Made by a program: the position numbers and the translations under genes. Shown in pieces: positions 1 to 64,000 of a DNA stretch of 64,000 nucleotides; within the stretch, counting starts at the first letter, position 1, and every line of letters begins with the position of its first letter. The notes under the pieces were generated by a model that was not told the origin of the DNA, did not search any database, and worked only from the letters and a program-made list of their open reading frames with translations. The stretch spans positions 124,001 through 188,000 of the forward strand of contig JANQMR010000024.1 of NCBI GenBank assembly GCA_028279985.1, given 5' to 3'. This DNA comes from Woeseiaceae bacterium (lineage in GTDB: Bacteria; Pseudomonadota; Gammaproteobacteria; Steroidobacterales; Woeseiaceae).

Positions 1-1
1 C

Positions 2-598
2 CGCTTCGCGCCCGAACTGCTCGCGAGCCTGCTCGAGCATTGCGCGGAAACCTGCCGGATCGAGGACGGCAACCTGGTGGTAGAGCACGCGTACATCGAG
101 CGGCGCCTGGTCCCGCTCAACCTCTACCTCGCCGACGCTAACACCGAGGCCGCGTGCGCCGCCGCGATCGACTACGGCCAGGCCATCCGCGACCTGGCGA
201 TGAGCAACATTTTCGCCGGCGATCTGTTGATAAAGAACTTCGGCGTATCCAGGCACGGGCGCGTCATTTTCTATGACTACGACGAGTTGTGCCTGGTGAC
301 CGACTGCAACTTCCGCCATCTGCCCGAACCCGAAGACGACTACGACGAGCTACGCGCCGACGCCTGGTTCTACGTCGGACCGAACGACGTTTTTCCTGAG
401 CAGTTCATCGAGTTCCTCGGCTTCAAACCCGACGCCAAACAGGCCTTTCTGGATCATCATTCGGACCTGTTGACCGCCGAATTCTGGGCCAGGCTGAGAC
501 AACGCCTGGCCGGCGGCGAGGTGCTCGAAGTGCTGCCGTATACCGCCAGGAACTGGACCGAGCACCGCGGCCGCTCGCTGGTGCCGAGGATGGGGTGA
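2..598 (+). CDS. aceK: Isocitrate dehydrogenase kinase/phosphatase, C-terminal part (5' end outside window)
   Basis: The frame is open from the window edge, so about 199 C-terminal residues are visible. AceK phosphorylates and dephosphorylates isocitrate dehydrogenase and so divides carbon between the TCA cycle and the glyoxylate shunt. The visible part has the family's kinase-like C-lobe signatures: a block reading NIFAGDLLIKNFGV, then RHGRVIFYDYDEL, where the YDYDE stretch carries the metal-binding aspartate region. The tail ending in PRMG is about where AceK proteins normally stop. Full-length AceK is about 570-600 residues, so the N-terminal regulatory domain and the ATP-binding loop lie upstream. 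A perfect hairpin follows 50 bp after the stop. Identification is from recognised motifs, not a search. Confidence 0.93.
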   Translation, partial: RFAPELLASLLEHCAETCRIEDGNLVVEHAYIERRLVPLNLYLADANTEAACAAAIDYGQAIRDLAMSNIFAGDLLIKNFGVSRHGRVIFYDYDELCLVTDCNFRHLPEPEDDYDELRADAWFYVGPNDVFPEQFIEFLGFKPDAKQAFLDHHSDLLTAEFWARLRQRLAGGEVLEVLPYTARNWTEHRGRSLVPRMG

Positions 599-647
599 CC
601 GGACGCACGCCGGGGCCCGGCCCGCAAAACCCGGCCCACAAAACGAG

Positions 648-675
648 AAAGGCAGGGACTCAAAGCCCTGCCTTT
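648..675. terminator. Hairpin terminator shared by aceK and csp
   Basis: There is a perfect 10-bp stem (AAAGGCAGGG / CCCTGCCTTT) with an 8-nt loop. It lies between the convergent 3' ends of aceK (+) and the cold-shock gene (-). The A/T ends of the stem give short T runs on either strand, so it can serve as a bidirectional intrinsic terminator. Confidence 0.75.
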
Positions 676-719
676 CCGGCGTCTTGCCGCACGCTTTGGA
701 GGGCGCGGCGAAACGGGTG

Positions 720-926
720 TTACAGTGGAACGATGTTCTCGGCCTGCGGGCCTTTCTTGCCCTGGGTGATCGTGAACTCGACCTTCTGGCCCTCGGCCAG
801 CGTCTTGAAGCCCCCGCCCTGAATCGCGCTGAAATGCGCGAAAACGTCAGGGCCGCCTTCCTGCTCGATGAAGCCGAATCCTTTGGATTCGTTGAACCAC
901 TTTACGGTTCCGGTAACGGTAGACAT
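720..926 (-). CDS. CspA-family cold-shock protein
   Basis: This 68-residue protein is a single cold-shock (OB-fold) domain that binds single-stranded RNA/DNA and acts as an RNA chaperone. The RNP1-like motif KGFGFI and RNP2-like VFAHFSAI are both present, preceded by GTVKWFN. I chose the ATG at 926 because a GAGGT ribosome-binding site lies about 8 nt upstream and the product then starts [12 protein letters not shown], as in most Csp proteins; an in-frame TTG seven codons upstream has no such support. The 249-bp space before it towards glpD probably holds its promoter and a long leader, typical for csp genes. A second csp gene lies at 33.1 kb. Confidence 0.95.
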
Positions 927-1096
927 GTGTTTTACCTCAGATATCAAAAGAATTGCCGTCCGCTTGGACGCTGTTTGCCGTCGTGTTGCTGTGACTTATG
1001 AATCTCAGGTCGAGCTACCTTACCAATACAGATATCTGCGTACCGGAACATCCGGGTTCCGAAAATCTGGGGGAACGTCGAATCCGAACCATAAAT

Positions 1097-1117
1097 ACTG
1101 CCCCGACTTCAGGCAGT
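1097..1117 (-). terminator. Possible weak terminator after glpD
   Basis: On the minus strand, 59 bp after the glpD stop, ACTGCC and GGCAGT form a 6-bp stem around a 9-nt loop, followed by an ATTTATGG run. A second overlapping pairing (CCGAC/GTCGG) is possible. The T tract is poor, so this may instead be structure in the csp leader. Confidence 0.3.
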
Positions 1118-1175
1118 CGGACTATAACGGTAGCTTCGGGCAATAGCGAGCAAAAAAGCGACTTTTTGCCGTTCG

Positions 1176-2780
1176 TCACACGACCCGCAGGGAATCGCTG
1201 TACCGACTGAGCGCGTCGATCTCACGGGTCTTGCGCGCCGCGTCCCAGCCGAGCTCCGCCGCCGCGATCCCGGCAATCTCCGGGTAAAGGCCGCGCCCCT
1301 GGTCGGCCGCGAGACCCAGCATCGTGCGACGGTACACGATATCGGCGAGGGTATGCGGCATCTCCTGCCGGGCGACGAAGGTGAGCTCGGCGGCCAGGAT
1401 ACCGCTACCGTCGCCGATCAGCCGTCGCTGTGCCGGATCGGATTCGGCAAGCCCGGCGATACCCGCGGCGCGCCCGCCGTAGATCGACAACAGGCGTTCC
1501 ACGCCGTCTTCGCGCAACACGCCCAGCGCGGTCAAGGCCCGGCGCGCCTCCTCGATGCCGGATGCACCCGGCAGCGCGCTATCGTGGGTTCGACAGGCCG
1601 GCAGGGTTTTTCCCAGCCGTTTTGCAACCCGGTCCACGGTCTGCTCGGCAAGTTCCCGGTAGGTCGTGAGCTTGCCGCCGACGATCGACAGCAACCCGGC
1701 GCCGATCTCGCGATTCTCGGTGACGATGTGCCGCCGCGTGATCGCCGACTCGGGACCGGCCTCGTGGTACGGCAGCGGCCGCACGCCGGAGTAGGTGTAG
1801 AAGACATCGTCGGTCGTGAGCCCGGCGGACGGGAACACGCGATTGGTTTCGCTCAGCAGGTATTCGACCTCCTCGCTGCTCGCGCGGGTGTCTGCGGGAT
1901 CGCCGTCGTAACGGATGTCGGTCGTGCCGATCAGAAACATGCCGTTCCAGGGAAGGATGAAAAACGGCCGGCCGTCGGATTCCGCCTCGACGTAGAACGC
2001 TTCCCCGGGGGCGCCGTCGAAGCGGCCGACGACAATGTGACTGCCCTTGGTCCCGCCGATCAGGCGGCGCGACGGTTTGCCGCTGGATGCGAGCACCTCG
2101 TCGACCCAGGGTCCCGCGGCGTTGACGACGACCCGCGCTTCGACCCTGCGGTCCTGCCAGGTCCTGCTGTCGTGGTAAACCAGTGATAGCCCGTCGTTCT
2201 CCGTTTCGTCGTTCTTCGTTTCGAGCGAGATGACCGGGGCGTAGGTTGCGATTCGGGCGCCGGCGTCGCGGGCCGCGAGCAGGTTCTCGAGCACCAGACG
2301 CTCGGCGTAGGTGACCTGCGCATCGAAATAGCGTGCCGCGCCCCGGAGCCCCCCGGCCTCGAGACCCGGCGCCGAATCGAGTGCCTCCGACTTCGACAGC
2401 ATCTCGTGTCCCGGCAGCGACTTGCCGATGGACAACAGGTCGTAGGCCGTCAGACCCAGGCGAATCAGGAAACGGCCGCGCCGCGCCGATTCGTAGATCG
2501 GGATACACAGGCTCAGCGGTCGTATCAGATGCGGTGCGATTCGTCGCAGGTTGCGCCGCTCCCGCAGCGACTCGAATACCAGCGGCACTTCGCCATACTC
2601 GAGATAACGCAGGCCGCCGTGGATCAGCCGGCTGGAGGCCCACGACGTGCCGCTGCAGACGTCGGCGCGCTCGAGGACGATCACGGACAGGCCGCGCAAT
2701 GCCGCGTCGCGGGCGATGCCGGCGCCGTTCACTCCGGCGCCTATCACCGCGAGATCGTAGCGGGATCGACCTGCTTCCAT
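1176..2780 (-). CDS. glpD: Aerobic glycerol-3-phosphate dehydrogenase
   Basis: GlpD is a membrane-associated FAD enzyme that oxidises sn-glycerol-3-phosphate to dihydroxyacetone phosphate and passes electrons to quinone. The 534-residue length matches the family. The N-terminus carries the dinucleotide-binding GAGVNGAG (residues 14-21) ending in an acidic residue after the second strand, followed by the DAALRGLSVIVLE and SSRLIHGGLRYLE blocks that mark GlpD/GlpA. The C-terminal domain contains GGKLTTYRELAE. It is the last gene of an apparent leftward run ilvH-proB-proA-glpD, separated from proA by 56 bp holding a short tandem repeat. The glycerol kinase that makes its substrate is about 24 kb away (27142-28629), so the glp genes are not an operon here. 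Confidence 0.97.
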   Translation of the reverse strand: MEAGRSRYDLAVIGAGVNGAGIARDAALRGLSVIVLERADVCSGTSWASSRLIHGGLRYLEYGEVPLVFESLRERRNLRRIAPHLIRPLSLCIPIYESARRGRFLIRLGLTAYDLLSIGKSLPGHEMLSKSEALDSAPGLEAGGLRGAARYFDAQVTYAERLVLENLLAARDAGARIATYAPVISLETKNDETENDGLSLVYHDSRTWQDRRVEARVVVNAAGPWVDEVLASSGKPSRRLIGGTKGSHIVVGRFDGAPGEAFYVEAESDGRPFFILPWNGMFLIGTTDIRYDGDPADTRASSEEVEYLLSETNRVFPSAGLTTDDVFYTYSGVRPLPYHEAGPESAITRRHIVTENREIGAGLLSIVGGKLTTYRELAEQTVDRVAKRLGKTLPACRTHDSALPGASGIEEARRALTALGVLREDGVERLLSIYGGRAAGIAGLAESDPAQRRLIGDGSGILAAELTFVARQEMPHTLADIVYRRTMLGLAADQGRGLYPEIAGIAAAELGWDAARKTREIDALSRYSDSLRVV

Positions 2781-2797
2781 CAGTCCATCGGCCCAGA

Positions 2798-2825
2798 TTA
2801 TTCGTGCTTATTCGTGTTATTCGTG
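2798..2825. repeat. Short tandem repeat between proA and glpD
   Basis: Three copies of TTATTCGTG occur with a 9-10 bp period, ending 17 bp upstream of the glpD start codon and 12 bp after the proA stop. It belongs to the set of gene-boundary repeats described in the findings. Confidence 0.9.
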
Positions 2826-2836
2826 ACTAATCCGGG

Positions 2837-4117
2837 TCAGGCCCGGGTCTGGCCGTCCCCGCGCACGACGTATTTGTAGCTCGTGAGCTGCTCGGCGCCG
2901 ACCGGGCCGCGGGCGTGGATCCTGCCGGTCGCGATACCGATTTCGGCGCCCATGCCGAACTCGCCGCCGTCCGCGAACTGGGTCGAGGCATTGTGCAGGA
3001 CGATCGCGCTGTCGACATCGCGCAAGAACCGTTCGGCGACGGATCGATCCTCGGTGACGATGCTCTCCGTATGCCCGGATCCGTACTCGGCGATGTGTTT
3101 CACCGCTTCCTCGACGCCGTCGATCGCACGAATGGAGATCACCGCGTCGAGGTACTCGCTGCGCCAATCCTCCTCGGTGGCGGGCTCGACCCCTGCCGCG
3201 ATATCGCGAACCGCGGCGTCGCCGCGAACCTCGCAGCCGGCATCCCGCAGCGCCGCTACCACGCCCGGCAGCAGGCGCCCGGCCGCGCCGCGATCGACCA
3301 GCACGGTTTCCGCGGCGCCGCAAATGCCGGTCCGGCGCATCTTGGCGTTCAGCACGATGTCCCGCGCCATGTCCGCATCGGCCGCCTCGTGAAGGTAAAC
3401 GTGACAGATCCCGTCGAGGTGGCCGATCACCGGCACCCGCGCCTCGTCCCTGACGCGCCGGATCAGGTTCTTGCCGCCCCTGGGCACTACCACGTCCACC
3501 CAATCCGTCATCGACGACAACAGGTAACCGACGGCCGCCCGGTCGGTTGTCGGAACGGCCTGCACACAGTGCTCGTCGAGCTCCGCCGCTATCAGGCCTT
3601 CGAGCATGCAGGCCGCAATGGCCCGGCTGGAATCGAAACTCTCCGAGCCGCCGCGCAGGATCACGGCGTTGCCGGATTTGATACACAGTCCGGCGGCATC
3701 CGCCGTCACATTCGGCCGGCTTTCGTAGATGATGCCGATAACGCCGAGCGGTACCGAAACCCGCTGTATGCCGAGACCGTTGGGCCGGCGCCATTCGTCG
3801 CGAACCCGTCCCAGCGGGTCCGGCAGCGCGGCGATGGCCTCGAGACCGGCGGCCATCGATTCGACGCGTGCCGGATCGAGGCGCAGGCGATCGAGCATGG
3901 CGGCGCTCAGCTTGCGTCGTTCCGCCGCCGCCATGTCGGCGGCGTTGGCTTCGAGTATGTCGTCGCCGCGCGAACGTAGTGCGGACGCCGCAGCCGACAG
4001 CGCGGCATCGCGGCTTTGCGACGCCGACGACGACAAGGATTGCGCCGCGCGCCGGGCGCGGGAGCCGATCGCATCCATCATCCCGGCAATCGAAGTTCGC
4101 GTTTCAGCTTGTTGCAT
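2837..4117 (-). CDS. proA: Glutamate-5-semialdehyde dehydrogenase (gamma-glutamyl phosphate reductase)
   Basis: ProA reduces gamma-glutamyl phosphate with NADPH to glutamate semialdehyde, step two of proline synthesis. The 426-residue product has the aldehyde-dehydrogenase-like fold with family blocks PLGVIGIIYESRPNV, KSGNAVILRGG and PRGGKNLIRRV. The catalytic cysteine lies in RRTGICGAAET, and GEFGMGAEIGIATGRIHARGP is near the C-terminus. I place the start at the ATG at 4117 (MQQAETR) because it gives a length close to E. coli ProA; an in-frame ATG at 4141 would add eight residues encoded by the fourth, degenerate copy of the upstream 52-bp repeat. ProB lies directly upstream. Confidence 0.95.
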   Translation of the reverse strand: MQQAETRTSIAGMMDAIGSRARRAAQSLSSSASQSRDAALSAAASALRSRGDDILEANAADMAAAERRKLSAAMLDRLRLDPARVESMAAGLEAIAALPDPLGRVRDEWRRPNGLGIQRVSVPLGVIGIIYESRPNVTADAAGLCIKSGNAVILRGGSESFDSSRAIAACMLEGLIAAELDEHCVQAVPTTDRAAVGYLLSSMTDWVDVVVPRGGKNLIRRVRDEARVPVIGHLDGICHVYLHEAADADMARDIVLNAKMRRTGICGAAETVLVDRGAAGRLLPGVVAALRDAGCEVRGDAAVRDIAAGVEPATEEDWRSEYLDAVISIRAIDGVEEAVKHIAEYGSGHTESIVTEDRSVAERFLRDVDSAIVLHNASTQFADGGEFGMGAEIGIATGRIHARGPVGAEQLTSYKYVVRGDGQTRA

Positions 4118-4307
4118 CGTTCCCGAGTAACACCGGGTCATCCCGGCGTACCTTCTTTGCCTCGCGCGCCGTTTTCGAATAACCCGAGATCGTCTCTATG
4201 TACCCGGTCAGGCCGTAGTATCGGACCCAAACAGCACCAAGTCGTCTCTATGTACCCGGTCAGCCCGCAACGCCGGACTCAAATAACACCAGATCGTCTC
4301 TATGTAC
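4100..4307. repeat. 52-bp tandem array derived from the proB 3' end
   Basis: Four successive units each begin GTAC when read on the minus strand, at 4307, 4255, 4203 and 4151, so the period is exactly 52 bp. The first unit is the true C-terminal coding end of proB, encoding VHRDDLVLF and the stop. Units two and three keep GTACATAGAGACGA almost unchanged. The fourth is degenerate (about 22 of its first 35 positions match unit one by hand alignment) and contains the proA start region. Because 52 is not a multiple of 3, the extra copies are frame-shifted and cannot extend ProB. Confidence 0.92.
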
Positions 4308-5402
4308 CATAACCGAACGACCGCGATAACCGAGTTTTTTCTCTATTTGTTCCGACCGGCAGCCGGTCAGTCGGCCGGCCTCCTCGTCGGAGTACTCCGC
4401 CAGGCCGCGGCCGATCTCGCGGCCGGCCGGATCGAGCAGCGTTACGACATCGCCGCGCCTGAAGCTGCCGGCGACTCGGACAACGCCGACCGGCAAAAGG
4501 CTGTTACCGGCCTCGAGCGCCGCAACGGCGCCCTGATCCAAGCTCAACTCGCCGCGCACTTCCAGAACACCGGCCAGCCATTGCTTGCGCCGCGCAGCCG
4601 GCGTGCCCTTGGCGCGAAACACGGTACAACGCCCGCCGGCGGCCAGTGCGTGCAGTGGCCGATCGATCGCGCCGCTGCTGATCACCGTCGAACAGCCGGC
4701 GTGGGTCGCGATTCGCGCGGCCTGAACCTTGGTCGCCATCCCGCCGCTGCCGATGTCGGACCGGGTCTCCCCGGCCATCGCGACGACGGCCGCGTCTATG
4801 ACGGCCACTTCGGCAATGTGGCCAGCCTCGGAATTCGAAGCCGGGTCGGCGGAATAGAGTCCATCGACGTCGGACAACAAGATCAGCGCGTCGGCCATGA
4901 CGAGCTGCGCCACCCGCGCCGCTAGCCGGTCGTTGTCGCCGTAACGAATCTCCTCGGTCGCCACCGTGTCGTTTTCGTTGATGACCGGGACCGCGCGGTG
5001 TTCCAGAAGGCGGCCGAGCGTCCCCCGGGCATTCAGGAAACGCCGGCGATTCTCGGTATCCTCCAGCGTGAGCAGGATCTGCGCAGCGTCGATACCGTGG
5101 ACGCCTAGCGCATCCTGGTAGGCATGCGCCAGCCTGACCTGGCCGGCGGCAGCCGCCGCCTGCAGGTCCTCGAGCCGCGCGCGGCGCTTGTCGATGCCGA
5201 GCACATTGCTGCCGATCGCAATCGAACCGGAGGACACGACGAGCAACTCGTGACCGCCGCCGTGCAACAGCGCAATGTCATCCGCCAGCCCGCGGAGCCA
5301 CGCCGTGTCGATCAGCCCGTCCCGGCCGACCAGCAAGGAAGAACCGACCTTGACGACGAGGCGGCGATGCGCCTCGATCGAAAAACCGGCCGGCCGGCTC
5401 AC
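4260..5402 (-). CDS. proB: Glutamate 5-kinase with PUA domain
   Basis: ProB phosphorylates L-glutamate with ATP, the first and normally proline-inhibited step of proline synthesis. The 380-residue protein has an N-terminal amino-acid-kinase domain with KVGSSLLV (18-25), SSGSIAIG, the NENDTVATEEIRYGDND substrate block and the GSGGMATKVQAA nucleotide-binding block. A C-terminal PUA domain follows, ending in the usual HRDDLVL. The start is GTG, 3 bp after the ilvH stop, so translation is probably coupled to ilvH. The 3' end of the gene is the first unit of a 52-bp tandem array that continues into the proA leader. Confidence 0.96.
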   Translation of the reverse strand: MSRPAGFSIEAHRRLVVKVGSSLLVGRDGLIDTAWLRGLADDIALLHGGGHELLVVSSGSIAIGSNVLGIDKRRARLEDLQAAAAAGQVRLAHAYQDALGVHGIDAAQILLTLEDTENRRRFLNARGTLGRLLEHRAVPVINENDTVATEEIRYGDNDRLAARVAQLVMADALILLSDVDGLYSADPASNSEAGHIAEVAVIDAAVVAMAGETRSDIGSGGMATKVQAARIATHAGCSTVISSGAIDRPLHALAAGGRCTVFRAKGTPAARRKQWLAGVLEVRGELSLDQGAVAALEAGNSLLPVGVVRVAGSFRRGDVVTLLDPAGREIGRGLAEYSDEEAGRLTGCRSEQIEKKLGYRGRSVMVHRDDLVLFESGVAG

Positions 5403-5405
5403 CGT

Positions 5406-5927
5406 TCAACCCGACAGGCGGTGCTGCCGGTCGAAGGACGACAGCGTGACCTCGCCCTTCGAGACCGCGACGCTGCCGCTCCTTGCAACCGCCGAGAGCC
5501 GCCCGACTTCGACCGCCTCGTCGATGAACGCGTCGATCTCGCGGACACGGCCGGTCAGCATCACCGTGAAGCTGATCTGCGCATCGTCCAGGATCTCGGC
5601 GCCATGCTGCCTGGCGAGCGTCATGGCCCTGGCCAGCGCTCCGGTGGCGAGCTTGAGTTTGACGATGGCGAGCTCACGCTCGTAGTGATCGCCCAGCGTC
5701 ATGTCGTGGATGCTCACGACATCCACGAGCTTGGCGAGTTGTGTATTGAGTCGAGCGATGGCCGCGTCGGAGCCGGTGACGACGAGCGTCACCCGCGAGA
5801 CGGTTTCGTCGTCCGTTGGCGCCACGTTGAGCGACTCGATGTTGTAGCCGCGTGACGAAAACATGCCCGTCATGCGCGTCAGCGCGCCGACTTCGTTCTC
5901 GAGCAGTACCGAAATCACATGCCGCAT
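5406..5927 (-). CDS. ilvH: Acetolactate synthase small (regulatory) subunit
   Basis: This 173-residue protein is the regulatory subunit of acetohydroxyacid synthase, which binds branched-chain amino acids and controls the catalytic subunit. It starts with the standard ACT domain (MRHVISVLLENEVGALTRM, then the RGYNIESL signature of valine-binding subunits) and continues with the C-terminal ALS domain (REL..VKLK). I chose the ATG at 5927 because AGGA lies about 10 nt upstream and homologues start at this position. It is transcribed away from the large-subunit gene ilvI, 144 bp apart, rather than following it in an operon. Downstream it runs into proB after 3 bp. Confidence 0.94.
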   Translation of the reverse strand: MRHVISVLLENEVGALTRMTGMFSSRGYNIESLNVAPTDDETVSRVTLVVTGSDAAIARLNTQLAKLVDVVSIHDMTLGDHYERELAIVKLKLATGALARAMTLARQHGAEILDDAQISFTVMLTGRVREIDAFIDEAVEVGRLSAVARSGSVAVSKGEVTLSSFDRQHRLSG

Positions 5928-6071
5928 GTAGCAAATTCCTGCCGGGTTCCCGTTCCATCTGAAACGACCCGCGGCGACACGCCGCGCGATCCTCAGCGGC
6001 GAGTATTGCAATGCAGCAGTAATTAGTAAACACTCGAACGCGTCAGGCAGATCGGTTCTCGGTACGCATAA
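5928..6071. promoter_or_regulatory. Divergent ilvH / ilvI control region
   Basis: This 144-bp space separates the start codons of ilvH (-) and ilvI (+) and must hold promoters for both directions. An AT-richer patch (TAATTAGTAAACA) near 6020-6032 could be part of a -10 region for ilvI. No leader peptide rich in branched-chain codons and no attenuator hairpin was seen. Confidence 0.5.
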
Positions 6072-7934
6072 ATGGGCAGCATATTGAACGACCAGGCCAG
6101 GCTGGACGACAGCGCGACCAACCCGCTCGCTGGTGCCGCGATGAGCGGCGCGGAGATCGTCGTCCAGGTACTGGCCGACGAGGGTGTGGACACGATCTTC
6201 GGTTACTCAGGCGGCGCGATACTGCCTACCTACGATGCGGTCTTTCGTTACAACGACCGCAACCGGCGTGCCGACGGCAAAGCCGCAATGCCGTTGATCG
6301 TACCCGCTAACGAGCAGGGTGCGGGATTCATGGCGGCCGGTTACGCGCGTGCCAGCGGCAAGGTCGGGGTGGTCATGGTCACCTCGGGCCCGGGTGCGAC
6401 CAACACGGTGACCCCGGTGCGCGACTGCATGGCGGACTCCGTTCCGGTCGTCGTGATCTGCGGCCAGGTGCCGAGAGCGGCGATCGGCACGGATGCGTTC
6501 CAGGAGGCCCCGGTATCGGCGATCATGGGCGCGGTCGCGAAACACGTGTTCCTGGTTACCGATCCCGAGCGCCTCGAGGCGACGATGCGCACCGCGTTCG
6601 AACTCGCGCGTACCGGACGGCCCGGGCCGGTGGTCGTGGACATTCCCAAAGACGTACAAAACTGGCAGGGCTCGTTCCAGGGCAGCGGTATGCTGCCGAT
6701 GCCGGGCTATCGTCGCCGGCTGGAAGCGGTACGGTCCAATCGCCTGACCGACGACTGCTGCGAGCGCTTCTACGAGATGCTCGCGGAATCGGAACGACCG
6801 CTGATCTACGCGGGCGGCGGCGTGATCAACGGCAATGCCAGCAAGCCGATGCGACGCCTCGCCAAGGAATACGGCATTCCGGTCACGACGACCCTGATGG
6901 CGCTGGGAGCCAGCGACACGACACATCCTTTGGCCCTGCACATGCTGGGCATGCACGGTCTCGCCTCCGCCAATTACGCGGTCGAGGATTGCGATTTCCT
7001 GATTGCCGTCGGCGCCCGCTTCGACGACCGGGTGGCCGGAGACCCCATGCGTTTCGCGCCCAGCGCCAAGCACATCGCCCATTTCGACGTGGACATCGCC
7101 GAGGTAGGCAAGGTCAAGAACGTCAACTGGTATCACGTGGGCGTGCTCGACCGGGGCCTGACCGACCTGCTCGCCTACGGACGGCGTATAGCGTTCGACA
7201 AGCGTTACGAGGTCTGGCACCGGGAGATAGCGCGGCTGAAAGAAACCTACGGCCTGAACTACGACCGCGACAGCGAACTGATCCAGCCTTATGCCGTCAT
7301 CGAAGCCGTCAACCGCCATACCAAGGGCCAAGCCATCATCTCTACCGGCGTCGGCCAGCATCAGATGTGGGCCGCGCAGTACTTCGACTACCGCGAGCCC
7401 CGGCTGTGGCTGACCTCGGGAAGCATGGGGACGATGGGATTCGGGCTACCGGCGGCGATCGGCGCTCAACTCGCCAAGCCGGACCGGGTCGTCATCGACA
7501 TCGACGGCGACGCCAGCATGCGCATGAACATCGGCGAGCTCGAAACGGCCACGACCTATAATCTGCCGATCAAGGTCATCGTGCTGAACAACTACGGCGA
7601 CGGCATGGTCCGGCAGTGGCAGAAGCTCTATTACGAGAACCGACAGTCGGCCAGCGACAAATCGCTGCATCGCAAGGACTTCATCAAAGCCGCCGAGGCG
7701 GACGGATTCGAGTTCGCACGCAAACTCGATCGTAAGGCGGATCTGGAGTCCACGATACGCGACTTCATGCGCTTCGAAGGCCCAGCTTTTCTCGAGGTCG
7801 TCATCGACCCCGACGCAGGCGTTTATCCGATGGTAGGCCCCGGCATGTCCTACGACAAGATGGTAACCGGCGACTACATCAATAGCCGCAGCAAGACGGA
7901 AGGCGGGCAACCTGGTCCCAGCGAGATGTTTTAG
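6072..7934 (+). CDS. ilvI: Acetolactate synthase large (catalytic) subunit
   Basis: This ThDP-dependent enzyme condenses pyruvate to acetolactate (or with 2-oxobutyrate) at the head of valine, leucine and isoleucine synthesis. Three domains are visible. The N-terminal PYR domain has the catalytic glutamate (Glu81 in ANEQGAGFMAAGYARASG) and SGPGATNT; the central domain has the FAD-region block GARFDDRV; the C-terminal PP domain has the ThDP/Mg motif starting IDGDASMRMN near residue 477 and closing NNYG. At 620 residues it is longer than the usual 560-590, with an N-terminal extension of about 24 residues and long linkers. Downstream the GFA gene starts after 2 bp. The symbol could equally be ilvB. 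Confidence 0.93.
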   Translation: MGSILNDQARLDDSATNPLAGAAMSGAEIVVQVLADEGVDTIFGYSGGAILPTYDAVFRYNDRNRRADGKAAMPLIVPANEQGAGFMAAGYARASGKVGVVMVTSGPGATNTVTPVRDCMADSVPVVVICGQVPRAAIGTDAFQEAPVSAIMGAVAKHVFLVTDPERLEATMRTAFELARTGRPGPVVVDIPKDVQNWQGSFQGSGMLPMPGYRRRLEAVRSNRLTDDCCERFYEMLAESERPLIYAGGGVINGNASKPMRRLAKEYGIPVTTTLMALGASDTTHPLALHMLGMHGLASANYAVEDCDFLIAVGARFDDRVAGDPMRFAPSAKHIAHFDVDIAEVGKVKNVNWYHVGVLDRGLTDLLAYGRRIAFDKRYEVWHREIARLKETYGLNYDRDSELIQPYAVIEAVNRHTKGQAIISTGVGQHQMWAAQYFDYREPRLWLTSGSMGTMGFGLPAAIGAQLAKPDRVVIDIDGDASMRMNIGELETATTYNLPIKVIVLNNYGDGMVRQWQKLYYENRQSASDKSLHRKDFIKAAEADGFEFARKLDRKADLESTIRDFMRFEGPAFLEVVIDPDAGVYPMVGPGMSYDKMVTGDYINSRSKTEGGQPGPSEMF

Positions 7935-7936
7935 TC

Positions 7937-8356
7937 ATGAGCGAGGAAACCCTGTCCGGAAGCTGCCTGTGCGGCTCGGTGGCCTATCGAATCCACGGCG
8001 ACGCGATGCGCTTCTACCACTGCCACTGCGAACGCTGCCGCAAATCCTCGGGCACCGGTCACGCGAGCAACATCATCGTCAAGCCGATCTCGGTCACCTG
8101 GACCGCGGGCCGGGACTTGGTCCACCGCTACCATCTGCCGGAAGCGAAACGTTTCGGTACGGCCTTTTGCACGGTATGCGGCGGCCCGCTGCCGCGCGTC
8201 GCGGGCGACAACAGCTACGCGGTCGTCCCTGCCGGGACGCTCGATCAGGAGCCGGAGATCGAGCCCGAAGCGCGAATCTTCCACGGCTCCCGCGCCGAAT
8301 GGTCCTGTGAAGACGGTGCGCTGCCCGTGCACGACCGCTATCCCCCGAGAAACTGA
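7937..8356 (+). CDS. GFA-family zinc protein (glutathione-dependent formaldehyde-activating enzyme family)
   Basis: This small 139-residue cytosolic protein has the GFA/CENP-V fold. The zinc-binding cysteines are in the expected order: GSCLCGSV near the N-terminus, CHCERCRKSSG (about 33-43) and FCTVCGGPLP (about 74-83). The family is named after a formaldehyde-glutathione adduct-forming enzyme, but most members have no proven reaction, so I do not assign one. Its start overlaps the ilvI transcript by spacing (2 bp), suggesting cotranscription rather than functional linkage. It converges with the pterin dehydratase gene with only 4 bp between them. Confidence 0.88.
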   Translation: MSEETLSGSCLCGSVAYRIHGDAMRFYHCHCERCRKSSGTGHASNIIVKPISVTWTAGRDLVHRYHLPEAKRFGTAFCTVCGGPLPRVAGDNSYAVVPAGTLDQEPEIEPEARIFHGSRAEWSCEDGALPVHDRYPPRN

Positions 8357-8360
8357 GGCG

Positions 8361-8702
8361 CTAGTCGGCGACCAGAGCGTCGGTTTTCGCCGCGCAAATA
8401 AAATCGTTGTCGGACAGCCCGCCGATTGCATGCGTCGTATAGGCGACGGTGCAATCGTTGTAGTCGACGGTGAGCACCGGATGGTGATCCTCGGCGATCG
8501 CGATCCAGGCCGCGGCATTGGCGAAGGCCACGGTGCGCGGGTAGGTCGGAAAGCGATAACGCCGGGATATCGCACGGCCATCGTCGCTGAGCTGCCAGTC
8601 GGGATGCAGCGCGCGAAGCAAGGTCCGGCTTTGCTCCGGCGTCAGCGGATCGACTCCTCCTTCGCAGGGTTTACACTTCCTGTTCTTGAGCGCTTCGTTC
8701 AT
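8361..8702 (-). CDS. phhB: Pterin-4a-carbinolamine dehydratase
   Basis: The product dehydrates 4a-hydroxytetrahydrobiopterin (a by-product of phenylalanine hydroxylase) to recycle the pterin cofactor. The 113-residue protein carries the active-site signature EDHHPVLTVDYNDC followed by TTHAIGGLSDND, with the three conserved histidines. An N-terminal CKPCEGG segment, common in bacterial members, is present. No phenylalanine hydroxylase gene is nearby, so the pathway link is from family knowledge only. The start codon is immediately preceded by three 12-bp repeat units. Confidence 0.95.
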   Translation of the reverse strand: MNEALKNRKCKPCEGGVDPLTPEQSRTLLRALHPDWQLSDDGRAISRRYRFPTYPRTVAFANAAAWIAIAEDHHPVLTVDYNDCTVAYTTHAIGGLSDNDFICAAKTDALVAD

Positions 8703-8738
8703 GTCTAACTCTTGGTCTAATCCTGGGTCTGAAAACTG
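8703..8738. repeat. Three 12-bp repeats abutting the pterin dehydratase start codon
   Basis: On the plus strand three consecutive 12-nt units each begin GTCT (GTCTAACTCTTG, GTCTAATCCTGG, GTCTGAAAACTG). On the coding strand each unit ends in AGAC, the last directly touching the ATG at 8702. Confidence 0.8.
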
Positions 8739-8831
8739 AATTCGCCGGTCACTGGAGGCTACGGTCGCGCCCGTAGCCTAACACCGGACCGGAGTTTCAA
8801 GAACTCAGGATTTTCGAGGCAGGCATCTGTC

Positions 8832-8859
8832 AAAAAAAAGCCGGCCCTCTCGGGCCGGC
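8832..8859 (-). terminator. Rho-independent terminator of the OmpA-family gene and upstream cluster
   Basis: A perfect 8-bp GC stem (GCCGGCCC / GGGCCGGC) with a TCTC loop is followed on the minus strand by eight T. It lies 47 bp after the OmpA-family stop and marks the likely end of the long leftward transcript. Confidence 0.9.
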
Positions 8860-8905
8860 AAGGTGGAGACTCGAGACGAGTCGCGGGGTTCGGCAGACGC
8901 AGTCC

Positions 8906-9643
8906 TCACTCGGGGTTCGAGGCGAAGGACTGCGGATCCCGGATGAACAGTGTGAGGCTCACACGCCGTTCCAGCGCATAACTGTCGGTCGTCGGTTCCG
9001 CCGCCACGGATTCCCCATGGGCAGCGGCGCTGATACGCGCCGCATCGACGCCGGCGGCAAGCAGCTGCTGCCTGACGAAATCGACGCGCTTTTCCGACAA
9101 CGATTGGTTGTAGGATTCGGCGCCGCGTTCGTCGGCGAAACCGTCCAGCCGGACGTGGATATCCGGCATCGAAGCCAGGGTCGAAGCGAGCCCGGCCAGC
9201 CGGCCGCCGGTCGTGTCGGCCAGCACGTGCTCATCCGTGCGAAACGGCAGGTCCAGCGCAATCCCGGATTGCATCAGACGTACGAGCTCGGGCCGCGCAT
9301 TGCGCTGGAGTTCGTGCAACTCCGCAGCGAGCGTGTCGAGATTGCGGTTCGAGGCCTCGAGCCGGCGCTCCAGCCTGTCGATGGTGCCGCCGGACTCCTC
9401 CAGCGAACCCGACAGCGTCTCGATGCGCTGGCTCTGGCGGTGAAAGCTGTCGCCGATTTTGGCGCCGATCGCCGCACCGACAATGAAACCTACGGGCCCG
9501 CCCGCAACGGCGCCGATGACGCCGCCCGCGCCGACGCCGATCGTTTCCTGTTTCGACGCCTTGGCATGGGCCGGGGCCGGCAGGCTCGCGATTGTGATTG
9601 CGATAAGGCCGGTGAGTGCAATGGCTGTGACTGTCTTGCGCAT
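8906..9643 (-). CDS. OmpA-family envelope protein with glycine zipper and coiled coil
   Basis: The 245-residue protein begins with a clear signal peptide (hydrophobic core about 7-20, cleavage after PAHA near 27). A glycine-zipper segment follows (about 36-66, GVGAGGVIGAVAGGPVG then GAAIGAKIG), then a coiled-coil stretch of about 60 residues, then a C-terminal OmpA-like peptidoglycan-binding domain (about 120-235) with DGFADERGAESYNQSLSEKR. It should anchor to peptidoglycan in the periplasm. A GGAGGA ribosome-binding site lies just before the ATG. The layout resembles the OmpA-like PdsO protein of proteobacterial dedicated sortase systems, but no sortase or Pds kinase gene is visible. It is the last gene of the long leftward cluster and ends at a strong terminator. 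Confidence 0.88.
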   Translation of the reverse strand: MRKTVTAIALTGLIAITIASLPAPAHAKASKQETIGVGAGGVIGAVAGGPVGFIVGAAIGAKIGDSFHRQSQRIETLSGSLEESGGTIDRLERRLEASNRNLDTLAAELHELQRNARPELVRLMQSGIALDLPFRTDEHVLADTTGGRLAGLASTLASMPDIHVRLDGFADERGAESYNQSLSEKRVDFVRQQLLAAGVDAARISAAAHGESVAAEPTTDSYALERRVSLTLFIRDPQSFASNPE

Positions 9644-9777
9644 GATGATTCCTCCGTTACTTCGGGACCGCCCTTCCGGCCTCCGTCGGGATCATTACAG
9701 TGCGCAATTGCGATGCCGGACGGCCCGCATCGTGCAAAGACGGCGATGAATTGTGGCGAACTGTGGCTGAAACGCCG

Positions 9778-10776
9778 TCAGGCTTCGAAATCGGTCAGCG
9801 CCACGAACGTGCCGCCGTTGCGTTCGGTCAATACACGCATCAGTTGCGAGAACCGGTGCGCGGTCGGCGGGATATCCCCGTTGCCGCGGAACAGGAACGG
9901 AAATCCCACGGCATGTATCCTGACCAGGCGGTTCCCCGCCGCGTCTTCCCGATTGATCGCGTCGATCTGGCGCACGACGTTCTCGATCGACCGTCCGCTG
10001 AACTCGTCGCCGAAGACGTAGATGCTGATCTTCTTGTCCGCCGACCAGTAGGTGCTGATCGCATAGATGATACCGTCCACCGGATTACTGTCGCTGAACG
10101 GGCGCCAGGTCCGCATCGTGTTGACGATCGCCTGGCGGCGGCCGGGCGTGTCCGGAATCCACCGGCCGCGGTACTGCGAGAACATGTAGTTGCCGTTGTC
10201 GTTCATGATCTGGATGCCTTTCACCTGGGGATAGACTTCCAGCGTCTCGGTCAGTTTTTGCTGGGCGCGGCGCCAGTTGTACTGCTGCATGCTGCCCGAG
10301 GTGTCGACGATGAATATGATGTATTCGCTGTCCACCGGTATGCCCGCCACGGCATCGTTGTCGGCGCGCTTGTAATACGGTTGCAGCCGCCGCATCTCCT
10401 CGGTCAAGCGTTGTTTCGCGGACTCGAGCGCACCCTCGTCCACGACGGTCTCGGCGTCCTGCCGGGTCGCCTGGTACCGGCCCCTGACCGTTTCCAGCTC
10501 GCCGCGCAAGCGGGCGAGCTGGAGCTTCTTCGTCGAGGTCTGCTCGCGCACGTCCTCTAGCTCGCGATTGAGCACCGTGGTCTCGCCGCGTATCTCGAAC
10601 AGCTCTTCCTGTAGCAGGGCGATCAGGCTTTCGAGATCGTCCTGCGTTTTTTCGATGATGACGGGCTCGTAGATCTTGGAGAGCACCAGAAGCAGGATGA
10701 TCGCGCCGAAACCGCAACAGATGCAGTCGAGAAACGACAGGCTGAAAGCCTCGACGTTGCGGCGGCGGCGTTTCAT
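9778..10776 (-). CDS. ExbD-like membrane protein with periplasmic von Willebrand A domain (VWA-2)
   Basis: This 332-residue protein has one N-terminal transmembrane helix (about 13-34) after a basic KRRRRN start. The helix contains SFLDCICCGFGAIILL, with an aspartate (Asp17) at the position where ExbD/TolR/MotB helices carry their proton-relay aspartate. A coiled coil covers about 40-125, and a VWA domain about 150-330 with the MIDAS motif DTSGSM (158-163). Its neighbour VWA-1 has the same plan. With the ExbB/MotA-like gene upstream I infer an ion-driven stator-type complex whose ExbD parts project VWA domains into the periplasm. That role is inference; the topology and motifs are seen directly. 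Confidence 0.82.
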   Translation of the reverse strand: MKRRRRNVEAFSLSFLDCICCGFGAIILLLVLSKIYEPVIIEKTQDDLESLIALLQEELFEIRGETTVLNRELEDVREQTSTKKLQLARLRGELETVRGRYQATRQDAETVVDEGALESAKQRLTEEMRRLQPYYKRADNDAVAGIPVDSEYIIFIVDTSGSMQQYNWRRAQQKLTETLEVYPQVKGIQIMNDNGNYMFSQYRGRWIPDTPGRRQAIVNTMRTWRPFSDSNPVDGIIYAISTYWSADKKISIYVFGDEFSGRSIENVVRQIDAINREDAAGNRLVRIHAVGFPFLFRGNGDIPPTAHRFSQLMRVLTERNGGTFVALTDFEA

Positions 10777-10803
10777 CGGTCCGGCATGCTCATTGCCAAC
10801 TTC

Positions 10804-11901
10804 TCATGGCCAATCGCGGCTGACGCTCATGAACGATCCCCCGGTGGCATAAGCCAGGGTCCAGTAGGCAATCGCGGCATCGTAGTCGCCTTCCATCGGA
10901 TACAACAGTATGTTGACAGGCACGCCGATCGGCAGTTCACGAATCGCGCGCCGGTGCAGGTTGAACCGCTCGCGGCCGCTGACGGTGCGCCGATTCGTTG
11001 TCGCCGCCTCCATCGTCGGCAAGCCGTCCACGAGCAGGATGATGTTGTCCGGGCGCGGTGTGAGCGACGCGGCCACTTCGTAGGCGGCGCGAAGATTGGT
11101 CCCGTTTTCCGGAACGGTGCGGCGCAGCACCTGGATCGCCTCGTCGAGCTGGGTGGCGTCGTCGGCCTCGAGCCAGGTCCCCTCGCTGCCCTTGATGACG
11201 GGTTCGACCTGGTTGTTGAACGCGTATATCTGAAACTCGCTGCCGGGTGCGAACTGCGAGGTCAGCCAGTCGACGCTCGCCACGACCTGCCGCCACTTGA
11301 CGGCGGCCAGCTTGTCCGCCGTGTCCATGTTGCGCCGGCGGATGATGTTGACGATCGTATCGTCCAGCATGCTGGCGGAGCGGTCGACCAGTATCAGCGT
11401 ACGCTCGCCGCCGAGCTTGAGGCCGGTAAGATACTGCCGGTCGCCCTCTCCCTTGAACTCGCGAAGCCGGGTCCCCTCGTTTTCCTCCTCGGCGCTCAGG
11501 GCGAGCAGGCGCTTGACCTCCTGTTCCAGCGATTCGATGTCGCTTTGAAGCTGCTCGACACGCTCGACCCGCGCCAGGGTTTCCTTGTCGTACTCGGCGA
11601 GCTCTTCTCGCAACTCCTCGATAAGGGCGATGATGACGGCGATCTGGCCCTGGGCGTCCTCCCGCTCCGTGTCGAGCCGTTCGCGGGTGTTTCTCGCAAG
11701 CACGAGATTCTTGCGGCCCTCGAGGATCTCGACTTCGAGCTTGCGTGTCTCCGCCATCAGGTCCGCCGGGTCTTCGTCCGTCGTCTCGTTGACCTGGGCG
11801 TTGATGATCATGAAAAACAGGATTACGGCGCCGAACCCGCAGCTCATGCAGTCGAGAAACGACATGCTGAAGACTTCGAACGAGCGTCGTTTACGCGCCA
11901 T
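10804..11901 (-). CDS. ExbD-like membrane protein with periplasmic von Willebrand A domain (VWA-1)
   Basis: This is a paralogue of the next gene (365 residues). It starts MARKRRSFEVFSMSFLDCM, with an aspartate at position 17 inside one transmembrane helix (about 13-34), exactly as in VWA-2. A long coiled coil (about 45-140) is followed by a VWA domain with a MIDAS of the form DRSASM (173-178) and a later NIILLVDGLPT strand. I chose the ATG at 11901, which overlaps the 3' end of the actin-like/FHA gene by 11 bp; an upstream start would translate the 15-bp repeat as a run of WWTR units, which is implausible. It is probably secreted N-in, C-periplasmic and pairs with VWA-2 and the ExbB-like channel. 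Confidence 0.82.
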   Translation of the reverse strand: MARKRRSFEVFSMSFLDCMSCGFGAVILFFMIINAQVNETTDEDPADLMAETRKLEVEILEGRKNLVLARNTRERLDTEREDAQGQIAVIIALIEELREELAEYDKETLARVERVEQLQSDIESLEQEVKRLLALSAEEENEGTRLREFKGEGDRQYLTGLKLGGERTLILVDRSASMLDDTIVNIIRRRNMDTADKLAAVKWRQVVASVDWLTSQFAPGSEFQIYAFNNQVEPVIKGSEGTWLEADDATQLDEAIQVLRRTVPENGTNLRAAYEVAASLTPRPDNIILLVDGLPTMEAATTNRRTVSGRERFNLHRRAIRELPIGVPVNILLYPMEGDYDAAIAYWTLAYATGGSFMSVSRDWP

Positions 11902-13288
11902 CGGCTTCGTCCACCATAGTCTCGTCCACCACCGTCTCGTCCACCACAATCATGCGCAACTCGTAGCCCGGCGATCCGAGGCGCACCAGGTCGCCGACCT
12001 GCAGTACCGCGGAGCCGTCGATCGGATGCCCGTTGAGAAAGGTGCCGTAGCGGCTGTGATCCTGCACGACACATTGGCCGTTTTGCCTTTGCAGCGAACA
12101 GTGCCGGCGAGATACGCCGGGCATGTCGCCGCCGAGGTCGACGTGACGTTCGCCGTCGGGCCTTCGGGTACCCAGGGTCAGCGGCCGGTCGTCGATCGCA
12201 TAGGCCCGGTTGCCGAGCAACAGGTGTGTCGGCTGCCCCTCCGCGGCCGTCTCGTCGGCGCGCGACACCTCCAGCGCCGCATGATCCCACGGTAGCTGGC
12301 GTATGAGACTGACACCGCCGGATGTGCTCTGCATGTTGCCGCAACGCGCCAGCAGGCCGCGCGAGGTTGCGCCCGGCTCGAGCAGGAACACTTCACCGCC
12401 GACACGCGCTTTCAGGCTCTCCGCCAGACCCGGCATGCGGGCGGCGCGAGCCGTCAACTGTATCGCCGGCGTTTCCTCCGCACGATACACCGCGCGCAGT
12501 TGGCCGACGATGCGCTGGTATACCGGCGCCGCCGCCGAGATCAGGGAAATCGATTCGATCTCCGCCGCGTGCGTGATGTTGCGGTACTCGACTTCGAGCC
12601 GCACCGTATCGCCGGACGCCGCCTGCGCCAGCCAGCCGGTCAGTCGATCCTGCAACGACTGCTCGGTTACCGCCGTGTGCAGCGGGTCGAAGCGCGACTG
12701 TCGAACGAAGGCATCGGCGATCACGCGTATCCAGGCATCGCGCAAGGCCAGAAGCCCGCCGGCATCCACGACGCTCTGGCGCTCCACCTGCACCCGGCCG
12801 GGCTGCGCGAGCCGGGTCAGCGTGGCCGCGTGCAAGCCCAGGTCCACGTGTACCGGAACCGCGCCGCGATACTCGCGGCGCGTCGCGGCGACCGCGGCGT
12901 CCACCATGCCGGCGACCGGCACGCCGACCTCGGACGAAATCCCCAACAACAGCGCCAGTTTGTCGGTGGATACGTAAGCCGGGACGGCGAGCACCAGTCT
13001 GTCCCCGGCCTCTGCAACCCGATTCCAGATGCTCTCGAGCTGGCGGCTGACCAGGTCCGCGGCGCTCAAATGCCGGAAACGCCTGTCGGGCAGCGGTTCG
13101 GTGCCGAGATCCATCCAGAACCGGTTCTGGATGCGCCGCGGATTGAGCCGCGCATGCGCGAAAGCTTCGCTGCCCGTCACGAGGCGATCCTCTTCGAGCA
13201 AGGCAAAACCAGGCTCCCGGTAAAGAATGCGTTCCCGATCCAGTACCGATATTCCGGCGTCGTTGATATGCGCAGCTAGCAGGGTCAT
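11891..13288 (-). CDS. Actin/Hsp70-like ATPase-fold protein with C-terminal FHA domain
   Basis: This 465-residue cytosolic protein has no signal peptide or TM helix. The N-terminal ~330 residues read like an actin/Hsp70-type fold: an early AAHINDAGIS strand-loop, a LVLAVPAY block near 98, and HVDLGLHAATLTRL (about 147-160), which resembles a phosphate-2 DxGxxxxT loop. The C-terminal ~110 residues form an FHA domain (GVSRRHCSLQ near 391, DHSRYGTFLNG near 410) that should bind phosphothreonine, presumably made by the cluster's kinases. The last residues are three in-frame VDET-type repeats from a 15-bp tandem array. The actin-like assignment is by eye and moderate; FHA is firm. It could link phospho-signals to the ExbB/VWA complex. 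Confidence 0.75.
   Translation of the reverse strand: MTLLAAHINDAGISVLDRERILYREPGFALLEEDRLVTGSEAFAHARLNPRRIQNRFWMDLGTEPLPDRRFRHLSAADLVSRQLESIWNRVAEAGDRLVLAVPAYVSTDKLALLLGISSEVGVPVAGMVDAAVAATRREYRGAVPVHVDLGLHAATLTRLAQPGRVQVERQSVVDAGGLLALRDAWIRVIADAFVRQSRFDPLHTAVTEQSLQDRLTGWLAQAASGDTVRLEVEYRNITHAAEIESISLISAAAPVYQRIVGQLRAVYRAEETPAIQLTARAARMPGLAESLKARVGGEVFLLEPGATSRGLLARCGNMQSTSGGVSLIRQLPWDHAALEVSRADETAAEGQPTHLLLGNRAYAIDDRPLTLGTRRPDGERHVDLGGDMPGVSRRHCSLQRQNGQCVVQDHSRYGTFLNGHPIDGSAVLQVGDLVRLGSPGYELRMIVVDETVVDETMVDEADGA
11907..11951. repeat. 15-bp tandem repeat in the C-terminal codons of the FHA gene
   Basis: Three copies of TCGTCCACCA with a 15-bp period (11907, 11922, 11937) encode VDET(V/M) repeats at the FHA protein C-terminus and lie directly upstream of the VWA-1 start. 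Confidence 0.88.
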
Positions 13289-13306
13289 CGCCGGTATCGA
13301 GGTCGT

Positions 13307-14107
13307 TCAGTCGGCTTTCATGTGCCGTATCAGTTTTTCGTCGGCGTAAGCGGCGCTGTCGAACACCAGCCGTTCCTGCATTAGCTGTAGCTGGTAGACG
13401 AGGAACATCAGAAAAATACTGATCAACAGGGCAATGAACGTCGAGTTGAAGGCGACACCCAGGCTCTGGGTGACGCCCGCGATGTCGCCCTGCACGGCCT
13501 TGTCCGCCTGCGCCAGCGCCTCGCCGATACCGCGTACGGTGCCTATGAAACCGATCGACGGAATCGCCCAGGAGATGTAGCGGATCATCGACAGCTCCGA
13601 CTCGAGACGCTCCGCCTCGGACTCCATGATCGTGTTCGTGCTGCTGGAGACGTCCTGGATGTTGTGCGTGGATTCGAAACGGCGCAGGGCGTTCAGGAGC
13701 GCCCTCGGCAGCAACATCTGTCGCCGGTTGCGGGGCAGTGCCTGCACCTGGCGCGCGAACTCCCGCGTATCCTCGGGCAGTATTCGCATTCCTTCCGCCA
13801 CGGGCACCAGATCCACTTCCAGCAGGTGCCGCTCGCGCGAAATCTTGACGGCCTTGTAGCCCATGATGGCCAGCGCCCAGAACATCAGGATGATACAGGC
13901 TTCCTGTTCGAGGTCCTTGATCAGCACCCAGACATGGCGCTCGCGCACGTAGTCGGGGTCCACCGCCGCGGCCGCATTCTGCTCGGCGATGATCTTAGCC
14001 GCATTCGGTCGGACCACCGATACGTAGAACGCGTGGACGATGATGACCGCAATGATCAGCGCAAAGAGTTGATAGACGAATTCTACGGGGATGTTCTTTC
14101 TGTTCAT
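13307..14107 (-). CDS. ExbB/TolQ/MotA-family proton-channel-like protein
   Basis: This 266-residue inner-membrane protein has four predicted helices (about 11-30, 69-86, 180-200, 214-240) and a cytoplasmic loop of about 90 residues between helices two and three. The third helix has IPSIGFIGTVRGIGEAL and the fourth LGVAFNSTFIALLIS, which are the conserved ExbB/TolQ/MotA helix motifs. Family members form the pentameric stator around a dimer of ExbD/TolR/MotB. No conventional ExbD or TolR is present; the two downstream VWA proteins with an aspartate in their single TM helix fit that role. The start codon region is duplicated (16-bp repeat), so an upstream in-frame-like GTG copy exists. Confidence 0.88.
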   Translation of the reverse strand: MNRKNIPVEFVYQLFALIIAVIIVHAFYVSVVRPNAAKIIAEQNAAAAVDPDYVRERHVWVLIKDLEQEACIILMFWALAIMGYKAVKISRERHLLEVDLVPVAEGMRILPEDTREFARQVQALPRNRRQMLLPRALLNALRRFESTHNIQDVSSSTNTIMESEAERLESELSMIRYISWAIPSIGFIGTVRGIGEALAQADKAVQGDIAGVTQSLGVAFNSTFIALLISIFLMFLVYQLQLMQERLVFDSAAYADEKLIRHMKAD

Positions 14108-14131
14108 GACACAACCTGTTCACGACACAAC
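14100..14131. repeat. 16-bp duplication of the exbB-like start region
   Basis: CTGTTCATGACACAAC (14100-14115) is repeated as CTGTTCACGACACAAC (14116-14131). On the coding strand the near copy contains the ATG start and the far copy has GTG in its place. Confidence 0.9.
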
Positions 14132-14255
14132 GCGATTGACGGCGGTGTTGGGATCGGGGCTTTTGAAGACGTTCAGGACGGGATACCAGCCCGGCCGATT
14201 CACCAAAGCCAAACAAAGACTAGCCGGGAGCGCATCATCGGCTGAGATATCCGGG

Positions 14256-14525
14256 CTAGATATCGGTCGGAAAGGCGATGGCCTGATCCGTCGGGATGTC
14301 TTCGCTGGGAACGAAGTCCTCCTCCTCGGTATCCGCATAACTACGCTCGTCGAGCTCGATCGTGTCCTCGCCGGAAGACGGCTCGACCGTTTCCTCCGGC
14401 GCCGCCCGGGCGGACTCCTCGTCGGCCGGGGCGTCGGATTCCTGTGTCCAGCCCGGAGCTGCCGCCAGGAGCGCAACGACCGGGACAATCTTCACTAGCG
14501 CAGTCTTCACTATCGCACTACGCAC
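14256..14525 (-). CDS. Small acidic secreted protein of the kinase/VWA cluster, unknown function
   Basis: The 89-residue product has a GTG start and a signal peptide (basic residues in a short repeat AIVKTALVKIV, hydrophobic core to about 24, likely cleavage near WTQ). The mature part of about 60 residues is very acidic (many Asp/Glu, few basic residues) and probably unfolded. I do not recognise a family. It sits between the SUMF1/PEGA gene and the ExbB-like gene in the same direction, so it may be a periplasmic accessory of the complex. The reading frame could also be a minor or decaying gene, but the signal peptide and operon position favour a real one. Confidence 0.6.
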   Translation of the reverse strand: MRSAIVKTALVKIVPVVALLAAAPGWTQESDAPADEESARAAPEETVEPSSGEDTIELDERSYADTEEEDFVPSEDIPTDQAIAFPTDI

Positions 14526-14578
14526 GCGATTGACTCCATGTGTTTCACATCGTTTGTTCCATGATCGTTTGTTCCATA
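14489..14578. repeat. Two separate 15-bp duplications flanking the small acidic gene start
   Basis: TCTTCACTA-type units repeat at 14489 and 14504 (15-bp period) inside the signal-peptide codons. ATCGTTTGTTCCAT repeats at 14549 and 14564 (15-bp period) upstream of the GTG start at 14525. Confidence 0.85.
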
Positions 14579-14618
14579 TCGGTTTTGACCGCCGGCAACG
14601 GCAATTGTCTCACGAAAG

Positions 14619-17045
14619 TCAGTCCGCGTTCCGGGCGATCCGGAATCCGACGTCGGTCCGCGGCCGGTCGCCGGCGTCCCGGTAGCTCAGTCGGAGCTCG
14701 GTCGCCGTCGCATGCCGCCAACCGGGACCGCGTATGACGTAAGACTGCCCGCGCTCCGGCCCGAGCGGGTCCTCGATCGGCGTCGTGACGCCCGGCGTCG
14801 GCACCGTATAGTAGTCGTTGACCCATTCGGCGACGTTGCCGCTACCGTCCAGGATGCCGAGCGCGTTCGCGGGGAACTTGCCGACCGGCGACGTCGAGGC
14901 AAAACCGTCGTCATAGCCCGGTATCACGGTCGGCACCAGTTCGGCCGCGGAGCGGTCCGCATAATTGCCCGCGTCTTCCCGCGGCGGCCATCGATCGCCC
15001 CAGGAGAAACGGCGCGCGCCCGCGCTGCCCTCGTAGCGAATCGCCCATACCCATTCGGCCTCGGTCGGCAGCCTGTAGCCGTTCGGGAACGGACGGATCG
15101 CGACCCAGGCCCCGAACTCCTCGCGATACACCGGCGTCAGCCCCTCCCGGGCGCTCAGCCAATTGCAATATTGCACGGCATCGTCCCAGCTCACGTTGGC
15201 GACGGGATTGCCGTCCGCCGCAAGCGAGGCATGGACGTCGGCACCGGAGTCGTGATTGGCCCTGAACTCGGCGAACTCGCGATTGGTCACCTCGGTCGTA
15301 CCGATCAGGAACGGCTTCGTCAGGGTCACCGGCACCAGCACCTCGTTGGCGCGTCTTCCCGCTTCGGCGCGTGAGGAACCGAGCATGAACGTGCCCGGCT
15401 CGACCCGTCGCAGCGTCTGGCCGGCGGCGGTCTTGCGCTCGGTGGCAATGGACAGGCGTTCGATCTCGGCCTGCGATCGCAAGCTCGCGGTCAGCGTCTG
15501 CGGATAGCCCGGGCGCGGCGTGACGCTGCGCGACCAGGTCTCATAACCGGCCTTCCTCACCTCGATGCGTTGCGGCGCCGAACTGAGCTCGAGGGTCATC
15601 GTGCCGCTGCCTCGCGCGCGGCCGTTCACATAAACCGTGGCGTCGGCCGGTGCGACGTTGACGGTTACCGTACCCGTGGTCGCCGTGAGGTCTACCGTAA
15701 TCGAGTCGCTGGCGGCGGGTTCCAGGCGCACGCGCCGGCTGGTCGCTCCGTAACCGGCCCTGGACAGTCCGATCTCGTAGTTGATGCCGGGCTCGAGATC
15801 CAGCGACAGCGGCGACTGGCCGCGGTAGCGGCCGTTGACCGTTACGTTCGCGCCCCTGGGAATCGAATTGACCCGCAACTTCGCGTTGGCAGGCTCAAGC
15901 CGGATCGTCGGCAAGCTCTGGTCCACGTCGGCAACCGCTACGACGTTGCCGTCCCAGGCGGCGTAACCTTCGAGCACGACGCTCAACCGATGCGAGCCTT
16001 CGAGCAGCTCGACCACGGCCGGCGTCGTGCCGAGACGCCGTTCGCCGGCATAAATCGTCGCCCCGCTCGGTTCGGAGCGAAGCTCGACGTCGGACCAGCG
16101 CGGCACGAGTTGCACGGTCAGCACGTCGTCGAGGCCGAGACCTTCGACCCGCACCGTGTCGGAATACGGCAGGAACCGGTCAGCCGAGACGTCGACGCTG
16201 TGCTCGCCCGGTTGCAGCTCTACCGGTCCGTATGGCGCCGGCCCGATCAGCGTGTCGTTGATCCGGACCACGGCATCGGCTGCCGGATAGGTCTTGACGG
16301 TCAGGTTGCCGGGCAGGCGGCGCAGGCGGACCTCGATCGTCTTATTCGGCACCTCATCCACGACGAAGGTCTGGCTGGCTTCGTAGTACCCCTGCTTTCG
16401 CACCTGTACCGTGTATTCGCCTTCGCGCATCAGGATGCGGTTACCCAGGGGCAGCTTGAACCAGCCGCCGACGATCGTGAGCTCGTCGGCACCGGCGGGC
16501 AGTATCTCGAACTCGATCGAGCGCGATGTGAACAAAAGAAAAGAGACCGCGACCAGGGCCGCCAGTACGACGCCGATCGCCGCAGCCAGCCTGCCGCGTT
16601 TCGGCGCCTCGTCACGCGCCGCGGTTTCGGTCGCACGCTTGAACGCGGCCGGCGCAATCGTCTCTTCCGCCGGCGCGGCCTGATCCGCCGGCAACTCCGG
16701 CGGCCGGGTGATGTAGGCGCTGTCTTCGAGCTGTACGGCGAGCGCCAGGCGATCGCCGGCGGCCGACACGGCGATGCGACTGCCGAAATACTCGAGGATG
16801 TCGCCGTCGGCCAGGCGGCGGCTCGTCGTCAACGGCGCTCCGTTGATCGACATGGCCGAATCCTTGCCGACGGGCTGCACGAACGGCGCTCCGTCCAGCA
16901 GGTCGAACAGCATGACCGGCCCGCCGCCCGGACCGGGCAGGCGAAGCTCGCAGTCGATGCCGGTGCCGACACGAAGCGGCAATTGCCCGGCTTCGATTCG
17001 TCGTTCACCCTCGACGTCCCTGATGAACAGGTGATCGAAACTCAA
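14619..17045 (-). CDS. FHA-TM-PEGA(n)-SUMF1 protein (formylglycine-generating-enzyme-like domain)
   Basis: This 808-residue membrane protein has an FHA-like N-terminal domain (about 1-100, cytosolic), one TM helix (about 151-171), about four to five PEGA-type beta domains (about 175-540; repeated units such as PSGATIYAGERRLGTTP, PRGANVTVNGRYRGQSP, PADATVYVNGRARGSG), and a C-terminal SUMF1/FGE-sulfatase domain (about 550-808; GTEVTNREFAEF, YRLPTEAEWVWA, GSGNVAEWVNDYY, DVGFRIARNAD). SUMF1-like domains often serve as binding rather than oxidase modules. The start is a TTG overlapping the upstream kinase stop by 4 bp (TTGA), implying translational coupling. It could carry cytosolic phospho-signals across the membrane to the periplasm. 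Confidence 0.87.
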   Translation of the reverse strand: MSFDHLFIRDVEGERRIEAGQLPLRVGTGIDCELRLPGPGGGPVMLFDLLDGAPFVQPVGKDSAMSINGAPLTTSRRLADGDILEYFGSRIAVSAAGDRLALAVQLEDSAYITRPPELPADQAAPAEETIAPAAFKRATETAARDEAPKRGRLAAAIGVVLAALVAVSFLLFTSRSIEFEILPAGADELTIVGGWFKLPLGNRILMREGEYTVQVRKQGYYEASQTFVVDEVPNKTIEVRLRRLPGNLTVKTYPAADAVVRINDTLIGPAPYGPVELQPGEHSVDVSADRFLPYSDTVRVEGLGLDDVLTVQLVPRWSDVELRSEPSGATIYAGERRLGTTPAVVELLEGSHRLSVVLEGYAAWDGNVVAVADVDQSLPTIRLEPANAKLRVNSIPRGANVTVNGRYRGQSPLSLDLEPGINYEIGLSRAGYGATSRRVRLEPAASDSITVDLTATTGTVTVNVAPADATVYVNGRARGSGTMTLELSSAPQRIEVRKAGYETWSRSVTPRPGYPQTLTASLRSQAEIERLSIATERKTAAGQTLRRVEPGTFMLGSSRAEAGRRANEVLVPVTLTKPFLIGTTEVTNREFAEFRANHDSGADVHASLAADGNPVANVSWDDAVQYCNWLSAREGLTPVYREEFGAWVAIRPFPNGYRLPTEAEWVWAIRYEGSAGARRFSWGDRWPPREDAGNYADRSAAELVPTVIPGYDDGFASTSPVGKFPANALGILDGSGNVAEWVNDYYTVPTPGVTTPIEDPLGPERGQSYVIRGPGWRHATATELRLSYRDAGDRPRTDVGFRIARNAD

Positions 17046-19444
17046 ATCGGTTCCTCGGAACGGACGACGACCGGCGTCATCTCGATTTCCGGCGCCACCC
17101 GGAATTCGATACGCACGTCGCGATACCCGGGACGGCTGCCGACGGCCACGTAGGTGCCGGGGCGAAGCTCGAGCTCGCGCTCGCCGAAGTTGCCGAGTCT
17201 ACCAACTTTGTAGATCGACACCTCGGTCGCGTTGTCGGAAACGATCCGCACCTTGAGCGGTGTCGCGGCCCGTTTGAGCAGGCGGGACAGCTCGTCGCGC
17301 TGGTCCGACAGGCGGGGACCGATGTCCGGCATGCGCGTGATGTCCACGACCAACATCGTCGCCGCCTGCATCGTGGACGGACTGCTCAGCCTGTCCGGCT
17401 CCGCAATGTAGTCGTCCAGCCGTTGGTGCAAGGCCGTCATGCGACGCGATTCTGCCAGGCCCTGCTGCGCGAAGCTCAGATTCGCGTCCAGGTCCAGGAT
17501 GCGGGTGTAGGTGTCGACCGCGTCCCGCCACTGCTCCCCGGCTTCCTGCCGCCGTGCCCGTGCCTCCAGCGCGCCGATCCGGTCGAGCTGTATCCCCTGC
17601 TCGACCTGCAGCAGTCCGTCGGCAGGCTCGGGGGAACCGGGCTTCAGGGTCTCGGCCATTCGAAACGCCGCACGCGCCGCGAGGTAGTCACCCTCGGCCA
17701 GCGCCGTCAGTCCCTCGGTCATGCGCTGATCGAAGCGCATCCGGGTAATCGCCTCACGAACCCGGGCGAGCCCGGTGCGCGCGGGCTCCCACTTCGGATC
17801 GATTTCCGCGGCGCGTTCGAAGCTCGCGCGGGCAGCCTCGAGCTCCAGGTTGTTTTCGTACTCCAAAGCCCGGTCGGTCAAGCTCATGACCTCATCGAGA
17901 TTCATTGCCCGGTCGAAGCCCGCGCGGGCCGCCGCATCGTTCGGGCTGATCGCCACGGCGAGCTCGAACAGCCGCACGGCTTCGGGAGCGTCCGCGGCGT
18001 CCAACGCCGCCTGGGCATCGCCGAGCGCCTGCCTGAATACATCGTCGACCTCGTCGATCAGCGGCTCGACGACCGCTATCGCCTGTCGGTACTTTTCGCT
18101 TGCAGTGGCATAGTCGCGCGCGAGATACGCCCGGTCGCCTTCCGCGTAAATGCCCTGTGCGCGCCTGAACCTCAGCCCGCCCCAACGCTGGACAGCGCGC
18201 TGTTCGAGCGTATTTATCATCGACAACAAGGTACCGAGCACCTCCTCGGTCGCCGCCCTGTCCTGCACCCGCCTGTCCCGGCCGCTCAGGTCTTCCCGGT
18301 TCTCGTTGAACGATACGCCGGGCCTGGCCTCCTCCGGCGCCTCGGGGCGGCCCGGCGCCGCGGTGTCGACGGGCTGCTCGACGGCAACCGGCGCATCGTC
18401 CGGGTCGTCGACTTTGCCCGGCAAAACGAAGACGACACCGGCCAGCAACAGCAGCAACGCCAGAAGACCGCCGCCCAACAAACCCGGCCGGATGCCGCGC
18501 TCGTCGGTATCCAACGGTGCAGCGGCGGCGGTCTCGAAAGCGCTCGACCCGGCCGGACGCGATACCCGGCCGGTTTCGATGAGCTCGTCGTCCAATACCC
18601 GCTGCGCCGCGACATAGGCGGCCGGCGCCGGACGACGCCCGGCAAAACCCGCGTTCGTGAGCTCTTCGACGACGTCGGCCGCGTCGGGCCGGGCCTCGGC
18701 CCGTTTGTCCAGCATGCGTGCGACCAAGCCTCGCAATGCAGGCGGCACCGGTTCGCCGGATGCGGCGGTCAGTACCGGCGGTTCCGCTTCCCGGATATCC
18801 CGCTCGGTCGCGTCCGAGGAATACGGCGACCGTCCGCTGACCAGCTCGTAGATCAGCCCGCCCAGGGCAAAAATGTCGTCGGCGGCCTGCGGCGACTCGC
18901 CCGCGAGTCGTTGCGGGCTTGCCGCGATCAGCGAGCCGCCGCCCGGATTCTCGCCGCGGTCCGCCGCGACGCCGAAGTCGATCAGATACGGAGCGCCGCT
19001 GGGATCGAGCAGGACGTTGCTCGCCTTGACATCGCAGTGCACGACGCCCTTGGCATGCGCATACCGCAAAGCGTCCGCGACCAGGGCGATACAGGGCAGG
19101 CAGTCCTCGAGCGGCGCGCCGGCCAGCACGCCGACATCGGGACCGTCGATGAACTGCAGGCTGTAACAGGCCGGCACCTCGTCGTGGAACTCGAACACGC
19201 GAACGATGTGGGCATGCATCAGGCGCAGGCCGATTTGCCATTCGCGCCGCAGGGCGTCGGCTCCCGGTGTACTGTCGCTCGGAATGCCGCTCAGGATCTT
19301 GAGCGCCACCGGGGTTCCGGTGACGCGGTCGCCGGCAAGCCAGGTCTCCGTCGTCCTGCCGGCGCCGAGCCGGCGAGTCAGCGTATAACGCTTGCCCAGC
19401 TCCGCGCCGACTTCGAGGGCGCGCCCGGGATTCGGACCGATCAT
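17042..19444 (-). CDS. Transmembrane Ser/Thr protein kinase with periplasmic repeats and PEGA-like end
   Basis: This 800-residue protein is a Hanks-type kinase. The domain spans about 20-285 with VALK (Lys49), HCDVKASN (catalytic Asp138) and DFG (156-158); the glycine loop is LGAGRTTETW. A linker leads to one TM helix (about 320-345). The outer part has a proline/acid-rich stretch, then TPR-like helical repeats (about 405-690), and ends with a PEGA-like beta segment (LELRPGTYVAVGSRPGYRD). It should phosphorylate FHA-partner proteins of the same cluster in response to envelope cues. It overlaps the lipoprotein gene by 4 bp (ATGA) upstream and the SUMF1 gene by 4 bp downstream, so the three form a coupled unit. 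Confidence 0.92.
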   Translation of the reverse strand: MIGPNPGRALEVGAELGKRYTLTRRLGAGRTTETWLAGDRVTGTPVALKILSGIPSDSTPGADALRREWQIGLRLMHAHIVRVFEFHDEVPACYSLQFIDGPDVGVLAGAPLEDCLPCIALVADALRYAHAKGVVHCDVKASNVLLDPSGAPYLIDFGVAADRGENPGGGSLIAASPQRLAGESPQAADDIFALGGLIYELVSGRSPYSSDATERDIREAEPPVLTAASGEPVPPALRGLVARMLDKRAEARPDAADVVEELTNAGFAGRRPAPAAYVAAQRVLDDELIETGRVSRPAGSSAFETAAAAPLDTDERGIRPGLLGGGLLALLLLLAGVVFVLPGKVDDPDDAPVAVEQPVDTAAPGRPEAPEEARPGVSFNENREDLSGRDRRVQDRAATEEVLGTLLSMINTLEQRAVQRWGGLRFRRAQGIYAEGDRAYLARDYATASEKYRQAIAVVEPLIDEVDDVFRQALGDAQAALDAADAPEAVRLFELAVAISPNDAAARAGFDRAMNLDEVMSLTDRALEYENNLELEAARASFERAAEIDPKWEPARTGLARVREAITRMRFDQRMTEGLTALAEGDYLAARAAFRMAETLKPGSPEPADGLLQVEQGIQLDRIGALEARARRQEAGEQWRDAVDTYTRILDLDANLSFAQQGLAESRRMTALHQRLDDYIAEPDRLSSPSTMQAATMLVVDITRMPDIGPRLSDQRDELSRLLKRAATPLKVRIVSDNATEVSIYKVGRLGNFGERELELRPGTYVAVGSRPGYRDVRIEFRVAPEIEMTPVVVRSEEPI

Positions 19445-20679
19445 CCCGCCGGTTCGGTAGACCGGACAGGACTGCCGACGTCAACGGGCTCCGGAAAACC
19501 GGTCTCCGCCTCGTAGATTTCCTTGAGCAAACGCCGCCAGCTTTCGTATTGCGCCGCGGCGGTGCCGGTCAGGCGGCGGGTTTCGCCCTCGACGTCGATG
19601 ACCATCGGCGCGGCTTCCGACCCAAAGGACTCGGACAGCTCCCTGATCGCCTCGATGTGCAACGAGGCCTCGGAACGCTTGGTGAAACCGGCGAAGATCT
19701 GATTGAAACCTTCCGAGATACCGATGCTCTGCAGGCCCCGATTGACACGGCGCTGCGAGGAGCTCGAGCTGTCGGTATCCACCGCCAGCGAGCCGGCGAG
19801 CACGACCACGCCCATCAGCGTCTGCAAGGTCGCCGATCGTTTGACCTGCCGATAATTGATGGCCTCCTCGCGCGAGGTCTTGCGCCAGGCGTGATAGGGA
19901 ATCGCGATACCGTAATAGAAGTTCGCGTAGTGTTCGTTCAGCGTATCGATGACCAGTCGGTCACGTTCGCGGATTTGCCGTAGCCGCGTGACGTTCGGAT
20001 CGTTCTCCGCCGGCAGGCGCAACAACGAAACCTGGCCGTTTTCGTCGGTTTCCAGGTGATTGCCGAAAGCCAGCGGCGACATGTCGCCGAAAAACTGTAA
20101 CTCGGAGATCTGCCGAATCCGCCCGATGCGCTCCGGCGGCAATTGCTCGGCATAGGCGTGCAGGTCGTTGGCGATGTCGTTGAATACCTTCTGGTACGGG
20201 TCGAGGCGCCTGTCTCGATGCTCGGAATACGACGATATCCCGGTCTGGGTCGAGTACTTCCTGGTAAACCAGTGTGTTCCCGCGGCGTCGTTCACCGACA
20301 CGCTCAGGGTAACGAACTCCCCGTCGGACCGCTCGATGTCGCCGCTGACCACGACGTCGGTAAAAGCGTCTCGTGACGGCACGACGCGCACGGCGCCCCA
20401 GTGGCCGGTACCCTGCAAGGTCGCCTTCAGATGGTAGGGAAGATAACGCGCCTCGGCATTGCGTATCTCTTCGTAAACGCCGGTGTCCTCGGAGTCGTTC
20501 GACTCGGTCACGCCCGGGTCGAACTCGACAATACCGATGTCCAGCAGCATCGCTTCGTCTTTCGGCGCCTCCGCGACGACCAGTTCGGTTTCTTCGGCCG
20601 TGACGACTTCATTGACGGCGCATCCCTGAAGCGTGACGGCACCCAACAACAGCAGCGGTAAACCGGGCAGCGGTCTCAT
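19441..20679 (-). CDS. Outer-membrane-type lipoprotein of the kinase/VWA cluster
   Basis: The 412-residue product begins with a lipoprotein signal (MRPLPGLPLLLLGAVTLQGC; lipobox LQGC, mature Cys about 20). I chose the ATG at 20679 because an AGGA lies about 12 nt upstream; an in-frame TTG at 20688 is also possible. The body has no domain I recognise; it contains a stretch that looks like a curli/LpoB-type lipoprotein beta domain (LKATLQGTGHWGAVRVVPS, VVSGDIERSDGE), then helical parts. The residue after the lipid cysteine is Ala, which does not suggest retention in the inner membrane. The 4-bp overlap with the kinase gene ties it to the signalling cluster. Confidence 0.8.
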   Translation of the reverse strand: MRPLPGLPLLLLGAVTLQGCAVNEVVTAEETELVVAEAPKDEAMLLDIGIVEFDPGVTESNDSEDTGVYEEIRNAEARYLPYHLKATLQGTGHWGAVRVVPSRDAFTDVVVSGDIERSDGEFVTLSVSVNDAAGTHWFTRKYSTQTGISSYSEHRDRRLDPYQKVFNDIANDLHAYAEQLPPERIGRIRQISELQFFGDMSPLAFGNHLETDENGQVSLLRLPAENDPNVTRLRQIRERDRLVIDTLNEHYANFYYGIAIPYHAWRKTSREEAINYRQVKRSATLQTLMGVVVLAGSLAVDTDSSSSSQRRVNRGLQSIGISEGFNQIFAGFTKRSEASLHIEAIRELSESFGSEAAPMVIDVEGETRRLTGTAAAQYESWRRLLKEIYEAETGFPEPVDVGSPVRSTEPAG

Positions 20680-20690
20680 GCGTGACAAAT

Positions 20691-20715
20691 CCTGTCCGTA
20701 CCTGTCCTGTCCCTA
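20691..20715. repeat. Short CCTGTCC repeats at the Gly-rich / lipoprotein boundary
   Basis: CCTGTCCGTA, CCTGT and CCTGTCCCTA follow one another between the stop of the Gly-rich gene and the start of the lipoprotein gene. The last unit includes the stop codon. Confidence 0.6.
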
Positions 20716-21816
20716 CGGGCCTTTGTACTTGCGGTACTCTTCCCAGAGCCGCTCACGCAATTCCGGATCTTCTTCCGCCAGCGCGGCCTCGCGCAACTGC
20801 CTTGCGATGATGTCGTCGTCCACGGTCACCGGAATATCGTCCGGCGTACGCTCCCTGATCTCTTCCTCGGTCATCCCCGCCGTCGGCGACACGCGGGGCT
20901 CCTTGCCCGTATTGATGACCGCGACCGAGCCGCCGCCGCCCTGTTCGCCGAGGCTGACGCTGCCGCCCGACCGGCCGCCCGCACCGCCGCCGAAGCCCTC
21001 CAGGTTGCGGCCGGCCGAGGCGACTTCACGCTGCTCCTCGTTGAGCACCTCGTCGAAGCCGCCGATCGATTCCTCGAGTTCCTTGCCCAGGCGGTCGGCG
21101 CGCTCGGCGTCACTTTCGCCCGGAAACTGGCCGACGCTACCGACGCCGCCGGTTCCGGCGACCGTGCCTTCACCGCCCTGAGCATCGCCACCGGCCGTGC
21201 CGGATCCGCCGCCGCCAGCACCGTCCATGCCGGCTTCGGTGCCGATGCAGTCGCCAGCCTGACCCATGCCGCCGATACCGCCCGGCAAGACGCCGGTGTC
21301 GCCGCAGTCGCCCTGGCCGGTCGACTCGGCGTCGGCGTAGGGATCGTCGCCTTCACCGCCGTCGCCCTGCTGGCCGTCACCGCCACCCGTACCCGGGAAT
21401 CCGCCGGGAATCTCGATCTGCGGCACACCGCCGACACTACCGGCGCCGCCCGAACCGTCGCCGCTGCGCGTGCCGCCGGCGCCACTCCCCGATGAGCCGC
21501 CGCCGGACATCCCGCCACCTGACGAGCCGCCCCCGGGCGTGCCGCCTCCGGACATCCCGCCGCCCGACGAACCGCCTCCGGGCATGCCACCCCCGGACAT
21601 CCCGCCACCTGAGGAGCCGCCGCCCGACGAGCCGCCGCCGGATGAACCGCCACCCGGGCTCGGGATTCCCCCGGAGGGCACGGGAATGCTGGCACCACCG
21701 CCAGGTGGCGTGATCGCGGAGGTCTTGCACCCCGCTACGAAGAAAACGGCCAGACCGGCCACGGCCATCGGCCTGACCCAGGATTCGAGACCTTTCACAC
21801 GATTCGATCGATTCAT
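20713..21816 (-). CDS. Glycine-rich lipoprotein, low complexity
   Basis: The 367-residue protein has a lipoprotein signal (lipobox VAGC) after the ATG at 21816, which has a GGGG stretch upstream. The next ~75 residues are almost only Gly, Ser, Met and Pro in GGGSSGGG/GGGMSGGG units encoded by imperfect nested repeats of about 15-45 bp. A further Gly-rich part is studded with acidic residues and four or more cysteines, followed by a helical, charged C-terminus (AELAEEDPELRERLWEEYRKYKG-like). It is likely a flexible surface or periplasmic tether. No family is recognised. It lies between the PP2C gene and the second lipoprotein gene, same direction. Confidence 0.78.
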   Translation of the reverse strand: MNRSNRVKGLESWVRPMAVAGLAVFFVAGCKTSAITPPGGGASIPVPSGGIPSPGGGSSGGGSSGGGSSGGGMSGGGMPGGGSSGGGMSGGGTPGGGSSGGGMSGGGSSGSGAGGTRSGDGSGGAGSVGGVPQIEIPGGFPGTGGGDGQQGDGGEGDDPYADAESTGQGDCGDTGVLPGGIGGMGQAGDCIGTEAGMDGAGGGGSGTAGGDAQGGEGTVAGTGGVGSVGQFPGESDAERADRLGKELEESIGGFDEVLNEEQREVASAGRNLEGFGGGAGGRSGGSVSLGEQGGGGSVAVINTGKEPRVSPTAGMTEEEIRERTPDDIPVTVDDDIIARQLREAALAEEDPELRERLWEEYRKYKGP

Positions 21817-22163
21817 TAGCTGTCGCCCCGCAACGGTGCGTGTATCGGCTGGTCCTCCGCGCCAAGCCCTCGACGGACCAACCATTCCTAATAGACTGTA
21901 GATTGGGCAACCGTGCGACCGCCGAGTTCCCTCGGCGCACGCGCCGGACGGCCGTCAACCGTGGATTTTTCGCCTCTCGACGATACCTAGATAATTCGAC
22001 GATAAGACGATAATACGCGGCAGAACCGCGTTCAACTCCCTGTGCCGCGCTTTTTGCGCACGCGAGCGGAGGATTTGGACTCGGCAGATGAGTGGAATGC
22101 GGCCTCGATTCAGGACGACGTTGCGTCGCGACGTCGATAGAGACCGGTGGAAAATCCTTCGCT
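21817..22163. other. 347-bp gap upstream of the Gly-rich lipoprotein gene
   Basis: No plausible gene is present. It must contain the leader, and probably a promoter, for the leftward genes from 21816. GACGATA units recur at 21977, 21996 and 22006, giving the AT-richest part. Just after the PP2C stop a 5-bp stem (AATCC/GGATT) followed by TTCC could be a weak terminator. Confidence 0.5.
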
Positions 22164-22997
22164 TCAGGGATTCTTTAGGCTGGGTTTTCGATACAAGATC
22201 AGGGACAGATCGTCGGGCTTGTGCGGTACGCCGTCGGCCGGGTTTGCCATGCGTTCGACCGCGAGCCCGATCACCTCATCCGCGGCCTCGTCCAGCGGCC
22301 CTTTGCGAATCCGTTCGACGATCTCGTCGACATGCAGATTGTCCGTCAGACCGTCACTCGCCAGGATGATGGTGTCACGGGGCTCGAGATCGAGCGACGC
22401 GCCGATGTCGATACGCATGTCGCTGGTGCCCAGCAGATTGGATACCAGATGGCGCTCCTCATGGTGCAGGGCCTCGCGCTCGTCGAGAAATCCCGCTTCC
22501 ACCGCCAGACCGGTGGGAGAGTGCGGCGTGGTCTGCAACTTGATGCGCCCGCGCTGACCGACGATCATCGCCTCGGAGTCGCCGATCTGATAGGCGCGTA
22601 CGCTGCGACCCTCGACCGTAACTACCGTCAACGTCGTCGCCGAACCGTTTGCGAGCGCGAGCACGGCGTCGTTGGCCGCCTCGATACCGTTGAGAATGGC
22701 ATTGCGCAGCCGCATCGTGTTCTCGAGCGCGAGTTGCATCGAGGCGATCAGCGACAACACGGCCGTCCTCGAAGCGCGCTTGCCGGCGGGCAATCCGCCG
22801 GCGCCGTCGGCAACCGCGAGTATCGCGGCCTCCGGTCCGAACGGGATCACCGCGACGGTGTCTTCGTTTTCGGTTTGCTTGTCCGGAGACCGGCGGGTGT
22901 AGGCAATCATCTCGCCGCCGCCGACGAAGGCGCGTTTGCGGTCGGAGCCATCCGCAGCGTCGAGCAACACCAGTTCGTGATGTGGGTCCAGTACCAT
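22164..22997 (-). CDS. PP2C-family Ser/Thr protein phosphatase
   Basis: This 277-residue cytosolic PPM phosphatase should reverse phosphorylation by the two kinases of the cluster. Metal-binding motifs are in order: NEDTVAV (about 44), ADGAGGLPAG (63-72), GDSEAMI (about 139) and SDGLTD (about 216), with PDDLSLILY at the end. It lacks the long N-terminal strand-rich region of larger PPMs but has a normal catalytic core length. I place the start at the ATG at 22997. It sits between kinase and lipoprotein genes in one direction. Confidence 0.93.
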   Translation of the reverse strand: MVLDPHHELVLLDAADGSDRKRAFVGGGEMIAYTRRSPDKQTENEDTVAVIPFGPEAAILAVADGAGGLPAGKRASRTAVLSLIASMQLALENTMRLRNAILNGIEAANDAVLALANGSATTLTVVTVEGRSVRAYQIGDSEAMIVGQRGRIKLQTTPHSPTGLAVEAGFLDEREALHHEERHLVSNLLGTSDMRIDIGASLDLEPRDTIILASDGLTDNLHVDEIVERIRKGPLDEAADEVIGLAVERMANPADGVPHKPDDLSLILYRKPSLKNP

Positions 22998-23074
22998 CAA
23001 TCAGGCTCGGTTGATCCCGGTCACTTCGAACGAGCGCCCGACGGCGGAAGCAGCGGTTTTTGCAGCATTTCAAA

Positions 23075-23140
23075 CGTCTCGATCACGTCTCGATCGCGTT
23101 TCAGTCGCGTCTCAATCGCCTCTCAATCGCCTCACAAGGG
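23075..23140. repeat. 11-bp tandem repeat, six units, between kinase stop and PP2C start
   Basis: Units start at 23075, 23086, 23097, 23108, 23119 and 23130, all 11 bp: CGTCTCGATCA, CGTCTCGATCG, CGTTTCAGTCG, CGTCTCAATCG, CCTCTCAATCG, CCTCACAAGGG. The last unit contains the kinase stop codon, so the array may have grown from the gene's 3' end. Confidence 0.92.
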
Positions 23141-24454
23141 CTCCCGGCACCAGGCGCAGTAGTTCCAGTACGACCGAGCGACGCCCCAGCCGCAAGCGCG
23201 ACAAGAATCGCGGGTGCCGAGCAGTTTCCAGGGCTTCTTGATCTTGCTACGGCACCAGGGACAATACCGCATGAACGGAATCAGGGGACCGCCGCAGCGC
23301 TTGTTCGGGCATTTCTCCGTGTAACGCCGGTCCGGATAACGGCGCACCGCTTCCTCTTCGAATCCCGGCCCGTAGCACCAGGGACAGTAGTTCCAGTCGT
23401 TCTTGACGCCGCGCTCGCAGCGCGGGCAACTGGATGCGAACGCCGACTCCGAGCCCCGCGCCGGGTTGTCGAATCCGCACCACGGGCAGGACTGCATGCT
23501 TTCCGCCACCGGCCCCTCGCAGTGCCGGCATTGCTGGCGCGTGTTCAGTATCTTGCCGAATTCCCGCTGAAACTGCCGCCACTGCAATTGCCGCCAGGAT
23601 TGACCGGGCTTTCCCGCATGGCTGGGCGCGCCGCTTTTCTGTTTACGCGCGTGGCTTTGCAAGCGCTCGAAGGCCGCCTGCATGTCGATGGCGCTGGCAT
23701 AGCGCTTCGCAGGATCGAGCTGGATCGCTTTTTTCAGGATACCGATCAGTTCCGGCCGCACGCGCGCGGCCAGGCGATCGTAGCCGGCCAACGGCCATTC
23801 GTAAGGCCATTCGGGCAGCTTGCCGGAGAACAGTCGATAAAGGACCAGTCCCAGCGAAAACACGTCCGATTGAAACTTCGGCCGCCCCATCGCCTGCTCC
23901 GGAGCGATATAGTCGATGGTTCCCGAGCCGGAAGCCTTGAGGGTATGCAAACTGATCTTGGCGAACCCGAAATCCGCCAGTTTCAAGCGGTTTCCGGGGA
24001 ACAGAATGAAATTGTCCGGCTTGATATCGCAGTGAATGACTTTGTGTTCGTGCGCAAAGGCAAGCGCCGCCAGCGCCTGGCCGGCGAGATCCAGCGCCCT
24101 CGCCGTCGCGATTCGCCGTTCGAGCCGCTCCGCCAGCGACCGCTCGCCGAGCTCCATCGCTATCACGAAACGATCGTCGATGTAACTGGCATTGACGATC
24201 GACAGAATGTTGGGGTGCCGGAGTTTCACGGCAACCTGGACTTCGTGGAGGAACGCTTCGTGGCTCACGAGGCGGCTCAAGCGCGGGATTTTCAGCGCCA
24301 TACGGGTACGGTGAATCGTGTCGTACGCACTGTAGACGTCGGCGAGCGGGCCCGATGCGAGCCGGCCCAGGATCCGATACTTGCCAATCTTCTGCCGGGC
24401 CCTGAGCAACGGGGTCTCACTCCAGTCTTCGGTCCTGCGTGGCCCCGCAATCAT
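23132..24454 (-). CDS. Ser/Thr protein kinase with four C-terminal zinc ribbons
   Basis: This 440-residue cytosolic protein has no TM helix. The kinase domain spans about 22-290 with Lys55 (MALKIPR), HCDIKPDN (141-148), DFG (161-163) and an APEQ motif; the glycine loop is degenerate (LASGPLADV). Residues about 318-440 hold four zinc-ribbon-like units, each a CxxC pair followed 9-15 residues later by CPWC or CAWC (CRHC..CPWC, CPRC..CPWC, CPNKRC..CPWC, CRAC..CAWC). The ATG at 24454 has GAGG 7 nt upstream. It is the first gene of the leftward cluster. Kinases with zinc ribbons beside PP2C and VWA genes recall the TerY-P-type triads, from memory. Confidence 0.9.
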   Translation of the reverse strand: MIAGPRRTEDWSETPLLRARQKIGKYRILGRLASGPLADVYSAYDTIHRTRMALKIPRLSRLVSHEAFLHEVQVAVKLRHPNILSIVNASYIDDRFVIAMELGERSLAERLERRIATARALDLAGQALAALAFAHEHKVIHCDIKPDNFILFPGNRLKLADFGFAKISLHTLKASGSGTIDYIAPEQAMGRPKFQSDVFSLGLVLYRLFSGKLPEWPYEWPLAGYDRLAARVRPELIGILKKAIQLDPAKRYASAIDMQAAFERLQSHARKQKSGAPSHAGKPGQSWRQLQWRQFQREFGKILNTRQQCRHCEGPVAESMQSCPWCGFDNPARGSESAFASSCPRCERGVKNDWNYCPWCYGPGFEEEAVRRYPDRRYTEKCPNKRCGGPLIPFMRYCPWCRSKIKKPWKLLGTRDSCRACGWGVARSYWNYCAWCREPL

Positions 24455-24587
24455 TGGACCTCGAAGCCGCCCAGTCAAGGACCGCCAGCGGCGGCGGTGC
24501 AACACAACTGTCACCTAAGCTTAAGCTGACGGTCAAAATGAACGAATAGTCTTGCGGCGTGTTTCGCAGGGTCAGGCCTCGTATCGC

Positions 24588-25373
24588 ATGATGAGCCGAC
24601 ACTTTCGGACCCTCTGGTTGTCCGACGTACACCTCGGTACCAGCGCCGCCCGCGCCGCCGATCTCCTCGACTTCCTCGACGGTATCAGCGCCGACACGAT
24701 CTATCTGGTCGGCGACATCGTCGATTTGCAGCGAATGAAGGTCCGGCCGAGCTTCAACGCCGCGCACCGGCTGGTGCTGGGTAAGCTGATCGACATCGCG
24801 GCGGGATCGACGCGCGTGGTCTACATACCCGGTAACCACGACGTGGAGTTTCGCCAGGTTGCCGGCAGCGAGATCTGCGGGATCGAAATCAGTCTCGAGG
24901 AACAGCATCTCACGGCGCGTGGCGAGCGATTGTTGATCCTGCACGGCGACGTACTGGACGCCCGGATCAGAAAAGGCACCAATCTCGAGCGATTCGCGGC
25001 GGCGGCTTACACCTTGCTGGTCGAGGCGGACGCGAGTTTCAACCGCTTTCGCGCGCGTTTCGGCGGCGAATTCTCACCCCTTAGCACCCGCCTCAAGATG
25101 AAACTCAAGAGCGCCCACGAATACATACGCCGTTTCGAGGTCACGGCCGCCGACTATGCCCGGTCGCGGGGCTTCGACGGCGTCGTTTGCGGGCACATCC
25201 ACCGGCCCGAGCTCCGCGAGATCGACGGGGTGCGTTACGCCAACGACGGCGACTGGGTGGAGCATCGCACGGCGCTGGCCGAAGACGCCGCCGGGGAGCT
25301 CATGTTGCTTCACTACCGCCCGGACGGGATTCTCGGCAGCACCGGCGACCGGGCTGCGCCGCTAGCCGCCTGA
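24588..25373 (+). CDS. Calcineurin-like metallophosphoesterase (UDP-diacylglucosamine pyrophosphatase-like)
   Basis: The ~261-residue protein has the full dimetal signature of LpxH-type enzymes: LSDVHLGT, GDIVDLQRM, GNHDVEF, LHGDVLD and CGHIHRPE, plus NDGDWVEH. The family cleaves UDP-2,3-diacylglucosamine in lipid A synthesis, but this subgroup often sits beside a glycosyltransferase and may act on other envelope lipids. Such a glycosyltransferase gene is indeed at 26165. The start is one of two adjacent ATGs at 24588/24591; no strong ribosome-binding site is seen. It is divergent from the zinc-ribbon kinase gene. Confidence 0.87.
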   Translation: MMSRHFRTLWLSDVHLGTSAARAADLLDFLDGISADTIYLVGDIVDLQRMKVRPSFNAAHRLVLGKLIDIAAGSTRVVYIPGNHDVEFRQVAGSEICGIEISLEEQHLTARGERLLILHGDVLDARIRKGTNLERFAAAAYTLLVEADASFNRFRARFGGEFSPLSTRLKMKLKSAHEYIRRFEVTAADYARSRGFDGVVCGHIHRPELREIDGVRYANDGDWVEHRTALAEDAAGELMLLHYRPDGILGSTGDRAAPLAA

Positions 25374-25484
25374 GCGGCCGTGTTCCTGAGCCTCGCTCTG
25401 ACCGTTCTGGTCTGGGCGACTGTCCTGCGGGAACGCTTCGGCTAGACGGCTTCCGCCCGTACCGGCAGCGCTCAGACGACGGGC

Positions 25485-26000
25485 TCAGACGAAGGTGATA
25501 CTCGCCGTTGCGATCGCCGCGCCGATCGCGCCGCCGACCAGTACGTCGCTGGGGTAATGCAGGCCGAGGATGATGCGGCTGGCTGCGATCAGGACCGCAA
25601 ACGGCATCAGCACGACCAGCAAGGTCGGCTCGTAACTGCCGTACAGTATCGTGAAACTGACGGCGTGAAGCGTATGTCCGGACGGGAAACTGTACCGATC
25701 CAACGGCGCGGTACCGCAGACGATTTCGCCGTGGGTAATATAGGGGCGTTCCCGGACCAGGCGGTTCTTCAACAGCTTGTAGACCACGATGCCGGTGGCG
25801 GCGGTGGCCAGCGTCTGGATGACGAAAACCGGCGCATCGGCGCCTAGCTGATAAACGCAGATCAGACCAAAGATGAACCAGGCCGGGTAGTCGCCCAGGC
25901 GCGAAACGGCGCTGAAAAATGCACGCACGAAAGACAGCCGGCTGAGCGCATTGATGCGCCTGCACATGCCGAGTTCGAGGTCATTAAAATAGTCAACCAC
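25485..26000 (-). CDS. PAP2-family membrane phosphatase
   Basis: This 171-residue integral membrane protein has about five or six helices and the three phosphatase motifs in order: KNRLVRERPY, PSGH, and SRIILGLHYPSD. Members dephosphorylate phosphatidate, undecaprenyl pyrophosphate or related lipids on the outer face of the inner membrane; the exact substrate cannot be told. The start is GTG at 26000. It lies between the metallophosphoesterase and the glycosyltransferase gene, on the opposite strand, making a small envelope-lipid set. Confidence 0.92.
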   Translation of the reverse strand: MVDYFNDLELGMCRRINALSRLSFVRAFFSAVSRLGDYPAWFIFGLICVYQLGADAPVFVIQTLATAATGIVVYKLLKNRLVRERPYITHGEIVCGTAPLDRYSFPSGHTLHAVSFTILYGSYEPTLLVVLMPFAVLIAASRIILGLHYPSDVLVGGAIGAAIATASITFV

Positions 26001-26164
26001 CAGTAAGCTCCGGTCTCACCGTCGTTTTGCCGGAATAATGGAGGCAGCGTACGACAGCGCCATGAAGGCCCGATGACGGAACGATGACAACCGTATCGCT
26101 ATTGTAAACATCTCGTAACTTTGGTGTAACCTGGATTTCACCTACTGGCGCAAATCTTCCATTC

Positions 26165-27205
26165 ATGCGAATAGCGATAGTCACCGACGCCTGGAAACCG
26201 CAGGTCAACGGCGTCGTGCAGACGCTCGGCAAGACCCGCGACGAGCTCGGGCGCATGGGCCACGAGGTACACATGGTGACGCCGGAAGGCCGCCGGACCG
26301 TGCCGCTGCCGACCTACCCTGAAATCCGCCTGGCGCTGTTCCCGAAACGCGGCGTGCGCCGTGAGCTCGACGAATTCGATCCGGACTGCGTGCACATCGC
26401 GACCGAGGGACCGCTGGGGCTGGCCGCGCGGCGTTATTGCCTGAGCCGCCGACTGCCGTTCACCACCGCCTACCACACCCAGTTTCCGGAGTACTTCCGG
26501 GCGCGCTGGCCGATACCGCTCGGCTGGATCGTAGCCCTGTTGCGCTGGTTTCACCGGCCGGCGACGCGAACGATGGTCCCTACCGAGCGGATCCGCGACA
26601 AGCTCGAAGGCCGCGGCTTCAAGAATCTCGTCATCTGGTCACGCGGCGTGGACACCCAGCTTTTCACGCCGGAGGAAGCTTTCGAATACGAGCTGCCGCG
26701 GCCCGTCTGGATCTGCATGGGCCGGGTGGCGGTCGAGAAGAACATCGAGGAATTCCTGGACCTGGACCTCGAGGGCAGCAAGGTGATCATCGGCGACGGC
26801 CCGGACCGGCTGCGGCTCGCCGCGCGGTATGCCGATTGCCACTTCCTGGGTTACCGCTTCGGCCGGGAGCTCGCGCGGCATCTCGCAGGGGGCGACGTTT
26901 TCGTGTTTCCGAGCCGCACCGATACCTTCGGCATCGTCATGCTGGAAGCGCTGGCCTGCGGTCTGCCGGTGGCGGCGCTGCCGGTGGAAGGCCCGGTGGA
27001 CGTGATCACCGATCCTGCCGTGGGCGTCCTGAACGAGAATCTCAAAGCCGCTTGCGTAGAGGCCCTGGGCCTCGACCGGGCGGCCTGCCGCGCTTTCGTC
27101 GAACGACGGAGCTGGCGGAAATCGACCGGACAGTTCGAAAGCTACCTGGAACCGCGCACCCGCGCGACCGCGTCCGCCCAACCGGCGAGCAGGCCGCTGC
27201 GCTGA
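26165..27205 (+). CDS. GT4-family glycosyltransferase
   Basis: This 346-residue GT-B enzyme starts [18 protein letters not shown], the usual N-terminus of bacterial glycolipid mannosyl/glucosyl transferases. The C-terminal domain has [24 protein letters not shown], and [22 protein letters not shown] with the donor-binding ExxE pattern. It probably transfers a sugar to a membrane lipid such as diacylglycerol; acceptor and donor are not certain. Its last 64 bp overlap the 3' end of glpK on the other strand. The metallophosphoesterase and PAP2 genes next to it suggest a shared lipid-remodelling role. Confidence 0.92.
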
Positions 27206-28629
27206 TCGTCCGACATCGCGGGATCGAACACGGCGTCGCGACGCCACAGGTCGGCGATGTTCCCGACGCTGTCCAGGACGCCTGCCCGGTAAGCTGCAAG
27301 GCAGGCGGCGCCGAGGACCGTCGACTCGACGTTCTCGGGACGTTCGACCGGCACGTCGAGGACATCGGCCAGAAACTGCAGGAACCAGTCGTTGGCGACC
27401 ATGCCGCCATCCACTCTGAGCACGGACGGCGAGATGCCGTCCTCGGCCATCGCGTCGAACAGATCGCGGGTCTGATAGGCGACGGATTGCAGGGTCGCGG
27501 TGACGATCCGGTCGCTGTCGCTGCCCCTGGTCAAGCCGAGGATCGCGCCGCGGGCATGCGGATCCCAGTACGGCGCGCCGAGTCCGGTGAAGGCGGGGAC
27601 GACATGGACATCGTCGACGATCCCGCTCCGGTTTGCGACGGCCTCGGTCTCGGCGGCGCTTTGTATGATGCCGAGCGCGTCACGCAGCCATTGAACGGCC
27701 GAGCCCGCAACGAACACACTGCCCTCGAGACCGTAACTCACGGTACCGTCGAGACCGCTGGCGATCGTCGTCAACAGGCGATTGCCCGAGCGCAGGGCCG
27801 TGGCGCCCGTGTTCGCAATCACGAAACAGCCGGTGCCGTAGGTACTCTTGGTCATGCCGTAGTCGAGGCCGGCCTGTCCGATCAATGCCGCCTGCTGGTC
27901 GCCCGCCATCCCGAGTATCGGCATTTCACCGCCGAAGAGCCCCGAGTCGGCGATCCCGAATTCGGACGCGCAATCGCGGACCTCCGGCAGCAGGCCACGT
28001 GGAACTCCGAACAGCGCCAATAACTCGTCGTCCCAGTCGAGTGTATGAATGTTGAACAGCATGGTTCGAGACGCGTTGGTGACGTCGGTCGCATGCACGC
28101 GCCCGCCGGTCAGGCGCCAGAGCAAAAAGCTGTCGATCGTGCCGAAAACCAACTCGCCGGCTTCGGCGCGGGCGCGCGCGCCTTCTACCTCGTCCAGGAT
28201 CCAGGCGATCTTGGTCGCTGAAAAATAAGGGTCCAGCATCAGGCCGGTACGCGCGGCCACCGTTTCTTCGGCGCCGTCGCTTCTGAGCCTCTCGCAACGG
28301 TCGGCGGTTCGCCGGTCCTGCCAGACGATGGCGTCGTGAACCGGCCGGCCGGTCTTGCGATCCCAGACCACGGTGGTCTCGCGCTGGTTGGTGATGCCGA
28401 CACCCGCGATCTCGGATGCAGACGCGGCAGCGCCGGCCATCGCGGCACGAGTCACGTCGATCACCGATTGCCAGATCGCCTCGGGATCGTGCTCGACCCA
28501 GCCGGGCTGCGGGTAACGCTGCGGAAACGCCTGCTGCTCGCTGCTCAGGACCCGGCCCTCGTAGTCGTAGATCACGCAGCGGCTGCTGCTGGTGCCCTGG
28601 TCGATTGCCAATAGGTATTTCTTGCTCAT
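27142..28629 (-). CDS. glpK: Glycerol kinase
   Basis: GlpK phosphorylates glycerol to glycerol-3-phosphate for GlpD. The 495-residue protein begins [17 protein letters not shown], the FGGY-kinase phosphate-1 loop. It continues with the WVEHDP and GITNQRETT blocks, the SRTMLFNI region, [12 protein letters not shown], and the C-terminal [18 protein letters not shown] with ALGAA-type helix. I chose the ATG at 28629, since homologues begin there; an upstream start would run into acs. The 3' end overlaps the glycosyltransferase gene tail-to-tail by 64 bp. It may be cotranscribed with the acetoacetyl-CoA synthetase gene (22 bp upstream). Confidence 0.97.
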
Positions 28630-28651
28630 CGATTCATTTTCCGGTCCGGAC

Positions 28652-30589
28652 TCAGGCTGCGCCGAGCTCATCGATGTCTCGGAAGTGCTCCAGCGCCTCG
28701 GGGTTTGCCAGCGCCTCGGTGTTGCGAACGGTCTCGCCGTGCACGACGGAGCGCACGGCTAGCTCGACGATCTTGCCGCTGCGCGTGCGCGGGATCCCGG
28801 CCACGGCCAGGATCTTGGCAGGTACGTGGCGCGGCGTCGTGTTGTCGCGAATCACCTTGCGAATGCGGGCCTCCAGCGCATCGTCCAACATCACACCGTC
28901 ACGCAATACGACGAACAGCACGACCCGCACGTCGTCTTCCCAACGCTGTCCGATCGCAATGCTCTCGATGATCTCGTCCAGTTTCTCGACCTGACGATAA
29001 ATTTCGGCGGTACCGATACGAACGCCGCCCGGGTTCAGGACCGCATCCGAACGGCCGTGGATCACGATGCCCCCGTGTGCGGTCAGCTCGGCAAAATCGC
29101 CGTGCGCCCAGACGCCGGGAAAACGCTCGAAGTAAGCGGCCCGGTAGCGGCTTTTGTCGGGATCGTTCCAGAAACCGACCGGCGCGGACGGAAACGGCCG
29201 GCTGCAGACCAACTCCCCCTGCTGCTCGACCACGGCCGAGCCTCCATCGTCGAATATCTCGACGGCCATCCCCAAGGCTCTGCATTGCAGCTCGCCGCGC
29301 CGAACCGGCAGGACCGGATTGCCCTGCACGAAACAACTGATGATGTCGGTGCCGCCGGCGATGGACGACAGTTGCAGGTCGTCGCCAATCGCGTCGTAGA
29401 CGAAATCGAAACTCTCCGGCGCCAGAGGCGACCCCGTGGAGAGTACCAGACGGAGGTCCGGGAGATCGAATTCGTCCTTCGGCCTGAGACCCGACTTCTC
29501 CAGGGCCGAGAGGTATTTCGCGCTGGTGCCGAAAACGGTCAAGCGCTCGCGCTCCGCCAGCGTCCACAACACACGACCGTCGTCGAAGAACGGCGCGCCA
29601 TCGTACAGGACGATCGTGGCGCCGGTCGCGAGGCCGGCAACCAGCCAGTTCCACATCATCCAGCCCAGGGTCGTGAAATAGAACACCCGATCGCCGGCGC
29701 CGATGTCGCAATGCAGTACATGCTCCTTGACGAGTTGCAACAGCGTGCCGCCGTGCCCGTGCACGATACATTTGGGCACACCGGTCGTACCCGAGGAGTA
29801 AAGTATGTACAGAGGATGGTCGAACTCGACCGGCAGCGGACTGAACTCGCTGCCGGCAATTGTGAACTCGGCAAACGTGACTGCACCGCGAATCCGGTCG
29901 AGCTCCATCACATCGCCGGCAAACGGGACCAGAACACACGTACCGATGGACGGAATCGCATCGACGATCCCGCCGACCGTGTGCAAGGAGTCGAAACGTT
30001 TGCCGTTGTAAAAGTAACCGTTGGCCGCGAACAGCACTTTAGGCTCGATCTGGCCGAAACGATCGACGACGCCGTTGATCCCGAAATCCGGCGAACAGGA
30101 GGACCAGACGGCACCGATGCTCGCCGCAGCCAGCATCGCGACAATCGCTTCGGGGCAATTCGGCAGGTAGCCGCCCACCCGATCGCCCTCGCGGACTCCC
30201 GCGCGGCGCAGTCCTTCGGCAACGCCTGCAACCTGCTCGCGAAGCGCGTCGAAACTCAGTGCCCGGCGACTGCCGTCCTCGCCGTAAAAAACGACTGCCG
30301 GCTGTGCCCCGGTGTGACGCAACAGGTGTGAGGCATAATTGAGTCGGGCGCCTTCGAACCATCCCGCGTCCATGATGTCGTCCGGCCGGGCGAGGGTTCG
30401 GTCCGCCGGCACGTCGAAGTGCAACTCACAAAAATCGCACAGCGCTTCCCAGAACGCGGCCGGGTCTCGTATCGACCATTGATACAGAGCGTCGTAATCG
30501 CCGAAACCCTGGCGCTGCATGAAACGAAACATCGCCGATGCTTCACGGCGGCGGGCATCGGGCGACCAGATGATCGGGTTGTCGGTCAT
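28652..30589 (-). CDS. Acetoacetyl-CoA synthetase (acetoacetate--CoA ligase)
   Basis: The 645-residue ANL-superfamily enzyme activates acetoacetate to acetoacetyl-CoA with ATP, allowing use of ketone bodies or PHB-derived acetoacetate. AMP-binding motifs are [39 protein letters not shown] (diagnostic for acetoacetyl rather than acetyl-CoA synthetases), HGDFAEL, and the catalytic lysine in [12 protein letters not shown]. The ATG at 30589 ([10 protein letters not shown]) matches homologue starts. Just upstream is an 11-bp tandem duplication. The multiheme cytochrome gene lies 101 bp upstream on the same strand. Confidence 0.94.
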
Positions 30590-30599
30590 GATCGAATGG

Positions 30600-30621
30600 C
30601 GCTGGGTCGTCGCTGGGTCGT
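30600..30621. repeat. 11-bp duplication upstream of acetoacetyl-CoA synthetase
   Basis: CGCTGGGTCGT occurs twice in direct succession (30600-30610, 30611-30621), 11 bp upstream of the start codon at 30589. Confidence 0.85.
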
Positions 30622-30690
30622 CGCCGGCCAGTATGCATATAAAGGCGCTGGTGTCTACGTCGTCTGCCGGCACAATCGCTAGTGTGACTG

Positions 30691-32976
30691 TCAATGCGCA
30701 CGCAGCGAGTCTTGCAGCACCGTGACTTCCGGTACGTAGGGAAACCGTTCAACGAGCCCGTCCACTATTCCGAGGGCGCGCACCGATTCACCCTGGTCAC
30801 GCAACATCGTCGCAAGCGCCCAGGCGATGTCGAAGTCACCGGCGAAACGCTCCCGCCCGCGCGCCAAAAGCTCGATCGCCGCGTCGGTACTCCCCATCGA
30901 ATTCAGCGCGACACCGAGCACGTACAGGTAGCGCGCATTGCCGGGTTCCGCATCGGCAGCCATTTCGAGTTGCTCGAGGCCTTCATCCGGACGGCCGGTG
31001 CGTACCAGCAACAATCCCAGGGCATGCCGCAACGCGGCATCCGCTTCGACCAGCGCAATCCCTTCCCGGAGCACGGTCTCGGCGCGCGATTCGTCACCCG
31101 TGCCGCGCAACAGGTCGGCGAAATTGACGCGCGTGACGACGGCACGCGGTTCCATCGCAAGCGCCCGCTGGTAGCGATCCAAGGCCGCCTGCCAGTTACC
31201 GAGCGACAGCTCGAGGCCGGCAAGCCCCGCCTGCGATTCCGGCCGGTTCGCGGTCAGCGCGAGGCTGGCGCGCAGCTCCCGTTCGGCTTGGCCGAAGGCC
31301 CTCGCCGGCCCGGCAGGCAGCAAATCGTGCACCCCGGCATAAGCGAGCGCAGCCTCGAGACGCACGCCCCTGACCGGATCGGCCAGACCCGCGCCGCCCA
31401 GCCGCGATTTGGCCTCGGCCGGAAATCCCCGCACGACACGAAGCGCCGCCATCCGCAACAGCGGGTCGGGATCGGCAACGGCGGCCTCGACCGCCGTCAT
31501 GTGCCGGGCGCTCATCGGTGAGCGCAACAGGCTCAACGCGGTCGCACGAGCGATCCCCGGCTGATCCGCATCGCCGACGAGCGCCAGCAAGGTCTCGTTG
31601 GCGTGGCCGTCTCTTCCCGCGTCCAGGGCGCTCGCGAACTCGGGCCTCGTCCTGGCATCCGTACCGTGCCAGGCGACGATCGCCGCCGCTGCCCAATCCG
31701 CATCGCGGTCATCGTGACAATCGTTGCAGACGTTCGGCACCCCGAGGCTCGCACTGAGATCCGGCCTGGGTACGCGAAAGCTGTGATCGCGGCGATCGTC
31801 CACCACCATGTAGGTACGGTCCGCCATGTGGCAATCGACACAAGCAACCGTCTCCGGCGGATGCCCGTGATGTCCCGTCGCCTGAAACACCGCGGGCGCA
31901 TGGCATTGCGCGCAGACCGCGTTCGGATCGTCTCCGGTGACCAGTTTGTTGGAATGTGGATCATGGCAGTCGGTGCAACTGACGCCGGCCTCATACATCC
32001 GGCTTTGCAGGAAAGAGCCGTAGACGAAGACCTCGTCCAGGATCTGACCATCGGCAAAATAAAGCCCTTCGTCGAGTAAGGCCGGCCGATGCGTGTGCGC
32101 GAGCGGCTGTCCGTACTCGTAGGCGTCGGTCAGTATTCCCCGCCGTGCATGACAGCGCCCGCAGGCCTCGGGCTGAAGCGGCGGCTCGCTGCGAGCCTCG
32201 GAGCGAACCGCGACGCCGGTCGCCGGATCCATCTGCCAGAATGCGCCGTCGCGGTCGTCGAGATCGACCAGGAGGCCGTAATCCGCTTCGAACTCGCCGG
32301 CATTCGCCTGGGCGACGTGCCGCGCGCCCGGGCCGTGGCAGGCCTCGCAGCCGACACTGACTTCGGAGTAACGGGTGTCGAACCGGTCGGTGAGCTCGTC
32401 GTAACCGAGCCTGACATCGGTGGAGTGGCACTCGGCGCACATGTAGTTCCAGTTCTGCTCGCGGCCGGTCCAGTGCAAGCCGTCACCCGGTGCGACCGCG
32501 TCCCCCGGATAGATATGGAACCAGCGTTGTCCTCCGTCGGAGGCCGGCCGCAAATCCCAGGAATAGGGCAATGTTTGCAACCTGCCGCCGGGAAACTCGA
32601 TCAGATACTGCTGCAGCGGCTCGACGCCGAAGGTGTAGGCGATGCGAAACTCCTGCGGGCCGTCGACCGGACCTTTGCCCACATCTTCGGTCGACACGTA
32701 ATAATCGCCGTCGCGCCGGTAGAAACGGGACTCCACACCGAAATAGTCGAAACGAACGCCGGAGAAGTCGCCCAGCACGGTCTCCGCGTTCGCGGGCTGC
32801 ATGGCGAGTTGATGATGCGAGCCGACCCAGTCGCCGTAGGCCTCGACGTGGCAGGACCGGCATTGCTCACTGCCGACAAACGCCGGCGTGACGTCCGCAG
32901 GCGGCGCTTCCGGCCTGCTACATGCGGCAAGCAGGCACAACGCTGCGGGCAATAACGACCTCGATCCGGCGGGCAT
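30691..32976 (-). CDS. Octaheme c-type cytochrome lipoprotein with HEAT/TPR repeats
   Basis: The 761-residue product has a lipoprotein signal ending LLAAC near 19. Eight CxxCH heme sites follow: CRSCH, CAECH, CEACH, CGRCH, CTDCH, CAQCH, CVDCH and CNDCH, within about residues 40-410, with many extra histidines that could be distal ligands. The C-terminal ~340 residues are helical repeats of HEAT/TPR type (about 430-540 and 560-760). It should sit in the periplasm on a membrane and pass electrons; the substrate is unknown. The plan resembles cytochrome c554/multiheme proteins with TPR tails found in marine bacteria. No reductase partner genes are adjacent. Confidence 0.92.
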   Translation of the reverse strand: MPAGSRSLLPAALCLLAACSRPEAPPADVTPAFVGSEQCRSCHVEAYGDWVGSHHQLAMQPANAETVLGDFSGVRFDYFGVESRFYRRDGDYYVSTEDVGKGPVDGPQEFRIAYTFGVEPLQQYLIEFPGGRLQTLPYSWDLRPASDGGQRWFHIYPGDAVAPGDGLHWTGREQNWNYMCAECHSTDVRLGYDELTDRFDTRYSEVSVGCEACHGPGARHVAQANAGEFEADYGLLVDLDDRDGAFWQMDPATGVAVRSEARSEPPLQPEACGRCHARRGILTDAYEYGQPLAHTHRPALLDEGLYFADGQILDEVFVYGSFLQSRMYEAGVSCTDCHDPHSNKLVTGDDPNAVCAQCHAPAVFQATGHHGHPPETVACVDCHMADRTYMVVDDRRDHSFRVPRPDLSASLGVPNVCNDCHDDRDADWAAAAIVAWHGTDARTRPEFASALDAGRDGHANETLLALVGDADQPGIARATALSLLRSPMSARHMTAVEAAVADPDPLLRMAALRVVRGFPAEAKSRLGGAGLADPVRGVRLEAALAYAGVHDLLPAGPARAFGQAERELRASLALTANRPESQAGLAGLELSLGNWQAALDRYQRALAMEPRAVVTRVNFADLLRGTGDESRAETVLREGIALVEADAALRHALGLLLVRTGRPDEGLEQLEMAADAEPGNARYLYVLGVALNSMGSTDAAIELLARGRERFAGDFDIAWALATMLRDQGESVRALGIVDGLVERFPYVPEVTVLQDSLRAH

Positions 32977-33058
32977 CCGGCAAAGATGCCACAACGATGC
33001 CGCAGTGTCGCCGGATCGGGGATGTCGCGACCGGCGCGGACGCCGGCCGGATCCAGGC

Positions 33059-33271
33059 CTACTCGGCGATGACGTTTTCCGCCTGCGGACCTTTCTGGCC
33101 TTGGGTCACCTGCATCGTGACCTTCTGGCCCTCTTTCAGCGTGCGGAATCCTTCCGCCATGATCGCGCTGTGATGGACGAATACGTCCTTACCGTCCTCG
33201 CGCTCGATGAATCCGAAACCTTTTTCGTCGTTGAACCACTTGACGGTTCCCGACACTCTCTCTTCTGACAT
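33059..33271 (-). CDS. CspA-family cold-shock protein (second copy)
   Basis: This single cold-shock domain of 70 residues has [15 protein letters not shown] and VFVHHSAI, the RNP1 and RNP2 motifs. The ATG at 33271 is preceded by GAGG at about -7. The 239 bp upstream (33272-33510) is AT-richer than average and likely holds the promoter and leader. It differs from the csp gene at 720 in having a D-E linker before the RNP1 motif and HHSA in RNP2. Low-temperature or growth-phase control is expected from the family only. Confidence 0.95.
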
Positions 33272-33510
33272 AACGACCTCAAAAAAACACACCCGCCGGG
33301 AAAATCGACGCCGGGCAGGTGCGGATATGGTACTCGTAAACGCAGGCGTCGGCCCAGCGAATTACGACCGAACTATGCGGGATCAATGTTGCAGAATTAA
33401 TAAGGTCGGTATTTTCTTACGGTTTTTACCGGCTTTTTGCGCTGCAACACCGACTCGTGCCGGCGAGGAGGGAACGAAACGGGGAAGCCTCGCGCGCAAA
33501 CACCAGGGCT

Positions 33511-34662
33511 TCACACACGCTTGTTGACGTAGCTTCTACCCAGTTTCCCGATCGAATTGCAGCCGAGCAGCGCCATGGTCCGCGCGACTTCGTCGCGTAA
33601 CAAGGTCAAGGCCCGCTCGACGCCGGCCTCGCCGCCGGCTGCCAGCGCAAACAGATAAGCGCGACCGATACTGCAGGCATTGGCGCCCAGTGCGATGGCT
33701 TTGACGACGTGTGTCCCGCGTCGGATACCGCCGTCACAAATGATTTCGAGACGGTCGCGCAAGGCATCGGCGACTGCGGCGATACAATCGACGGGCGCCG
33801 GCGCGGATTCCAACTGACGGCCGCCGTGGTTCGACAACATCACGGCCGTGGCGCCCGCATCCGCCGCCTTGCGGCAGTCTTCGACGGTTTGTACGCCCTT
33901 GATCACCAGCGCGCCGTCCCAGCGCGCCCTGAGCCACTCGACGTCCTTCCAGGTCAGCGAGCGCTCCAGTTCCCGATCGATGAAATCGCGTACCCCCTGT
34001 TTGACGGCCTTCGCCGCCGAGTCGCTGCGTGTGATGTTCACCATGTCGAGATCTTTCCCCAGTACGGCGCGTATCAGCCAGCCGGGATGCGCGGCGAAGC
34101 TCAGCGCCTGGCGGAGACGGGAACGCGGCGACGCCGAGAATCCGTGCACGAAATCGCGTTCCCGGTTGCCGGCGACCGGCGTGTCAACCGTGAGCGCGAT
34201 CGCCGCGTAACCGCCGGCCTTGCAGTGCGCGATCCACTCTTCCGTCAGGCCGCGATCCCTGAAGATATATAGCTGGTAGAGCTTCGGACCGTCGGTCACC
34301 CTGGCCATGTCCTCGATGGTCGCGGTGCCCAGCGTCGAAAGGCTGTAGATCATGCCGAACCTCGCCGCATTTCGAGCCACGGCCGGTTCGCCTTCGCGAT
34401 GAAACAGTTTCGACGCCCCCGTCGGCGAGATCATGACCGGCCAGTCCACCGGCTGGCCGAACAACCGGGTCTTGAGATCGACGCGACTGACGTCGGAGAG
34501 CTGCGACGGCATGAGCTCGTATTCGTCGAACGCGGCGGTGTTCCGCCTGAGGGTCAGCTCGTCGTCCGCGCCGCCGTCCATGTAGTGAAAAACCGGCGCC
34601 GGCAGTCGGCGCTTCGCGATTCGGCGGAAATCGGAGACGTTGTTACAACTGGAGAACTTCAT
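33511..34662 (-). CDS. FMN-dependent alpha-hydroxy-acid dehydrogenase (L-lactate dehydrogenase-like)
   Basis: This 383-residue TIM-barrel flavoenzyme oxidises an L-2-hydroxy acid such as L-lactate to the keto acid, probably feeding the quinone pool. The active-site block is SNHGGRQLESAPAP (catalytic His and Arg). Other family blocks are YMDGGADDE near the N-terminus, SPTGASKLFHREGE, LTVDTPVAGNRERD and DGGIRRGTHVVKAIALGA. The start is the ATG at 34662 (MKFSSCNNVSDFRRIAKRRLP), which fits the family; longer frames would enter the COX15 leader. Substrate specificity cannot be decided from sequence alone. Divergent from the heme A synthase gene. Confidence 0.92.
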   Translation of the reverse strand: MKFSSCNNVSDFRRIAKRRLPAPVFHYMDGGADDELTLRRNTAAFDEYELMPSQLSDVSRVDLKTRLFGQPVDWPVMISPTGASKLFHREGEPAVARNAARFGMIYSLSTLGTATIEDMARVTDGPKLYQLYIFRDRGLTEEWIAHCKAGGYAAIALTVDTPVAGNRERDFVHGFSASPRSRLRQALSFAAHPGWLIRAVLGKDLDMVNITRSDSAAKAVKQGVRDFIDRELERSLTWKDVEWLRARWDGALVIKGVQTVEDCRKAADAGATAVMLSNHGGRQLESAPAPVDCIAAVADALRDRLEIICDGGIRRGTHVVKAIALGANACSIGRAYLFALAAGGEAGVERALTLLRDEVARTMALLGCNSIGKLGRSYVNKRV

Positions 34663-34759
34663 TGTGGCAGAATAACACGGAACCCGGAGGCGCCCGGGTC
34701 GTCGACCCCGGCGCAGGTTCGCACTTTTCTCGTCTCGCCTTTTCCCTGGACTTCTGTCA

Positions 34760-35875
34760 GTGAGTGAAATTCCGGTTCCGTCGCGGCAGGATCGCACCGT
34801 CGCGATCTGGCTTCTTTGCCTCTCGGGCCTCGTGTTTGCGATGGTCGTGCTGGGCGGCGTCACCCGTCTGACCGGTTCGGGCCTGTCGATGGTGGACTGG
34901 AAGCCGCTGACCGGCGCCTTACCGCCGCTGAGCGAGGCGGACTGGCAACGACTGTTCGACATGTACCGGCAGTCGCCCGAGTTTCAGAAGGTCAATTCAC
35001 ACATGGACGTCCATGCGTTCAAGGGAATTTTCTGGCTGGAGTACCTGCACCGCGTGCTGGGCCGCATCATCGGGATCGCTTTTTTGCTTCCGTTCGTCTT
35101 TTTTGCGGCGCGCGGCTACATCGGCCTCAAGCAATGGCCCAAATACCTGCTGATGTTCCTGCTCGGCGGATTGCAGGGGCTGCTGGGCTGGTACATGGTA
35201 AAAAGCGGCCTGGTCGACGTGCCGCACGTCAGCCAGTACCGCCTGACGGCACACCTGGTGGCGGCATTCCTGATTTACTCGTACCTGTTCTGGGTCGCGC
35301 TGTCGCTCCTGTACCCGGGCCGGGGCGACAGCGTGCGGCCCTGGTTCGGCCGCAGCATCGCCCTGACCGCAATGGTCTGTCTGACCGTCTTCTCGGGCGG
35401 CTTCGTCGCCGGCCTGGACGCAGGCAAAATCTATAATACATTCCCGACGATGGGCGGCCACTGGCTGCCGCCGGGGCTGTACGCGCTCGACCCGTTCTGG
35501 AGAAACCTGTTCGAGAACACGACGACCGTGCAGTTCAACCATCGCCTGCTCGCGATCGCAACATTCTGTGTCATCGTCTTGTTCTGGCTCGGCGCACGCC
35601 GGGCCGATCTACCCGCCCGCGCGCGGCTGGGGATCAATGCCGTCTTGCACGCGGCCGCGCTGCAAATGGTGCTGGGGATATCGACGCTGCTCCTGGCCGT
35701 GCCGGTCAGCCTCGGCGCCGCGCACCAGGCCGCGGCCCTGTTGCTGTTGACGGCTTGCCTGCTGGTCGTCCACAGCTTGCGGCCGGCTCCGCAGTCGCAA
35801 CGATTGCGACAATCGGACCTGCCGCCTGCACTGGACGAGGCCCGCGCGACCGGGGGCTCGAGGGTTACCGAATAA
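34760..35875 (+). CDS. ctaA: Heme A synthase, COX15/CtaA family
   Basis: This 371-residue membrane protein with eight predicted helices converts heme O to heme A for aa3-type cytochrome oxidase. The first helix region has GGVTRLTGSGLSMVDWKP, the COX15 type-2 signature, and conserved heme-ligand histidines are in HRVLGRIIG, LTAHLV, FNHRLLA and AAHQAAA. The length and the MYRQSPEFQKVN loop match proteobacterial COX15. The start is GTG. It is followed after 50 bp by hemN, another heme gene, suggesting functional grouping. Confidence 0.94.
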   Translation: MSEIPVPSRQDRTVAIWLLCLSGLVFAMVVLGGVTRLTGSGLSMVDWKPLTGALPPLSEADWQRLFDMYRQSPEFQKVNSHMDVHAFKGIFWLEYLHRVLGRIIGIAFLLPFVFFAARGYIGLKQWPKYLLMFLLGGLQGLLGWYMVKSGLVDVPHVSQYRLTAHLVAAFLIYSYLFWVALSLLYPGRGDSVRPWFGRSIALTAMVCLTVFSGGFVAGLDAGKIYNTFPTMGGHWLPPGLYALDPFWRNLFENTTTVQFNHRLLAIATFCVIVLFWLGARRADLPARARLGINAVLHAAALQMVLGISTLLLAVPVSLGAAHQAAALLLLTACLLVVHSLRPAPQSQRLRQSDLPPALDEARATGGSRVTE

Positions 35876-35925
35876 GTGCTATTACCGATAGTCCGAAGCA
35901 GCTTTTTCCGGGACTATCGGCGGTC

Positions 35926-37347
35926 ATGGTGGCCAATGCCCTGCATACCGGCGGCAACGACGGGACCGCCGACGTCGTTTTCGACCAGGCGCTGATCGAG
36001 CGTTACGGCGGACGGGGACCGCGTTACACCTCGTACCCTACGGCCCTGCAGTTCTCAGGCGCGGTGAACGCCGCCGCCTACGAACAACACGCGAGGCTCA
36101 GCAATCGCAGGCCGCAGCCGCTGTCCCTGTACGTCCACATCCCGTTTTGCCAAAGCCTTTGTTATTACTGCGGGTGCAACAAGATCGTCACCCGCAACCA
36201 GGCGCGGGTCGATCGATACCTCGAACTGTTGCATCGTGAGATCGAGCTGCAATCCGGGCTGTTCGACCGCTCCCGAAAGACCCGCCAACTGCACTTCGGC
36301 GGCGGCACGCCGACCTATCTGGGGATCGGACAACTGGCGCTGTTGATGGAAGCGCTCGATGACGCGTTTCGGTTCGAACCTGTTGGCCAACGCGAGTTCT
36401 CGATCGAGGTCGATCCGCGCAGCATCGAGCACGGCTCGATGCGCCATCTCGCCGAGCTCGGCTTCAACCGTATCAGCCTGGGCATACAGGATTTCGATCC
36501 GGACGTGCAGCGCGCCGTCAACCGCGAGCAGACGCGCGACGACATCCATGCGCTGGTCAACGACGCGCGCAGTCATGGCATCGAGTCCATCTCCTTCGAC
36601 CTGATTTACGGCCTGCCGCTGCAGAGCGTCGCGCGTTTCGACGCAACGCTCGACACCGTGATCGGCATGCGCCCCGACCGCCTGGCGGTCTACAACTATG
36701 CGCACCTGCCGGAACGATTCAAGGGCCAGCGCATGATCCGCGACACCGACATTCCGTCGCCGCAGACCAGGCTCGAGATCCTGCACCACACGATCGACAG
36801 GCTGATGGACGCCGGCTACCAATACGTGGGCATGGACCACTTCGCTTTGCCGGACGACGAGCTCGTCATGGCGCGGTACGACGGGAGCCTGCAGCGCAAC
36901 TTCCAGGGTTACTCCACACACGGCAACTGTGACCTGATCGGACTCGGCGCGAGCGCAATCAGCAGCATCGGCGAGCTTTACGCGCAGAACGAAGTCACTA
37001 CCGCCGGCTACGAGGCCAGCCTCGAATCCGGCAGGCTGCCGGTCGTTCGCGGCATTGTGGTAGACGCCGACGACCGGCGGCGCGCGGACGTCATCCAGAC
37101 CCTGATGTGCTTCGACCGGCTGTCCTTCGACGACTTCGAGCGCCGCCATGCCGTCGACTTCGGGCGTTACTTCGAGACCGAGCTAGAGTGCCTGGCACCG
37201 CTCGCACGCGACGGCCTGGTCGAAATCGACGATGCCGGTATCTCGATTACCCCCAGTGGCAGGCTGCTTTTGCGCAGCATTGCCATGGTGTTCGATCGGC
37301 ACCTGGTACGGCAGTCGGACGAGCGGCGTTTCTCGAAGGCAATTTGA
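35926..37347 (+). CDS. hemN: Oxygen-independent coproporphyrinogen III oxidase (radical SAM)
   Basis: HemN converts coproporphyrinogen III to protoporphyrinogen IX without oxygen, using two S-adenosylmethionine. The 473-residue protein has the radical-SAM CQSLCYYCGC motif near residue 75, which with the extra cysteine is the HemN-specific form. LHFGGGTPTYLG, EVDPRSI, RISLGIQDFD and YNYAHLPERFKGQRMI, typical of true HemN rather than HemW, are also present. The ATG at 35926 is chosen for length and family start; no clear FNR box was found upstream. Downstream it converges with ilvE. Confidence 0.95.
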   Translation: MVANALHTGGNDGTADVVFDQALIERYGGRGPRYTSYPTALQFSGAVNAAAYEQHARLSNRRPQPLSLYVHIPFCQSLCYYCGCNKIVTRNQARVDRYLELLHREIELQSGLFDRSRKTRQLHFGGGTPTYLGIGQLALLMEALDDAFRFEPVGQREFSIEVDPRSIEHGSMRHLAELGFNRISLGIQDFDPDVQRAVNREQTRDDIHALVNDARSHGIESISFDLIYGLPLQSVARFDATLDTVIGMRPDRLAVYNYAHLPERFKGQRMIRDTDIPSPQTRLEILHHTIDRLMDAGYQYVGMDHFALPDDELVMARYDGSLQRNFQGYSTHGNCDLIGLGASAISSIGELYAQNEVTTAGYEASLESGRLPVVRGIVVDADDRRRADVIQTLMCFDRLSFDDFERRHAVDFGRYFETELECLAPLARDGLVEIDDAGISITPSGRLLLRSIAMVFDRHLVRQSDERRFSKAI

Positions 37348-37378
37348 GACAGGGTACCTAAACCCAGGTAATTCAGAA

Positions 37379-38374
37379 TCAGGGATTGACCGCCGTCAAC
37401 CAGCCGTGCGTATCCGGCGACCTGCCGAACTGGATGTCCTGCAGCGCCTTGCGCAGTCGTTCGGTATTCGGTCCGGCGGTACCGTCGCGCACCGCCGTCG
37501 TATTACCCCGATACACGAGCTGTCCCACGGGCGCGAGCGCCGCCGCGGTGCCGGACAAGGCCGCTTCATGACTTTTCGACCACTGCAAGAGCTCGTCCAC
37601 CGTGAAGTTGCGTTCGTTGACCCGATAGCCGAGATCGGCGGCCAGGGTCAGAATCGACGCCCGCGTCATGCCGTGCAGGAAACTCGAGTCCAGCGGCTTG
37701 GTGATGACCTCGTCGTCGCTGATCAAAAGGAAGTTCGACGCACCGGTTTCCTGGACGTCGCCGCCGGGACAAAACAACACCTGGTCGACACCGAACTCGG
37801 CCTTGGCTTCCAGCGTCGGTCCGAGCGCGGCCGCATAGTTGCCGCCGGTCTTGGTGCTGCCGAGTTGCTCCGTGGACCGGGCCCTGGCGTCGTCGACGAG
37901 CAGCTTCAGCGGCCCTGCGCCGCCTTTGAAATAGTCGCCCACCGGCGAGGCCAGCACGAAGAGCAGCGCCTCGCTCGAGGGCGCGGCGGCCGCACCGATG
38001 TTCGGCAGCGTCCCGATCAGGGTCGGCCTCAAGTACAGCGAACTCGGCGGCGCCGGGACCTCGTCGGCGTGCCGCAGGACGAGATCGACCACCATACCCG
38101 ACAGCAAGCTTTCCTCCGGCACCGGCAGGCTCAGGGAGGCGGCGCTGCGCTGCATGCGCAGGACATGATCGGCGAGCCTGAAAACGTACACCTTGCCGTC
38201 ATCCCACCGATACGCCTTGAAACCCTCGAAACAGGTGCTCGCATAGTGGAGGACATGTGCCGCCGGATGGATCGGAATCGGCGCGAGGGGCACGATGGAC
38301 GGAGCCTGCCAGGCTCCCTGCTCGAAGCTTGCGGTGACGAAACTGTCGCAGAAAGTAGTGCCGAACGTGCTCAT
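37379..38374 (-). CDS. ilvE: Branched-chain amino acid aminotransferase
   Basis: This PLP class IV aminotransferase of about 331 residues exchanges amino groups between glutamate and branched-chain keto acids. The PLP lysine lies in STKTGGNYAAAL. Other family blocks are HYASTCFEGFKAYR, LYLRPTLIG, GDVQETGASNFLL, and FLHGMTRASIL. The sequence belongs to the eukaryote-like/bacterial BCAT type II group rather than E. coli IlvE. The start at 38374 (MSTFGTTFCD) gives the usual length. It acts in the same pathway as ilvI/ilvH and leuCD elsewhere in the window. Confidence 0.93.
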   Translation of the reverse strand: MSTFGTTFCDSFVTASFEQGAWQAPSIVPLAPIPIHPAAHVLHYASTCFEGFKAYRWDDGKVYVFRLADHVLRMQRSAASLSLPVPEESLLSGMVVDLVLRHADEVPAPPSSLYLRPTLIGTLPNIGAAAAPSSEALLFVLASPVGDYFKGGAGPLKLLVDDARARSTEQLGSTKTGGNYAAALGPTLEAKAEFGVDQVLFCPGGDVQETGASNFLLISDDEVITKPLDSSFLHGMTRASILTLAADLGYRVNERNFTVDELLQWSKSHEAALSGTAAALAPVGQLVYRGNTTAVRDGTAGPNTERLRKALQDIQFGRSPDTHGWLTAVNP

Positions 38375-38639
38375 GCCGTATTCCGGGCCGGTAGTCGTGA
38401 GGGGCGTAACTTTGCCATCAAACCGACGCGCTTGGCCATACCATGATTCAGTTGTTTCGCGGCCCTCTCTTCGCAGCCCTCCCGAGTAGACCGGGCAGAC
38501 CGAGAGGCCCCCGATTCGAGGGCCGGACATGAGCGGGATCGAGCTAGTGTCCCGTCCCGCCCTGCGTAACGCCGGCCGCGGTTCAAGTGGCGCGCCAACA
38601 ACGGTACTATGCGGGTTCCCGCGCGTCCTGGAGAATCGA

Positions 38640-39518
38640 ATGACGATACGCTTGCCAGCCGTGCTGTTGCTCGCTGTCTGCGCCACCGCCGGCGCCCAGG
38701 ACCTCGCGACGGCATTCGACAGCGAAGAGATTGCCCCCGGCATACACGTGCTGTACGGCGCTGACGGCAAATTCGGCGGCGGGAACATGGCGCTGCTGGT
38801 CGGCGACGACGAGATCGTCTTGATCGACGACAGCATGGAGCCGCTCGCGCCGCTTTTGATCGAACGTGTGACCGGTATCGCCGGCCGGCCCGTCGATTTC
38901 GTCATCAACACCCACGTGCACGGCGACCACGCCGGCGGGAACGCCGCGCTCGCCGAGACGGGCACCACCGTCGTCGCCCATGACAACATTCGCAAGCGCC
39001 TGATCGTCGATCCCTCGCCCGCCGGCGGCGCCGGCGGCCTGCCGGTCATCACCTTCGGCGACGGGATCAGCTTTCACGTCAACGGCATGGAAGCAAAGGT
39101 CTTTCACGTCCCGACGGCACATACCGACGGCGACAGCGCGATCGAGTTCCGCGGCGCCAACGTGATCCATACCGGCGACCTCTGGTTCCACGACCTGTTT
39201 CCGTTCATCGACCTCAACAGCGGGGGCAGCGTGGACGGTTACATCGCCGGACAGCAGAAGATCATCGCGATGGCGAACGACGACACGAAGATCATTCCCG
39301 GTCACGGCCCCGTGGCCGGCAGGGCGGAGCTCAAACGCGACACGGCGATGCTGATCGACAGCCGCGAGCGGATCAAGGCACTTTTCGATCAGGGCATGAG
39401 CGAGGATGCGATCGTGGCCGCCAATCCGCTGGCAATCTATCACGACGACTACAACTGGCAATTCATCACGACCGAGCGCATCGCCCGCACCCTGGTCCGC
39501 GACTTGGCAGGGGAGTAG
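38640..39518 (+). CDS. Secreted metallo-beta-lactamase-fold hydrolase
   Basis: The 292-residue protein has a signal peptide (cleavage after AGA-Q near 20) and an MBL fold with the dizinc motif NTHVHGDHAGGN. Further ligands lie in AHTDGDSAIE and HTGDLWFHD, and the C-terminal PGHGPVAG. It is a periplasmic hydrolase of broad MBL family; without a known close relative I do not assign beta-lactam activity. A GGAG site precedes the ATG by 8 nt. The M20 peptidase gene begins 4 bp after its stop, and a serine beta-lactamase-like gene follows, so the three appear to be one operon. Confidence 0.9.
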   Translation: MTIRLPAVLLLAVCATAGAQDLATAFDSEEIAPGIHVLYGADGKFGGGNMALLVGDDEIVLIDDSMEPLAPLLIERVTGIAGRPVDFVINTHVHGDHAGGNAALAETGTTVVAHDNIRKRLIVDPSPAGGAGGLPVITFGDGISFHVNGMEAKVFHVPTAHTDGDSAIEFRGANVIHTGDLWFHDLFPFIDLNSGGSVDGYIAGQQKIIAMANDDTKIIPGHGPVAGRAELKRDTAMLIDSRERIKALFDQGMSEDAIVAANPLAIYHDDYNWQFITTERIARTLVRDLAGE

Positions 39519-39522
39519 GGAC

Positions 39523-40953
39523 ATGGACAAGGACAAAACCGCGAGTTTCGTGAACGGACTGTGGGACGACTCGATCATTCCCGAGCTCTGCGACTACATC
39601 GCGATACCGAACAAATCGCCGCACTTCGACCCGGACTGGGAAGCCAACGGCCATATGGAAAAAGCCGTACGGCAGCTCGAAGCCTGGTGCAAGGACCAGC
39701 CGATCAAGGACATGAAAGTCGAGATCGTGCGTATCGAAGGACGTACGCCGCTGCTGTTCGTGGACATCCCCGGCGCTTCCGACGATGTGGTGCTCTTGTA
39801 TGGACACTACGACAAACAGCCGGAGTTCAGCGGCTGGGAGCCGGAGCTGGCGCCATGGAAAGCGACGATTCGCGACGGCAAGCTCTACGGCCGGGGCGGC
39901 GCCGACGACGGTTACGCGGTCTTCGGTTCGCTGACCGCGATCCGGGCGATGCAGGAACAGGGGGTACCGCACGCGCACTGCGTGGTGCTGATCGAGGGCT
40001 GCGAGGAGTCCGGCAGTTTCGACCTGCCCTATTACATCGAACGGCTGGAAGACCGGATCGGCTCACCCGATCTGGTCGTCTGCCTGGACGCCGAATGCGG
40101 CAATTACGACCAGCTCTGGTGCACGACCTCGCTGCGCGGCAATCTGACCGGTACCCTCAGGGTGGACGTCATGACAGAAGGGGTCCATTCAGGCTCCGCC
40201 GGCGGCGTCGTGCCGTCGAGTTTCCGGGTCCTGCGCCAACTGCTGTCGCGTCTCGAGAACGAGTCCACGGGCCGCGTCGAAGCCGAGGCCCTGTGGGTGG
40301 ACATTCCCGAACACCGGATCGAACAGGCCAAGCTCGCGGCCGAAACGCTCGGCGAGTCGGTGTATCGCAAATACCCCTGGGCCGTTACGGACCCCAGTCC
40401 CGGAGAATCTCCCTACGAGCTGATGCTCAACAACACCTGGCGGCCCACCTTGAGCATCACCGGCGCCGACGGGCTGCCGGCGCTGGTGGACGCCGGCAAC
40501 GTGCAACTGCCGTACACGACGCTGAAACTGTCGTTCCGCCTGCCGCCGACCTGCGACGCGGACCGGGCCGCCGCCGATGTCAAGGCGCTGCTCGAGGCCG
40601 ACACGCCGCCGCTGTCCCGGGTGTCGTTCGAGGCCGATGCCGCGATGGCCGGCTGGAACGCACCGCCCGTCGCCGATTGGCTGGCCGCCTCGATGCAGCG
40701 GGCATCGCAAGCGTTTTTCGGCAAGCCTTCGATGTACATGGGTACCGGCGGCACGATCCCTTTCATGGGGATGCTCGGCGAACGCTTCCCCGATGCGCAG
40801 TTTCTGATTACGGGCCTGCTGGGTCCCAATTCGAACGCGCACGGACCCAACGAATTCCTGCACATCGACACCGGCAAGCGCCTCACCGCCTGTGTCGCAC
40901 AAGTGCTGGAAGACCACTATAAAGAAAAAACCGGCGTCAAGGCGGCCGCCTGA
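39523..40953 (+). CDS. M20-family metallopeptidase (carnosinase-like dipeptidase)
   Basis: This 476-residue zinc aminoacyl hydrolase has the M20 metal ligands in order: GHYDKQPEF (His and Asp), GRGGADDGY, EGCEESGS (catalytic and ligand Glu), CLDAECG, and NSNAHGPNEFLH near the C-terminus. The size and the MGTGGTIPFMG block match the CNDP-type dipeptidase branch. No signal peptide is present, so it is likely cytosolic, unlike its two operon neighbours. It probably hydrolyses small peptides or acylated amino acids. Its stop and the next gene's ATG are 1 bp apart. Confidence 0.93.
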   Translation: MDKDKTASFVNGLWDDSIIPELCDYIAIPNKSPHFDPDWEANGHMEKAVRQLEAWCKDQPIKDMKVEIVRIEGRTPLLFVDIPGASDDVVLLYGHYDKQPEFSGWEPELAPWKATIRDGKLYGRGGADDGYAVFGSLTAIRAMQEQGVPHAHCVVLIEGCEESGSFDLPYYIERLEDRIGSPDLVVCLDAECGNYDQLWCTTSLRGNLTGTLRVDVMTEGVHSGSAGGVVPSSFRVLRQLLSRLENESTGRVEAEALWVDIPEHRIEQAKLAAETLGESVYRKYPWAVTDPSPGESPYELMLNNTWRPTLSITGADGLPALVDAGNVQLPYTTLKLSFRLPPTCDADRAAADVKALLEADTPPLSRVSFEADAAMAGWNAPPVADWLAASMQRASQAFFGKPSMYMGTGGTIPFMGMLGERFPDAQFLITGLLGPNSNAHGPNEFLHIDTGKRLTACVAQVLEDHYKEKTGVKAAA

Positions 40954-40954
40954 G

Positions 40955-42595
40955 ATGCCGGGCATGCATCGAGCAAAACGCACACCGGTACTGCTCCCTG
41001 TCGCGGCACTGCTCGCGTTTGCGGGTGCGTACGCGGAGGACCCCGTGCCGATACCGGAAGTGTTACCGGAAGTCTCTGCCTCGCTCGAACGCGCCGTCGA
41101 GCGAGGCGATGCGCGCGCGATTGCCGTCGGCTTGTATGCCCGCGGCAAGACCGCGTTCAAGGGGTTCGGTCGTGTCGGCGGAGACGATGCACGCCGTCCC
41201 GATGCCGATACGCTGTTCGAAATCGGTTCGATCACCAAGGTATTCACGACGCTCCTGGCGCAAACCCAGGTCGACGCCGACCGGCTGGCCTGGGATCGGA
41301 CCCTGGCCGACAGCCTGAGCGAACAGGAGTTCGCCAGCCTTTCGGTGGCCGAGATCCGAATCGGCGAGTTGGCGAACCATACGTCGGGTTTACCGCGCCT
41401 GCCGGACAATCTGCGCGCCGAGAATCCAATGGACCCCTACAGGGGTTACGGGCGCCGCAACTTGATGTCTTTCCTGGAGTCTTTCGAGGTACGAAGCCTC
41501 GACAAGACCTACGCTTACTCGAACCTGGGCACGGGCCTGCTCGGCGAGCTGGCGGCCGATGCCGCGGGACTCGGCTACGCCGACGCGATAAGGCGCGACG
41601 TTCTCGAACCGCTTGGAATGCACGACAGCGGCGTCGAGCTCGCCGACCCGGCGCGCTTGGCGCCGGGTTTCAGCGCGGGCGCAGACATGCCCCGATGGAG
41701 CGGGTTCGACGCGCTGGCCGGGGCCGGCGCGCTGGTTTCGTCGGTGAACGACCTGCTTCGGTTTGTCGACCGGAACCTCGCGGCCGACGCACCCGATCCT
41801 GCGCTGACGGCGATACGCGATCGGATCCGGCCCGGGGATACGGCCTTCGGCTGGCACGTGCAGGACGGCGAAGACGGGGCCCGGATTTACTGGCACAACG
41901 GCGGGACCGGAGGCTACGCCAGTTTCCTCGCGATTCGTCCCGATAACGCGACGGGCGTCGTCATCCTTTCGACGTCCACCGAATACAATGCGATTACCGA
42001 GTTGGGTATTGCGCAAATCACCGGCAAGGCCGCAAACCGCGACGTCGCCGATATCCGCGCCTATCCGGGTGCTTACCGGATTACCGAGAATATGGTTTTG
42101 ACCGTCTTCATCGAAGACGACCGGCTTTTCGGCCAGGCGACCGGTCAAACTCCTTTCCCGCTGACGCGGGACGGCGAACACGCGTTCGTTTTTGCCGCGG
42201 CCGGCATTCGTATCGTTTTCGACGTCGACACGTCGGGCACGGCACGAAGGTTGACGCTGAACCAGGGTGGGCAATCGCTGCCCGGCGAGCGTGTTTCGGA
42301 CGAGGAAGGTATTCGAACCAGGACCGCCATCGCGCTGGCGCCGGAGCGACTCGACGATTATGCCGGCGACTATCGGCTGACGGCCGATTTGACGATCACG
42401 GTGCTGGCCCGCGATGGACAGTTGTATGCACGGCTCACCGGCCAGTCGGCGTTTCCGGTGTTCCCTTACGAAGCCGACCGCTTTTTCTTCAAGGTCGTCG
42501 ATGCCGAACTGCACTTCGAACGCGGCGTCGACGGCACCGTCAACGCCGTGGTTCTCAAGCAGGCGGGCGAACAACGCGCGCCGCGCATCGAATAA
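40955..42595 (+). CDS. Serine beta-lactamase-like hydrolase with two tandem C-terminal domains
   Basis: This 546-residue secreted protein has a signal peptide (about 1-27). The class C/penicillin-binding-like core has SITK (Ser92-Lys95), YSN (about 186-188) and HNGGTGG (about 312). The last ~180 residues form two copies of a DUF3471-like beta domain (DYAGDYRL..., YPGAYRI..., each about 80 residues). Such proteins can be esterases or D-aminopeptidases as well as lactamases. It follows the MBL-fold and M20 genes as the third operon gene. The stop codon is duplicated in a 10-bp repeat. Confidence 0.91.
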   Translation: MPGMHRAKRTPVLLPVAALLAFAGAYAEDPVPIPEVLPEVSASLERAVERGDARAIAVGLYARGKTAFKGFGRVGGDDARRPDADTLFEIGSITKVFTTLLAQTQVDADRLAWDRTLADSLSEQEFASLSVAEIRIGELANHTSGLPRLPDNLRAENPMDPYRGYGRRNLMSFLESFEVRSLDKTYAYSNLGTGLLGELAADAAGLGYADAIRRDVLEPLGMHDSGVELADPARLAPGFSAGADMPRWSGFDALAGAGALVSSVNDLLRFVDRNLAADAPDPALTAIRDRIRPGDTAFGWHVQDGEDGARIYWHNGGTGGYASFLAIRPDNATGVVILSTSTEYNAITELGIAQITGKAANRDVADIRAYPGAYRITENMVLTVFIEDDRLFGQATGQTPFPLTRDGEHAFVFAAAGIRIVFDVDTSGTARRLTLNQGGQSLPGERVSDEEGIRTRTAIALAPERLDDYAGDYRLTADLTITVLARDGQLYARLTGQSAFPVFPYEADRFFFKVVDAELHFERGVDGTVNAVVLKQAGEQRAPRIE

Positions 42596-42619
42596 AATCG
42601 AATAAACCGGATCGAGTAG
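42587..42619. repeat. 10-bp duplication of the stop-codon region
   Basis: ATCGAATAAA (Ile-Glu-stop plus 1 bp) at 42587-42596 is repeated exactly at 42597-42606, with a degenerate third copy (ATCGAGTAG) at 42611-42619. Confidence 0.88.
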
Positions 42620-42662
42620 CCCGGGAAAACGGGCTGTCTCGAAATCGTTCGAAGCCGCGCGC

Positions 42663-43793
42663 TTACGAGGTAAACATGATCATGATGCCGGCGGCGATCG
42701 CGGAGCCGATCACGCCGGCGACGTTCGGTCCCATCGCATGCATCAGCAGGATGTTGTGCGGATTGGCATCCTGGCCCACCTTGTTGGCAACGCGTGCCGC
42801 CATCGGCACGGCCGACACCCCCGCGGCGCCGATCAGCGGATTGATCGGCGTCTTGCCGAAGGCGTTCATCAGCTTGCCCATCAACACCCCGCTCGCCGTG
42901 CCGATGGCGAACGCCACCATGCCGAGCGCCAGAATGCCGAGGGTGCTGGGTACCAGGAATTGCTCCGCGCTCAATTTCGATCCGACGGACAGGCCGAGGA
43001 AGATGGTGACGACGTTGATCAAGGCATTCTGGGTCGTGTTCGACAGCCGTTCGACGACGCCGCACTCACGCATCAGGTTGCCGAAAGCGAGCATGCCGAG
43101 CAGGGGCGCGGCGGACGGCAGCAGCAGCGCGACTAGCAACAGCAGGACCAGCGGGAACAGGATGCGTTCGGCCTTGGACACCTCGCGCAACTGACGCATC
43201 TCGATCTTGCGCTCGCGTTCGGACGTAAGGAGCTTCATGATCGGCGGCTGGATGATCGGCACCAGCGCCATGTAGGAGTACGCGGCGATTGCAATGGCGC
43301 CGAGGAGATTCGGTGCGAGCTGGCCGGCGACATAGATTGCCGTTGGACCGTCGGCACCGCCGATGATGCCGATCGCGGCGGCTTCCCGGATGGAGAAGTC
43401 CATGACGCCGAGCGCGGTAAGGCCCAGCGCTCCGAGCAGTGTCGCGAAGATGCCGAACTGCGCCGCGGCACCGAGGAACAGCGTTTTGGGATTGGCGAGC
43501 AAGGGACCGAAATCGGTCATCGCGCCGACGCCCATGAAGATGATCAGCGGGAACGCGCCGGTCTCGATGCCGATGACGTAGGTCAGGTGCAAAAGCCCGT
43601 CGCCCGTCGCAATCTCCGCACCCGGAATGTTGCTCAACAGGCCGCCGAAGCCGATCGTGACGAGCAGCAGCGGCTCGAATTTTTTGACGATCCCTAAATA
43701 CAGCAGCCCGAGGCAAATCCCGAGCATGACAAGTTGGCCGCCGGTCATCTGGTAGAGACCCGAGCCGTGCCAGATCTGGCTTATCAGTTCCAT
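42663..43793 (-). CDS. oadB: Oxaloacetate decarboxylase beta subunit (Na+-translocating)
   Basis: This 376-residue membrane subunit couples decarboxylation of carboxybiotin to Na+ export. The conserved blocks are present: [38 protein letters not shown] (with the catalytic Asp of the Na+ site), and [18 protein letters not shown]. About nine to eleven helices are predicted, and the length is as in the OadB/GcdB/MmdB family. The gene follows oadA after 3 bp in the leftward order oadG-oadA-oadB. Confidence 0.95.
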
Positions 43794-43796
43794 GAA

Positions 43797-45593
43797 TCAG
43801 CCGATGTCGACCAGCGTGTCGCCGACGGCGACGACGTCGCCCTCGCGCACGTAAACCTCGGTTACCGTGCCGGCCCTGGGCGCTGCGACGACCGTCTCCA
43901 TTTTCATTGCCTCGACGACGAGTAAGGGCTGGCCCGCGGCAACCGTATCACCGGACTTGACGTGCACCTTGAAAACATTGCCTGCAAGCACGGCCGCTAC
44001 CGGCTCGCCACGAACGGCCGGCGTCGGGGCCGGCGCTGCGGCTGCCGGCTGTATGTCGGTGAGTTGGCCGCTTTCGGCCACTTCGACGGTAAAGGTTTTG
44101 CCGTTGACCCGCACCGAATACACGGCCGGTCCGGTGGCCGGCGCCCGAGCGGCCGCCGGTGCCGCCGGCACGGCTTCGACGGGCTCTTCACCGGGCGGCG
44201 GCTCGAACGCGTCGGGATTGTCGCGGTTTTCGAGGAAACGCAGGCCAATCTGCGGGAACAGCGCGTAAGTCAGCACGTCGTCGTCGACGGCCTCTGCCAG
44301 GTGGATTTTTTTGTCGATCGCCAGGTGATTCAGCTCTTCGGTCTGACGCTCCAGCTCGGGTTCCAGAAGATCGGCCGGGCGGCAGGTGATCGCCTCACCG
44401 CCGTCGAGGACCCGGGCCTGCAACTCGCCGTTGACCGCGGCCGGTGTCGCGCCGTACTCACCCTTCAGGATGCCGGAAGTCTCCTTGGTGATCGTCTGGT
44501 AGCGCGAGCCCGACAGCACGTTGATCACCGCCTGGGTGCCGACGATCTGCGAGGTCGGCGTCACCAGCGGCAACATACCCAGGTCGCGGCGGACCTGGGG
44601 TACTTCCTCGAGCACTTCGTCGAGCTTGTCGCCGGCGTTCTGCTCGCGAAGCTGGTTCTCCAGATTCGTCAGCATGCCGCCCGGCACCTGCGCGACCAGG
44701 ATACGCGCGTCCACGCCCTTGAGGCTGCCTTCGAACTTCGCGTACTTCTTCCGCACTTTACGAAAGTACGTAGCGATCTCTTCCAAGAGCTTCAGGTCCA
44801 GGCCCGTTTCGCGGCCGGTGCCTTCGAGAATGGCAACCAAGGTCTCGGTGGGTGAGTGCCCATAGGTCATGCTCATCGACGAGATCGCGGTGTCGATGTT
44901 GTCGATGCCGGCCTCCACCGCTTTGAGATTGGTGGCCGTGGACATGCCGGTCGTGGCGTGGGACTGCATGTGAATCGGGATGTCGACCGCTTCCTTGAGC
45001 CGGCTCACGAGTTCGAATGCGACATAGGGCCTGAGCAACCCCGCCATGTCTTTGATGCAGATCGAGTGCGCGCCCATGTCCTCGATACGCTTGCCCATGT
45101 CCACCCAGAGATCCAGCGTGTGTACCGGGCTCACCGTATAGGACATGGCGCCCTGTGCATGTTTGCCGACGTCGAGGGTTGCCTTGATCGCGGTTTCGAG
45201 GTTTCGTAAATCGTTCAAGGCGTCGAAAATCCGGAATACGTCCACGCCGTTGACCGCGCAACGTTCGACGAACTTCTCGACGAGGTCGTCCGCGTAATGC
45301 CGGTAACCCAGGATGTTCTGCCCGCGAAACAGCATATGCTGCGGGGTGTTGGGCATCGCCGCCTTGAGCCGGCGAATCCGCTCCCAGGGATCCTCGCCCA
45401 GGTAACGGATACAGGCGTCGAAGGTTGCACCGCCCCAGGATTCCATGGACCAGAACCCGACTCGGTCGAGCTTGTCGGCGATCGGCAGCATGTCGTCGAT
45501 GCGCATGCGCGTCGCCAGCAGGCTCTGGTGTGCATCGCGCAGCACGAGTTCGGTGATGCCTAGCGGCTTTTTTTCGGCTTGTTTGTCGCTCAT
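43797..45593 (-). CDS. oadA: Oxaloacetate decarboxylase alpha subunit (carboxyltransferase plus biotin carrier)
   Basis: This 598-residue soluble subunit transfers CO2 from oxaloacetate to biotin. The N-terminal carboxyltransferase barrel has [37 protein letters not shown] and CIKDMAGLL. The central conserved region ends near 470. A Pro/Ala-rich linker leads to the biotin domain with VEAMKMET (biotinyl Lys about 563). The gene starts at the ATG at 45593 (MSDKQAEKK). Upstream is a 12-bp tandem array made of copies of the codons right after the start. Confidence 0.96.
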
Positions 45594-45712
45594 CGTCTAT
45601 CGCTCGGTTTGTCGCTCGGTTTGTCGCTCGGTTTGTCGCTCGTCGTCTATCGCTGATGATCTGTCGCTAATGGTCTATTGCCAATGGCCTATTGATAATG
45701 GTCTTAGCCCCG
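45594..45712. repeat. 12-bp and ~15-bp tandem arrays upstream of oadA
   Basis: CGGTTTGTCGCT occurs three times in direct succession (about 45605-45640). It is the complement of GAGCGACAAACC, nearly identical to the first codons of oadA. Beyond it, CTATCGCTGATGAT-, CTGTCGCTAATGG- and AATGGTCTATTG-like units repeat about every 14-15 bp to about 45712. Confidence 0.9.
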
Positions 45713-45775
45713 GGGTCTCCGTGCCGGTCGGCGGTTTATCGTTGCAGGAATCCGGTTCGGAATTCGGTTTGTGGT

Positions 45776-46000
45776 TCAGCGTCGCCGATGCCGGATTATC
45801 GCGGCGCTGATGGCGGCGACCTCATCGTCGCCGACCTCATCGTCACCAACCGGGGATTCGGCGACCGGCGCCGGCGAGCGTTTGGCGGCCAGCCTGGACA
45901 TCAGGGTCGTCGCGGCGACCAAAAGCGTCAGAAAAACGAATACCGTGCCCATGCCGACGAGCATCAGCGTGAGTCCCTGCTCGAGTAGTCCTGGCTGCAT
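45776..46000 (-). CDS. oadG: Oxaloacetate decarboxylase gamma subunit
   Basis: This small membrane subunit (74 residues) has one TM helix (about 9-30, GLTLMLVGMGTVFVFLTLLV), the usual OadG sequence, which assembles alpha and beta subunits. A charged tail follows that contains a direct repeat VGDDEVGDDEV created by a 15-bp duplication. The tail is shorter than in Klebsiella OadG and ends in basic residues. It is the first gene of the oad operon, 182 bp upstream of oadA. Confidence 0.9.
   Translation of the reverse strand: MQPGLLEQGLTLMLVGMGTVFVFLTLLVAATTLMSRLAAKRSPAPVAESPVGDDEVGDDEVAAISAAIIRHRRR
45817..45846. repeat. In-frame 15-bp duplication in oadG
   Basis: CGACCTCATCGTCGC (45817-45831) and CGACCTCATCGTCAC (45832-45846) are adjacent and encode the doubled VGDDE in the OadG tail. 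Confidence 0.88.
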
Positions 46001-46110
46001 GCTTGGTCCGCCGGCTTGCGAGCGACCGATTATACTGAATAGTTCCTACTCACAAAGCATCGACGCACGGGTTATGATCCGGTTTCGCCGGCAAACGAAT
46101 CGAGGCATAC

Positions 46111-47748
46111 GTGTGCAGACCTGAGCGCGGTAGAACCGTGACACGCCTTGCGATGCTGGCTTCGACGGCAGGCGTCGGTCTCGCCGATGCCGCCGGCGCA
46201 ATGCCCAAGGCGGAGCAGCTCGAAGCCGATGGCGCCGTCATCGGTGAGATCGTGCTCGACAGGGCAAACATCTTCGACCTCGACGATCCGAGGGAAAACA
46301 ACTGGTTGTATCGCTGGGCCAATCGTTTGCACATCGTCACGGCGGAGCGGACCATCGAGAAGCAGCTTCTGTTCCGCCCGGGCGACACGTATTCCAAACG
46401 CCTGCTCGACGAATCGGCGCGCATTCTGCGCGGCAGGCGTTACCTGTACACGGCCGACATCGAGCCGGTCCGCTACGAGGACGGCACGGTCGATGTCGTG
46501 GTCAGAACCCAGGACGTCTGGTCCCTGTTCCCGGAACTCAGCCTGTCGCGCAGCGGCGGAGAAAACACGACCGAGATCGGGCTCGAGGAAGAGAACCTGT
46601 TCGGCCGCGGCCAGCAGATTCGCTACAGCCACACCAATACCGTGGACCGGACGTCGGATACCTTCGACTTCATCGATCCGCATCTCGGCAGAAGCTGGGT
46701 ATCGCTGAACCTGAGCGCATCGGACAATTCGGACGGATTCTCCCATCTCGTCTCGGCCGTGCGGCCGTTCCATGCACTAGACGCGCGTTGGTCCGCAGGA
46801 CTCACGCTCTACGACGATGATCGCCGCACGCGACTCTACGAACTCGGCGACGAAGTCGCGGAATTCCGGCACCGGCGCGAATACCTTCGGTCCTTCTATG
46901 GTTGGTCCAGGGGATTGCGCGGCAACTGGGCGCGCCGCTGGAGCCTCGGCTTTGTCTACGACAACAATGTTTTTTCCGAAGCCCGTGAGCCCGAGTTCCC
47001 CGCAGCGATACCGGCGGACCGCAAGCTGGCCTATCCCTACATAGGCCTCGAATTCATCGAGGACCGCTTCACGACCAGCCTGAACCGAGACCAGATCGGC
47101 CGCACCGAAGATTTCCGCCTGGGCAAACGGCTGGCCTTCAGCCTCGGATGGGCCGACGAGCGCTTCGGCGCCGACCGCAGCGCCCTCGTTTACCAGGCCA
47201 GCGCCGGCCGAAGTTACGGCAGCTTCGACAAGACGGCGCTGATTCTCTCGGCGAAGCTCGAGGGCCGGATCGAAAGCGGACAAACCGTCAATTCCCTGTC
47301 GTCACTGAGCGCGCGCCTGTATCACCGCCAAAGCGAAAAGCGCCTGTTCTTCGTCTCGGTTTCCGGCGCCTACGGCCACGATCTCGATCTCGACAATCCG
47401 CTGGAACTGGGCGGCGACAGCGGCCTTCGCGGCTACCCGCTGCGTTACCAGTCGGGCGACGCCAGGGCCCTGCTGACCGTCGAACAACGTTACTTCACCG
47501 ACTGGTATCCGTTCCGGCTGTTCCGCGTCGGGGGCGCGATATTTTTCGACGCCGGACGCACCTGGGGCGACAACCCCGTCGGCGGCGAAAGCGCGGGCTG
47601 GCTCAAGGACGCCGGATTGGGCTTGAGGCTGTCGCCCACGCGCGGCAAGTCGACCAAAGTGTTGCATCTGGACATTGCCTTTCCACTGGACGGCGACGAC
47701 TCTATCGACGACGTGCAGCTTTTGCTTGAGGCGAAGCGGAGCTTCTAG
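46111..47748 (+). CDS. BamA/TamA-family outer-membrane beta-barrel protein with one POTRA domain
   Basis: The 545-residue secreted barrel protein has a signal region (about 1-30), one POTRA-like domain (about 45-125; EKQLLFRPGDTYSKRLLDESARILRGRRYL), and a C-terminal 16-strand-type barrel. The lid-loop motif GLRGYPLRYQSGD, equivalent to the VRGF/Y of Omp85 proteins, is near 430-445. The end EAKRSF terminates in Phe as OMPs do. The start at GTG 46111 gives a basic n-region; GTG 46138 is an alternative. It may export or insert another protein, but no substrate gene is adjacent. Single-POTRA, patatin-less members are of unknown role. Confidence 0.85.
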   Translation: MCRPERGRTVTRLAMLASTAGVGLADAAGAMPKAEQLEADGAVIGEIVLDRANIFDLDDPRENNWLYRWANRLHIVTAERTIEKQLLFRPGDTYSKRLLDESARILRGRRYLYTADIEPVRYEDGTVDVVVRTQDVWSLFPELSLSRSGGENTTEIGLEEENLFGRGQQIRYSHTNTVDRTSDTFDFIDPHLGRSWVSLNLSASDNSDGFSHLVSAVRPFHALDARWSAGLTLYDDDRRTRLYELGDEVAEFRHRREYLRSFYGWSRGLRGNWARRWSLGFVYDNNVFSEAREPEFPAAIPADRKLAYPYIGLEFIEDRFTTSLNRDQIGRTEDFRLGKRLAFSLGWADERFGADRSALVYQASAGRSYGSFDKTALILSAKLEGRIESGQTVNSLSSLSARLYHRQSEKRLFFVSVSGAYGHDLDLDNPLELGGDSGLRGYPLRYQSGDARALLTVEQRYFTDWYPFRLFRVGGAIFFDAGRTWGDNPVGGESAGWLKDAGLGLRLSPTRGKSTKVLHLDIAFPLDGDDSIDDVQLLLEAKRSF

Positions 47749-47771
47749 GGCCTGCCTATCGTCGCTTGGTT

Positions 47772-48239
47772 CTAGGGCCGGTTGGCATTCTCGGTATCCT
47801 GAAGGCGCTGGCAGCGGCGGTACTTCGAGACCAGTTGCTCAACGTGGTAAGCCGTGCCGTGGTGAGCAATCTTCAGCAGGTAGTCTTCGTTACTCTCGTC
47901 AGCGATGCGGGTCATCGCGCGTACTTTGGAGTAACTCAGCTCACCCCGCTCAAAAGCCTTACTGATCTTAGGCAGATCTTTCAAGGCACGCGCAACCCGC
48001 ACTTTCTCGCGTGCCGCGTTCATGCCGATGCCGCATTTGAAGTTCAGCCAGTGGGCACAGGAGCATAATCCCGGTTGATGCCAGCCCTCCTGTTCATCGA
48101 ACTCGCGGATCAATACCAGCAGTTGATAGGTAGCAGCATAAATGTACGCACACAGCTCGGTTATCTGTTCTCCGAGTGCTTCGGATTTCAGATAGGCCGG
48201 TTGCGGCTGCAATTCGACGGCGGTGCATGCAGTGGTCAT
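47772..48239 (-). pseudogene. Truncated DUF222 (13E12/HNH family) gene
   Basis: The 155-residue product matches the N-terminal DUF222 part of HNH-endonuclease repeat proteins (LVLIREFDEQEGW, CSCAHWLNFKCGIG, AREKVRVARAL, LSYSKVRAMTRIADE). It ends at a stop after TENANR, just where full-length members continue into the linker and the HNH nuclease domain. The stop lies 23 bp from the end of the Omp85-like gene, so the 3' half is gone, probably by a deletion joining the two. Base composition in and around it is lower in GC. It is likely a decayed mobile gene; a short functional DUF222 protein cannot be excluded. Confidence 0.7.
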
Positions 48240-48677
48240 TTTTGGAGCTCCGACAACCTCTTCAGAACTTCCATTCTAACCGAAGCTGAAATTGACAACC
48301 TACTGAAATAAATAGGAAAAACAGGCAGTTTGAAGTAAAGAAACCGGCTCGGCGTCTCCAGTTCTAGAGTATTGAGTGACGATTTATCTATCGCTGGACC
48401 CGCGTCTACGCGGCAAGATCAGCAGCCCTCATCTATCGGACGCGATCCTGCCGTGGAACCGATAGCGGGCGAAGCGATCAGCCGCGTAATCGAGTCCAAC
48501 AGCCCGGATTCCGAAACCGGTGACAGCATCGCCGCACCAAGCAAGACCCACATAACCAGCGTATTCCGCCGGGTGAGGAAGAAATTCGCCGATCGCAGCA
48601 GCGGAAAATCGGACATAATGATATACTAATATGTCTTTTCGTCTCCGGCGGTGCTCGCCCGGTCCGTCATACCCCCG
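48240..48677. other. 438-bp gap upstream of leuC
   Basis: The first ~100 bp is clearly AT-richer than the genome and probably old mobile DNA flanking the DUF222 remnant. A 65-codon leftward frame (48419-48616) could encode a one-helix membrane peptide but has no other support. Near leuC, TATACT at 48622-48627 is a good -10 candidate and GACATA/TATGTC (48612-48635) form a 24-bp inverted repeat that could be an operator; no good -35 was found. Confidence 0.5.
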
Positions 48678-50099
48678 ATGTCCAAGACACTGTTCGACAA
48701 AATCTGGGATTCACACGTCGTCAAGAAGCTCGAAGACGGCTCCGAGCTCGTTTACCTCGACCGGGTTTTTCTCCACGAGCGCACCGGCAGCGTGGCGCTG
48801 AACAGTCTCGCGGAGGCCGGCCGGAAAGTCCGTAATCCGGCGCAGGTGTTTGCGACGATGGATCACATTATCGATACCTTTCCGGGTCGCGGCGACACGA
48901 CGCTGGTTCCCGGCGGCGAGGCATTCATCAAGACCATGCGCCGCACGGCAACCGAAGCCGGGATCACCTTGTTCGACATCGGCGACGCGAGGCACGGCAT
49001 CACGCATCTGATCTCCGCCGAGCAGGGCATCACCTTGCCGGGCCTGATCGTCGCCTGCCCCGACAGCCACACCTGTACTTTGGGCGCCCTGGGCGCCGTC
49101 GGCTGGGGTATCGGCACCAGCGACTGCGAACACGCGATCGCGACCGAGACCTTGAGAACCGGCAAGCCCGGACAACTCAGGGTACGCTTCGACGGCAGAT
49201 TGGGCCGCGGTGTGACGGCCAAGGACATGGTCCTGCACCTGATCGCGCGCCACTCCGCCTCCGGTGCCGCCGGGCTTGCGCTGGAGTACGCAGGTCCCGC
49301 CGTCGAGGCGCTGGACATGGAAGCGCGTTTTACCCTTTGCAACATGGCCGTCGAGTTCGGTGCGTTCACGGGCCTGATAGCGCCGGATGCAAAAACGCTG
49401 GCTTACGTAGAGAGCCGCCCTTATGCGCCGGGCGGCGATGCGCTCGAGCAGGCACGACGGGCCTGGCGTGAGCTCCGCAGCGACGAGGGCGCCGTTTTCG
49501 ACCGCGAAATCGCGATCGATTGCGCCGACATCGCACCCACGGTGACCTGGGGCACGAGCCCTCAGGACGCGGTCGAGGTCACCGGCGCGGTGCCGGCACT
49601 CGATCGCTACCCCGGTGGCGAATCGCGTGCCGAGTTCCTGTCCACGCTGGACTACATGGGACTGGAACCCGACCAGGCGCTGCTCGGCCTGAAGCTCGAC
49701 GCGGCCTTCATCGGTTCCTGCACCAACAGCCGCCTGAGCGACCTGCGCGCGGCGGCGCGGATTCTCGACGGCAACAAGGTCGCGTCCGGGCTGCGGGCGG
49801 TCTGCACGCCGGGTTCGCAACAGGTGAAGCAAGCCGCGGAAGCCGAGGGCCTGGATCGCGTCTTTCTCGAAGCCGGCTTCGAGTGGCGCGAGCCCGGCTG
49901 CTCGCTTTGTTTCAACGCCGGCGGCGAGGGTTTCGGTACCGGAGAGCGGGTCATCTCCAGCACCAACCGCAATTTCCGCGGCCGGCAGGGCCGCGGTGCG
50001 CGCACGCATCTGGCCAGTCCCGCCACGGTGGCGGCCAGCGCGGTGGCGGGCTGTATTGCCGACGTCCGGGCTGCCCAGGTCCGGACCGCGAGTCGATGA
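48678..50099 (+). CDS. leuC: 3-isopropylmalate dehydratase large subunit
   Basis: LeuC binds the 4Fe-4S cluster and isomerises 2- to 3-isopropylmalate in leucine synthesis with LeuD. The 473-residue aconitase-family protein has TLFDKIWDSHVV at the start, DSHTCTLGALGA, IGSCTNSR, and the C-terminal cluster ligands in EPGCSLCFNAG. The ATG at 48678 is used, as homologues start at MSKTLFDKIW. The leuD start overlaps its stop by 4 bp (ATGA). The rest of the pathway (leuA, leuB) is not in the window. Confidence 0.96.
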   Translation: MSKTLFDKIWDSHVVKKLEDGSELVYLDRVFLHERTGSVALNSLAEAGRKVRNPAQVFATMDHIIDTFPGRGDTTLVPGGEAFIKTMRRTATEAGITLFDIGDARHGITHLISAEQGITLPGLIVACPDSHTCTLGALGAVGWGIGTSDCEHAIATETLRTGKPGQLRVRFDGRLGRGVTAKDMVLHLIARHSASGAAGLALEYAGPAVEALDMEARFTLCNMAVEFGAFTGLIAPDAKTLAYVESRPYAPGGDALEQARRAWRELRSDEGAVFDREIAIDCADIAPTVTWGTSPQDAVEVTGAVPALDRYPGGESRAEFLSTLDYMGLEPDQALLGLKLDAAFIGSCTNSRLSDLRAAARILDGNKVASGLRAVCTPGSQQVKQAAEAEGLDRVFLEAGFEWREPGCSLCFNAGGEGFGTGERVISSTNRNFRGRQGRGARTHLASPATVAASAVAGCIADVRAAQVRTASR

Positions 50100-50788
50100 G
50101 CCAACTGGTGAACGATTCGGTGAACGAGTCGGTGAACAAGTCGGTGAACGAGCCGGTAAGCATGAAAGCGTTCAGACAACTCGAAGGCATCGTTGCCCCG
50201 ATGCTAATCGACAACGTCGATACCGACCAGATCATCCCGTCACGGGAGATGAAACGCGTCAGCAAGACGGGGCTCGGCCAGGGGCTGTTCGCAGGCTGGC
50301 GTTACACCTACGACGGCGGAAAAAAAACCGGCGACAACACGAACTTCGTGCTTAACCGCCCAGAATATCGAGCGGCGGATATCCTGTTGTCGGGTAAGAA
50401 CTTCGGTTGCGGCTCATCCCGGGAGCATGCGGTATGGGCGCTCAAAGACTACGGCTTCCGGGTGCTCATCGCCGAGAGTTTCGGCCGGATATTTCGCAAC
50501 AACTGCGCACGCAACGGCCTGCTTGCCATCGCGCTGCCCGCGGAGACGATCGCCGCGCTCGAAGCACAGACGCGAATCGATCCCGAGGCCCGGCGTGTGC
50601 TCGTCGATCTCGAGGCCAATGTGCTTCGCGGGCCGGACGGCTCGACGTTTGCGTTCGAGATCGCCGAATCCGACCGGCACATGCTGCTGAACGGTCTCGA
50701 CTACATCGACTTCACGCTGCGATTCGAAGCGGACATCGACCGGTTCGTCGAAGCGGACCGCCTTGCGCGGCCCTGGGCCCACCGGTAA
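50096..50788 (+). CDS. leuD: 3-isopropylmalate dehydratase small subunit
   Basis: The swivelling small subunit has the blocks IVAPMLIDNVDTDQIIPSREMK, FVLNRPEYRAADILLSGKNFGCGSSREHA-type core (GKNFGCGSSREHAVWAL) and FGRIFRNNCARNGLL. The start is ambiguous. The ATG at 50096 overlaps the leuC stop and adds 22 residues of (V)N(D/E/K)S repeats from a 12-bp array; the ATG at 50162 (MKAFRQLEG) is the usual LeuD start. I list the longer form because of the coupling overlap. If translated, the repeat would be a disordered N-terminal tail. Confidence 0.92.
   Translation: MSQLVNDSVNESVNKSVNEPVSMKAFRQLEGIVAPMLIDNVDTDQIIPSREMKRVSKTGLGQGLFAGWRYTYDGGKKTGDNTNFVLNRPEYRAADILLSGKNFGCGSSREHAVWALKDYGFRVLIAESFGRIFRNNCARNGLLAIALPAETIAALEAQTRIDPEARRVLVDLEANVLRGPDGSTFAFEIAESDRHMLLNGLDYIDFTLRFEADIDRFVEADRLARPWAHR
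50108..50155. repeat. 12-bp tandem array (four units) at the start of leuD
   Basis: GTGAACGATTCG, GTGAACGAGTCG, GTGAACAAGTCG and GTGAACGAGCCG follow each other between the leuC stop and the canonical leuD ATG. Each unit begins with GTG, a possible start codon, all in the leuD frame. Confidence 0.93.
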
Positions 50789-50871
50789 AAGGCATCCTAA
50801 GGGTAATCAAACGGCGTGCCTGCCGGAACTGCACCGGCGGCGCTGAACGCCATTGGCGTGGTCCCGTCGTC

Positions 50872-51606
50872 TCAAAACGCCCCGCCGTTCACCTGCAAGG
50901 TATGCCCCGTGACGAAGCTCGCCTCCTCCGACGCGAGATACAGCGCCGCGTAAGCCTGGTCGTCGGGCTGTCCGATTCTGCCGATGGGCGGTTCGTATTT
51001 CCGAATGACCTCATCGTCGACCTCGCCCAGGATATTGGTTTTGGTCAGGCCGGGCGCAATTACGTTCACGGTGATCCCCGTGCCGCAGAGCTCTCTGGCC
51101 AGCGCGCGGGCGAAACCGACCTGGCCGGCCTTCGCGGCGCTGTAGTGCGTGAGATGGATGTCGCCGTTGATCGCGCTCATCGAGGACGTAATGATGATCC
51201 GGCCGTGACCCCGCTCGATCATGTGATCGACCACCGCTTTACAGCAGTTGTAGACGCCGTAGAGGTGGACCTTGATCATCCGGTCCCAGGCCTCCGGTGT
51301 CATGTCGACGAAATCGACGGTGGGGGCGATGCCGGCGTTGGCGCAGAGTATGTCGATGTGACCGAACTCGCCGATGGCGCGGTCGGTGCCCGCCTGCACC
51401 GCCTTAAGATCCGTGACGTCGAAGGGCAGCGCCAGCGCTTTCCGGCCGAGCGCCGAAACCGACTCGACGGTGGCCGTGAGCCGGTCGGCCTCGACGTCGT
51501 TCGCCGCAATGCCCGCGCCCTCCCGGGCGAAGAGCCCGGCCATTGCCTGGCCGATGCCGGAACCGGCGCCGGTGATCAGTGCATTCCTGTTTTCCAGTCT
51601 CATCAT
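50872..51606 (-). CDS. Short-chain dehydrogenase/reductase
   Basis: This 244-residue classical SDR has the cofactor motif GAGSGIGQ (about 13-20), CANAGI (about 88), the catalytic TSSMSAINGDIHLTHYSAAK (Ser, Tyr, Lys), and the C-terminal VTGHTLQVNGGAF. It is NAD(P)-dependent; the ADVEAD-type residue after strand two (NDVEAD) suggests NAD preference. The substrate is unknown. It is the last gene of a leftward set after the TonB receptor and the cupin gene, so it may act on a compound imported by that receptor. Confidence 0.92.
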   Translation of the reverse strand: MMRLENRNALITGAGSGIGQAMAGLFAREGAGIAANDVEADRLTATVESVSALGRKALALPFDVTDLKAVQAGTDRAIGEFGHIDILCANAGIAPTVDFVDMTPEAWDRMIKVHLYGVYNCCKAVVDHMIERGHGRIIITSSMSAINGDIHLTHYSAAKAGQVGFARALARELCGTGITVNVIAPGLTKTNILGEVDDEVIRKYEPPIGRIGQPDDQAYAALYLASEEASFVTGHTLQVNGGAF

Positions 51607-51669
51607 GCTGGTCTCCGCGAGAAAAGTTCGAGCTGCATCTTCAAGCTGCGCTGCATCCGTCTACCTGCG

Positions 51670-53991
51670 TCAGAACCGTGTCGTAAAGCTCAGCCCCCAC
51701 TCGCGCGGGCGGCTGTAATACGCTTCGGTCGCGCCGAGTCCGCGCACGTCGACGCCGTTGGTCATGTAGATTTCGTCGGTGATGTTGGTGACGAACCCGG
51801 CCAGTTCCCAGTCGCCGCGCGCCGGCCGGTACGTGACCCGTCCGTTCCACTGCCAGTAGGCGTCGGTCACGAGATCCTCGAAGTTCTGTACCGAACGCTG
51901 GATGTCGTCCTTGTAGGCCACGTCTGAGAAGAGCACCAGCTCCGCCCCGCCGTCCAGACCGTAGGTGTATTCGACCGAGCCGTTGAAAGTGACGGAGGGC
52001 GATTGAATGAATTCGCTGTCCAGTGTCGCGGTGCCGGCGTCGATGACGTCCTGCCCGAGCTCGGTGAATTCGGTATCGAGCAACCCGATGCCCGCGTTGA
52101 TCAGCAGCGAGTCCACCGGCGCAAACACCAGTTCGAATTCGGCTCCGGTGATCTCGCCCGCGCCGGCGTTGTTGATCGTCGTATCGACCGTGTTCGTGCC
52201 GTCCGGTAACTGCACTTCGGTGACCGCGATGAGCTGGATGTCCTCGTACTCCGAGAAAAAGGCAGCGGCATTGAATGTGGCCCGGCCGCCGAACAGGGCG
52301 GTCTTGAAGCCGATCTCGTAGGTGCGAATCGTCTCCGGATCGAACGACTGCGGCTGCGTGCCCGGCGTCAGGGTCCGCGGGTTCCAGCCGCCGGCCTTGA
52401 AGCCTTCCGCGACGCTGAAGTACAGGAGCTGGCCGTCGCTCAGCGTATACTCCAGCCCCAGCTTGGGCAAAAACTCGTTCCAGGTTTCCTCGAGTTCCAC
52501 CCGCGGAATCGCCGGAACACCGGAGAAGATACGGTCGAGCTGATAGGTGTATTCCTTGTCGTCGCGGTTGAAGCGCCCGCCGAACGTCAGGCCCAGTTGA
52601 TCGGTGAAGTAGTACGTGGCCTCGCCGAACACGGCCAACGACGTGGTGTCGATGCGGGTATCCGTGAGCAGCGAGATATCGAGGCCGATTGCATCCAGCA
52701 CGGATTGCCCCAAAAGCGGCGCGGCGAAACTGTTGCGCCCGCGCTCGTTGATGCCGTACACGCCGACAATCCACGGAAACCTGCCGTCGAGCGCGTCACC
52801 CGAGAGTTGAAACTCCTGGCTCGTCTGGTAGGTTTTCTCGTCGATGGCCACGGTGAATACCGGGAAAGGCGTATTGTCGCCGTCCCGCTGCACGTCGATC
52901 TCGGCTGTCCGGTAGCCGGTAATCGACTTGACCGCGACCGGACCGACCTCCCACTCGACCGTCAGGTTCGCACCGAAGACTTCATTGTTGTCGCGTGTTT
53001 CGGATGCGCCGCCCGACGAAAAACGGTCGGTTTCGTCGACGCGGTTCACCCAGGCGGGACCGAAAACGTCGAAGGGCGGTTCGAGCCCGAACTCGTCGGC
53101 GATCGACGGCGCGACGATGCCGTTGATCAGGTTCGGGATGTCGCCGGGCCAGAAGCGGCGCATCGCGCCCACCGGCCCGCTGCCGCGCTGCTCGCTGAAA
53201 TCGACCTGCAACAAGGCGCTCAGATCCGGTGACGGCTGGTACAGCAGTTGCGCGCGCGCCGCGTTCTTGTTCTCTTCCCGAAGCGGCTTCCCGGTAACGC
53301 CCTGAATGCCGTAGCCGTCGCGGCTGCGCGACATGCCCGCCACCTTCAAGAACCAGTTCTCGTTCAGGCCTACGTCGAGATTACCGATCAGGTCGACGCG
53401 ATCGTAACGCCCGACCGTCAGGTGCAACTCGCCTTCGCCCGAGCCGCTCGGTTTTCTGGTGATGACATTGATCGCGCCGCCGATCGTGTTCTTGCCGTAG
53501 AGCGTGCCCTGGGGACCGCGCAGGACCTCCACGCGCTCGACGTCCATGAAGCCGAAATCCCCCGCCGAGGAGCGCGAAACGTAGATGCCGTCCAGATACA
53601 CGCCGACCCCGGGATCGTTCGGGAAGGAGTAGTCTTCCTGGCCCACGCCGCGAATGAAGAGCTGCGCCACGCTGCCGCCGCCATCTACGCGACCGTTGTT
53701 GAGCTCGATGTTGGGTACGTAGTTGTTGAGGTCGTTGAAACTCTCCAGCGATCGCGCCTCGATCGCGCTGGCGCTCAATGCCGTCACCGACAGCGGCGCC
53801 GACTGCAGCGTTTCCTCTCGCCGGCGCGCACTGACGACGATCTCTTCCAGCGCACTGCTCGCGCCCTGGCCGTCTTCCGCGGCGGCGGGCTCAAAATGCA
53901 AGAGCCATCCGCCGGCAATGGCCAAGACCGCCAAGACAACCGGCTTGCCGCCGACAGCCGCGAAAATTCGTTCCTGTGTCTCTCGCTTCAT
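51670..53991 (-). CDS. TonB-dependent outer-membrane receptor
   Basis: The 773-residue receptor starts at ATG 53991 (GGGGGA just upstream) with a signal peptide to about residue 40. The plug domain has LEEIVVSARRREE, QSAPLSVTAL, GVGVYLDGIYVSR and the hallmark RVEVLRGPQGTLYGKNTIGGAINVITRKP (seen in parts). The barrel ends in SFTTRF with a terminal Phe. It imports a large nutrient using TonB-ExbBD energy. The plug type (LRGPQGTLYG..NTIGG) is frequent in receptors for steroids, aromatics or plant-derived compounds of marine alphaproteobacteria and gammaproteobacteria; the ligand is not known. The cupin and SDR genes flank it. Confidence 0.93.
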   Translation of the reverse strand: MKRETQERIFAAVGGKPVVLAVLAIAGGWLLHFEPAAAEDGQGASSALEEIVVSARRREETLQSAPLSVTALSASAIEARSLESFNDLNNYVPNIELNNGRVDGGGSVAQLFIRGVGQEDYSFPNDPGVGVYLDGIYVSRSSAGDFGFMDVERVEVLRGPQGTLYGKNTIGGAINVITRKPSGSGEGELHLTVGRYDRVDLIGNLDVGLNENWFLKVAGMSRSRDGYGIQGVTGKPLREENKNAARAQLLYQPSPDLSALLQVDFSEQRGSGPVGAMRRFWPGDIPNLINGIVAPSIADEFGLEPPFDVFGPAWVNRVDETDRFSSGGASETRDNNEVFGANLTVEWEVGPVAVKSITGYRTAEIDVQRDGDNTPFPVFTVAIDEKTYQTSQEFQLSGDALDGRFPWIVGVYGINERGRNSFAAPLLGQSVLDAIGLDISLLTDTRIDTTSLAVFGEATYYFTDQLGLTFGGRFNRDDKEYTYQLDRIFSGVPAIPRVELEETWNEFLPKLGLEYTLSDGQLLYFSVAEGFKAGGWNPRTLTPGTQPQSFDPETIRTYEIGFKTALFGGRATFNAAAFFSEYEDIQLIAVTEVQLPDGTNTVDTTINNAGAGEITGAEFELVFAPVDSLLINAGIGLLDTEFTELGQDVIDAGTATLDSEFIQSPSVTFNGSVEYTYGLDGGAELVLFSDVAYKDDIQRSVQNFEDLVTDAYWQWNGRVTYRPARGDWELAGFVTNITDEIYMTNGVDVRGLGATEAYYSRPREWGLSFTTRF

Positions 53992-54083
53992 GAAGTCCCC
54001 CACCCTTGGTTCCAAAAAGGTTCTGGTGCCCGATGTCCTTATGTTTTTGTGTCTGCCGGCGATTCAGGTATTGCCGACGGCGC

Positions 54084-54539
54084 TCACGAATTGGTTTGCA
54101 TCTCGATTCCGGTGGCCTGTTCGGCGGCCGCTTCTTCCGGCGTCATTGCATAGAGCCGCTTGAAGTAGTCGAGGTCCTGTTCCAGCATCGAGCCGTCGGG
54201 TAAGGGCACCTCGACGTATCGCTCGTCTTCACTGGTCAAGACGGCGAGAATGGTTGCCCCTTTGTCGGAAACGATCGGCGTGTGCTCGGTGCCCGGCGGC
54301 TCCAGCGCCCAACTGCCCTCGCCGAGCACGCCTTCCTCGTATTCCCATTCCCCTTCGAGGGTGTAGGCGATCGCGCCGGCGCGGTGTAAATGCTGCGGGT
54401 ACACCGCATTCGGTCCGAACTTGACGATGAGGACCACCTGCCGCTGCGCTTCGTCGATCGATACGACCTTCAGGTAGTTCTGACCCTCGCCGCCGAGCGG
54501 CAACCAGGGTCTGTCGTCGTCATTCAATACACGGGTCAT
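54084..54539 (-). CDS. Cupin-domain protein (ChrR-like anti-sigma/cupin fold)
   Basis: The 151-residue single-cupin protein has the metal-binding pattern GPNAVYPQHLHRAGAIAYTLEGE with two histidines and a Glu, then PPGTEHTP supplying the third histidine. It is cytosolic, without a signal peptide. Members include oxygenase-like and storage folds, and this type is similar to ChrR C-terminal domains and acetylacetone dioxygenase-like cupins; the reaction is unknown. It is first in the leftward set with the TonB receptor and SDR, and a TetR-type palindrome lies 75 bp upstream. Confidence 0.85.
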   Translation of the reverse strand: MTRVLNDDDRPWLPLGGEGQNYLKVVSIDEAQRQVVLIVKFGPNAVYPQHLHRAGAIAYTLEGEWEYEEGVLGEGSWALEPPGTEHTPIVSDKGATILAVLTSEDERYVEVPLPDGSMLEQDLDYFKRLYAMTPEEAAAEQATGIEMQTNS

Positions 54540-54613
54540 CGAAGCTGCCCCCCATTCATGGCATCAGTATCGAAGTCCGGTCTACGGCAGTGAAATCAGC
54601 ATATATCGGGTTT

Positions 54614-54635
54614 ACCAAACAATCAACCGTTTGGT
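54614..54635. promoter_or_regulatory. TetR-type operator candidate upstream of the cupin/receptor set
   Basis: ACCAAAC and GTTTGGT form a 7-bp inverted repeat around 8 bp, about 75 bp upstream of the cupin start. The ACCAAAC..GTTTGGT pattern is like operators of TetR-family repressors in related bacteria. No regulator gene is adjacent. Confidence 0.55.
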
Positions 54636-54867
54636 TAAGGCCGGGCGAAGCCATGGCCGGGCTCATTGCCGATACGACGGCTCGCCGGCTTGGATTTGGG
54701 CGTTTGCGCCCTTATCGGTGGCTGGGAAATACATCGTCGCGGCCGATGGCAAAGCTGCGATCAAGACGCCTGTCGCTGGAAACGGCGAGGACGTATCGGG
54801 AATCGCGAGGTGTACGGGAAACGCCGACTCGGGCCGAACGGCGATGCCGGATTAAGGATTCACGGCC

Positions 54868-54948
54868 ATGAGATACGACGATGAGATACGACGATGAGAT
54901 ACGGCTGTGGGATTCGACTATGAGATACGACTTATGAGATACGACGAC
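54868..54948. repeat. ATGAGATACGACG tandem array after the GH31 gene
   Basis: Exact 13-bp units begin at 54868 and 54881, with further copies at 54894, 54920 and 54934. Some are spaced or altered (ATGAGATACGG, ATGAGATACGACTT, ATGAGATACGACGAC). The array is 50 bp beyond the GH31 stop codon. Confidence 0.9.
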
Positions 54949-54997
54949 AGAATCGAGCGGATTGCCGACGACGGCCGGGATAGCCTGGGCCGACGGC

Positions 54998-57331
54998 TCA
55001 GGGTTTCGTCAGGCCGATATGCGCTGTCCGGTCGACGGGAATCCTCCGGGACGGAATCGTCCATGTGCCTTCCGGCGCGATGACGTTCACGGAGACGTCG
55101 CGGTAATCCGGCGCGCCGGCGTAACCGCCTTCCGCGGCCTCGATTGTCAGTAGCCGCTCGCCGTCGTCGTAGCGCAGCCACGTGATACGGCGCTCGCCCT
55201 TGCGGTACGCCTCGGTGCGATCGTCATCCTCCACCAGGCGAAACTCACCGTCGGCGCCCGTGTAGACGTCGACGACGAGCCTCGACTTATCGATGAACGC
55301 CGTACTTTGGGCGTACGCGCGCTTGGGCAGGATGGCGCCGGCCCTGGCCAGTACCGGCATCACGGCGGCATCGTCGCGCAGGTCGACGACCCGGTCGCCG
55401 GGGTAATGGCGTCCGTCCCAGATCGAATACCAGGCGCCCTCGGGCAGCCAGACACCGGTGTCGGCGGTGTCGACGAGCGGCGCAACGATCAACTGCGGTC
55501 CGAAAAGATACTGCAGATCGTATTGCCAAGCCTCCTCGCGGTTCGGGTATTCGAGCAGCATCGGCCGGGCGATCGGCATGCCGGTATCGGCCGCGTCGTG
55601 CGCCGCCGAGTAGAGATAGGGCATCAGCTCATAGCGAAGGCGGGCAAATGTCATCGCCGCAGCCAGGCTCTCCGCGTCGCGATCGAGCGGCCAGCGGGAT
55701 TGCCCCATTCCATGCGGCTTCCAGATCGGCGCGAAACTGCCGAATGCCATCGCCCAGCGCCTGTACAGGGATTCGTCGGGACCGGCACCCCGATCCCAGT
55801 CGAAAAAGCCGCCCGCGTCGTGACCCCAGAACGGGAACCCGGCAAGTCCCGACAACTGCATCGCCCGCACCTGCGCGGCCATGTCTTCCTCGCTAGGCTC
55901 GATATCGCCGCTCCAGAGCGTCGCGTAGCGCTGCGCGCCGGCCGTCATGCCGCGTACCCAGACGAAAGGCCGCTTGTCGATGTCCGACATGTCCCAGCCG
56001 TCCGCGACCAACGCCTTGGCAACGAGGAAGAACCAGTAGTTGCGCATCTCGGCGAAACTGCGGCCGTTGGCGAGCACGATGTCCATCGGTGCCGCGCCCT
56101 GTTCGTCGAATTCGTCGATCCAGAGGGCCTCGCCGGGGTAGGCGAGCGACGGGTCGAGCGACTTCTCGTAGAAGATGCGCCAGAACCAGGCGCGAAACTC
56201 GGCGTTGGTGAGGTCGGGGGCGCTATCCGCAAACTCGATGTTGTCGATCGGAGGCAGGTTGAACGCCGGCATCCAACCGTCGGAGTGCCGGGCAATGCAG
56301 CGATTGAAATCGAGTGTCGTCACGAGCCCCTGGCCGTCCAGCCATCGCTGCCAGGCGGCCGGGTCCGGGTAGCGTTCCTCGTCCCATTCGATCTTCGATT
56401 CACAGCGTTTGCCGCCTGCGGCACGCCAGCGGTTGTCGTTGACCACGTGATCGAGCGGCAAGCCGGATTCGCGGTGCGCCGTGATCTTTGCCCTCCACCA
56501 GCGCTCGTCCGACGGTGTCGCGGAATCGTGGTCGTGCGCTTTGTCCGACAACTGCAAACCGAACATGGCTTTCATCGGCAGCCGCGGCCGGCCTGTCAGC
56601 CGTGTGTAGCGATCGAGCACGTCCGGCAGGGTCGGCCCGGCGATGAACACATAGTCCATGCGGCCGTCGAAGCCGTGCGTATCGATCGCCACGCTATAGT
56701 CGCCTTCGGCATTCATCGCGAAACGGTTCGGAAACGTGCTGTTGAGGAACACGCCGTAACCCGAGCTCGAGAGGTAAAACGGGACAATGAGCGGCGCCTG
56801 CTCGATGGGGACGCTGCCGTAGTTGCGCTGGACGACGTTGCCGGTCAGTTCGACGCTCGCGGCCCGCGCGAAGTAGCCGTGACCGAGACCCGTGAAACGC
56901 TCCGCGTCCCGCGGCTCGAACCGGACGATGCGCACATTGCCCAGCCGCTGCGCGCCGGCCTGCTCCTGCAACAACGGCGTCGCGTCGCCGCGCGCATGAA
57001 AGCCCGCGGCGAGCGTCTCACGATCGACTGCGACGTCGAGCTGCGAGGAAGCGATGACGACATGCGTATCCGTGACTTCGGCATCGGTGTCGGCGGCCCA
57101 GTCGTGCGTCTCGATCATCTCGTAATGATCGTCGGGCAGGAAGGACTCGCCGCCATGCGCCGTCTGCAAACGCACCATTGCGTCGCCATACCAGCTTATC
57201 CGCAGCGTCCGCGACCCGTCCGGCGACTCGATGTAATACGCGCGATCGTCCGCGCGATACGCGTGCTCGCCGCAGGACGCCGTTACCGCGACAAGGGCCG
57301 GAACGAAGAGCAAGGAGCGGAGTGCGGACAT
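54998..57331 (-). CDS. GH31 glycoside hydrolase (alpha-glucosidase/alpha-xylosidase type), probably a lipoprotein
   Basis: This 777-residue hydrolase has a short signal ending ASCG near 20, with Cys as the likely lipid site. The GH31 barrel has LWIDEFDEQG, where the first Asp is the likely nucleophile of the WxDMNE position, and the acid/base region SGDIEPSEEDM. Other blocks are GFPFWGHDAGGF and FARLRYELMPYLYS. It retains the beta-sandwich before and after the barrel. Family members cut alpha-linked oligosaccharides; the aberrant DEFDE block suggests an unusual subfamily. Divergent from the D-serine dehydratase-like gene. Confidence 0.9.
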   Translation of the reverse strand: MSALRSLLFVPALVAVTASCGEHAYRADDRAYYIESPDGSRTLRISWYGDAMVRLQTAHGGESFLPDDHYEMIETHDWAADTDAEVTDTHVVIASSQLDVAVDRETLAAGFHARGDATPLLQEQAGAQRLGNVRIVRFEPRDAERFTGLGHGYFARAASVELTGNVVQRNYGSVPIEQAPLIVPFYLSSSGYGVFLNSTFPNRFAMNAEGDYSVAIDTHGFDGRMDYVFIAGPTLPDVLDRYTRLTGRPRLPMKAMFGLQLSDKAHDHDSATPSDERWWRAKITAHRESGLPLDHVVNDNRWRAAGGKRCESKIEWDEERYPDPAAWQRWLDGQGLVTTLDFNRCIARHSDGWMPAFNLPPIDNIEFADSAPDLTNAEFRAWFWRIFYEKSLDPSLAYPGEALWIDEFDEQGAAPMDIVLANGRSFAEMRNYWFFLVAKALVADGWDMSDIDKRPFVWVRGMTAGAQRYATLWSGDIEPSEEDMAAQVRAMQLSGLAGFPFWGHDAGGFFDWDRGAGPDESLYRRWAMAFGSFAPIWKPHGMGQSRWPLDRDAESLAAAMTFARLRYELMPYLYSAAHDAADTGMPIARPMLLEYPNREEAWQYDLQYLFGPQLIVAPLVDTADTGVWLPEGAWYSIWDGRHYPGDRVVDLRDDAAVMPVLARAGAILPKRAYAQSTAFIDKSRLVVDVYTGADGEFRLVEDDDRTEAYRKGERRITWLRYDDGERLLTIEAAEGGYAGAPDYRDVSVNVIAPEGTWTIPSRRIPVDRTAHIGLTKP

Positions 57332-57461
57332 GGCCAGTGGACATCCGTAGTTTTGGTAATATTACTGGATTCCAGCCGCCTGACAGTAAGATATTCCCGA
57401 GCGGAAACAAATGCCGCCCGTAGCCCCGGTCTCGCAAGGTCCTTCTCAGAGGAAATCATCA

Positions 57462-58625
57462 ATGCCCGATAGTACCGACCCGCGAACCCTCGCGGATTGC
57501 TTCACGCCCTGCGCCGTCGTCGACAGAGAAAAGCTCGAGGCGAACATCGGGCGAATGAATGCAGGGCTTGCGGACTTCGAGGTCGACTTGAGACCCCACG
57601 TCAAGACCAGCAAATCGGTCGAGATCGCGAAACGGCTGACGGCAGGTCATTCGGGGGCGATCACCGTTTCCACACTGACCGAAGCTGAGCATTTCGCCGA
57701 TGCGGCATTCACGGACATTCTTTATGCGGTCGGCATCGTACCCTCGAAACTGCCGCGGGTTGCCGGCCTGCTCGCTCGCGGCGTGAATCTGCAGGTCGTC
57801 ATGGACAGCGCGGAAACAGCCCGGCTGGTTGCTGAGTGGGGGCACCGGAACAATCGGCGCATTCCTGCGCTGCTCGAAATCAATTCCGACGACCACCGCG
57901 CCGGACTCGACCCGGATGATCCGGAGATCTTTGCCGCCGCGACGATCCTGCACGCGGCGGAAGGCACGATTTTTCGCGGCGTCGTGACCCATGCCGGTGC
58001 TTCCTACGACTGCGATTCGGTCGAAGCCATCCGCCGGCTTGCACGCCAGGAGCGCAATGCGGCGGTTGCCGCGGCCGATGCAATTCGGACTGAGGGTATC
58101 CCCTGCGACACTGTAAGCGTCGGGTCCACTCCGACGGCATTGTTCGCCACCTGCCTAGACGGCATCACCGAGGTTCGCGCCGGCGTCTATGCATTCTTCG
58201 ACCTGTTTCAGGCGGGCCTGGGCTGCTGCCGGCCCGAGGACATCGCATTGTCGGTTCTGACCAGCGTCATCGGCCACAAGCAATCGCTGAACACAGTGCT
58301 GACCGATGCAGGCGGACTTGCCCTGTCGAAAGACCGCGGTACCGCCAATCAATCCGTGGATCGAAAGTACGGTCTCGTCTGCACCGCGGACACCGGCGAG
58401 ATTATCGAGAATCTGCTCGTCGCGTCGGTTAACCAGGAACACGGTATTCTTTCGACGGCGGATGGCTCGCCGTTGCCCTTCGACCGGCTACCGATCGGCT
58501 CGCAGTTGAGAATCCTTCCGAATCACGCCTGCATGACGGCGGCTGCCTACGATCAGTATGCCGTCGTCGACGGCATCAGCCCGCGAGTGGTCGGGCATTG
58601 GCCGCGTTGCGGCGGCTGGCAATGA
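57462..58625 (+). CDS. D-serine dehydratase / D-threonine aldolase-like PLP enzyme
   Basis: This 387-residue alanine-racemase-fold enzyme has the PLP lysine in RPHVKTSKS (near residue 49). The C-terminal domain has LPNHACMTAAAY, whose His and Cys are the zinc ligands of eukaryotic-type D-serine dehydratases and D-threonine aldolases. Both activities are known in this family; the sequence does not decide between them. The ATG at 57462 is preceded by AGAGGA. The 130-bp divergent region to the GH31 gene contains the palindrome GTAATATTAC (57356-57365). Confidence 0.9.
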   Translation: MPDSTDPRTLADCFTPCAVVDREKLEANIGRMNAGLADFEVDLRPHVKTSKSVEIAKRLTAGHSGAITVSTLTEAEHFADAAFTDILYAVGIVPSKLPRVAGLLARGVNLQVVMDSAETARLVAEWGHRNNRRIPALLEINSDDHRAGLDPDDPEIFAAATILHAAEGTIFRGVVTHAGASYDCDSVEAIRRLARQERNAAVAAADAIRTEGIPCDTVSVGSTPTALFATCLDGITEVRAGVYAFFDLFQAGLGCCRPEDIALSVLTSVIGHKQSLNTVLTDAGGLALSKDRGTANQSVDRKYGLVCTADTGEIIENLLVASVNQEHGILSTADGSPLPFDRLPIGSQLRILPNHACMTAAAYDQYAVVDGISPRVVGHWPRCGGWQ

Positions 58626-58677
58626 TCGCTTGTTGAGGGGGCTTCATCGGTTCTTCGCAGAAGGTCGAAAACGACTG

Positions 58678-59058
58678 TCAATCGTCCAACCAGCTTGTGA
58701 CCGTCAGTTCCGGCACGCGGCAAAACTCGCGTGTGTTGTTGGTGACCAGCGCGACGTTTAATGCATAGGCGTGCGCGGCTATCCACAAGTCGTTCGGGCC
58801 GATCATCTGCCCTGTGGATTCGAGGTAGTCCCGAATGTCGCCGTAAGCACGGGCAGCGTCGTCCTCGAGTGGAACGACGTTGATTCGGCGCATGAACTCC
58901 ACCGTAGGTTCCGGCCGCTTTGAGCGGCGCACCGCACGCTCCAATTCGCCGAGCACGATCACCGATATGGCGCACTGTGCCGGAGGCGCCTTGCGCCGCA
59001 TTTTCGGGTGACGGTTGATGAGATAGATACACGTATCGGTATCGAGCATGAACTCCAT
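58678..59058 (-). CDS. vapC: VapC-type PIN-domain toxin
   Basis: The 126-residue PIN RNase has the acidic metal-binding residues in order: MLDTDTCIYLINRH (Asp6), SVIVLGELERAV (Glu), DLWIAAHAYALN (Asp) and NTREFCRV, with PND before the third. VapC toxins cleave tRNA or rRNA when freed from VapB. The start overlaps the vapB stop (TGATG), ensuring coupled synthesis with the antitoxin. Confidence 0.95.
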   Translation of the reverse strand: MEFMLDTDTCIYLINRHPKMRRKAPPAQCAISVIVLGELERAVRRSKRPEPTVEFMRRINVVPLEDDAARAYGDIRDYLESTGQMIGPNDLWIAAHAYALNVALVTNNTREFCRVPELTVTSWLDD

Positions 59059-59342
59059 CAGCGCAGTTCGGCGCGTTGTTCGAAGGACAACAGATCGGAA
59101 TCGTCGAGCGCGGCGGCGAGCGCGTCATCCATGAGGCTGGGATCGCCAGTACATAATTCATCCCAGGTCTCGGCAACCGGCGTCAGGACTAGCGACTCGC
59201 CTTGCCTGCGAATGCTGACCGTCTCGCAATCGAAGCGAAACGCTTGCGGTATTCGAACGGCTTGCGAGGCACCGGACATGAACACCTTAGCGATTTTCCG
59301 CGAGTGTGTGAAGGCGCTGGTTTGGTGGTTTGCTTTGGTCAT
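59058..59342 (-). CDS. vapB: VapB-type antitoxin
   Basis: The 94-residue AbrB/SpoVT-type DNA-binding antitoxin has KVFMSGASQAVRIPQAFRF, the usual beta-hairpin swap motif, followed by a toxin-binding tail. The start is taken as ATG 59342, which keeps the full DNA-binding segment; a later Met would remove part of it. A 35-bp palindrome begins 22 bp upstream and is the likely autoregulatory operator. Confidence 0.92.
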   Translation of the reverse strand: MTKANHQTSAFTHSRKIAKVFMSGASQAVRIPQAFRFDCETVSIRRQGESLVLTPVAETWDELCTGDPSLMDDALAAALDDSDLLSFEQRAELR

Positions 59343-59363
59343 GGTTTGGTGCTCTCCGGCAAC

Positions 59364-59398
59364 ACTGAAGAGATCTTCAAATTGAAGATCTCTTCAGT
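59364..59398. promoter_or_regulatory. 35-bp palindromic operator of vapBC
   Basis: Perfect 17-bp arms (ACTGAAGAGATCTTCAA and its complement) flank a single A, 22-56 bp upstream of the vapB start. Size and position fit a VapBC autoregulatory site overlapping the promoter. Confidence 0.88.
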
Positions 59399-59503
59399 TA
59401 TGTGCTCAGCAACTGTCCTGTAACGCCCTAGCTGAGTGACGCCTGCCATTTTGTTCAGAAGCGCCTAGTCCTGCCTGTTTGGCGACTGAATATACCACCG
59501 TAA

Positions 59504-59546
59504 ATATATCTTTTCAAGATATATAATATATCTTAATAAGATATAT
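59504..59546. promoter_or_regulatory. Two adjacent identical AT-rich palindromes
   Basis: ATATATCTT-N3-AAGATATAT occurs at 59504-59524 (spacer TTC) and at 59526-59546 (spacer AAT). The repeat distance is 22 bp (two helical turns), in an otherwise GC-rich genome. The halves share ATCTT/AAGAT with the vapBC operator. The protein that binds them is unknown. Confidence 0.75.
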
Positions 59547-59902
59547 CACTAATGACTCCACCTTCATGAGCTTTGACGAACATTGGTATTTAGGGCCTGT
59601 TAACGCTATGCGCATGATCACTGCCGATGCCGACGAGAGACCTGAAAACCGCTGACGGTCTCCTCCCACGCGACTTTGCCAAACATCAGCTCGGGGAAAT
59701 CTTCGGGCATCCATCACTCAACAATCTGCGCTTAATCGCTGTAGGGTTTTTTTCCAATCCTGTTGCCATCGTTAACAGCCGGTCCGGCACGGCTGTCCGG
59801 TCGCCGGGCGCCTGAATTTGCCAGGCGATGAGGTATTCTCGCGGATTTTTACGCTTATACGGATATCAGACTAAAACAAGACAAGATTCATGGAGGACTG
59901 AC

Positions 59903-60580
59903 ATGCGTTGCCTGAATCTCGCCAGCCTCCTCCCGGCCATCGCGTTGGTCGTCGTTCCGACCGAAGTGTTGTCTCAGGAAGAGGAACCGGCGCCGAAGAC
60001 CCCGACCGTTGTCCGCGATGTGCTTCATGTCCGCCCGTTCACACTGGAGACGGGTTATCTGTTTACGTGGGTGCCCGAACGCCCGACCGTCGATCGCGGC
60101 GTCATCGTCGTGCTGAGCGTCGACCCGGCGCTCGTCGTGCCGCGCAATGCGCCCGAACCGATTCTGTACGCCGGCGATCGTGTCGTCGAGCGGCTGAATT
60201 GGGGTAACGAGTCGGGCCGCGTCATTGCGATCATACCCGGCAGTTTCGACGTCGCCAGCGAGCCGATCTGGTTCGGCAGTCCCGGGCTTCCCGGCCGCGT
60301 ACCACGCGATCAGGTGCGTGCCGAGCTCGCTACCGTCAACCGGACCTTCAAAGCGATACCGGCCGGCCGCGCCTATGCCATCACCGAACCTGAGATTCGG
60401 TCGCGGAACTTTGCCGAGTTGTTAAAAGGCGAGTTGGCCGAACTGGTGCTCAGATTCTCGCCGCAGGAGAGTGAGCTGGCGCGTAAATGGCGCCTGCCCG
60501 AGGCCCGGGTCGTGGACGATCCCGCGGTTCCCGAAATCTCGGCTCCCGGAACCGGCACTACACGGGGGGAACCGAGATGA
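59903..60580 (+). CDS. Secreted protein of unknown function
   Basis: The 225-residue protein has a GGAGG-preceded ATG at 59903 and a signal peptide (about 1-25). The mature part has a beta-rich central region (FTWVPERPTVDRGVIVVLSVDPALVV-like, seen in parts) and a helical, charged C-terminus. I do not recognise a family. Its stop overlaps the start of the next gene by 4 bp, so both are likely made together and may interact outside the inner membrane. Confidence 0.7.
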   Translation: MRCLNLASLLPAIALVVVPTEVLSQEEEPAPKTPTVVRDVLHVRPFTLETGYLFTWVPERPTVDRGVIVVLSVDPALVVPRNAPEPILYAGDRVVERLNWGNESGRVIAIIPGSFDVASEPIWFGSPGLPGRVPRDQVRAELATVNRTFKAIPAGRAYAITEPEIRSRNFAELLKGELAELVLRFSPQESELARKWRLPEARVVDDPAVPEISAPGTGTTRGEPR

Positions 60581-63500
60581 GTATTCACAGAAAACCCTCT
60601 GCCTCGCTCCTCACACTGGCCCTCCTGATCACGGTTCCCTTGGGCAAGACGAGCGCCCAGGTCATCGATACCGAGCTCGCGGGCAACTCACTGACCGAGT
60701 ATCCGTTCTTCGAGTACGTCAAGGCGATCAATGTCAACGCAACGATGGAGGTCGCGATCGATCCGTCGCGCTTTCCCGCGATCGGCGGCGATACCTGCGA
60801 CATCTATGTGGTGGCATCCAGGAACAAGACCGAGTGGGCGGCCGACAACAGCTTGACCGACGTAACCGCCGGCGGTGCGCAAGCCAATACGTTCAGCAAC
60901 ACCAACATCCAGGCCAACAGGGTCACGGTAACGGCGGCCGGCGAGCTCAGCGCGAGCGCCGGGCTCGACCTCGGCGTCGGTTACGATGTAGTCCTGGACT
61001 GCGACCAGAACGGCCTGCTCAATACCGGCGACTACATCGACGGCCGCCTCGGCGAGGCCGGTTTTTATGCCGTACACGATACGACGGCAAGCGGGCCGGA
61101 GGCCGTCACCGCGTGGCATTACCAACTGACTTCGGGTGTCGCATCCACGTTCGGCATACCCGCGGACGAACGCGCCCAACACCTGTTCTACCCGACCAAC
61201 GTCGCGTCGATGGGCAGGCGGCCGCTGGTCATCATCGGCCACGGTAACGGACACCAGTCGCAATGGTACGACCACATCGGCAACCACCTGGCGTCCTACG
61301 GCTACATAGTAATGAGCCACGACAACGATACCGAGCCCGGGCCTTTTGCCGCGGCAACGACGACGCTCGGCCATACCGATGCCTTTATCGATCAGGTTGA
61401 AGCAGGCGCTATCGCCAGCGGCGCCCTGGTGGGCCTGCTCGATACCGGCAAGATCGTCTGGATCGGACACAGCCGCGGTGCCGAGGGTGTTGCGATAGCC
61501 TACGATCGTCTGTTCGACGGTTCGCACGTGCCGACCCATTTCGAGCGCAGCAACGTCAAGCTGATCAGCAGCATGTTGCCGACGGATTTCAAAGACACCG
61601 GCGAGATCGCCAACCCGCGCGATGCAAACTATCATCTGTGGAGCGCCGCGGGCGACACCGACGTCGCCGGAAGGGCTAACCAGGAGTGTTGTCAAACCTT
61701 CCGCATCCACGAGCGAGCCACGGCCTTTCGGCAGTCGACGACGGTACAGGGCACCGGCCATGCGTGGTTTCACAACGGACCGGAAACCCCATCGGTTTTC
61801 ACAGGCCCCTGCTCGCTTGGACCGACCAACGATCTGACACACGACATATTGCTCGGGCACCTGCTGCCGCTGGTCAAACACTACGTGGACGGTAACGTTC
61901 CAGCACTGGATTTCCTGACTCGCCAATACGAGTCCTTCCGGCCGATCGGCGTGCCTGCCGGCAATCCCTGTGTGGTCGTCACACATGAGTACCGAAACGG
62001 CTCGGGCGCCGGCAATCTGATGATCGACGATTACCAGTCGCAGCCCGCAACGAACACCAGCAGCTCGATGGCCGCCGTGACTTTCGATGTCGAAAACGTC
62101 GTCGAGGGCATACTCGACGACAACAACGGCGATTTTTCCTGGACCGCAAGCGATCCGTTCAACGGCGCAACCCAGGCGACGACGGGTGACTCGTCGCGAG
62201 GTGTCGTTTTCGACTGGACCAACCAGAACCGCTTTTACGAGTGGGAGGTGCCGAGCGGCGACAGGGACTTCACACAATACCTGCAGCTGTCGTTTCGCGC
62301 CGCGCAGGGCACCCAGCATCCCAATACGCTCGCGGCAACCGGCGACCTGACTTTCGACGTCACGCTTCGCGACGGCACCGGGACCACCAGCACGATCAAC
62401 ATCGGCGCCCGCGGCGGCGGCATCGAGCAGCCGTACGACCGCAGCGGCGGCTGGTGGAACGAAATGGAGATCACCCGCCTGCGGCTGACGGATTTTCTGA
62501 ACAACGCCTCCGGGCTCGATCTGAGCGACATTGTCGCCGTGCGTCTCGAGTTCGGTCCGGCACACGGTTCCAATCGCGGCCGGATCGTGCTCGACGAGCT
62601 GATGTTGAGCAGCGACGTACCACCGAACCCGTTCGAGATCCTGGAGCCGACGACGGCGCGGCCCTCCTACGCCGGTACGTCGGTGGCGGGCAGTCGGGTA
62701 CTCGTGCGCATACTCGCCGGCGGCGATCGCGACGTGTCGCCCGCCAACCTGACGATCTCGGTCGACGGCACGGCACTGACGCCGGCGCAGATCCCGGCCG
62801 CTGCAATGGAGGTCGGCGGCGAAACCTGGGTGGTCATCGCGCCTGGGCCGAAGCCCGACGGCTGTTACGACCTCGAAGTGTCTTTGGTTACACCCACGGG
62901 CGTCAGCGACCAGGAGCCTTCGAGTCTGTGTTACGCCGACGACGAGTCACGGGAATTCGATCGCGTGGTGGCCATCGACCAGACCAACAGCATGAATCGG
63001 GACGGCAGCACCGGTCTCGCCAATACCGAAAAAATGAACGCGGCGCGTGCGGCCGGCCGGTTTTTCGTCGACCTGTCGAATCCGCAGGATCAGATCGGCG
63101 TGGTCAGCTTCCAGCGCCGCGACGAGAATAATAACGGCAGCATCTCCGAGCCGGCCGAGCTGGCCGAGGTCGTGTTCCCGCTGGTCCTCGCCGGCGAGGG
63201 TGCAACCGACCGGCGTCCCAATGCACGGGCGGCCGTATCCGGCATAACGCCGGACACGTCGCCGGGCTTCACGGGACCGGAAACCTCGCCGGGCGCCGCG
63301 CTGCTCGAAAGCCGGACGATGCTCAACACGGCCGGCATGGCCGGACATGAGCGGACCGTCATTCTCTTGACCGACGGTCTCGAGAACTACGCACCGTTCT
63401 GGGCCAGCTCGGGACCGCACGGATCGCCGTTACGCCCGGACTTCGTTGCCGACGACATCCGTATCGACACCATCGGTATCGGCGGGGATGCCGACGACGC

Positions 63501-64000
63501 ACTGCTCGAAGACATCGCCGATGCCACCGGCGGCGAGTTCCGTAACCTCAACGAGGGTGCGGGTTCGTTTTTCCTGCTGAGCCGCCTGTCGAGCTGGTAC
63601 AAGGCGGTCGACGAGGACATCCGCGGCGAACAACGGTTTTTCTATCGCGAAGGTTTTCCGCCGGTGACGCACGGCCCGATACCGCTTACCTCGGCGGCGT
63701 ATCGAAAAGGTGTACGTATCGGCACGTTTACCGTCGAGCCCGCGCTGGACTGGATGACGGTGGCTTTTCACGCGAATATCGATCATGCGGCATCGGTAAC
63801 GCTCGTGCCGCCCGGCGTGACGACACCGATTACCGTGTCGCCGCCGAACGTGACCTTACGCTCGGATCCGAAACATTCCGTTTATCGCATCCGCACGCCG
63901 CAGCCCGGCGTCTGGTCTTACATCGTGGATGCCAACAATTTGTCGGCCGAGTTCTATGCCGTGGCGTCGGCGCCGACCTTGTTGACGGCTCGCGTCGGCC
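60577..64000 (+). CDS. Large secreted alpha/beta-hydrolase plus von Willebrand A protein (3' end outside window)
   Basis: At least 1141 residues are coded before the window ends. A signal peptide (cleavage after TSA-Q near 28) is followed by a beta region, then an alpha/beta hydrolase domain (about 215-450) with the oxyanion region IIGHGNGHQSQW, the nucleophile elbow GHSRGAEG and a later GTGHAWF histidine. After a further beta-sandwich part, a VWA domain spans about 790-1030, with DQTNS (a variant MIDAS) and ILLTDGLENYAP. Such fusions are unusual. It overlaps the preceding secreted-protein gene by 4 bp. Role unknown; it could be an extracellular esterase displayed or bound through VWA. Confidence 0.88.
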   Translation, partial: MSIHRKPSASLLTLALLITVPLGKTSAQVIDTELAGNSLTEYPFFEYVKAINVNATMEVAIDPSRFPAIGGDTCDIYVVASRNKTEWAADNSLTDVTAGGAQANTFSNTNIQANRVTVTAAGELSASAGLDLGVGYDVVLDCDQNGLLNTGDYIDGRLGEAGFYAVHDTTASGPEAVTAWHYQLTSGVASTFGIPADERAQHLFYPTNVASMGRRPLVIIGHGNGHQSQWYDHIGNHLASYGYIVMSHDNDTEPGPFAAATTTLGHTDAFIDQVEAGAIASGALVGLLDTGKIVWIGHSRGAEGVAIAYDRLFDGSHVPTHFERSNVKLISSMLPTDFKDTGEIANPRDANYHLWSAAGDTDVAGRANQECCQTFRIHERATAFRQSTTVQGTGHAWFHNGPETPSVFTGPCSLGPTNDLTHDILLGHLLPLVKHYVDGNVPALDFLTRQYESFRPIGVPAGNPCVVVTHEYRNGSGAGNLMIDDYQSQPATNTSSSMAAVTFDVENVVEGILDDNNGDFSWTASDPFNGATQATTGDSSRGVVFDWTNQNRFYEWEVPSGDRDFTQYLQLSFRAAQGTQHPNTLAATGDLTFDVTLRDGTGTTSTINIGARGGGIEQPYDRSGGWWNEMEITRLRLTDFLNNASGLDLSDIVAVRLEFGPAHGSNRGRIVLDELMLSSDVPPNPFEILEPTTARPSYAGTSVAGSRVLVRILAGGDRDVSPANLTISVDGTALTPAQIPAAAMEVGGETWVVIAPGPKPDGCYDLEVSLVTPTGVSDQEPSSLCYADDESREFDRVVAIDQTNSMNRDGSTGLANTEKMNAARAAGRFFVDLSNPQDQIGVVSFQRRDENNNGSISEPAELAEVVFPLVLAGEGATDRRPNARAAVSGITPDTSPGFTGPETSPGAALLESRTMLNTAGMAGHERTVILLTDGLENYAPFWASSGPHGSPLRPDFVADDIRIDTIGIGGDADDALLEDIADATGGEFRNLNEGAGSFFLLSRLSSWYKAVDEDIRGEQRFFYREGFPPVTHGPIPLTSAAYRKGVRIGTFTVEPALDWMTVAFHANIDHAASVTLVPPGVTTPITVSPPNVTLRSDPKHSVYRIRTPQPGVWSYIVDANNLSAEFYAVASAPTLLTARVG

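Follow-up and report, generated by a model that had tools for sequence, protein, structure and literature searches.

A conserved operon encodes two paralogous VWA-domain proteins that probably form the paired axle of a proton-driven motor

Which protein could serve as the axle of an ExbB-like ring when its operon encodes no ExbD or TolR? The question is raised by a locus in the window (the whole stretch of DNA that was analyzed, 64,000 nucleotides), where two neighboring genes encode VWA proteins with an aspartate in the only transmembrane (TM) helix. An earlier note, made from the DNA letters alone, interpreted them as ExbD-like proteins forming a heterodimer inside an ExbB ring. Our analysis indicates that the two proteins, VWAa and VWAb, probably serve as the two-part axle of a motor driven by protons. 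To the reading as a whole, in which two non-identical axle subunits in an ExbB-like ring form a motor driven by the proton motive force (PMF) and switched by a kinase-FHA circuit, we give a probability of about 0.6. The genes at the center of the question are the following.

9778-10776, minus strand: VWAb, an ORF of 332 aa with a TM helix carrying Asp17, a coiled-coil stalk, and a periplasmic VWA domain (DTSGSM).
10804-11901, minus strand: VWAa, an ORF of 365 aa with a TM helix carrying Asp17, a coiled-coil stalk, and a VWA domain (DRSASM).
11891-13288, minus strand: a cytoplasmic protein with an Hsp70-like (ASKHA) fold and a C-terminal FHA domain (Pfam FHA, 49.1 bits).
13307-14107, minus strand: an ExbB/TolQ/MotA-like ring protein (PF01618, 55.3 bits, cutoff 22.9).

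Reading of the ORFs showed a basic stretch at the start of both VWA proteins and, after it, the motif FS(L/M)SFLDC..CGFGA (MKRRRRNVEAFSLSFLD17CICCGFGAIILLLVLSK in VWAb and MARKRRSFEVFSMSFLD17CMSCGFGAVILFFMII in VWAa). Hydropathy placed Asp17 inside the single TM segment of each protein, at residues ~13 to 31 in VWAb and ~15 to 33 in VWAa, just as the earlier note had described. The conservation on which its proposal depended was also found: Asp17 is present in 121 of 121 distinct operons for VWAa, and likewise in 121 of 121 for VWAb, across Gammaproteobacteria, Acidobacteriota, Myxococcota/Desulfobacterota, and Nitrospinota (the sole row scored "?" in this count reads RLSFLDVVSCGFGA). Because of this invariance, the shared helix motif with its aspartate is not a matter of chance. 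Part of the loci, from the GTDB contig scan, were retrieved by a pattern that includes the VWAa aspartate; the bias-free sets are therefore VWAa in the loci fetched through ExbB (L033 to L067) or through VWAb (L186 to L205), and VWAb in all loci. The loci fetched by these two routes agree on the invariant aspartate.

The ExbB-like protein aligns to TolQ over its last two TM helices, with T190 corresponding to TolQ T145 and T223 to TolQ T178. Both threonines are invariant in all 105 ExbB-like sequences, as are R192, T213, and N221. The proximity of one such gene to the two paralogues was borne out, with the FHA gene lying between, and homologous operons almost always contain it. In two loci of one family (L187 and L201) it was relocated after VWAb with the remaining order intact, and in locus L194 no ExbB was seen within the stretch read. 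No RNA structure was found upstream of ExbB.

The kinship implied by the term "ExbD-like," on the other hand, was not supported. First, no match to PF02472 (ExbD/TolR) was found among the operon proteins scanned with Pfam, the VWA proteins included. Second, the helix alignment to ExbD/TolR that had been suggested as a check gave no signal, since in hhalign the profiles of the Asp-bearing helices matched the ExbD helices of the same genomes no better than unrelated control TM helices. "ExbD-like" is therefore a functional analogy, for a protein that works in ExbD's place. With no ExbD/TolR among the scanned operon proteins, the VWA proteins are the only axle candidates in the operon. TolQR and ExbBD also combine a PF01618 subunit with two pore threonines and a single-TM partner with an aspartate, whereas the partner here is a long-stalk VWA protein, present as two paralogues with no significant sequence match to ExbD/TolR.

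Proteins of this kind have been described as the TPH-vWA family (Mol Biol Evol, June 2025, msaf138, PMC12204202). These vWA proteins are tethered by a TMH and encoded in tight linkage with tolQ homologues, with tolR and exbD lacking; they have a proton-binding aspartate, occur mostly as heterologous pairs, and in an AF3 model place two aspartates inside a ring of threonines (PMC12204202). The present locus shares with them the vWA domain behind a single N-terminal TM helix, the TM aspartate, the ring threonines, and the heterologous pair beside a tolQ-like gene without tolR or exbD. Since that paper describes a TPH-vWA motor, the motor idea of the earlier note had already been published, as a prediction. 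What survives of its interpretation is the conserved aspartate, the ExbB-like partner with pore threonines, the 1:1 pairing, and the MIDAS sites; ExbD/TolR membership and originality do not. Differences from the published family were also apparent. In the paper's text, the kinase, PEGA, and sulfatase/FGE partners and the small tailed gene described below are absent, the sole "FHA" match being FhaC, and the taxa named are Proteobacteria and Verrucomicrobia, compared to Acidobacteriota, Myxococcota, and Nitrospinota in addition here (PMC12204202).

The VWA domains claimed for both proteins were found. VWAa scores above the Pfam cutoff (VWA_2, 32.6 bits versus 27). VWAb, at 18.5 bits, falls under the Pfam VWA cutoff by sequence and was recognized from its AlphaFold2 model, in which the TM helix continues as one long helix (residues 9 to 106), followed by a second helix and a VWA fold at a pLDDT of ~90; Foldseek matched this model to solved VWA domains (best E, 4.7e-7). 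A MIDAS-type pattern, DxSxS with a distal T/S and D, is formed in both proteins by conserved columns. In VWAa, D174, S176, S178, and D293 are invariant and T269 is nearly so (numbering of the 366-aa sequence A1); in VWAb, D158, S160, S162, S230, and D257 are all invariant. The spacing from the helix aspartate to the MIDAS motif is nearly constant, at 152 to 158 in VWAa and 141 to 146 in VWAb, as would be expected of a rigid stalk. The only shorter spacing, 136, was seen in the divergent VWAb of L051 and L052. These loci are second, divergent operon copies in two genomes; they have no FHA gene, and their tailed gene is a 55-codon frame. Neither VWA protein has, by Pfam, an OmpA-like peptidoglycan-binding domain, the C-terminal feature of MotB.

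Do the two paralogues work together? A tree built from 33 operons, each contributing one VWAa and one VWAb sequence, separates them into two clades with 100/100 support, 33 sequences against 33, and each clade covers the sampled phyla. This means that one old duplication was retained as a pair; in the window the two proteins are 31% identical. No operon with two VWAa or two VWAb genes was seen, and in genome G047, where VWAb lies on a different contig from VWAa, both genes are present. Stalk lengths varied too little across loci for their correlation to serve as a heterodimer test. The strict 1:1 pairing fits a mixed axle, and it would also fit two alternative motors, in which the axle in the ring is a homodimer of VWAa or of VWAb, each homodimer serving a different partner or state. 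One aspartate per chain in both proteins is compatible with homodimers sharing a ring, the known 5:2 axles are homodimers, and which form exists for AglQ/AglS is not known (PMC9389320). However, strict 1:1 retention and adjacency across phyla, from a single old duplication and with neither paralogue ever seen doubled, make this alternative unlikely. AglRQS, the Myxococcus gliding motor, likewise has a single TolQ-like ring protein and two TolR-like subunits that differ from each other and both carry a TM aspartate, but AglQ and AglS belong to the ExbD/TolR family (PF02472) and have no VWA domain, whereas VWAa and VWAb do not match PF02472. A cluster resembling AglRQS-type motor clusters, with an ExbB gene, two different ExbD-family genes, and large adjoining ORFs, is present in the genome from which the window comes, outside the window (G000:C40, L185:8627-10333).

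The mixed-axle motor would be embedded in a larger operon, whose further genes and close neighbors in the window are as follows.

14256-14525, minus strand: a small exported protein of 89 aa with a hydrophobic N-terminus, an acidic variable linker, and a conserved C-terminal tail, FVPSEDIPTDQAIAFPTDI.
14619-17045, minus strand: a protein with an N-terminal FHA-like region (by eye), a TM helix (153-171), periplasmic PEGA repeats, and an FGE/SUMF1-like, GldK-like domain (PEGA, 152 bits; FGE-sulfatase, 135 bits).
17042-19444, minus strand: a Ser/Thr kinase with a TM helix (322-340) and a TPR region (Pkinase, 90.9 bits; TPR).
19441-20688, minus strand: a predicted lipoprotein (lipobox LQGC) without a known domain (no Pfam match), at the head of the conserved order.
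20713-21885, minus strand: a Gly-rich protein, conserved in same-genus loci and weakly beyond.
22164-23000, minus strand: a PP2C-family phosphatase (PP2C_2, 57.2 bits), linked in close relatives.
23132-24514, minus strand: a Ser/Thr kinase with C-terminal zinc ribbons (Pkinase, 118.5 bits; DZR, 32.1 bits), linked in close relatives.

The conserved order is lipoprotein, kinase-TPR, PEGA/FGE, small gene, ExbB, Hsp70-fold FHA protein, VWAa, VWAb; scored without the small gene, it is kept in 73 of the 78 loci with enough flank. Of 60 relatives searched with the ExbB-like protein, 56 had a match, the weakest of these matches being just ordinary TolQ/ExbB. The VWAb profile was positive in 32 of 369 genomes in a class-wide search, a patchy distribution, and the GTDB contig scan widened the operon to Acidobacteriota (including the isolate Sulfidibacter corallicola), Myxococcota/Desulfobacterales, and one Nitrospinia MAG. 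Povalibacter uvarum is a further cultivated carrier, as is Idiomarina loihiensis, taken from the TPH-vWA paper. An OmpA-like gene at 8906-9643 (minus strand) resembles sortase-associated PdsO (124.8 bits, cutoff 152.2) and lies downstream of VWAb in many relatives. The PEGA/FGE protein scores 77.3 bits against NCBIfam GldK, under that family's cutoff. By eye, its FGE-like domain is missing the active-site cysteines of formylglycine-generating enzymes and is therefore probably structural; FGE-like domains are common. In GldKLM of type IX secretion, too, an FGE-like protein of the GldK type accompanies an ion motor whose axle protein is long and periplasmic; GldM is not known to have a VWA domain.

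The FHA protein gave an AlphaFold2 model with a pLDDT of 94 that matches DnaK/Hsp70 in Foldseek (E, 5.6e-17), with a TM-score of ~0.7 (target length) against targets consisting of the NBD only. Pfam sees only the FHA domain, with an Hsp70 match in 0 of 51 members. The phosphate and adenosine motifs appear degenerate by eye, so the protein may not hydrolyze ATP. The fixed place of the kinase-TPR gene and the linkage of the PP2C and zinc-ribbon kinase genes, seen also in locus L043, suggest phospho-control. The same inventory could serve a sensor rather than a motor, that is, a PMF-dependent or passive channel complex that informs the kinase-FHA circuit of the condition of the envelope, for the operon encodes a kinase and a pair of proteins in which an FHA or FHA-like region occurs (joined in the window by the second kinase and the phosphatase), and VWA MIDAS domains are ligand binders. 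We consider this distinctly improbable because the pore aspartate and ring threonines, which occur without exception, point to proton-coupled work.

The small gene preceding ExbB is the least familiar component. Across loci, its product starts with a hydrophobic segment, in many cases one with an AxA-type site, continues with a variable, acidic linker, and has a tail that runs to the stop codon. All 103 distinct operons with ExbB and PEGA/FGE in view have the tail consensus FxP[ST]ExIxxDxxIxFPx[DN]I, with D in 91 and N in 12 at the variable position of FPx[DN]I, and a scan over 112,076 stop codons gave just four unrelated matches. A search of the genome's other ExbB/ExbD/ExbD' cluster found no FPx(D/N)I tail. 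The protein belongs to no Pfam or NCBIfam family, a literature search for the tail motif gave no relevant report, and this small secreted protein is apparently previously undescribed. In the most divergent systems it is hardly more than a TM segment plus a tail such as SLNSPATFPVDI, which places the tail near the membrane. The protein may dock on the periplasmic face of the motor or on a VWA domain. When the D/N switch was compared with thousands of columns in the partner proteins, third place went to VWAa 182, which adjoins the MIDAS site; only two clades switch, so a pairing of the two is at most a weak lead.

For the stoichiometry, rotation, proton use, metal sites, partners, and regulation of the motor, we infer the following scheme. 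Five ExbB-like copies would form the ring, with one TM helix from VWAa and one from VWAb in its pore. Asp17 of each VWA protein would take up and release protons against T190 and T223 of the ring, and proton flow would turn the pair, whose long coiled-coil stalk would pass this movement on to both VWA domains. These may hold a periplasmic partner via their MIDAS sites, which are predicted to bind metal; the likeliest candidates for the partner are the PEGA/FGE protein, the lipoprotein, and the small exported protein. The kinase-FHA circuit would switch the machine. The most likely cellular task, in our judgment, would be force transfer to, or remodeling of, the outer envelope. A more specific version, with an obligately asymmetric 1:1 axle switched by kinase and FHA via the Hsp70-fold protein as an adaptor and with the FPx(D/N)I micro-protein engaging the periplasmic mouth or the MIDAS sites, is offered only tentatively and is somewhat doubtful. 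That the VWA proteins are instead side-bound, TonB/TolA-like force transducers around an ExbD/TolR axle encoded elsewhere is very improbable, for although nine ExbD/TolR matches lie in other parts of the genome and vWA transducers of TonB/TolA topology exist, the invariant TM-helix aspartate is an axle trait, the scanned operon proteins include no ExbD/TolR, and the SHLS motif is missing from the TPH-vWA family (PMC12204202). Zorya ZorAB also pairs a MotA/ExbB-type ring with a single-TM partner; it was rejected, the ZorA models matching weakly over TM3-TM4 (E, 0.001) and none of seven operon proteins matching ZorB, ZorC, ZorD, or ZorE (PADLOC).

The newest element is the small tailed protein, and the additions also include the fixed operon order, the Hsp70-fold FHA protein, and the kinase linkage. 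Concrete handles are provided by the tailed protein and by the FHA protein with its Hsp70-like fold, both of which go unmentioned in the text of the TPH-vWA paper (PMC12204202). If the motor reading is correct, the operon would encode an uncharacterized energized envelope machine present in several phyla and would offer a chance to settle whether such motors operate with mixed axles, the point that is also recorded as unsettled for AglQ/AglS.
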